A DNA stretch of 22,357 nucleotides, taken from positions 1-22,357 of IMG/VR virus record IMGVR_UViG_3300022894_000039, one strand, 5' to 3'. Made by a program: the position numbers and the translations under genes. Position 1 is the stretch's first letter; each line of letters starts with the position of its first letter. The DNA is from a virus. Positions 1 to 22,357 of the stretch are shown here, in pieces. Under the pieces are notes generated by a model. It saw nothing but the letters and a program-made list of their open reading frames with translations, did no database searches and was not told the DNA's origin.

Positions 1-73
1 CGACCGGAATGTGCTGGCCTTCAACAGTGCGTCCGATCTGTGCTCGTTCAATCAGGTTGCTGAGGTTGGTCAT
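1..73 (-). CDS. 5' end of an unidentified leftward gene (partial)
   Basis: Only the first 24 codons are inside the window; the protein begins MTNLSNLIERAQIGRTVEGQ. The ATG at 73-71 has a GGAG ribosome binding site seven bases upstream. The gene lies downstream of two promoter-like sequences that are covered by repeated operators, so it is the first target of that regulatory region. Too little is present to assign a family. A regulator or another early protein is possible, but that is a guess from position only. Confidence 0.6.
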   Translation of the reverse strand, partial: MTNLSNLIERAQIGRTVEGQHIPV

Positions 74-99
74 TTGCTTGCTCCGTTGTTGATAGACAC

Positions 100-137
100 A
101 ACATACGCTAATCCTGCGTATACGCAAGTCCTTCATA
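100..137 (-). promoter_or_regulatory. Leftward promoter P1 with tandem operators
   Basis: On the minus strand a -35 like TTGCGT (127-122) and a -10 like TATGTT (105-100) are 16 bases apart, about 30 bases from the start codon of the left-end gene. Two adjacent 17-base operators cover the promoter: TACGCTAATCCTGCGTA at 104-120, a perfect 5-bp inverted repeat with a 7-base spacer, and a degenerate copy TACGCAAGTCCTTCATA at 121-137. Bound protein would cover both promoter elements. The binding protein is unknown. Confidence 0.6.
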
Positions 138-183
138 ATCACGAAATGTTACAACCGGCTCCCGTCGCCAAGGCCAATCTCGC

Positions 184-222
184 ATATTACCACACAATTT
201 TTTAGTACGCAAGTCCTGCGTA
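184..222 (-). promoter_or_regulatory. Leftward promoter P2 with a third operator copy
   Basis: On the minus strand TTGCGT (212-207) and TAATAT (189-184) are exactly 17 bases apart, close to a sigma-70 consensus. The -35 is embedded in TACGCAAGTCCTGCGTA (206-222), the third copy of the TACGC-N7-GCGTA operator seen further left. The two promoters are thus arranged in tandem and should share one repressor. No gene lies between 74 and 256 on either strand that I can support; the stretch is regulatory. Confidence 0.6.
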
Positions 223-256
223 TAAAATAATTGGGGGTTCCTCAGTGTTCAGTCAA

Positions 257-835
257 CTAACCGATCCCCCACATTTTTGCTAACTTTCGCGCGCACTCTC
301 GCAATATCTTCTCAGCCCCATCCCGTGCCGATGTCCTCGAGGTAAACACCCCGATCGACCAGCCTGCAACCTCCAGCGAAGTCTCCGCGCAGATCACGTT
401 CTCCACCACGATATGCGGCTTCCACCCAAGATGTTCCCGTGCAGACCGCCATTGTGCATTGTGATGAGCCTGACTTTCGGCCATTGGCATGCCCTGCCGG
501 CGCGATGGATCAGACGCGAACACGCTGTTGAGGTCGATGCTCGAGATGGTGGTTTCCTGCCCCGCACGATGCCAGTGGTGGCGATACTTCTGCAGGGCGG
601 TGTATTCCCGCTGAAGTAAATCAAGTTCACCAGCGCCCTTCCCTGCCTTTGTGAGACGGGCATAAAGACGATCCAATGGGGTATCATGGAATTGATATAC
701 CCGGGTGCCCTGCTTGTCGTCTCCGACATGGAAATGATTATCGGATTTGGAAAGCCGCTCACGAGTTGGAGCGCCCCAGTATTCAGGCTTCACAGTCTTT
801 CGGATGTTGCGTTTGGTCACTACTGCCCCGTGCAT
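257..835 (-). CDS. DUF6456-like phage protein, possible DNA-binding regulator
   Basis: This 192-residue protein is the last member of the left replication operon. The start at 835 is chosen because the previous stop (839-837) sits one base before it and a GGGGGC-rich ribosome site precedes it; a longer frame to 958 would overlap the upstream gene. The C-terminal 110 residues resemble the alphaproteobacterial DUF6456 pattern: a DxPLDRL segment, a helix with QREYTALQKYRHHWHRAG, an AR/WRSAR helix, a VICAETSLEVAGW segment, and a final SARDGAEKILRECARKLAKM helix. Proteins of this type are often small DNA-binding regulators. The family match comes from memory of the pattern, not from a search, so the role is uncertain. 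Confidence 0.6.
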   Translation of the reverse strand: MHGAVVTKRNIRKTVKPEYWGAPTRERLSKSDNHFHVGDDKQGTRVYQFHDTPLDRLYARLTKAGKGAGELDLLQREYTALQKYRHHWHRAGQETTISSIDLNSVFASDPSRRQGMPMAESQAHHNAQWRSAREHLGWKPHIVVENVICAETSLEVAGWSIGVFTSRTSARDGAEKILRECARKLAKMWGIG

Positions 836-836
836 T

Positions 837-1313
837 TCATTGCCCCCTTTGCTTATGCGGCTCGCTCCAGGCTTCATGAGATACCCAAAGCCCGCGCCGC
901 CCGTCCGATGAATCCCCGTACTTCCACCACATCGGAGCTGCGGTTTCCGTCCATTCAACTAACTTTGCGTAGCGAGCATGTCCCTCCGGAACAAATACCT
1001 GAGCCAAACATCCTTGCTGCCTTTCCCGCAAAAGCGGAGCCGGCAAGCGCTCCTTGAACGCCGGCCGCTGCTTCCGCATCTTTTCCAGGAACGCCCTGTG
1101 ATCGTCACAGGCCTCGACCATTTCGCTAATCGTCGGGGGGAATTTAGATCGCCGCTGGATACCCGTCCGCGGGTCGCAGACGTAGGTTATAACCTCGTCC
1201 GGGTACTGCTCCAGGATCGCCCCGAGCTGGGTTTTGAAGCCGTCCGGATCGGCGAATTGATCAATTCGATAGGCGGAGAATACCGCTAGCTGGCAGCGCA
1301 AAATCAGCGCCAT
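837..1313 (-). CDS. Probable phage replication accessory protein (helicase-loader-like position)
   Basis: The frame gives 158 residues from the ATG at 1313, overlapping the upstream replication gene by 53 bases. An alternative ATG at 1391 has a better ribosome site (GGTGA) but would overlap by about 130 bases, so the start is uncertain. The N-terminal half contains the pattern QYPDEVITYVCDPRTGIQRR followed by KFPPTISEMVEACD, which I recognise as recurrent in rhizobial phage proteins encoded directly after a replication initiator. That position corresponds to lambda P, the helicase loader, but I see no AAA+ Walker motif. The function is inferred from position only. Confidence 0.6.
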   Translation of the reverse strand: MALILRCQLAVFSAYRIDQFADPDGFKTQLGAILEQYPDEVITYVCDPRTGIQRRSKFPPTISEMVEACDDHRAFLEKMRKQRPAFKERLPAPLLRERQQGCLAQVFVPEGHARYAKLVEWTETAAPMWWKYGDSSDGRRGLWVSHEAWSEPHKQRGQ

Positions 1314-2148
1314 CCGACTGTTCGAGGGCCGCGAGGTCTCTGCGGAGGGACGCTGTGAGGCTTCCGCCTGGTCTAGCCTGAGATGTTCCATGGTTCACCG
1401 TGAGGGTTTCAGCTTGACGGACTTGAACAACCGGGAGCGGGGCCGCCTGCCGCGCTACTTCCTCGGCAACCGCGTTCTCGAAAAATTGGACGCTATTGGC
1501 CGGCGGACCACGTTTTCGGTGCGCGGCGGAACGGACGGCAGCCACGATGATCTCTCGACTCCACCCACTGGACAGCCATGCCTGCACGCGCATCGGAGCG
1601 CCGCACCATCCGGGCGGCACAAACGTCAGATCGTGGCCGGCAATGACCAGAAGCTCATCGGCGAGATTTTGGGCCTCAGGGCTCACCAAAGGTCTCGCGC
1701 GCTCAGCAGCTTCAGCAATAACTTCCTTGTCTTCCTTGTCTTCTACTTTGCGTCGCTCCTGCGTCGCTCCTGCGTCAACATCGGAGTTGCGCATTGCGTC
1801 GCCTGGCAGGCTTACGCGCTGATATTCGTCATATTTACAGATGGTTATTACGGTCACTCCTGCGTCGGTCTTTGCGTCAACCATCTCTGAGGAAATCAGC
1901 GCACTCAGAAAACGCCGTACTCTTGGCTCACTCCATTGCCACTTCGATGCGATAAATCTGAGGGAGCCGGCATATTGCCCGCGGTCGAGCTCGATGCTTC
2001 TGCCGATGATCCGTCGCCTGTGAGGTTTCCATGCAGCTTCAGAAAGCAGCCATAGCCAAGCTTCGCGCCTGGAGAACGGTTGATTCTCCGAAAGCACGTC
2101 ATGATCCCAGATGCCGCGATCGACGGCAAAAACTCCCCGCTCGCTCAA
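1261..2148 (-). CDS. Winged-helix phage replication protein
   Basis: This is a 295-residue protein beginning MSERGVFAVDRGIWDH. The start is a TTG at 2148-2146 that overlaps the stop of the preceding gene as TTGA. Residues 1-110 form a compact region (SRREAWLWLLSEAAWKP, then GQYAGSLRFIASKWQWSEPRVRRFLSALISSEM, then VTVITICKYDEYQ) that fits the N-terminal winged helix of phage replication initiators of the O/DnaD type. The ITICKYDEYQ strand is a common signature there. The middle is charged linker. The C-terminal part contains a WLSSGWSREIIVAAVRSAAHRK segment reminiscent of DnaD-like C-terminal helices. In phages such proteins bind the origin and recruit the helicase loader. Its operon neighbours (DnaA domain IV protein, putative loader) agree with a replication role. 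Confidence 0.7.
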   Translation of the reverse strand: MSERGVFAVDRGIWDHDVLSENQPFSRREAWLWLLSEAAWKPHRRRIIGRSIELDRGQYAGSLRFIASKWQWSEPRVRRFLSALISSEMVDAKTDAGVTVITICKYDEYQRVSLPGDAMRNSDVDAGATQERRKVEDKEDKEVIAEAAERARPLVSPEAQNLADELLVIAGHDLTFVPPGWCGAPMRVQAWLSSGWSREIIVAAVRSAAHRKRGPPANSVQFFENAVAEEVARQAAPLPVVQVRQAETLTVNHGTSQARPGGSLTASLRRDLAALEQSDGADFALPASGILRLSN

Positions 2149-2351
2149 GCTATCTCCTGCGCTCCTGGATGTTCGGGAACGCGGTTGATACTATTTTCAC
2201 GAAGGGAAAATGAAGCGCCGTCAATGATGATGTTGGCGAGATGGGCGCGCGATATCTCGATCTGAAACACTGCCGTTCCATCCTCTGGCATGAAGTTGAG
2301 GAGGAATCTGTTCGGCGCAGGGCTCGTCAAATAGGCTAGTTTGGCGATCAT
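2145..2351 (-). CDS. Small hypothetical protein (68 aa)
   Basis: The ATG at 2351-2349 overlaps the stop of the GcrA-like gene as ATGA, and its own stop overlaps the TTG start of the replication gene, so it is translationally coupled on both sides. The protein begins MIAKLAYLTSPAPNRFLLNF and contains an ISRAHLANIIIDGASFSL segment. The pattern of alternating strands and one helix suggests a small globular protein; no family is recognised. A longer frame from 2504 would lie within the upstream gene and is rejected. Confidence 0.7.
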   Translation of the reverse strand: MIAKLAYLTSPAPNRFLLNFMPEDGTAVFQIEISRAHLANIIIDGASFSLRENSINRVPEHPGAQEIA

Positions 2352-3145
2352 GCGGACACCCGCAGCTTCCCAGCAATGCGAAGTCGATATATTTGACCGA
2401 TAATTGCATTCTTGGTGCAGTCCCCAAAAATATCCGCGATCTGCTGCGCTGAAGATCCATTGAACCAAAGCGCTATCAATCGAGAAATCCGATCCTCTGA
2501 CCACTCCAATTGCGGAAACGGGCCACTTGGCTGTGGTTTAATCTTTGGCGGCTTCGGCGTCGGTGCGACGAGCGGTGCACTACGCGGTCTATTTTTCTTC
2601 AGCAACTGGGGGCAGTTATGTTGCACCCAAAGATAGGCAATGGTCTTGCCTTCCTCTTCTCCCGCCAACCTCATGGCAGCGTTGAGGGAAAGGCCGGATT
2701 CGACTAGCTCCGTGAGACGCGATACGCGCTGGGAAGGATCGCGCCAGCGGCCCCAATTACTTTTCACCCCATGTTTTTTGCAAATCCAGGTGGCGACAGG
2801 CGTAGTAAATCCAACCTTAGAGGCGGCTGTCGCCAACGAATCTCCGGCCCGCACAAGCGCCAATAGCCGTTCTTCATCGGCGGTCCGCTTGGCTCTGACT
2901 TGCTCTTTGTCCTGTTCAAATAATTCAGCAGCAAAACGGCGCCGTTGCATCCTGTGCTCTATGAGGTTTCCTTTGCGGAGAATTTGATATACACGCTCTC
3001 GCGTAACGCTATACATATCGGCAATCTCCTGAGAGCTTTTGCCTTCCTCGTATAATTTGCACCAAATTGCATTGCGCTGCTCCATATTTTGGGGCGCGCA
3101 CGCCGAAAAATCGACCGTCTTATAAAGCACAAGGGTATCGCTCAT
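2348..3145 (-). CDS. Multi-HTH regulator with GcrA-like C-terminal domain
   Basis: The protein has 265 residues. Residues 215-262 (EWSEDRISRLIALWFNGSSA, then QQIADIF, CTKNAIIGQIYRLRI) match the N-terminal DNA-binding module of GcrA, the alphaproteobacterial cell-cycle regulator that works with sigma-70 at GANTC-methylated promoters. Upstream are three more helix-turn-helix-like stretches: about 24-60, with a sigma region 4-like SVTRERVYQILRK; 92-128; and 140-175. A proline/lysine-rich linker (185-210) separates them from the GcrA-like part. GcrA proper carries this module at the N-terminus and is shorter, so this is a rearranged, larger relative. It is coupled by ATGA to genes on both sides in the replication operon. 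A transcription role is likely; whether it reads methylated GANTC or contacts sigma factor is inference. Confidence 0.75.
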   Translation of the reverse strand: MSDTLVLYKTVDFSACAPQNMEQRNAIWCKLYEEGKSSQEIADMYSVTRERVYQILRKGNLIEHRMQRRRFAAELFEQDKEQVRAKRTADEERLLALVRAGDSLATAASKVGFTTPVATWICKKHGVKSNWGRWRDPSQRVSRLTELVESGLSLNAAMRLAGEEEGKTIAYLWVQHNCPQLLKKNRPRSAPLVAPTPKPPKIKPQPSGPFPQLEWSEDRISRLIALWFNGSSAQQIADIFGDCTKNAIIGQIYRLRIAGKLRVSA

Positions 3146-3315
3146 GCCGCCCTGCTTTCGCGCTTTTCAGCCGCGGTTTGCTTTGCAATGACAAGCGCAA
3201 CCCGAAGCGCTTTTAGTTCGAGCCTGACTCGATCCCATGTATTTGGGCTAGCCGATCGAAGCGCGCGTTCTTTGCACGAGATCTGGATTTTCAGCTTACG
3301 GATGTTGAAACTCAC
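3142..3315 (-). CDS. Small basic helical protein (57 aa)
   Basis: A GTG at 3315-3313 overlaps the stop of the DnaA-domain gene as GTGA, and the TGA at 3144-3142 overlaps the ATG of the GcrA-like gene. The protein begins MSFNIRKLKIQISCKERALR and is rich in lysine and arginine with a predicted long helix, RVRLELKALRVALVIAKQTA. Four-base overlaps on both sides strongly support that it is translated although it is short. No family is recognised; a small nucleic-acid-binding or regulatory protein is possible. Confidence 0.65.
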   Translation of the reverse strand: MSFNIRKLKIQISCKERALRSASPNTWDRVRLELKALRVALVIAKQTAAEKRESRAA

Positions 3316-3827
3316 AGCATCGCCTCCACATGGGCCACGTCGTATGCAATGAGCCAGTCTGTCTTGATGAGGCGGCCGATCTTCTGCACCGCATGCAGGA
3401 CCGTCGTGTGGTCCTTGCCTCCAAGGCGCCGGCCGATCTCGGGAAGTGAGCGGGCGGTGTGGACCTTGGCGAGATACATCGCGATTTGCCGAGGGATAAC
3501 TACGTCAAGCGTTCTGCGCTCGCTTATGAATTCCGCTTTCGTCAATCCGAAATGGGTTGAGGTGGCCGCCTGAATGCAGGCTATCGTCGGACGGTACGGG
3601 CTGGTTTCATCAACGATGTGGAACCAATTTTCCTTCTGCCGTTCCGCCCAGCGCTTTTCCAAGATGTCGATCTGCTCCTGTTCGACGGCGTTAATCTCTG
3701 CGGCCTTCACTGCCTTGTTTCCAATGGCCGCGGCTTTGATCCGCCGCTGTCTTGCAAGGTGAGCCTTGTGCAGCTCGAATATGATCGATGTCTCTTGTAC
3801 CGGCTCGCATGAATCGACGTGATGCAC
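3312..3827 (-). CDS. DnaA domain IV (DnaA-box-binding) protein
   Basis: This is a 171-residue protein with a GTG start at 3827 and a GGGGAG ribosome site. Residues 1-75 are helical and charged. Residues 80-155 match the C-terminal domain of DnaA: RRTLDVVIPRQIAMYLAKVH followed by the DnaA signature SLPEIGRRLGGKDHTTVLHA. The AAA+ ATPase domain III of real DnaA is absent, so it can bind DnaA boxes but cannot oligomerise with ATP or melt an origin. Stand-alone domain IV proteins occur in rhizobial phages. Possible roles are competition with host DnaA, marking of the phage origin, or transcription control. It is the upstream partner of the GcrA-like gene in the same coupled operon. Confidence 0.85.
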   Translation of the reverse strand: MHHVDSCEPVQETSIIFELHKAHLARQRRIKAAAIGNKAVKAAEINAVEQEQIDILEKRWAERQKENWFHIVDETSPYRPTIACIQAATSTHFGLTKAEFISERRTLDVVIPRQIAMYLAKVHTARSLPEIGRRLGGKDHTTVLHAVQKIGRLIKTDWLIAYDVAHVEAML

Positions 3828-3842
3828 TGTTACTCTCCCCGT

Positions 3843-4217
3843 TTACCTGTTAGCCGTGTCCACCAAAGCCTTAGCCGCGCGAACAGAAGCGCGATCAGGC
3901 CCGGCGATTTGTTCTGTCCTTGAGATTTCATGTTCCAGCTTTCGCATTTGCCGCGCGCATTCTTCGCGATAAGCCGCCCTGATGCCCTCGTAGACCGAGA
4001 TGCTGATTGTCTTAAGCCGCTCCCGGCGATATCTGAGCGACCATAGAAAACCGTAGTCTACTCCGTATTCGCGCTCGATCTGGCGCATTGCATTTTCAGT
4101 ATCTCCAGGTCCGCGCGCCTTCATGCGCGTCAGGTCTTTCGACCACTGCTGAGCGGCGTCGATGTAAGCGGCGTCGGACATTGGCAGAACCTTTTTCACC
4201 TTTGCAAATCCTTCCAT
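3843..4217 (-). CDS. Hypothetical helical phage protein (124 aa)
   Basis: The frame begins MEGFAKVKKVLPMSDAAYID at 4217; an internal ATG at 4181 (MSDAAYIDAAQQW) is an equally good start, preceded by an AAGGTGAAAAAGG stretch. The protein is mostly alpha-helical and charged, with GDTENAMRQIEREYGVDYGF and LWSLRYRRERLKTISISVYE segments, and a C-terminal amphipathic helix. The middle resembles small rhizobial phage proteins that pair an aromatic-rich helix with RYRR, but I cannot name a family. It precedes the DnaA-domain gene by 15 bases and is probably in the same transcript. Confidence 0.65.
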   Translation of the reverse strand: MEGFAKVKKVLPMSDAAYIDAAQQWSKDLTRMKARGPGDTENAMRQIEREYGVDYGFLWSLRYRRERLKTISISVYEGIRAAYREECARQMRKLEHEISRTEQIAGPDRASVRAAKALVDTANR

Positions 4218-4261
4218 GATTGATTGCTTTCATGAAAGGCAGCTACGCAAACGATAATTAC

Positions 4262-4311
4262 GGAATTCTGATCCGACACCCTCGACTTGCAGGCCGAGTG
4301 TCAGGAATTCC
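4262..4311. repeat. Interrupted inverted repeat between two leftward genes
   Basis: GGAATTC (4262-4268) pairs with GAATTCC near 4305-4311, and inside it GACAC pairs with GTGTC and TCG with CGA, leaving a loop around CTTGCAGG. It begins at the stop codon of the 61-residue membrane protein gene and lies before the next leftward gene. There is no run of T after it on the minus strand, so it is not a classical terminator. A processing or mRNA-stability hairpin is possible. Confidence 0.4.
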
Positions 4312-4486
4312 AGGCGATATAGAAAAGAACGGCACTACCGACGAAAAGGGGGCTGGAGCACAGCGCGACAAAGGCGAGCGCGCTAAGTTCACGATCATCG
4401 GGATCGCGCGGCGTATCAGCGCGTAGAGAGCGGGGCCGTGGCTCATCCCCCGGCGCGGCCCCGCTCGTCACTCCGAAATTCCTCAT
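4301..4486 (-). CDS. Small membrane protein (61 aa)
   Basis: The ATG at 4486 overlaps the stop of the preceding gene as ATGA. The N-terminal half is polar (MRNFGVTSGAAPGDEPRPRS, then RDPDDRE), and the C-terminal 28 residues form one hydrophobic span, LSALAFVALCSSPLFVGSAV followed by LFYIAWNS. A single C-terminal anchor with the N-terminus in the cytoplasm is the simplest topology. Such small membrane proteins are frequent among rhizobial phage early genes; the function is unknown. It could be a holin-like or exclusion protein, but its location in a replication operon does not favour lysis. Confidence 0.55.
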   Translation of the reverse strand: MRNFGVTSGAAPGDEPRPRSLRADTPRDPDDRELSALAFVALCSSPLFVGSAVLFYIAWNS

Positions 4487-4749
4487 GCGTCAATCTCCTG
4501 CTTGGAGGGATTGAGCATGGCGGTGAAAATGGAAATGTCTGTTTTGCGTTCTACGATGGGACGGAAGCGACGCGCGTACCATCCACCGTCACGCGGACGA
4601 GGGCCAAGTTCGGCAGGCCAAAGTGTTTGGCTGCGAGAGATTGGCGCAGTATCGACGACCGCAACGGTGTAAATCTCGTTCTCAGAAAGCTTCCCCCCGG
4701 TGTTGGAGGCATCAACGCAAACCACCTTCTGCCCAACCCGAAACGTCAT
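4483..4749 (-). CDS. Small SH3-like phage protein (88 aa)
   Basis: The start at 4749 has a strong GGGGAAG ribosome site; the longer frame to 4845 runs into the promoter region and is rejected. The protein begins MTFRVGQKVVCVDASNTGGK and continues LSENEIYTVAVVD, a pattern (VGxKVVCVD, then NxIYTV) that is common in small rhizobial phage proteins with a beta-barrel, SH3-like fold. It ends with RRFRPIVERKTDISIFTAML. It is the first gene of the leftward replication operon, transcribed from the divergent region to its right. The function is unknown. Confidence 0.7.
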   Translation of the reverse strand: MTFRVGQKVVCVDASNTGGKLSENEIYTVAVVDTAPISRSQTLWPAELGPRPRDGGWYARRFRPIVERKTDISIFTAMLNPSKQEIDA

Positions 4750-4840
4750 GATCGCTTCCCCAATGTCTGCAACACAGCGTGCAGTGCCTCGCTTATTCCG
4801 CTCGCGCAAAAATTTAATCTTGCTCCACGCGGCGGAAAGC

Positions 4841-4909
4841 CGCACCGGTAGTTGTACGGTGCGCTGCGGTGACGATTTCGATTGTGTCTGCTCAATGACA
4901 GTGAGCAGA
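4841..4909. promoter_or_regulatory. Divergent intergenic region with two inverted repeats
   Basis: The stretch 4750-4940 lies between a leftward and a rightward gene. It contains two perfect inverted repeats: CGCACCG (4841-4847) with CGGTGCG (4857-4863), spacer 9; and TCTGCTCA (4887-4894) with TGAGCAGA (4902-4909), spacer 7. Neither is followed by a T run in the direction of a nearby gene, so operators are more likely than terminators. The second lies 31 bases before the rightward start codon. The sequences are unlike the other operator families in the window. I see no confident -10/-35 pair. Confidence 0.45.
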
Positions 4910-4940
4910 ATGTTTCCCTTGCGTGCGGCAGGGGAAAGTC

Positions 4941-5183
4941 ATGCCAATGGAAATGATCGACGCCTCTCATATCGAGGACAGGTTCGCCACGACTACGAGA
5001 CTGGAGGATGCTGGCGGCGGATGTATCAGGATTTACAACTGCATCGAGAAAGGCGGGATTCTGATCCCGGTCGGAAACGCGGTTGTGTTTCCTATTTCCT
5101 GTATTCTGCAATTGGCAGAGAGCGCTCAAATATTCGCGCGTATGATCGCCAACGTGCATATCGAAGGCCAGCGCGTTCATTGA
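4941..5183 (+). CDS. Hypothetical protein (80 aa) beside the regulatory switch
   Basis: The ATG at 4941 follows an AGGGGAAAG ribosome site; the upstream GTG at 4923 overlaps that site and is rejected. The protein begins MPMEMIDASHIEDRFATTTR and has a central strand-rich part, GCIRIYNCIEKGGILIPVGN, then a hydrophobic VVFPISCILQLAESAQIF helix. It has no recognised domain. It is the only rightward gene between the left operon and the repressor module, and its last seven bases overlap the end of the convergent HTH gene. A small beta-barrel is possible from the GGILIPVGNAVVFP pattern. Confidence 0.6.
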   Translation: MPMEMIDASHIEDRFATTTRLEDAGGGCIRIYNCIEKGGILIPVGNAVVFPISCILQLAESAQIFARMIANVHIEGQRVH

Positions 5184-5419
5184 GCTGGCTCCCCGAACAA
5201 TTTTTCATGTTCCTCGATCAGATCAGGACGCAATTCCTTGGCGGGGATGCCTGTCTTTTCGGTTATGCGCGGTAGGAGGGCCGTATCAATCTTGCGCTTG
5301 AAATTCTCCCAACGATGAATCGTTGGCCGGCCAACGCCGAGCTTGCGGGCCAGGTCCGCCTCCGTTAGGGGCGGCTCCTGAGACGTTCGATAGGCAGTGA
5401 GCGGATGGACGTTTTCCAT
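5177..5419 (-). CDS. Cro/YdaS-like helix-turn-helix regulator
   Basis: An 80-residue protein beginning MENVHPLTAYRTSQEPPLTE. Residues 18-62 form a helix-turn-helix of the Cro/YdaS type: TEADLARKLGVGRPTIHRWE, then a basic FKRKIDTALLPRITEKTGIPAKELRPDL. The length fits a Cro-like protein with no cleavage or dimerisation domain. The ATG at 5419 was chosen because the longer TTG start at 5470 would begin inside an operator. The gene diverges from a second HTH gene at 5515, with two matching operators between them. A -35 TTGACG (5454-5449) lies 30 bases before the start codon with a weak -10, leaving almost no leader. It probably controls its own promoter and the early operon. Confidence 0.8.
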   Translation of the reverse strand: MENVHPLTAYRTSQEPPLTEADLARKLGVGRPTIHRWENFKRKIDTALLPRITEKTGIPAKELRPDLIEEHEKLFGEPAQ

Positions 5420-5427
5420 TCCGCGTT

Positions 5428-5507
5428 GTTGCCAGATTGGAAACGTCTCGTCAAGGGATTTTGTTGCCAACTTGGAAAACGACGCTCCAAATCCTAGGAG
5501 CTATAGT
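5428..5507. promoter_or_regulatory. Divergent operator-promoter region of the HTH pair
   Basis: Two 17-base imperfect palindromes are present: GTTGCCAGATTGGAAAC (5428-5444) and GTTGCCAACTTGGAAAA (5463-5479). They share the pattern GTTKCCA-N3-TGGMAAC with two more copies at 6258-6308. Leftward, TTGACG (5454-5449) is followed by the first operator. Rightward, TATAGT (5502-5507) is seven bases before the ATG at 5515, but there is no good -35; the second operator sits directly upstream. That layout resembles an activated maintenance promoter such as lambda PRM. Operator repetition is seen; the regulatory roles are inferred. Confidence 0.65.
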
Positions 5508-5514
5508 TTCCGGC

Positions 5515-5838
5515 ATGGCAACAGAGATTCGAAAAGGCGCCCGGGTCCATTACTACATCAAGGAATGGATCGATTATTTGGGCCTGAATGACGATACGGT
5601 GGCACAGCGGATGGGGCTGTCGGGCCGGAGCGCCGTTTGGAAGCTGTACTCCCAACAGCACCGCCTTACCCCAGCCAAGGTCGCCCAGATCGCGGATGCG
5701 CTTGACCGAGACCCGAGGGAACTTTTGTTCCCTCCCCAAGTCCCAAGCCTCGACGCCATCGCAGACGGGGCCTCCGACACGGTGCGGGCCTTAATGGTAG
5801 GAGATATTATGCGCCGCATGAAGCGGGGCAATTCATGA
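5515..5838 (+). CDS. XRE-family helix-turn-helix repressor (CI-like role)
   Basis: A 107-residue protein beginning MATEIRKGARVHYYIKEWID. Residues 13-66 form a helix-turn-helix of the XRE type: IKEWIDYLGLNDDTVAQRMG, then a recognition-helix region SGRSAVWKLYSQQHRLTPAK and VAQIADALDRDPRELL. It carries a C-terminal helical tail (ASDTVRALMVGDIMRRMKRG) and no peptidase domain, as in many small rhizobial phage repressors. The ATG at 5515 has no nearby ribosome site, only GGAG 15 bases away, and a -10-like TATAGT ends eight bases upstream, so a leaderless mRNA is plausible. It is coupled by ATGA to the exported-protein gene at 5835. CI-like function is inferred from the divergent layout. Confidence 0.75.
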   Translation: MATEIRKGARVHYYIKEWIDYLGLNDDTVAQRMGLSGRSAVWKLYSQQHRLTPAKVAQIADALDRDPRELLFPPQVPSLDAIADGASDTVRALMVGDIMRRMKRGNS

Positions 5839-6197
5839 ACCGCCCTACCAGGATCGCATTTATAGGCTGGATCGTGGCGTTAATCGCCGTCAGCTGGACA
5901 TCGGCCGCTCAGCCGCAAGAAAACGCTGCTGCTCGCGTAAGAAAACAATTTGATGACTGCTTTTATGCAGCTGTGGGCCAGCAATGGAAAACAAACTTCA
6001 ATATGGACCCGAATATCGCCTCAGAGAACGCATTTTTGGCCTGCGCCACCGAAGAGCAAGCAATGTATGCCGTTTTAGGGTTAGCGGGGATAAGCCCGCA
6101 ACAGGCGCAAGCGACGGTTGTTGGCGTTAAGATAAAGCTCAAGCGCGCAATCCGCGAGGTAAGCGCAGATCCTCCCGCCCGCCAAAAGCAAAAATAA
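5835..6197 (+). CDS. Exported hypothetical protein (120 aa), possible lysogenic conversion gene
   Basis: The ATG overlaps the repressor stop as ATGA. The N-terminus is a signal peptide: MNRPTRIAF, a hydrophobic IGWIVALIAVSW core, and TSAAQP as a likely cleavage zone near residue 25. The mature part has two cysteines (DDCFYAAVG and FLACATEE), which could form a disulfide in the periplasm, and a helical ISPQQAQATVVGVKIKLKRA end. It is cotranscribed with the repressor and ends before a strong terminator, so it would be expressed in lysogens. A host-surface or superinfection effect is possible; no family is recognised. Confidence 0.7.
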   Translation: MNRPTRIAFIGWIVALIAVSWTSAAQPQENAAARVRKQFDDCFYAAVGQQWKTNFNMDPNIASENAFLACATEEQAMYAVLGLAGISPQQAQATVVGVKIKLKRAIREVSADPPARQKQK

Positions 6198-6218
6198 AGC
6201 TAGGCCACACCCGTTAAG

Positions 6219-6241
6219 CCCCGGATTCGTCCGGGGTTTTT
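6219..6241 (+). terminator. Intrinsic terminator after the repressor operon
   Basis: A 7-bp perfect stem CCCCGGA / TCCGGGG closes a TTCG tetraloop and is followed by TTTTT. It starts 22 bases after the stop of the exported-protein gene and separates the repressor transcript from the rightward early promoter region. Confidence 0.9.
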
Positions 6242-6257
6242 CTGTGCCAAAATATTT

Positions 6258-6310
6258 GTTTCCGAACTGGCAACATTTCTATTGACGTTCTGTTTCCAAT
6301 CTGGCAACGT
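6258..6310 (+). promoter_or_regulatory. Early rightward promoter with two operators
   Basis: GTTTCCGAACTGGCAAC (6258-6274) and GTTTCCAATCTGGCAAC (6292-6308) are the same operator family as between the divergent HTH genes; the second is the exact reverse complement of the copy at 5428-5444. TTGACG (6282-6287) lies between them, four bases before the second operator, exactly as in the leftward HTH promoter. The -10 is not obvious (CAACGT at 17 spacing). Bound repressor would block the recombination operon that starts at 6357. Confidence 0.65.
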
Positions 6311-6356
6311 CCTCTCCATCGGAACGGCGAACACAGCCAACAGATGGAGACCGAAA

Positions 6357-6554
6357 ATGATGAGCTACACAATCGAAGAGGCCCGCAGGATTATTGCCGA
6401 TGCCGGCTTTATTGCGCGTGTGTCGCCCAACAGCTTGGGCCTCGTCGTCTATGAAGGTGATGTCGATCAGCCCGGCACTTGGACTGAAATCTCGCGCATC
6501 GCGATCTGGAACGAGCGTGTTTCGTCCGGCTCCCTTCATCAATTTTCCGCCTAA
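6357..6554 (+). CDS. Small hypothetical early protein (65 aa)
   Basis: This is the first gene of the rightward early operon. The ATG at 6357 is followed by a second ATG, either of which can serve, behind a GGAGACC ribosome site. The protein begins MMSYTIEEARRIIADAGFIA and continues SPNSLGLVVYEGDV and WTEISRIAIWNE, a small mixed alpha/beta pattern. No family is recognised. Its initiation region is repeated almost exactly before the next gene, which suggests that the two genes are expressed at similar levels or arose through a local duplication of the leader. Confidence 0.7.
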   Translation: MMSYTIEEARRIIADAGFIARVSPNSLGLVVYEGDVDQPGTWTEISRIAIWNERVSSGSLHQFSA

Positions 6555-6586
6555 CCACTTCACCAGCCAGCGATGGGAGACCGAAA

Positions 6587-6805
6587 ATGACCCCGCTTTA
6601 TTTTATCGAGATTTCCGGTCTGAAAATTCGCGGCAAGTGGTTCCTTGAATGCGACCGCGACGAAACCCGCATGGACGTGATCGAGACTGTCCGCCTCTAC
6701 GGCAAGCAGGTCATCAAGGTTCTTGAAGTGATCGAGGACGAAGGCTCCTGCCGGGACGTGACCGAGGAGTTCCAGAGCGCGGCGAACATGCTCGAGGTGG
6801 CATGA
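6587..6805 (+). CDS. Small hypothetical early protein (72 aa)
   Basis: The ATG at 6587 follows a GGGAGACCGAAA leader. The protein begins MTPLYFIEISGLKIRGKWFL and has an acidic middle (DRDETRMDVIETVRLYGKQV) followed by VLEVIEDEGSCRDVTEEF. It looks like a compact, acidic alpha/beta protein. The pattern is familiar from rhizobial phage early regions but has no assigned role. Its stop overlaps the start of the next gene. An acidic small protein in a recombination operon could be a nuclease inhibitor or DNA mimic, but nothing in the sequence shows that. Confidence 0.7.
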   Translation: MTPLYFIEISGLKIRGKWFLECDRDETRMDVIETVRLYGKQVIKVLEVIEDEGSCRDVTEEFQSAANMLEVA

Positions 6806-6990
6806 TGGGCATTACCTCCATGTCCGCCGCGGGCGAGCGCGAAACAGCGCTGATGAACTTCTATTCCGCAGAACGTCGCGCTGGCGCAACTCCGCTTGAA
6901 GCAAACGAGCGGCTGCACTTTTTCGCGAAAAGGCTGGATGCACTTTACGAGCGCCAGCAGGCCGCAGTCAAAAAGGAAATCGAGCGATGA
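6802..6990 (+). CDS. Small helical early protein (62 aa)
   Basis: The ATGATG at 6802 overlaps the previous stop. The protein begins MMGITSMSAAGERETALMNF and is mostly helical, with EANERLHFFAKRLDALYERQ in the second half. It is coupled to the ERF gene by a four-base ATGA overlap at 6987. A helical adaptor for the recombination proteins is possible from its place, but no domain is recognised. Internal start ATGs (MSAAGE at 6820) are also possible. Confidence 0.6.
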   Translation: MMGITSMSAAGERETALMNFYSAERRAGATPLEANERLHFFAKRLDALYERQQAAVKKEIER

Positions 6991-7718
6991 ACGCAGTCGA
7001 GAAAATCCAGAACGAACCCGCCCCGCTTGTCGCCGTCACTCCCATGGAGATGTTGAACCGGGCGGTTTCCTCCGGCGCCAGCCTCGATATGGTCGAGAAG
7101 CTGATGGTGCTGCAGGAGAAGTGGGAAAAGAGCCAAGCCCGGAAGGCGTTCGACAATGCAATGGCAGACGCGAAGGCTGAAATCCCCACTATCACCAAGA
7201 ACCGGGAGGTTGATTTCACTTCAGCCAAGGGTCGCACCCACTATCGGTACGAGGATTTGGGCGAGATCGCCCGTGTCGTTAGCCCGATCCTGGCGAAGCA
7301 TGGTCTTTCCTACCGTTACCGGACAACCTCGCATGTCAATGAGCCGGTCACGGTCACTTGCATCGTATCACATCGCGACGGGCATTTCGAGGAAAACACG
7401 CTCTGCGCTGGCCGCGACGAGAGCGGCAACAAGAACAGCATTCAGGCAATCGGATCGACCTCGACCTATTTGCAGAGGATGACGCTAAAGGCTGCGCTCG
7501 GTCTGGCCGTGTCGAACGATGACGATGCAAAGGCGGCCGGCGCCAGCGAAGAAATCAGCCTCGAACAGGTTGAGCAGCTTGTGGCGCTTGCCGATGAGGT
7601 TGGCGCCGACAAGGAAGCCTTCTGCCGATACTTCAAGGTTGATGGCTTTGCCAATATCACCACCAAGGATTTTCCCCGCGCCATCGCAGCGCTCAACAAA
7701 AAGAGGGCCGCGAAGTGA
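6987..7718 (+). CDS. erf: ERF-family single-strand annealing recombinase
   Basis: A 243-residue protein. Residues about 40-180 match the ERF family: an N-terminal VEKLMVLQEKWEKSQARKAF region, then THYRYEDLGEIARVVSPILA, KHGLSYRYRTT, and the diagnostic GSTSTYLQRMTLKAALGLA near 156-174. An acidic segment (SNDDDAK) and a C-terminal helical domain (190-240) follow, as in P22 Erf. ERF proteins anneal complementary single strands and work in the cytoplasm with a partner exonuclease during phage recombination and genome circularisation. The partner exonuclease is encoded directly downstream with a GTGA overlap, which makes a Red-like pair. The length is normal for the family. Confidence 0.9.
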   Translation: MNAVEKIQNEPAPLVAVTPMEMLNRAVSSGASLDMVEKLMVLQEKWEKSQARKAFDNAMADAKAEIPTITKNREVDFTSAKGRTHYRYEDLGEIARVVSPILAKHGLSYRYRTTSHVNEPVTVTCIVSHRDGHFEENTLCAGRDESGNKNSIQAIGSTSTYLQRMTLKAALGLAVSNDDDAKAAGASEEISLEQVEQLVALADEVGADKEAFCRYFKVDGFANITTKDFPRAIAALNKKRAAK

Positions 7719-8353
7719 CCGAAGAAATCATCCAAGGCTCGGACGAATGGAAGGCCTTGCGGCTTGGTAAGGTGACGGCTTCTCGCGTCGCTGACGTGAT
7801 CGCCAAGACCAAGAGCGGGTATAGCGCCGGCCGTGCGAACTACGCTGCCCAGCTCATTGCCGAGCGCCTGACTGGCACGGTTGCGGAGTCCTACACGAAC
7901 GCGGCCATGCAGCACGGCACCGAGACCGAGCCGGAAGCGCGTGCAGCGTATGAGTTCTACCAGGGTGTAACCGTAAAGGAGGTGGCTTTCGTTCCGCACC
8001 CGAAGATCGACCAAGCTGGTTGCTCCCCAGACGGCTTGGTTGATGATGACGGCTTGGTTGAGATCAAGTGTCCCCAGACTGCTACCCACCTGGAAACGCT
8101 CCTCGGCCAAGCCGTGCCATCAAAGTACGAAACTCAAATGCAGTTTCAGATGGCCTGCACGGGCCGTAGCTACTGCGATTTTGTCTCTTACGATCCCCGG
8201 ATGCCGGAGAACATGCGCCTGTTTATCAAGCGCGTGCCCCGCGATGACAAGCGGATAGCAGAACTGGAAACCGAGATTGCCGCGTTTCTCCTCGAACTGG
8301 CGGTCAAGCTCTCGCAGCTCAATAGCCTCTATGGCGAGAAAGAAGCAGCATGA
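7715..8353 (+). CDS. YqaJ/lambda-exonuclease-type 5'-3' exonuclease
   Basis: A 212-residue protein starting at GTG 7715 and overlapping the ERF stop as GTGA. The fold is the PD-(D/E)XK nuclease of the YqaJ viral recombinase family: IIQGSDEWKALRLGKVTASR at the N-terminus, HGTETEPEA (metal-binding Glu near 72-74), SPDGLVDDDG (Asp106), EIKCP (Glu117, Lys119) and a QMQFQMA motif near 141-147. All expected catalytic residues are present. It would degrade one strand from double-strand ends and load the ERF annealing protein. It is coupled to the NinB gene by ATGA. The length is typical. Confidence 0.9.
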   Translation: MTEEIIQGSDEWKALRLGKVTASRVADVIAKTKSGYSAGRANYAAQLIAERLTGTVAESYTNAAMQHGTETEPEARAAYEFYQGVTVKEVAFVPHPKIDQAGCSPDGLVDDDGLVEIKCPQTATHLETLLGQAVPSKYETQMQFQMACTGRSYCDFVSYDPRMPENMRLFIKRVPRDDKRIAELETEIAAFLLELAVKLSQLNSLYGEKEAA

Positions 8354-8739
8354 GCCGGGAAGTTGTCGAGATCAGGGATGAGCTTGACCGCCGCAAGATA
8401 GCCGGCTGGGCAGCGCGCGTGCCGATAGGAACAACGGTCGAGTTTCGCGCGCCGAGGCGATCAAGCGACCAAAACAACCTGCTTTGGTCCCTCCTCGGTC
8501 AGATCAGCAAGCAAGTCGATTGGTATGGCCAGAAGCTCACCAGTGAGGATTGGAAGGACGTTATGAGCGCATCTTTGCGCCGCGCGCGCGTTGTTCCTGG
8601 CATCGACGCTGGCAGCTTCGTACCGCTTGGAATGAGAACGTCGCAGATGACCAAGCAGGAATTAGCCGACTTGGTTGAGCTTATTTATGCCTTCGGCGCC
8701 GAGCATGGCGTCAAGTTTCGCGAATTGGAAATGGCATGA
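8350..8739 (+). CDS. ninB: NinB-family recombination mediator
   Basis: A 129-residue protein matching the NinB/Orf family of phage recombination proteins, with FRAPRRSSDQNNLLWSLLGQ, TSEDWKDVMSASLRRARVVP, and a C-terminal TSQMTKQELADLVELIYAFG followed by EHGVKF. In lambda, NinB (Orf) replaces host RecFOR by binding SSB and single-stranded DNA and helping strand exchange. It directly follows the ERF and exonuclease genes and completes a Red-like set. The start at 8350 overlaps the exonuclease stop. All conserved blocks are present and the length is close to that of lambda Orf. Confidence 0.88.
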   Translation: MSREVVEIRDELDRRKIAGWAARVPIGTTVEFRAPRRSSDQNNLLWSLLGQISKQVDWYGQKLTSEDWKDVMSASLRRARVVPGIDAGSFVPLGMRTSQMTKQELADLVELIYAFGAEHGVKFRELEMA

Positions 8740-9119
8740 CCAGAGAACTCCCGGAATGGATCGGAAAGACAGATGACAGCGCAGTTCCGCCTCGCGTCCG
8801 TGTCCGTATCTTCGACCGATACGATGGCTGCTGCCAATGCGGCTGCAACCGCAAGATCATGGCTGGCGAGAGCTGGGATGCCGAGGACACGATAGCAATC
8901 ATCAATGGGGGTCAGCGCCGGGAATCGAACCTTAAGCCTTGGCTGAGCGAACACCATCCGAAAAAGACCGCGCTGGACGTTGCCGAGAAATCGCGCGTCT
9001 ATCGCAAGCGCGCGAAATTCCTGGGTGTGATGCCCAAGCGCCAGAAGATTCAATCTGCCGGCTTCCGCAAGGCAGCTCCGCAAAGAACCGCATCGCGGCC
9101 GATAGAAAGGCGCACATGA
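8736..9119 (+). CDS. HNH-type nuclease-like protein with altered active site
   Basis: A 127-residue protein with the layout of small phage HNH endonucleases: VPPRVRVRIFDRYDGCCQCG (Cys32, Cys33, Cys35, Cys37), then ESWDAEDTIAIINGG, ESNLKPWL (Asn65) and HHPKKTALD (His73/74), followed by a basic C-terminal tail. In related proteins the segment WDxDH supplies the catalytic histidine; here the same place reads WDAED, so the histidine is an aspartate (residue 51). The asparagine and last histidine remain. It may be inactive, use a different residue, or act only as a DNA-binding protein. It is coupled by ATGA to both neighbours at the end of the recombination cluster. Confidence 0.75.
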   Translation: MTRELPEWIGKTDDSAVPPRVRVRIFDRYDGCCQCGCNRKIMAGESWDAEDTIAIINGGQRRESNLKPWLSEHHPKKTALDVAEKSRVYRKRAKFLGVMPKRQKIQSAGFRKAAPQRTASRPIERRT

Positions 9120-9295
9120 CATCCGGAACGCGCCTGATGCTGTTCTCGATCCTGGGTTTTGCAGCGCTTCTGACGCTGACATTTAATCCACCGAAGTTTG
9201 AGGCTGATAACTTCATCTGCCACCACGAACCTTCATGCTGTGATGAAGGAAAGCATTTCTTGCACAAGTATGATTGCGAACGAGGGAAAAATTGA
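9116..9295 (+). CDS. Small cysteine-rich membrane or exported protein (59 aa)
   Basis: The ATG overlaps the HNH stop as ATGA. The N-terminus MTSGTRLMLF is followed by a hydrophobic ILGFAALLTLTF stretch, which could be a signal peptide or a single membrane anchor. The rest contains four cysteines (FICHHEPSCCDEGKHF and KYDCERGKN), a likely disulfide or metal-binding pattern. The end of this gene is duplicated at 9527-9568. Its own stop overlaps the next ATG as TGATG. No family is recognised. Confidence 0.6.
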   Translation: MTSGTRLMLFSILGFAALLTLTFNPPKFEADNFICHHEPSCCDEGKHFLHKYDCERGKN

Positions 9296-9525
9296 TGTCT
9301 AGAACCCTAACGAAGAACGGGGCCTGTCAGAAGGTAGCCAAAAGTCTCCGGGAGTTTGGGTATCCGGATTGTACATCGGATATGATCCGAGACTGTCTGG
9401 ATGCGTGGCTCGTAGGGAAGCGCGATCTTGACTTGCCGCACGGCGTCATTGGAGCATTCGCCAGCCGTCAGTTTGACGAAGTGGAAAACGCCAGTCCCGG
9501 CGTGCTTGCATCCCTAAAGGACTGA
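9295..9525 (+). CDS. Hypothetical rhizobial-phage-type protein (76 aa)
   Basis: The ATG at 9295 is the reading frame's second start; an upstream ATG at 9274 is inside the previous gene, and the TGATG junction supports 9295. The protein begins MSRTLTKNGACQKVAKSLRE and contains FGYPDCTSDMIRDCLDAWLV followed by DLPHGVIGAFASRQFDE. The combination of VAKSLREFGYPD, a DAW helix and LPHGVIG is one I recognise from many uncharacterised proteins in rhizobial prophages. The function is unknown. It is predicted cytoplasmic and helical. Confidence 0.7.
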   Translation: MSRTLTKNGACQKVAKSLREFGYPDCTSDMIRDCLDAWLVGKRDLDLPHGVIGAFASRQFDEVENASPGVLASLKD

Positions 9526-9526
9526 A

Positions 9527-9568
9527 GGAAAGCACTATCTGCATAAATACGATTGTGAGGGGAAGTGA
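9527..9568 (+). pseudogene. Remnant copy of the 3' end of the cysteine-rich gene
   Basis: In frame this stretch reads GKHYLHKYDCEGK and then stops, nearly the same as the last 15 codons of the gene at 9116-9295 (GKHFLHKYDCERGKN). It begins two bases after the stop of the 76-residue gene and has no start codon, so it is a fossil of a duplicated gene. Its GAGGGG bases now serve as the ribosome site of the next gene. Confidence 0.7.
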
Positions 9569-9569
9569 T

Positions 9570-9749
9570 GTGAGACGAGCAATAGCACTTTGGATTTGCC
9601 CCGCACTGCGCGACGAAATTGCGGCGCTACAATCCGGAAACACGATATGCGTCCATGAGCGGGACCTATTGAGAGATATCGTTCGTGAAATGAGTGATCC
9701 GGTGCCGGAGATCGGAGATGGCAGACGCTATCTTAGAGGCGCCTCCTAA
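9570..9749 (+). CDS. Small hypothetical protein (59 aa), GTG start
   Basis: The GTG at 9570 has an excellent GAGGGGAAG ribosome site 5-10 bases upstream; an in-frame GTG at 9555 would overlap that site. The protein begins VRRAIALWICPALRDEIAAL and continues GNTICVHERDLLRDIVREMS, with a single cysteine pair spaced far apart. It looks like a small helical protein. No family is recognised. It is the last gene before a 100-base gap that I cannot assign to a gene with confidence (a 30-codon frame at 9753-9845 is weak). Confidence 0.55.
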   Translation: MRRAIALWICPALRDEIAALQSGNTICVHERDLLRDIVREMSDPVPEIGDGRRYLRGAS

Positions 9750-9849
9750 CCGATGACAAATCACCGAACCAGAGAACCCGCGTCGATACCTGTCGGTCAT
9801 CAGGGACCGATGATGGGTCGAGAGATGACCGAACATCGAGGATGACAAA

Positions 9850-10344
9850 ATGAGCGGATTTGAGCCCGACACAAAAGAAGGCGTCCAAGCCGAGATAGAT
9901 TATTTCGAGAGTCACGCGCCGCAGTTTGCTGCCGCCCACCAAAGCATCGTTAGAGACGTTCTGAGCGACGACCAGCTTTGCAACGAAATAGACGACCTCA
10001 CCACGCTTGAAAGTGGCTTGCAGTCGAAGGTGGCTGCCGTCCGAAGGGCCAAAGGGGATTGCAAGAAGGAACGCATCCGGCGCGGGCTCCTGACGCGAAC
10101 TGTCAGCGACCATGCGCTTGTCCGGTATCTTGAGCGCTGCAAGGGCTTCGACATGGAGACGTTTCGCGATGAACTGCGAAGGATGGTTGACGAGTCCGCA
10201 CCGTCAAAGGATGGCGAATGCCTCCTGCACCCAACGGGCACGGGCCTAATCGTGGGCCAGGACGGCCAGATCGTGACCGTCTTAGGAGCGGATCAAATCA
10301 GGCGATGGACGACCAGCAAAACATATACCGGGAGCGCGACATGA
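9850..10344 (+). CDS. Hypothetical phage protein (164 aa)
   Basis: The ATG at 9850 follows GAGGATGAC. The N-terminal 95 residues are acidic and helical (EGVQAEIDYFESHAPQFAAA, then DDQLCNEIDDLTTLESGLQS). The C-terminal part reads VSDHALVRYLERCKGFDMET, FRDELRRMV and HPTGTGLIVGQDGQIVTVLG. The SDHALVRYLERxxGFD helix followed by a GLIVxxDGxIVTVL strand pair is a recurring pattern in rhizobial phages, reminiscent of the RelE-like or DUF4258-like small alpha/beta folds, though I cannot confirm the family. It begins the accessory stretch and is coupled to the next gene by ATGA. Confidence 0.65.
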   Translation: MSGFEPDTKEGVQAEIDYFESHAPQFAAAHQSIVRDVLSDDQLCNEIDDLTTLESGLQSKVAAVRRAKGDCKKERIRRGLLTRTVSDHALVRYLERCKGFDMETFRDELRRMVDESAPSKDGECLLHPTGTGLIVGQDGQIVTVLGADQIRRWTTSKTYTGSAT

Positions 10345-10541
10345 GCGAGTTGGATCAGGCCTTAGAGCATCTCGGAAACGTCTTATATTTTGTTGCTGAT
10401 ATCCATCCTGACGACCGCAACGATGCAATCGACGCCGCGCTAGCGTTTTACAACGCAAAGCGGCCAGATCAGAAGGTTCAGCCATCTAATTTTGGCTACC
10501 AGCGCATTCAGCACCCGCACTGGGCGCCACCCCATTCCTGA
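10341..10541 (+). CDS. Small hypothetical protein (66 aa)
   Basis: The ATG at 10341 overlaps the previous stop; a longer frame from 10218 lies within the upstream gene. The protein begins MSELDQALEHLGNVLYFVAD and continues IHPDDRNDAIDAALAFYNAK, two helices with an acidic character, then a polar tail ending HPHWAPPHS. No family is recognised. The first helix pair is similar in style to small phage helical proteins of unknown role. Confidence 0.6.
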   Translation: MSELDQALEHLGNVLYFVADIHPDDRNDAIDAALAFYNAKRPDQKVQPSNFGYQRIQHPHWAPPHS

Positions 10542-10576
10542 CCGACGATAGAACCCGAGAACTGGCGAGGACTCTC

Positions 10577-10774
10577 ATGAGCGATACCAAGTGTCAGGAC
10601 AAGAGCGGGGATGACGTAGCCGCCAGCGGTTCAACGCTAGCCGAGCGCATGAAGGCGTGCGCTTTTTACGATTTTGATTCAATCGAAATGGTCGAATGCA
10701 AATGGGCGATGTGGGAGGAAATACTCAATTTCGTATCCCGCGCCGCCCTCTCGCAGACAGAGGCAGAACGATGA
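10577..10774 (+). CDS. Small acidic hypothetical protein (65 aa)
   Basis: The ATG at 10577 follows GAGGA in a 35-base gap. The protein begins MSDTKCQDKSGDDVAASGST and continues LAERMKACAFYDFDSIEMVE, CKWAMWEEILNFVSRAALSQ. Three cysteines are present without a CxxC pair. Acidic composition and two short helices are all that can be seen. It overlaps the next start by four bases. The function is unknown. Confidence 0.55.
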   Translation: MSDTKCQDKSGDDVAASGSTLAERMKACAFYDFDSIEMVECKWAMWEEILNFVSRAALSQTEAER

Positions 10775-10959
10775 CGGATACTCGATTATCTCCTGGCACC
10801 GTGGACCCTCTGTGCAGGCGGAGGGGTGCAAGCTGGTGTGAAGCGTGCGGAGCACTGCCGGCAGAAAAATGCATCAAGGGCGGGCCGATAGAAAAATACC
10901 CCAACCGTCGATACTGCAAGGACGACCAATCTTGCTGCGACTTTTGCTGCGGGAACTGA
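10771..10959 (+). CDS. Small cysteine-rich zinc-finger-like protein (62 aa)
   Basis: The ATG at 10771 overlaps the previous stop as ATGA. The protein contains WCEACGALPAEKC near residues 22-34 and YCKDDQSCCDFCC near the C-terminus, eight cysteines in total, which suggests a compact zinc-binding fold. The same CxxC style is found in several neighbours. No specific family is recognised. The spacing of the cysteine groups would allow one or two zinc sites; DNA, RNA or protein binding is possible. Confidence 0.6.
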   Translation: MTDTRLSPGTVDPLCRRRGASWCEACGALPAEKCIKGGPIEKYPNRRYCKDDQSCCDFCCGN

Positions 10960-10962
10960 CCA

Positions 10963-11208
10963 ATGGATAAGGAAATGCAACGCGCGCTGATGTTGGACGC
11001 TGAGAAGCTGGGCCACTTGACCGGCGAGGATCACACGCCAGAGTTTCTGTTCGAATGTGAAGCCTGCGGCGGCCAAGGCTACATTGCCCTCACCGTCCAC
11101 GTTTACGAGGCCGGCTGCGGTTTTAGCCACCCGGACGTTGAGGAGGTCCGCTGCGGGGCGTGCGGCGGCATCGGCTGGTTCGTTGGAGAAGCGGAGGGCG
11201 ACCGATGA
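10963..11208 (+). CDS. DnaJ-like zinc-finger protein (81 aa), copy 1
   Basis: After a polar N-terminus (MDKEMQRALMLDAEKLGHLT) the protein has CEACGGQGYI (Cys32, Cys35), Cys52 in YEAGCGFSH, and CGACGGIGWF (Cys64, Cys67). The CxxCxGxG repeats resemble the zinc-binding centre of DnaJ, but only two of the four repeats are present and no J domain exists. A close paralogue is encoded at 12595-12843. The shared part covers about 50 residues and the same tail, GEAEGDR here and SEAEADR there. The stop overlaps the next ATG. Nucleic-acid or protein binding is likely; a chaperone role is not supported. Confidence 0.7.
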   Translation: MDKEMQRALMLDAEKLGHLTGEDHTPEFLFECEACGGQGYIALTVHVYEAGCGFSHPDVEEVRCGACGGIGWFVGEAEGDR

Positions 11209-11930
11209 TCGCGGAACTACTGGAGAAGTTTGCCAAGAATGCCGATCGATACGAGATCGGAGCGCCTGAAACCGCAGATGAGTTTCAGGTTTATGTGTCT
11301 CTAGGAGACTGCCGAAAAGCCCGCGCGCTGCTCCGCTCTGGTGGTGTTGCCCAAGCTGCGCCAGAGCCGGCCCCGAGCGCGCCGGATAGGTCGGCGGCGT
11401 CAATTGAGGCTGATGTTCAAACAGCGGTCTTGATAAAGTTGTCCTCAACTGAAGAGGATGACATTGATTTTGTGCTTCGGTCGTTAGTTGATAGCAAGGT
11501 TGATCCCACGTTCAATCGAGGTGTTATAGCTGGATTTCGGCGGCAACTTATTGCTGTCGCTGCGTCCGAGGCATTCCTCTACGCCGTCCCGCCCTCCCCT
11601 GTAGCGGGAGAGTGGCAGCCGATTGCTGATTTTGTCCCAGGGCACGATAACCCCAATGTTCTGGTGGTCGATCAAGGTAGCGTTTCCGAGGCTTACTACG
11701 ACGGAGAAAATGATAGCTGGTTCAAGGCCGGCAAAAACCCACACGACTTCGATTTTGTTTCCAGCGACGCTCTTTATCCATCGCATTGGATGCCCCTACC
11801 AGAGCCGCCGGCATCCACGGTGTCATCGACGACTAACGAGACCGAGCATGATCCGGGCTGTCAATCTGGCGATTTTGGGCCGTGCGATTGCTCTATGTCT
11901 CCGGCTCACCGAAACAGTGAGGCGGGATGA
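11205..11930 (+). CDS. DUF551-domain phage protein (241 aa)
   Basis: The ATG at 11205 overlaps the zinc-finger stop. The N-terminal part (1-50) is helical, MIAELLEKFAKNADRYEIGA then SLGDCRKARALLRSGGVAQA; a proline/alanine linker follows; residues 75-125 form another helical region. Residues 137-201 match the DUF551 pattern: WQPIADFVPGHDNPNVLVVD, EAYYDGENDSWF and a final SHWMPLPEPP. DUF551 is found in many phage early genes with unknown function. The C-terminal 35 residues carry a CQSGDFGPCDCS cysteine cluster. The protein is longer than usual for DUF551, so it appears to be a fusion of an N-terminal module with the domain. Confidence 0.7.
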   Translation: MIAELLEKFAKNADRYEIGAPETADEFQVYVSLGDCRKARALLRSGGVAQAAPEPAPSAPDRSAASIEADVQTAVLIKLSSTEEDDIDFVLRSLVDSKVDPTFNRGVIAGFRRQLIAVAASEAFLYAVPPSPVAGEWQPIADFVPGHDNPNVLVVDQGSVSEAYYDGENDSWFKAGKNPHDFDFVSSDALYPSHWMPLPEPPASTVSSTTNETEHDPGCQSGDFGPCDCSMSPAHRNSEAG

Positions 11931-11937
11931 CGCAGAT

Positions 11938-12102
11938 TCAGCGCTTCTTCTCCCGCCGGTTTAGTTCCTTCTCTACGGCCTCCCGTAGGAAATCCGAGCG
12001 CTTTTCGTTCGTATCCGGGTCTAGAACCCGATCAATGCGGTCGAGCGTGCCACCCGGAAACCTGGCTGGCATCTGCTCTTCGTTAATTTGTTTTCGTCCC
12101 AT
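11938..12102 (-). CDS. Ribbon-helix-helix transcription regulator (54 aa)
   Basis: The protein begins MGRKQINEEQMPARFPGGTL and continues DRIDRVLDPDTNEKRSDFLR, EAVEKELNRREKKR, the usual strand-helix-helix of CopG/Arc-type regulators: a QMPARF strand for DNA contact, then two helices. The start at 12102 is preferred to 12126, because the longer version would read through an operator and because a -10-like sequence lies just upstream. No ribosome site is visible, so the mRNA may be leaderless. It is the only leftward gene in this stretch and faces an array of GATATC-centred palindromes shared with the divergent operon at 12219. It probably represses both directions. Confidence 0.75.
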   Translation of the reverse strand: MGRKQINEEQMPARFPGGTLDRIDRVLDPDTNEKRSDFLREAVEKELNRREKKR

Positions 12103-12106
12103 GCGG

Positions 12107-12192
12107 GATATCTTAGATGATATCACGTATTGTTACAAGTGGCAAAATACATGATATCTCCTATTTACAATCCCAGAATAGATGATATCTTC
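12107..12192. promoter_or_regulatory. Divergent operator array of the RHH regulator
   Basis: Three copies of TAGATGATATC or TACATGATATC lie at 12114-12124, 12148-12158 and 12179-12189, with starts 34 and 31 bases apart, about three helical turns. Each is the left part of a 16-base imperfect palindrome around GATATC, the best being TAGATGATATCTTCTA. A fourth GATATC is at 12107-12112. Leftward, TTGTAA (12138-12133) and TAAGAT (12115-12110) are 17 bases apart; rightward, TTTACA (12164-12169) and TATCTT (12186-12191) are 16 apart. Operators overlap or flank both promoters. Confidence 0.6.
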
Positions 12193-12218
12193 TATTCATC
12201 AGCAAACGGGAGACAGAC

Positions 12219-12389
12219 ATGAACATCCACTTCAACAGCCGCCAGGCCGCGATCAGCCACCTCACAGCAAACGGCTGGAAGGCTTGCTCAACCGGCCGCT
12301 TCGTCAGCCGCGACGGCTCCTGCGTCGCTCACATCCTCTCGGCCTTTGATGAAGTGGTTTTGGTTCAAATCTGGGAGTTGGGGGCATGA
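12219..12389 (+). CDS. Small hypothetical protein (56 aa)
   Basis: The ATG at 12219 follows ACGGGAGACAGAC, a good GGAG ribosome site. It is the first gene right of the RHH operator array, so it is a probable target. The protein begins MNIHFNSRQAAISHLTANGW and continues KACSTGRFVSRDGSCVAHIL, SAFDEVVLVQIWELGA. The pattern (helix, then two or three strands ending in VVLVQIWE) suggests a small alpha/beta protein. It is coupled to the next gene by ATGA. No family is recognised. Confidence 0.6.
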   Translation: MNIHFNSRQAAISHLTANGWKACSTGRFVSRDGSCVAHILSAFDEVVLVQIWELGA

Positions 12390-12595
12390 CCCCCAACCTT
12401 CGCAAATTCGTTGAACGGACCGTCGCGTGGGCTGGCGATACCTGGACGGTCGGAAACGTTGGCATCGAGCACGAGGGAAAAGTGTTCTGCCACCTCTGGA
12501 GTACCACCCGCACCCTTTGCACCAATAAGAACGGCCGCAAAACCCCGATCAATTCTTGCGTTTGGGTTCCTCTCGAAGTCTTGGAGGCGGCGTAA
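12386..12595 (+). CDS. Small hypothetical protein (69 aa)
   Basis: The ATG overlaps the previous stop. The protein begins MTPNLRKFVERTVAWAGDTW and continues TVGNVGIEHEGKVFCHLWST, then NSCVWVPLEVLEAA. It is a strand-rich small protein with tryptophans. The stop TAA shares a base with the next ATG (TAATG), so it is translationally coupled to the second zinc-finger gene. No family is recognised; control by the RHH regulator is inferred from operon position. Confidence 0.6.
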   Translation: MTPNLRKFVERTVAWAGDTWTVGNVGIEHEGKVFCHLWSTTRTLCTNKNGRKTPINSCVWVPLEVLEAA

Positions 12596-12843
12596 TGCCC
12601 TGGCGCTGCAAATGCGGATATCCCGGCTCACTGGGCGGCGATTGTGATGGATCGTGCCAATCCCCGCCGCCACCTGAGTCTTGGAAGGACTGCGAAGTCT
12701 GCGGCGGAGAAGGCGTGATCTACAAGGCCGCATGGGTTTACGAGCACGGCTGCGGGTTCGGACACGATGACGTGCACTCCGTCGAGTGCGACGCATGCGC
12801 TGGAAATGGCGGATTTATCTCCGAAGCGGAGGCCGATAGATGA
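12595..12843 (+). CDS. DnaJ-like zinc-finger protein (82 aa), copy 2
   Basis: The protein begins MPWRCKCGYPGSLGGDCDGS, an extra N-terminal Cys-rich segment (Cys5, Cys7, Cys17, Cys21) absent from copy 1. It then matches copy 1 (10963-11208) along DCEVCGGEGVIYKA, VYEHGCGFGHDDV, VECDACAGNGGFISEAEADR. The two copies are about half identical over this region and lie on either side of the RHH module, each followed by an ATGA-coupled gene. The start at TAATG (12595) is supported by the overlap; a longer frame from 12556 lies in the upstream gene. Function unknown; zinc binding is likely. Confidence 0.7.
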   Translation: MPWRCKCGYPGSLGGDCDGSCQSPPPPESWKDCEVCGGEGVIYKAAWVYEHGCGFGHDDVHSVECDACAGNGGFISEAEADR

Positions 12844-13154
12844 CCAGGGCTGAAGAAATCGAGCGGGTTGTGACCGAGTTGGCCAACTCCAGCCAATCGG
12901 AAGCCACCTCCCGGTTACGACAAATGGCGAAGCTGGCGCTTCGCATGGAGGACCTGCGTGAGATTGATCAGCTACGCGCTGCTCTTGCGCCGTTTGCGGC
13001 CGTTGCAGAGTCCGACATTGGCCAGGACGAAACCGACACAGATATTTTCCAGCCAGTGAGGTCAGGGTTTAACCGCGCGCCATTAATCACCGTTGGCGAC
13101 ATGCGCCGCGCTCTGGCTGTGACTTCGCAGACGCACAACACTGAGGCGACCTGA
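12840..13154 (+). CDS. Hypothetical helical phage protein (104 aa)
   Basis: The ATG overlaps the stop of zinc-finger copy 2. The first 60 residues are helical (MTRAEEIERVVTELANSSQS, then RLRQMAKLALRMEDLREIDQ, LRAALAPFAAVAES). The later part is acidic, with DIGQDETDTDIF, and ends RAPLITVGDMRRALAV. The coil-like RxxLAPFAAVA segment followed by ITVGDxRRAL is common in phage proteins of the eaa-like or nin-region type, with no assigned biochemical role. It is likely the last coupled gene of the RHH-controlled operon, since the next gene starts after a short gap. Confidence 0.65.
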   Translation: MTRAEEIERVVTELANSSQSEATSRLRQMAKLALRMEDLREIDQLRAALAPFAAVAESDIGQDETDTDIFQPVRSGFNRAPLITVGDMRRALAVTSQTHNTEAT

Positions 13155-13157
13155 CAC

Positions 13158-13562
13158 ATGGGGACGAACGCCAAAAAACAGGCGGCCCGCCGGCACATCT
13201 TGCGCCAGCAAGAGTTCAAATGCGCCCATTGCCGGTGCTTGTTGACCGATGCGACCGCCAACCTTTATCACAAGCGGAGTCGCTTTGACCCCGACCGGCG
13301 CGCGTCGTCGCATGGCAAGCACGTCTACCAAGTCATGTGCCGTCCGTGCTGCGACAAGTTGAGCGCGGCCAAGGAGGACCGCCAGCCGATCGAGCTTCTA
13401 CACTTCAATTCGAAGCGGCACCCGACTGACGAATATTATTTCATCCCTCAGGACTGTAGCTCAACGGTAGAGCTAGCCGCTCATAACGGCTTGGTCGGTG
13501 GTTCGACTCCACCCGGTCCTACCAGCCCCTCGGTGTTGCGCCAACAGGAGAAGACCCCATGA
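13158..13562 (+). CDS. HNH-like zinc protein whose 3' end overlaps a tRNA
   Basis: The 134-residue frame has Cys22-x2-Cys25 (CAHC), His38 (LYHKRS), and Cys61-x2-Cys64 (CRPC) followed by CDKLSA, which resembles a small HNH or zinc-ribbon nuclease. The usual asparagine after the second pair is a cysteine, so activity is doubtful. From codon 98 the frame runs through the tRNA gene at 13450-13524 (DCSSTVELAAHNGLVGGSTP is tRNA read as protein) and ends in an ATGA overlap with the next gene. The natural stop may have been lost when the tRNA arrived. The real C-terminus is uncertain. Confidence 0.6.
   Translation: MGTNAKKQAARRHILRQQEFKCAHCRCLLTDATANLYHKRSRFDPDRRASSHGKHVYQVMCRPCCDKLSAAKEDRQPIELLHFNSKRHPTDEYYFIPQDCSSTVELAAHNGLVGGSTPPGPTSPSVLRQQEKTP
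13450..13524 (+). tRNA. tRNA with CAU anticodon (Met or Ile2)
   Basis: A full cloverleaf is visible: acceptor AGGACTG / CGGTCCT, D arm GCTC-AACGGTA-GAGC, anticodon stem AGCCG / CGGCT with loop CTCATAA (anticodon CAT at 13482-13484), variable loop TGGTC, T arm GGTGG-TTCGACT-CCACC, discriminator A and an encoded CCA. It may be an elongator tRNA-Met or the AUA-reading tRNA-Ile2, whose C34 is changed to lysidine. The TTGGTC after the anticodon stem recalls Ile2 tRNAs, but identity cannot be settled from sequence by eye. It lies inside the frame of the preceding CDS. Confidence 0.92.
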
Positions 13563-13687
13563 AGCCTCTTTACCATTGCGCGAAGTGTGGCCGGCTATCG
13601 ACCGCTTTGAGCAGCTACAAATGCGTCGGAGCGCAGCTTTATTGCAAGGGATGCGCTCCATCTCCACAGGAGATCGCCAGTGAGTAA
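13559..13687 (+). CDS. Tiny zinc-ribbon protein (42 aa)
   Basis: The ATG at 13559 has an AGGAGAAG ribosome site and overlaps the stop of the tRNA-containing frame as ATGA. The protein has CAKC (Cys7, Cys10) and CKGC (Cys29, Cys32), plus Cys22, spaced like a minimal zinc ribbon. It begins MKPLYHCAKCGRLSTALSSY. Its stop lies seven bases inside the next gene. The protein is very short, but the ribosome site, the two CxxC pairs and the coupling support that it is real. Confidence 0.55.
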   Translation: MKPLYHCAKCGRLSTALSSYKCVGAQLYCKGCAPSPQEIASE

Positions 13688-13952
13688 CACGAGCGCCATC
13701 AGCACCAAGTGCCGCACTTGCGGGGAGCCTATCACGGGGTCGTCGATCGGATGGAACGGTTGGAGCTACCATATCGACCATGTTCCCAAGCAAGAGCCCC
13801 CGCCGTGCTTTCATGTCGCTGAATTACAGCCTGACGAAGATTCGCCTGGCCTTTGGATTGGCTTCAAGACGAAAGCCGACCGTGACCGCGCGCTGCCGTG
13901 GTTCATCGCAGATGTGTCCACACAGAGCAAGCCACAGGAGGGCGGGAAGTGA
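13680..13952 (+). CDS. Hypothetical zinc-knuckle protein (90 aa)
   Basis: The GTG at 13680 has an AGGAGATCG ribosome site within the previous gene. The protein begins MSNTSAISTKCRTCGEPITG, with one CxxC pair, then WNGWSYHIDHVPKQ, whose histidines (HIDH) could complete a zinc site. The rest is FHVAELQPDEDSPGLWIGFK followed by a polar region. No family is recognised. It ends with a GTGA overlap with the next gene. The CRTCGEPI pattern with downstream HxxH is common in phage zinc-binding proteins. Confidence 0.6.
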   Translation: MSNTSAISTKCRTCGEPITGSSIGWNGWSYHIDHVPKQEPPPCFHVAELQPDEDSPGLWIGFKTKADRDRALPWFIADVSTQSKPQEGGK

Positions 13953-14215
13953 GCGACGCAAAGACGCTTCTGAACGAGATTATAGCCTACTTTGCGACCG
14001 CGAAGGAAAGCCCCGGAGACTTTTGGGCTCACGATGACAACTTCTCATCGTATTGCCTAGATCACAAGGCGCGGGACGGCACCATATTTTGGCTCGATCT
14101 GGAGGACGATGGCACGATCAGGATCGTGTGGCGGCCTGCCGGCGCAGCCAAATCGCAGTCTCAAACATTCGTCGCGCGGTCTGACGATCCTGTCGGAGCA
14201 CCGGGGAAGCCATGA
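13949..14215 (+). CDS. Hypothetical protein (88 aa)
   Basis: The GTG at 13949 follows GGAGGGCGGGAA and overlaps the previous stop as GTGA; an in-frame ATG at 13898 lies deep in the previous gene and is rejected. The protein begins VSDAKTLLNEIIAYFATAKE and continues DFWAHDDNFSSYCLDHKARD, GTIFWLDLEDDGTIRIVWRP. The strand-rich FWLDLEDDGTIRIVWR segment suggests a small beta-rich protein. It is coupled to the excisionase-like gene by ATGA. No family is recognised. Confidence 0.6.
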   Translation: MSDAKTLLNEIIAYFATAKESPGDFWAHDDNFSSYCLDHKARDGTIFWLDLEDDGTIRIVWRPAGAAKSQSQTFVARSDDPVGAPGKP

Positions 14216-14592
14216 CCGAACCCGCCGCCGACGATCCCGTAACATTGCAGGAGGCCGTCGATATCGTGTATCGGGGGACGATCAAGGTTTCCACCTTGCG
14301 CCTGCTCGCCGATCGCGGGAACCTGCAAATCTTCAAGGTCGGCCGGCGCTGGTTTACGACGCTGCGAAGCGTCCGGGAGATGAAGGACCGATGCCCAGGC
14401 AATCAAAAGGCGCTCGCCTCTATCTCGACCGAGAGCGGGGTCAATGGGCTATCCGAGATGGACAGGGTTTCATCCGCACTGGTTGCGCTGAGTCAGACCA
14501 CGCGGACGCTGAAAAGAAGCTCGCGGAGTACATCGCCCGAAAATACAAGCCAGTCCTTACCGCCTCGCCCTCGATCGCGGATGTCCTGCTGA
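14212..14592 (+). CDS. Excisionase-like MerR/Xis HTH protein
   Basis: Residues 9-55 look like a winged-helix excisionase: VTLQEAVDIVYRGTIKVSTL, then RLLADRGNLQIFKVGRRWFT and VREMKDRC. In phages such proteins bind the attachment site and turn the integrase towards excision. The stop is at 14592, so residues 60-126 overlap the integrase by about 200 bases in another frame. That tail (SISTESGVNGLSEMDRVSSA, then serine/threonine-rich) may be a true but unconserved extension or an accident of a lost stop. It is the normal gene partner directly before the integrase. Confidence 0.7.
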   Translation: MTEPAADDPVTLQEAVDIVYRGTIKVSTLRLLADRGNLQIFKVGRRWFTTLRSVREMKDRCPGNQKALASISTESGVNGLSEMDRVSSALVALSQTTRTLKRSSRSTSPENTSQSLPPRPRSRMSC

Positions 14593-15380
14593 TCTATGCG
14601 AAGGAGCGACTGCCAAAGACAAAGGCCGCAGACAAAGCGGCACACAACATTTCGAACCTGACCCCGTTCTGGGGCAAGAAGCGAGCGGCCGACGTGAACG
14701 CAGAGAATTGTGAAGCATATTCCAAGTCCCGGCCGGCATCTGCCGCGCGCAGGGATCTTGAGGTATTGCGCGCCGCCCTGTTCTATTGGCACGAAAAGAA
14801 AGAACCGTTGGCGCGGGCGCCGCAGATCGTGCTGCCCGACAAGTCGGAGCCACGGGAACGCTGGCTGACCGAGGAAGAGGCTCACCGGCTGCGCCGGGCG
14901 GCAATGAAGCATGAGCACTTGTACCGCTTCGTGATCCTGGCCCTAAAAACCGGCTCGAGGTCGGCCGTGTTGTTCAACCTGAAATGGGAACAGGTCGATT
15001 TGCGCAGCGGCGTCCTGACCCGCAAGGCGGCCGGCGAGACCGAGGCCGCCAACAAGCGCAAGCCTCCGGTCAAGCTGGGCCGCGCCGTGGTACGGCTGAT
15101 GAAGCGGTGGAAAAAGCGCGACGGTAAGATCAAGCACGTCATCCACTACGACGGCCAGCCCATCCAGAAGCTGCGCCGATCGTGGGATTCGGCATGCCTC
15201 GAGGCTGGCCTTGAAGATGTCAGCCCGCATACGCTGCGCCATACGCGCGCAACCTGGCTAATGCAGAAAGGAATCGACCCGTGGGAGGCGTCCGGGCATC
15301 TCGGAATGTCGCTGCGAACGTTGGAAAATACCTATGGAAAGCACCATCCGGACTTCCAATCCAAGGCATCTGAGGTATGA
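14391..15380 (+). CDS. int: Tyrosine integrase
   Basis: A 329-residue tyrosine recombinase, which cuts and joins the attachment sites during phage integration and excision. The catalytic residues are visible: Arg190 in LKTGSRSAVLFNLKWEQVD, a lysine near 224-228, His280-x-x-Arg283 in SPHTLRHTRATW, His303 in SGHLGMS, and Tyr315 in ENTYGKHH. The N-terminal 60 residues are an arm-binding-like domain and 60-150 a core-binding helical domain. The ATG at 14391 gives the usual phage length. It stops 58 bases before an attachment core made from the 3' half of a tRNA-Val(TAC), with tandem arm-like repeats on both sides. Confidence 0.95.
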   Translation: MPRQSKGARLYLDRERGQWAIRDGQGFIRTGCAESDHADAEKKLAEYIARKYKPVLTASPSIADVLLIYAKERLPKTKAADKAAHNISNLTPFWGKKRAADVNAENCEAYSKSRPASAARRDLEVLRAALFYWHEKKEPLARAPQIVLPDKSEPRERWLTEEEAHRLRRAAMKHEHLYRFVILALKTGSRSAVLFNLKWEQVDLRSGVLTRKAAGETEAANKRKPPVKLGRAVVRLMKRWKKRDGKIKHVIHYDGQPIQKLRRSWDSACLEAGLEDVSPHTLRHTRATWLMQKGIDPWEASGHLGMSLRTLENTYGKHHPDFQSKASEV

Positions 15381-15383
15381 TAT

Positions 15384-15405
15384 CTGTGCCGAAACTGATC
15401 CGAAG
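15384..15405. repeat. Left-arm tandem repeats, possible integrase arm sites
   Basis: Two 11-base units are in tandem: CTGTGCCGAAA (15384-15394) and CTGATCCGAAG (15395-15405). They lie between the integrase stop and the attachment core. The same unit appears in tandem right of the core at 15569-15590. Such direct repeats on both sides of a core are expected of arm-type integrase binding sites, but binding is inferred. Confidence 0.45.
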
Positions 15406-15438
15406 CCAGTTCCACAATTCAAGAAGTGCCTTGTTTTA

Positions 15439-15486
15439 TGGTAGGCGGCGAGAGATTCGAACTCCCGACCCTCTCGGTGTAAACGA
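15439..15486 (-). other. attP: Attachment core: 3' half of tRNA-Val(TAC), probable attP
   Basis: On the minus strand the sequence carries the anticodon loop TTTACAC (15483-15477), anticodon-stem 3' strand CGAGA, variable loop GGGTC, T arm GGGAG-TTCGAAT-CTCTC, acceptor 3' strand GCCGCCT and ACCA. The 5' half of a tRNA, with its AGGCGGC acceptor strand and D arm, is missing: upstream bases do not fold. That is the typical identity segment a phage carries to restore the host tRNA at integration. Phage-type genes lie on both sides, so this looks like attP rather than attL or attR. Confidence 0.8.
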
Positions 15487-15539
15487 CAGCGCCTTTATAC
15501 ATTTCAACCACTTAAGGTCAACTTGGAAGGCTTAAAACC

Positions 15540-16322
15540 ATGAACGACTCAGGAACATTGGTCTCAAACTGTGCCGAAGCTGTGCCGCTAGACCTGAGTA
15601 TGGAAGCCATGCGCCGCACCCTGATCGGAAAACGGGAGAGGCGGTACGGCGCCGATAGCCCCAAAGGCCACGCATGCTCCAACCTTGTAGAGCAGTTACA
15701 GAATATGCGCGCCTATGTGCTTCCGGCATGGGCCGTTGATGAGAGGCAGACCCTCCCGTGGATGATGCAGCAGCAAATGAAGCGGCTGTCTCAGCGGGAT
15801 TCAACCGACCGCAACATTGACGACTTGAGCCTAGCCCGACTCCGCGAAGTACTGGATTATGACCCGGAAACCGGCGTTCTGACATGGCGCCTTCGTCTCA
15901 GTCCGAAATGCAGGCTTGGGGATCCTGCCGGCCAGATCGGGGCTCAGGGCTACCGCAAGATCCGGCTTGACGGGAAGTATTACCCAGCGAGCCACCTCGC
16001 ATGGTTCCATTACTACGGCGAGGCGCCGTCCCGGTTGGTAGATCACAAGGACCGGGACAAGTCCAACGACCGGATCGAAAACCTGCGGCTCGCCACGTCA
16101 TCAGAGAATGCCAGGAACCGAAAGCGGTCAAGTCTGAGCACAACAGGCCTCAAGGGCGCCTCGCGGTTCAACAGCCCAAGGAACGCTAAAAAATTCAGAT
16201 CGACGATCACGGTGGACGGCAAGCGCATCCATCTGGGCCAGTTCGACACGGCGGAAGAAGCCCACGCCGCCTATGCGGAAAAGGTCGCAGAACTCCACGG
16301 CGAGTTCGGCCGCACCGATTAG
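15540..16322 (+). CDS. HNH endonuclease with AP2 domain, fused to a phage N-terminal domain
   Basis: A 260-residue protein with a GGAAGG ribosome site. Residues 1-90 are a helical phage domain (RRYGADSPKGHACSNLVEQL, then LPAWAVDERQTLPWMMQQQM). Residues 92-195 are an HNH homing-type nuclease: LREVLDYDPETGVLTW, then SHLAWFHYYG, DHKDRDKSNDRIENLRLATS with His169, Asn176, Asn181 and Asn190. Residues 202-255 are an AP2 DNA-binding domain, TGLKGASRFNSP then FRSTITVDGKRIHLGQFDTA. The nuclease and AP2 parts usually form a complete stand-alone mobile endonuclease, so the N-terminal part looks like a separate gene that it joined. The first codons overlap the right arm repeats. Confidence 0.82.
   Translation: MNDSGTLVSNCAEAVPLDLSMEAMRRTLIGKRERRYGADSPKGHACSNLVEQLQNMRAYVLPAWAVDERQTLPWMMQQQMKRLSQRDSTDRNIDDLSLARLREVLDYDPETGVLTWRLRLSPKCRLGDPAGQIGAQGYRKIRLDGKYYPASHLAWFHYYGEAPSRLVDHKDRDKSNDRIENLRLATSSENARNRKRSSLSTTGLKGASRFNSPRNAKKFRSTITVDGKRIHLGQFDTAEEAHAAYAEKVAELHGEFGRTD
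15569..15590. repeat. Right-arm tandem repeats, possible integrase arm sites
   Basis: CTGTGCCGAAG (15569-15579) and CTGTGCCGCTA (15580-15590) repeat the 11-base unit found left of the attachment core. They fall in codons 10-17 of the HNH-AP2 gene. The first 14 bases match the left copy at 13 of 14 positions. Confidence 0.45.
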
Positions 16323-16347
16323 GCATCAGAGATTCGGCAAGGACACC

Positions 16348-16360
16348 GCCGCGATGCGGC
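16348..16360 (+). promoter_or_regulatory. Short hairpin before a ribosome site
   Basis: GCCGC-GAT-GCGGC forms a tight 5-bp hairpin five bases before the AGGAGG-like site that serves the gene at 16373. It may insulate or position the ribosome site; there is no T run, so it is not a terminator. Confidence 0.35.
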
Positions 16361-16372
16361 ATAGGAGGCAAA

Positions 16373-16579
16373 ATGAAACTCAAGGCCAATAAAGTGCCCT
16401 ACTCAGGAACCGTTGGCGGCGGGCTCTGCCTGATCGACGAAAGCGGCCGCGCTAGGTTCATGGTGGCAATCTACGGGACGACCGAGGGGATCACCAAGGA
16501 AGAGACCGTGGCCATCGCCAGAGCCCTTGTGGACGGCATCCCAGCGGCCGGTATTGACGTGCCCGAGCGAGTCCGATGA
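16373..16579 (+). CDS. Small hypothetical protein (68 aa)
   Basis: The ATG at 16373 has a strong TAGGAGG ribosome site. The protein begins MKLKANKVPYSGTVGGGLCL and continues IDESGRARFMVAIYGTTEGI, TKEETVAIARALVDGIPAAG, a strand-strand-helix arrangement with a C-terminal helix. This pattern is common in small phage proteins in rhizobia, but no role is known. It is coupled to the next gene by ATGA. Confidence 0.7.
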   Translation: MKLKANKVPYSGTVGGGLCLIDESGRARFMVAIYGTTEGITKEETVAIARALVDGIPAAGIDVPERVR

Positions 16580-16767
16580 CAGACACGCTGGAAAAGCGGT
16601 GGTGCTGTTTCACCTGCAACACGACCTTCCCGCTGGGCCGGATGAAGCTTGGCGTCAAGACGTATGGCCTGCGCTGCCCGAACTGCGGCAACGAGGATAC
16701 TCACCCGGCACACGGCGAGACGATTGAGCTCGACGAGTACCACGGGGAGATCGGCACTATTCAGTGA
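16576..16767 (+). CDS. Zinc-ribbon protein (63 aa)
   Basis: The ATG overlaps the previous stop. The protein has CCFTCNTTFPLG (Cys10, Cys11, Cys14) and CPNCGNED (Cys34, Cys37), a four-cysteine zinc ribbon with the knuckle spacing of nucleic-acid-binding ribbons. The C-terminus is acidic (ETIELDEYHGEIGTIQ). It is one of several CxxC proteins in this phage. The specific partner is unknown. Confidence 0.7.
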   Translation: MTDTLEKRWCCFTCNTTFPLGRMKLGVKTYGLRCPNCGNEDTHPAHGETIELDEYHGEIGTIQ

Positions 16768-16783
16768 ACAGCGAGGAACCCAC

Positions 16784-17104
16784 ATGCTCGTAACATTTCC
16801 TGCCTACGGCCGCAGCGCTTCGTGCACCTTCAAATGCCTCGTCTGCCAAAAGGATAAACGCAAGCGCTCATTTCGCGTCGAAATGACTGTGAATCCATAC
16901 AACGCCAATTCGGACGGGGTGATGAAACCTGCCGCGCAAGTAAGTCAGGAGGCGCAAGCGGCTGCTAACCTAGAGCGCGATCAGTTCATGGTCTACCCGC
17001 TCTGCAAGGCTTGCGAAGACGCTCGTTCTTGGTCCGAAATGAAATCGATACAAGCCCGAAGGGCTGGCTTGGTGACGAATGGAACGCGAGAGGGTGCGAC
17101 ATGA
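16784..17104 (+). CDS. Hypothetical zinc-binding protein (106 aa)
   Basis: The ATG at 16784 follows GAGGAACCCAC; a longer frame from 16649 lies in the previous gene. The protein begins MLVTFPAYGRSASCTFKCLV and contains KCLVCQKDKRKRSF, then later LCKACEDARSW, so CxxC pairs lie at residues 18-21 and 74-77 with a separate helical insert (QVSQEAQAAANLERDQFMVY) between. It could form a zinc ribbon with a long loop. It is coupled to the next gene by ATGA. No family is recognised. Confidence 0.65.
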   Translation: MLVTFPAYGRSASCTFKCLVCQKDKRKRSFRVEMTVNPYNANSDGVMKPAAQVSQEAQAAANLERDQFMVYPLCKACEDARSWSEMKSIQARRAGLVTNGTREGAT

Positions 17105-17313
17105 TGACTATCAACCATTTCAAGGTTGGTGATGAAGTCCGACACATGAGCGGTCGCAAAGGTCGCGTTACAGAAATAGACAAAGCTGGCGTCCGTGTAG
17201 ATTTTGGCGAGCCCGGCCTGCGCGGAATCTATGACAACAACTGGTTTCGAATGTACCCATCCGGAATGATCTATGTGACGGGAGCAATAGCTACGGGGTC
17301 GTGGCGGTGGTAA
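17101..17313 (+). CDS. Small KOW/SH3-like protein (70 aa)
   Basis: The ATGATG at 17101 overlaps the previous stop. The protein begins MMTINHFKVGDEVRHMSGRK and continues GRVTEIDKAGVRVDFGEPGL, RGIYDNNWFRMY. The VGDEVxHxSGRKGxVTEI segment is typical of a KOW or SH3-like beta barrel, as found in NusG and in small phage DNA- or RNA-binding proteins. The role is unknown; RNA or DNA binding is a reasonable inference from the fold. Confidence 0.68.
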   Translation: MMTINHFKVGDEVRHMSGRKGRVTEIDKAGVRVDFGEPGLRGIYDNNWFRMYPSGMIYVTGAIATGSWRW

Positions 17314-17331
17314 GCGAACACGGAGAGAGCC

Positions 17332-17559
17332 ATGCCAGACCCAAATGCGAACGGCGCCGAAGATTATGCCGATTTTCTCGCTGCGCGACCCAAGATTGAC
17401 CGGCTGATTATAGCCGCCCGCGTCGTCGCCTATGGCGATCGATCAGACGAAGATATCAAAGCGCTGGACATGGCTTTGGAAGCTTTTGCTGACTATCTGC
17501 CATGGGATGACGAGGATGAAGGCGACCCGAGAACACCTGAATTCGGCATCGCACCCTGA
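17332..17559 (+). CDS. Small acidic hypothetical protein (75 aa)
   Basis: The ATG follows GGAGAGAGCC. The protein begins MPDPNANGAEDYADFLAARP and continues KIDRLIIAARVVAYGDRSDE, DIKALDMALEAFADYLPWDD, then a strongly acidic EDEGDPRTPE tail. Two helices with acidic residues suggest a compact, negatively charged protein. A DNA-mimic or inhibitor role is possible for such proteins but is not shown here. A GCACC-CTGAC-GGTGC hairpin straddles the stop. Confidence 0.6.
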   Translation: MPDPNANGAEDYADFLAARPKIDRLIIAARVVAYGDRSDEDIKALDMALEAFADYLPWDDEDEGDPRTPEFGIAP

Positions 17560-17601
17560 CGGTGCTGGCCAATGATCGTGATATAGTAGGAGATCGGTTA
17601 A

Positions 17602-17715
17602 GCAGGGTTCGACTCCCTGCATGGGGTGCCCGAGTGGGCCAGCCGTAACGGGTGGCAAGGCGGGCGGTTTCGGAAAACGCGCCGAAGTCTATGAAGTTTG
17701 CAGCAAAGGCACCCC
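17602..17715 (+). other. Structured region with a tRNA T-arm-like hairpin
   Basis: GCAGGG-TTCGACT-CCCTGC (17602-17620) is a perfect 6-bp hairpin whose loop equals a canonical tRNA T loop. Next, GGGGTGCC (17623-17630) pairs with GGCACCCC (17708-17715), enclosing an inner hairpin GCCA-G-CCG-TAA-CGG-G-TGGC and another around GCGGTTT / AAAACGC. No full tRNA can be folded: acceptor and anticodon arms do not fit. It could be an RNA element, a tRNA remnant or only GC-rich coding sequence of the small frame that starts at 17621. Confidence 0.35.
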
Positions 17716-17791
17716 GCCCTTCACCAAGCACCGCGTTAACCTCGAATCCGGGTTGAAGGGAGGGGCAACGTGGGGTAGCGTGGCGGAATGA
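17621..17791 (+). CDS. Possible small protein (56 aa)
   Basis: An ATG at 17621 opens a 56-codon frame whose TGA overlaps the ATG of the next gene as ATGA, which argues for translation. The protein begins MGCPSGPAVTGGKAGGFGKR and continues AEVYEVCSKGTPPFTKHRVN. There is no ribosome site; the T-arm-like hairpin lies directly before the start. The stretch may instead be a noncoding structured element. Confidence 0.35.
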   Translation: MGCPSGPAVTGGKAGGFGKRAEVYEVCSKGTPPFTKHRVNLESGLKGGATWGSVAE

Positions 17792-17925
17792 TTGGCATCC
17801 TGCACCACATGACCGTACCGGAATTGCTGGCCGTACTGGCTGTCAGCCTTGCAGCCGTTTATTTCTTCATCCGTCCCGATATCGGGGACTATTCAGCGAT
17901 TTTCAGGAAAGACAAATCCAGATGA
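17788..17925 (+). CDS. Small single-span membrane protein 1 (45 aa)
   Basis: The ATG at 17788 follows GTGGCGGA. The protein begins MIGILHHMTVPELLAVLAVS, with a hydrophobic span of about 18 residues (LLAVLAVSLAAVYFFI) and a polar, positively charged tail DYSAIFRKDKSR. The topology with the tail in the cytoplasm follows the positive-inside rule. Its stop overlaps the next ATG. Its place at the end of the rightward operon, next to the tail-spike gene, is compatible with a lysis or membrane-linked role, but no holin family is recognised. Confidence 0.55.
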   Translation: MIGILHHMTVPELLAVLAVSLAAVYFFIRPDIGDYSAIFRKDKSR

Positions 17926-18059
17926 TTATTGCCCTGGTCGTCATTGCAGCGCTGGCTGTCCTTTTGATGCTGCCGAGCCCACAGGACAGGCTCATGAAGC
18001 GAGCCGATGCCGAGCGCGACGCGCGGATGATTGGAGACAATACCCCTACCTTTAAATAG
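17922..18059 (+). CDS. Small single-span membrane protein 2 (45 aa)
   Basis: The ATG at 17922 overlaps the stop of membrane protein 1 as ATGA. The protein begins MIIALVVIAALAVLLMLPSP, a short N-terminal hydrophobic span, followed by a charged helix QDRLMKRADAERDARMIGDN. The pair of coupled membrane proteins recalls small phage lysis or membrane genes, but there is no lysin nearby. Its end overlaps the end of the convergent tail-spike gene by eight bases. Confidence 0.55.
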   Translation: MIIALVVIAALAVLLMLPSPQDRLMKRADAERDARMIGDNTPTFK

Positions 18060-20586
18060 TCCCTATAAGCATCTGTTTGTTGTTGTTGCGGTACTTGAGG
18101 TACTGCCATGCAATATCTAGCGCGGCACCTTCGACGCCACCAGCGAACGTATCTCCCGGCGTGTGCCCCCAGCGATTGTTGACCATGATGTAGTCGGCCG
18201 GAGCCACTGCTCCATCTACGGAATTGAACGCATCGTGAAAAGCCCGGATTGCGTTCGCCCACGCCCTGCTTCGCTTGCAATTGCGAAGGAACGCGCTCTG
18301 CCTGCTCAAGCACTCGTAGTTTGTAATGCCCGACAACGTAGCCGGATTCGACATGACCGCCGAACCAGCAGCCGATGAAGATACCGTAGTGCCCTCGGGG
18401 ATGCCGGGGCCATAGAGGAAGTTGCCGACCGTAAGCGTCGGGTTGTTCTGGATGCTGGACAGGGCTGTCGTACCATTGAGGACAGCCGTCCCGTTCTTGG
18501 CGGTCGCGGGATCATTGACCACATGATCCCAGCCACCTTCATACATGATCGTCTTTTTGCCTTGGGCAACGGCTGCGGTCGCAAAATCCGCTAGTTTGAC
18601 CGTGTAGTAATAAATCGACTCTTGCCGATGATCCACTGCACTGACAATGCCGGCGACATACAGGGCGAACGTCGCTTCGTCATTGGCGGTTCCATTCCAT
18701 GCCGTGGCGCAGGTTGCAAGGCTATAGGTGGCGTTCGAATCGTCGTTGTAGACGTAGGCAGCCCACGCAGCCCAGTCGAAATTGCTCATCGGAGTGAAGG
18801 CGTCACCGATGGCGGCATTGTATTGCGTGTTGCCGTTGAATCGGATCACGTTCGGCCCGGTCGCACCGAAGGTGCCTTGGAATCCGAGTACGTATTTTAT
18901 GCGCGGGTCGCCGGGGAAGGCGGCCTTGATCTCTCGGATGGACTGGACGGCACGCAGGCTGGAGTAAGTCGATACGTCAGCGCCGCCGAGTGCAGGCCAT
19001 GTTTGGTACCCAAGTTTCTCCATGTAGTTACACTGAGAAAATCCGGTGTTCCAGGTCTCGTTGCTGTGCTCGATGTACAGGTTACAGCGACTGTCGAGAC
19101 CTGCGTAGGTAACGCCACCGAACGTCCCACCATTCTTGATAGCCGAGACCATATTGACCGGCCAGTTCGATCCGGCGCTATAATCGGGGTCGGACGAGAT
19201 CATCCCTCGATGTGGGATATTGACCCACATGTCGGTGATGCAGCCCATTGCCGCCAGCTCATTGATGAGCGCGGTGCAGACCTCAAGCGGCACGCCGCCT
19301 TGCAGCGTGGCCGACGCGTTTCCGCTATCCTGGCGCGCCAACCATGCTCCGGTCACGGTTGAACTGCAAATGACGTTCTTGTCGAACGTGAACGTCTTGT
19401 ATTGATTCGTAACAAGCCAGTCCGCACCGAAGCGCGAAGCTGGCGAAATACCATCGCCAAAAACCACGGGATAATCACCACGGCCGCCGACATTGAGCGT
19501 GATATACTGGTAGGCGGTCCCGATCGTGAAAGTCGAGTAGCCCGAAGAGGTGTCGATGCCGATCGAATAGCTATCCGCGTCGATCTTGGTAATCGTGCAC
19601 GGCACATTGTGCAGTTGTGTCATGCCGGCCGGTACAGGACTCGGCGTCTGGCCGCACATTTGGTGGATGATGACGTCGCCGGTATTAAATCCATGCGCAG
19701 TCGCGGACACGACACCTGGATTTGCCTTGGTGATCCCACTGACCACCTTCGACGTATTGCCGCCGGTGCTGGCCCCCGTTCGGACCATCCCCGTTCCGAT
19801 CTTGCACGTCACCATTTCGCCGTGCTGCATCGCCCCCGGCGTCTGGAATGTGCCGGTCGAAACTGCGGCGAGGCTCATCTGGTTGGTGCCGGAAGTCGTC
19901 CCGTAAGCCGGTTGGCCGCACCCCATGTTGTTGAACCAGCCTGCATAGGACGGCACGTTGCGATGCTCGAACCGGCAAAGCTGCGAGGCATTGATACACA
20001 GCCAATCCATGAAGCGGATCGCGCTTGGCTTGTAATCGACATAGAGTTGCTTGAAGGTGGTCCGGAATATCTTTCCGGCGTTCATATCTGCCTCATCGTC
20101 GATGAAGCACATCTTGAGGTTCTTGAGGAAACCTCCGGAGCCTCCAGTCGCCGTGACAACCACATTGAGAAGCTGCGGCCCATAAACGCCGGACATGGTC
20201 ACGGTTACGCGGGCTTTTTGCCCCGAAACATTCGTCCACTTGCCGTTCGAATTTTTGGTGTAGGTCGTGCCAGTATTGTTGGTTTCAGTCCACGTCGCAC
20301 CATTGAGGATAATCTGAACCGAGCCGTCGAAATCCCACGTCAGAACATATTCTCTCGTGTACTGATCGACACCAGGGATGCGAGGGCCACCGCCGAAATT
20401 CTGACCACTGGCAGAAGCGTTGTTCGGCCAGCCGTTGGCATCGATCAGTTGATTGAACGTGCTTCCGGTTGTGAACGCCGATCCAGACGGGCTAATGAAC
20501 AAATCGGCCTGCCGCATAAAGTCGATGAACGCATACTCTGACACCGACGGCAGATTAATGTTGATGATGGAGCCCTTAACGGTCAT
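18052..20586 (-). CDS. Tail-spike-like protein with GH-A-type hydrolase features
   Basis: An 844-residue protein, last of the leftward structural operon. Residues 1-150 are a strand-rich head. Residues 160-270 and 370-690 look like a broken TIM barrel: LYIEHSNETWN has a Glu510 in the place of a clan GH-A acid/base, and IMYEGGWDH has Glu683 as candidate nucleophile. Two insertions interrupt it: 280-362 resembles the FCCH-like phage beta domain (GITKANPGVVSATAHGFNTG then DADSYSIGIDTSSGYSTF), and 697-752 a small repeat-like strand domain (NPTLTVGNFLYGPGIPEGTT). Such proteins act outside the cell, degrading capsule or exopolysaccharide for adsorption. The family assignment is from motif memory, not a search. 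Confidence 0.75.
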   Translation of the reverse strand: MTVKGSIININLPSVSEYAFIDFMRQADLFISPSGSAFTTGSTFNQLIDANGWPNNASASGQNFGGGPRIPGVDQYTREYVLTWDFDGSVQIILNGATWTETNNTGTTYTKNSNGKWTNVSGQKARVTVTMSGVYGPQLLNVVVTATGGSGGFLKNLKMCFIDDEADMNAGKIFRTTFKQLYVDYKPSAIRFMDWLCINASQLCRFEHRNVPSYAGWFNNMGCGQPAYGTTSGTNQMSLAAVSTGTFQTPGAMQHGEMVTCKIGTGMVRTGASTGGNTSKVVSGITKANPGVVSATAHGFNTGDVIIHQMCGQTPSPVPAGMTQLHNVPCTITKIDADSYSIGIDTSSGYSTFTIGTAYQYITLNVGGRGDYPVVFGDGISPASRFGADWLVTNQYKTFTFDKNVICSSTVTGAWLARQDSGNASATLQGGVPLEVCTALINELAAMGCITDMWVNIPHRGMISSDPDYSAGSNWPVNMVSAIKNGGTFGGVTYAGLDSRCNLYIEHSNETWNTGFSQCNYMEKLGYQTWPALGGADVSTYSSLRAVQSIREIKAAFPGDPRIKYVLGFQGTFGATGPNVIRFNGNTQYNAAIGDAFTPMSNFDWAAWAAYVYNDDSNATYSLATCATAWNGTANDEATFALYVAGIVSAVDHRQESIYYYTVKLADFATAAVAQGKKTIMYEGGWDHVVNDPATAKNGTAVLNGTTALSSIQNNPTLTVGNFLYGPGIPEGTTVSSSAAGSAVMSNPATLSGITNYECLSRQSAFLRNCKRSRAWANAIRAFHDAFNSVDGAVAPADYIMVNNRWGHTPGDTFAGGVEGAALDIAWQYLKYRNNNKQMLIGTI

Positions 20587-21230
20587 TACGGTCCTCGCAC
20601 GATCGCAGACGCGATGCCACCATTGGCGTGGCCTGACGGAGAGACATCAACCGTCAGGCTGGTTTGCGGGGATCCAACGATCTTATATTCTATGGCCGTG
20701 AAATAGGGCGAGGTGCCGTTTAGAAAAAGCGTATATCCGGCTCCGGCTGCAAGTGCTGTTCCGTCCGCGCGCCAAAATCCAAGAATCATGGAGTTCTGTG
20801 AAGTAGTAGAAACCGTGCAGGGATCACTACCAGCGCCAGCATGGGTAAACGGAAGCGACGAATTAGTATCCCATGGGCTCCCTATCACCTTCGCGCCACT
20901 TACGCAGAGCGCCGATATGGCCGTAAATACGGCCGACGTAGGCGTACATGTAATCGATTCATTGATCAGCGTTGCCGATGCTCGCGCCCACCACACTTCT
21001 AAATTGGACACGTTGGCGTCTGTTGCGTGTTGCGCCCAAACAAGATTTGGGCTGGTAACAACAGTGGGTTGCCCTCCGTTGCTGACAACACAAAGAATGA
21101 CGATGTCGTTTGCGAGCGCCACTGGCAACGTGACTGACGTGGATGCGCCAGACGTAGTATTGCTTGCAACCGCGCCGTTAATCGATGGCGGCTTCTTGTA
21201 CAAGAGCGATTGGGATGCTGAAAGGTTCAT
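20586..21230 (-). CDS. Tail appendage protein (214 aa)
   Basis: The ATG at 21230 overlaps the upstream stop, and the stop shares a base with the next ATG. The protein is strand-rich, with SNTTSGASTSVTLPVALAND, VTSPNLVWAQHATDANVSNL and ISALCVSGAKVIGSPWDTNS, and a low charge, like beta-sandwich tail or fibre proteins. It lies between two structural genes in one tight operon. A SILGFWRADGTALAAG segment resembles lectin-like loops, but no family can be named. A role in tail-fibre assembly or receptor contact is inferred. Confidence 0.65.
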   Translation of the reverse strand: MNLSASQSLLYKKPPSINGAVASNTTSGASTSVTLPVALANDIVILCVVSNGGQPTVVTSPNLVWAQHATDANVSNLEVWWARASATLINESITCTPTSAVFTAISALCVSGAKVIGSPWDTNSSLPFTHAGAGSDPCTVSTTSQNSMILGFWRADGTALAAGAGYTLFLNGTSPYFTAIEYKIVGSPQTSLTVDVSPSGHANGGIASAIVRGP

Positions 21231-21874
21231 CAGGTGCTCTGGATGATCTTGGCGCGAACGGTAAGCACCTCTCCGGAAATCGGGGTGTAGGCGTTCTTGA
21301 CCTTGATGAGATAGCGAAGATTTGCAGAACCAACACAGGTGAACCCAATATTTAGGTTTTGCGCGTGATAATATGAGTTATTGGCGTCGGCGACGAGCGC
21401 GAATGGTACGATTGCAATTCGCAGCTTCGCGTCGGCGTCGGACAGGTTCCATGCGGCATTGTCGTTTACCGCAGTAGCGGCGCTGTCGAAGATGTGCATT
21501 TCCGCCTGAAGCAACGTTCCGGGCACGGCGCTGGACAGAAAATAAATGTCGGTAATGAGGCCAGAGCCTCCAGATGCGCGGGCGGCTCCGGTCAAGGTGA
21601 ATCCGCCCGTGGTCGGAGCCGACGTACTGTCAGCCCAAGTATCATTAGCGGTATAGGCGGTCGTATCGCCCGGCCGGGTAATGTCAGTTGAGCATGTGAC
21701 TTGATACCCGGACGTTGGAACAGCGACGCCGCTGGCAACGCCTTCAATCTTAAGACCGCCGTTTGCCGCGAGCGCCGCCGGCAGCAATGCTACAATCTGG
21801 TCCAGCGTATAGACCGTTCCAGTGCCAGCAGTCGGGATGCCATTCGTCAGGTCAACAGTAGTGATGTGTGCCAT
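21230..21874 (-). CDS. Phage structural protein, tail region (214 aa)
   Basis: The ATG at 21874 is preceded by AGGATTC. The protein begins MAHITTVDLTNGIPTAGTGT and contains YQVTCSTDITRPGDTTAYTA, FTLTGAARASGGSGLITDIY and LRYLIKVKNAYTPISGEVLT. The VTCSTDITRPxDTTAYTANDxW pattern is one I recognise from phage structural proteins near tail genes in several Proteobacteria, where the product is uncharacterised. The protein is mostly beta strand. The neighbours and operon support a virion role. Confidence 0.7.
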   Translation of the reverse strand: MAHITTVDLTNGIPTAGTGTVYTLDQIVALLPAALAANGGLKIEGVASGVAVPTSGYQVTCSTDITRPGDTTAYTANDTWADSTSAPTTGGFTLTGAARASGGSGLITDIYFLSSAVPGTLLQAEMHIFDSAATAVNDNAAWNLSDADAKLRIAIVPFALVADANNSYYHAQNLNIGFTCVGSANLRYLIKVKNAYTPISGEVLTVRAKIIQST

Positions 21875-21877
21875 TTT

Positions 21878-22297
21878 TTAGAATCCTAATATGTAGTAGG
21901 TGGGGACGTAACTGCTGGTTACGGTGAACGAAACGACATTCGACCGAGCACTGTCTGTCGCTTGGTGGTAAATCGAACTTGCTTCATAGTTGCCCCCGGC
22001 CAGCCCCGACGCCGTGAGGGTTATCGTTCCGGCATCGATTTCCGGCTGCGTGATCGTGTGTGCGCCGCTGTCGTAGGCCAGTGTTGACCAGTCGGGGGCG
22101 CCGCTGGCGCGGACCTGAAGTCGGATAGTGTCTCCAGCAGCAGGAGCCGGGGAAAGCAGGAAAGAGAACGTAGTGCCGCTTACCAGGGCGGTCGTGACGG
22201 TCGGCGCCGAGGACGTCCCCGCTCTCCCAAGGGCACCCCCAGACCCAAAGCCGCCCCGCCTGGTAGCGCCCATCGCGCCCATTCCGCCAAGTGCCAT
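21878..22297 (-). CDS. Glycine-rich, Ig/Fn3-like structural protein (139 aa)
   Basis: The ATG at 22297 follows AGGACACATC. Residues 1-28 are glycine- and alanine-rich (MALGGMGAMGATRRGGFGSG, then GALGRAG). Residues 30-135 look like an immunoglobulin or Fn3-like beta sandwich (VTTALVSGTTFSFLLSPAPA, then IRLQVRASGAPDWSTLAYDS). It is probably a virion decoration or tail protein. A terminator lies 13 bases upstream of the start, so this gene begins a transcript or sits behind an attenuator. Confidence 0.65.
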   Translation of the reverse strand: MALGGMGAMGATRRGGFGSGGALGRAGTSSAPTVTTALVSGTTFSFLLSPAPAAGDTIRLQVRASGAPDWSTLAYDSGAHTITQPEIDAGTITLTASGLAGGNYEASSIYHQATDSARSNVVSFTVTSSYVPTYYILGF

Positions 22298-22309
22298 GAT
22301 GTGTCCTAT

Positions 22310-22340
22310 AAAAAGGCCCGGAGCTGGTTAGGCCCCGGGC
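22310..22340 (-). terminator. Leftward intrinsic terminator
   Basis: On the minus strand the stem GCCCGG (22340-22335) pairs with CCGGGC (22321-22316), and a C plus TTTTT follows (22315-22310). It would end a transcript from genes to the right, just before the glycine-rich structural gene. The rest of the sequence to the window end (22341-22357) is too short to assign. Confidence 0.8.
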
Positions 22341-22357
22341 AAGTCTCTCGGAGGGCG

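Follow-up and report, generated by a model that had tools for sequence, protein, structure and literature searches.

A lone DnaA domain IV gene and a gene with a GcrA-type DNA-binding domain share an operon with an initiator-type gene in a likely temperate phage of Bradyrhizobium-like bacteria

In alphaproteobacteria, DnaA, GcrA and CtrA act in this order to time the cell cycle. What, then, would a phage do with relatives of the first two in a single operon? This question is raised by a stretch of viral DNA of 22,357 bases (the window), which is the whole IMG/VR record IMGVR_UViG_3300022894_000039 and is classed as linear, so it may be a fragment. Its plus strand carries an integrase gene and the genes of Erf, a YqaJ/RecE-type exonuclease and NinB (6987–8739; phrog_155, phrog_149, phrog_72), genes of HTH regulators lie mid-window, and the operon of interest is on the minus strand. 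Compared at the DNA level with annotated phages, the window has no near relative. Counterparts of its Erf, exonuclease, NinB, DnaA domain IV and 68-aa proteins are found in the same layout in the Bradyrhizobium phages ppBjS10J-1 and ppBeUSDA76-2, and relatives of Erf occur in the sequenced genomes of Bradyrhizobium centrolobii (69%) and Bosea lathyri (55%). Judged by these sequence relatives, the window is likely a temperate phage of Bradyrhizobium-like (soil) bacteria, and the rhizobial-type host supposed in the preliminary description is thus supported by Bradyrhizobium and Bosea prophage relatives.

The gene at 3312–3827 (minus strand) encodes a protein of 171 aa, which had been read as a lone DnaA domain IV. 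A Pfam search agrees, with PF08299 (Bac_DnaA_C) as the single domain (aa 84–150; E 1.8e-26, 92.4 bits; DnaA-box-binding domain at 3378–3578) and no match to AAA+ or any other DnaA domain. The match to TIGR00362 is limited to model positions 332–436, and the DnaA chains 1j1v_A, 3pvp_A and 8btg_A of PDB match at aa 70–167. Seven residues (R105, R113, P129, D139, H140, T141 and T142) are invariant among 14 lone DnaA domain IV relatives from phages, and we take these positions to be the DnaA-box contacts in E. coli DnaA (structure 1J1V). Such a protein should bind DnaA boxes, and would do so with no ATP binding, DnaA-type oligomerisation or DNA opening; ATP-driven origin opening is not expected of it because it has no domain I and no AAA+ domain. 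Viral DnaA-like proteins of 338–427 aa (L007, L012–L014, L016, L017, L023) form a class apart from the lone domain IV, and several of them have a recognisable nucleotide-binding region and a shortened N-terminus.

The second gene (2348–3145, minus strand) encodes a protein of 265 aa, in which four three-helix HTH units are predicted (aa 21–60, 86–124, 137–177 and 217–258). The last unit belongs to a GcrA-type DNA-binding domain (aa 214–261; 2363–2506, minus strand), which aligns with positions 2–49 of 155 in the PF07750 profile (E 5.6e-12; 46.7 bits, cut-off 26.9), shares 21 of 48 residues with Caulobacter GcrA and matches the GcrA DNA-binding chain 5yiu_A (E 1.9e-8). In a single-sequence AlphaFold2 model (pLDDT 70; 83–90 in the last HTH), Foldseek places the last unit on 5YIU with 0.7 Å rmsd over 43 residues, TMt 0.84 and probability 1.00, at a weak E-value (0.3) for so short a match. 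The N-terminal HTH (2972–3058, minus strand) is of the resolvase or sigma70 region 4 type (HTH_7 37.6 bits, Sigma70_r4 25.5 bits, both above cut-off).

The GcrA-like module of the preliminary description is therefore genuine as a DNA-binding domain, both in the profile search and in structure prediction, but the protein that carries it is not a GcrA. It scores 48.5 bits against the GcrA equivalog NF050816, whose full-length threshold is 280 bits, and the two-domain architecture is absent. The sigma-interacting domain, which spans aa 108–173 in Caulobacter GcrA (PMC7403470), is absent with its C..CG..YC..H motif from the 265-aa protein and, by local HMM, from the window. Since this domain is missing and three further HTH units precede the GcrA module, the protein appears GcrA-like in its DNA-binding half and not GcrA itself; without the portion that works on RNA polymerase, it cannot in its present form serve as a GcrA-type sigma70 cofactor. 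Binding to GANTC is uncertain, because the putative recognition helix (TKNAIIGQIYRLR) is unlike that of Caulobacter GcrA (TRNAVIGKVHRLG) at several positions. No full-length relative of the protein turned up when viral and genome contigs were scanned for exact patterns. Among the matches listed for 297 host-family genomes, each alignment is confined to the GcrA domain (aa about 185–264), and a host counterpart of the three N-terminal HTH units is thus missing there. Four PF07750 genes are present in Bradyrhizobium centrolobii, of which one (L274; G097:C26) is a form with the DNA-binding domain only and another (L273; G097:C4:6398–6880) may lie in a prophage.

The two genes stand in a leftward operon, whose probable first gene encodes a Cro/CI-type HTH protein (5177–5419, minus strand; HTH_3 28.6 bits, phrog_35). 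From upstream, the order is a gene for 124 aa, the DnaA domain IV gene, a gene for 57 aa, the GcrA-HTH gene, a gene for 68 aa and a gene of initiator or loader type, all on the minus strand. The 124-aa gene (3843–4217; phrog_35370, 93 bits) has a relative by blastp in phage ctOK67 (L041, 5893–6225), which also sits upstream of a DnaA domain IV gene. The 57-aa gene (3142–3315) overlaps both neighbours and has probable homologues, judged by eye, of 51–62 aa in the same operon of L038, L039, L043, L125, L229 and L269. The 68-aa product (2145–2351), which begins with MIAKLAYLTSP, is a conserved marker of the operon; its counterparts in ppBeUSDA76-2 and ppBjS10J-1 (44.8–45.8% identity) directly follow the small gene. 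The last gene (1261–2148) encodes a 295-aa protein matching phrog_2514 (DnaD-like helicase loader; 1.5e-16) and phrog_3926 (replication initiation; 4.9e-17), with relatives of up to 56% identity over the full length in viral contigs. Translational coupling and nearby replication genes, both proposed earlier, are borne out by a chain of overlaps that runs from the DnaA domain IV gene through GTGA (to the 57-aa gene), ATGA (to the GcrA-HTH gene), ATGA (to the 68-aa gene) and TTGA into the initiator gene; only the 57-aa gene separates the pair.

The order in the window is of a Bradyrhizobium type, with the upstream gene, DnaA domain IV, a small gene, the MIAKLAYL gene and the initiator gene running divergently from Erf-YqaJ-NinB. 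As in the window, ppBjS10J-1 (OP596615), ppBeUSDA76-2 (OP596614) and a B. centrolobii prophage (L269) have the upstream gene, DnaA domain IV, a gene for 57–62 aa and the MIAKLAYL gene, and the first two also have Erf-YqaJ-NinB on the strand opposite the operon. Unlike the window, all three lack the GcrA-type gene, the small gene being followed directly by the MIAKLAYL gene. Because these otherwise like operons do without it, the GcrA-type gene has been added at this point and is accessory.

Other related phages fill the same positions differently. In L234 the order is DnaA domain IV, a full-length GcrA, the MIAKLAYL gene, a DUF2312-like gene and the initiator gene, and its GcrA occupies the position of the GcrA-HTH gene of the window. 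L229, the phage nearest to the window in Erf (89% identical), has a full-length GcrA in the place of DnaA domain IV, and L125, whose initiator is 56% identical, has there a gene with the GcrA DNA-binding domain only (27.5 bits, cut-off 26.9). Since these three place GcrA or DNA-binding-domain-only genes in the positions of the window's genes, the modules are interchangeable in this slot. The DnaA domain IV protein most like that of the window (58%) comes from L043 (IMGVR_UViG_3300002461_000252). A 287-aa multi-HTH protein in L229 (7070–7933, minus strand) has its GcrA-type domain at the N-terminus, so that the module order is the reverse of that in the window protein.

The combination also recurs beyond these phages. 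With the window DnaA domain IV protein as query, 28 viral records were found, and 6 of them contain a PF07750 gene, on the same strand and about 3 kb away at most. A profile search for lone DnaA domain IV yielded 80 loci (67 new), with PF07750 matches in 14 more records, several directly adjacent and one exception distant and on the other strand. Using local HMMs and 6-kb flanks (an alignment of eight GcrA sequences proved too divergent for scanning), a GcrA module was detected at 17 of 88 non-redundant DnaA domain IV viral loci; all 17 share its strand and lie no more than 3 kb away, and 11 are within 1 kb, while the fractions for random ORFs in these flanks are 0.58 for the same strand, 0.35 for the same strand within 3 kb and 0.15 within 1 kb. 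In the reverse search, 14 of 66 non-redundant loci chosen by GcrA have a DnaA domain IV neighbour, on the same strand in 14, within 3 kb in 13 and within 1 kb in 9 cases (random ORFs 0.61, 0.39 and 0.17). These two samples, obtained with thresholds and HMMs built for the present analysis, have two contigs in common, and early genes would in part be expected to cluster on one strand anyway.

A sample chosen by Erf favours neither gene. Among its 23 loci that reach the operon, DnaA domain IV is found in 9 and a GcrA module in 8 by manual count, and both are found in 3 (L234, L251 and, weakly, L267) against 3.1 expected, so a tight co-dependence of the two genes is not supported. As co-occurrence in this sample equals chance, DnaA domain IV and GcrA need not depend on each other: they are common cargo of a shared operon slot and not an obligate pair. 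Such independent assortment is what one would see if two unrelated, common phage HTH genes had become neighbours by accident. But the partners in the two selected samples (17 and 14) all share the strand and lie mostly within 1–3 kb, the same slot is used in diverged phages, and one contig joins the GcrA sigma-interacting domain to DnaA domain IV in a single protein that scores above both Pfam cut-offs. Accidental placing is thus already unlikely for the group, and we regard it as highly improbable here. The recurrence suggests that phages repeatedly reuse host cell-cycle switches.

The fusion is a 277-aa ORF in L099 (IMGVR_UViG_3300016667_000580, 3365–4198), seen in this one contig only, which combines the sigma-interacting domain of GcrA (36.1 bits against a cut-off of 26.9) with a DnaA domain IV (85.9 bits), both above the Pfam cut-offs. 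It rests on these HMM scores, because the single-sequence structure model is poor (pLDDT 43, about 30 in the sigma-interacting region). In L043 (6327–6518) a lone GcrA sigma-interacting domain of 63 aa overlaps the stop codon of the DnaA domain IV gene by ATGA. L106 was considered as a DnaA domain IV protein with a tail like the GcrA DNA-binding domain, and was set aside as weak (15.5 bits on a local HMM, no Pfam GcrA match). One reading of L099 and L043 is that alphaproteobacterial phages have dismantled and rebuilt GcrA with a DnaA domain IV head and a sigma-binding tail, as one polypeptide or as two coupled genes, which would send sigma70 polymerase to promoters with DnaA boxes and not to methylated GANTC; the window would then be a blocking version with heads only. 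We consider this distinctly unlikely.

Coupling to an initiator-type gene invites another explanation, in which the DnaA domain IV protein would mark the phage origin and deliver the DnaD-like loader and the host helicase; the multi-HTH protein would then be an accessory binder of the origin or of iterons. DnaA domain IV genes also adjoin replisome-organizer or DUF1376 genes in ppBeUSDA76-2, RHph_N28_2 and ctOK67, and tandem-HTH proteins suit repeated sites (2lvs ranks second in the Foldseek search with the 265-aa model). However, the slot holds proteins with GcrA or its DNA-binding domain too, which are not initiators, and a cluster of DnaA boxes that could serve as an origin was found neither in the window, a fragment whose origin may lie outside, nor around the lone DnaA domain IV genes. 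The box TTATCCACA is absent from the window, with one single-mismatch site against 2.5 expected, and in 717 kb surrounding 68 such genes TTATNCACA occurs 12 times against 7.0 expected, with no clear enrichment and none at 57 loci. A conventional DnaA-box origin is therefore lacking in the vicinity of these genes, which makes host boxes or a changed specificity more likely; an origin role seems doubtful to us.

In the window GANTC occurs 49 times where 106 are expected, a depletion of about two-fold; around other lone DnaA domain IV genes the depletion is three-fold, and loci without DnaA domain IV show it too. Such depletion is to be expected of DNA living in CcrM hosts, and is uninformative on the binding of the window protein.

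Alternatively, both proteins could have diverged in specificity and regulate nothing but phage promoters, their resemblance to cell-cycle proteins reflecting ancestry without function. The operon adjoins a repressor gene with two pairs of operator-like repeats: one pair of TGCCANNTTGGAAA, 35 bp apart, lies upstream of the leftward operon (5430–5478) and a second, inverted pair, 34 bp apart, lies upstream of the rightward (Erf) genes (6259–6306), the window holding 7 matches with at most 2 mismatches against 2.2 expected. The N-terminal three HTH units, which lack a host counterpart among the listed matches in the 297 genomes, would also fit. Against a purely phage-directed switch, the box-contact residues of DnaA domain IV do not vary even among highly diverged phage proteins, suggesting that specificity has been kept, and we hold this explanation to be unlikely. 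The two TGCCANNTTGGAAA pairs point in opposite directions on either side of the HTH repressor-like gene (5515–5838), in a lambda-like OL/OR layout. Near the left end of the window (104–222) there are three direct repeats of the TACGCAAGTCCTGCGTA kind, with spacings of 17 and 85.

The reading that we tentatively prefer, as the likeliest action, is that these effector-less proteins occupy host sites of the DnaA and GcrA types, or phage promoters resembling them. The sequences show the domains, the operon, the recurrence of the pair and the exchange of modules in the slot; DNA binding, host targets and timing we infer. Part of the leftward early operon of this temperate phage is a slot for interchangeable DNA-binding modules taken from host cell-cycle regulators, and related phages fill it with a DnaA domain IV by itself, with GcrA whole or in part, or with modules of both kinds. 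The GcrA-type protein, which lacks the sigma70-recruiting part, should bind DNA through up to four HTH units, and the last of these may read sites of the GcrA type (GANTC). At an early stage of infection, or once the prophage is induced, both proteins would occupy such sites in the host and/or phage promoters as competitors or repressors, and the initiator gene that closes the operon would meanwhile start phage replication. Several things count against occupancy of host sites. Membership in a replication operon fits a role at the phage origin equally well, the chance-level co-occurrence of the two genes means that they need not work together, the GcrA-type gene is accessory, its product differs from Caulobacter GcrA in the recognition helix, and GANTC depletion is shared by loci that have no DnaA domain IV. 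The proposal in the preliminary description that the phage may use or block host cell-cycle control is limited by this independence and by the lack of the GcrA part directed at RNA polymerase.

GcrA and DnaA-like genes borne by phages are already known singly. Their neighbourhood in many phages, the position in an early operon beside the initiator gene, and the fusion in L099 suggest that phages infecting bacteria with CcrM adjust to the S-phase programme of the host. As small separable proteins, they offer a means to probe competition for DnaA-box and GANTC sites. The preliminary description called the combination little described, which is fair: there are papers on phage GcrA and one survey that lists both families, none of them on the pair, and our literature search, confined to papers open without subscription, found no paper on the DnaA domain IV and GcrA neighbourhood. 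That 2025 survey of phiLM21-like prophages, in the part that tabulates one DnaA and five GcrA genes, draws no link between them (PMC12429752). For cell-cycle binding sites in phages, GcrA and DnaA sites were reported to be without positional asymmetry (PMC9437464).

Among known systems, gp222 of phiCbK is a GcrA homologue, described in the relevant passages as conserved along GcrA and proposed in 2012 to push the host towards replication (PMC3556154); GcrA-like genes are likewise reported, in the sections concerned, on Atu_ph08 (gp5; PMC6630229) and on brucellaphage Y17 (ORF4/5; PMC11836647). In the passages of these papers and of the phiLM21-like survey that deal with the GcrA homologues, no lone DnaA domain IV neighbour is reported, unlike in the window, which shares with all of them a GcrA-family gene on an alphaproteobacterial phage. 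Compared with bacterial DnaA (TIGR00362; PDB 1j1v, 3pvp, 8btg), the 171-aa protein has domain IV and the conserved DNA-contact residues in common and lacks domains I and III (AAA+). Compared with GcrA of Caulobacter crescentus (PF07750, NF050816; PDB 5yiu, 7ye1), the 265-aa protein lacks the sigma-interacting domain and shares a homologous DNA-binding domain of the same predicted fold, which is N-terminal in Caulobacter GcrA and in the window lies at the C-terminus, with three extra HTH units.
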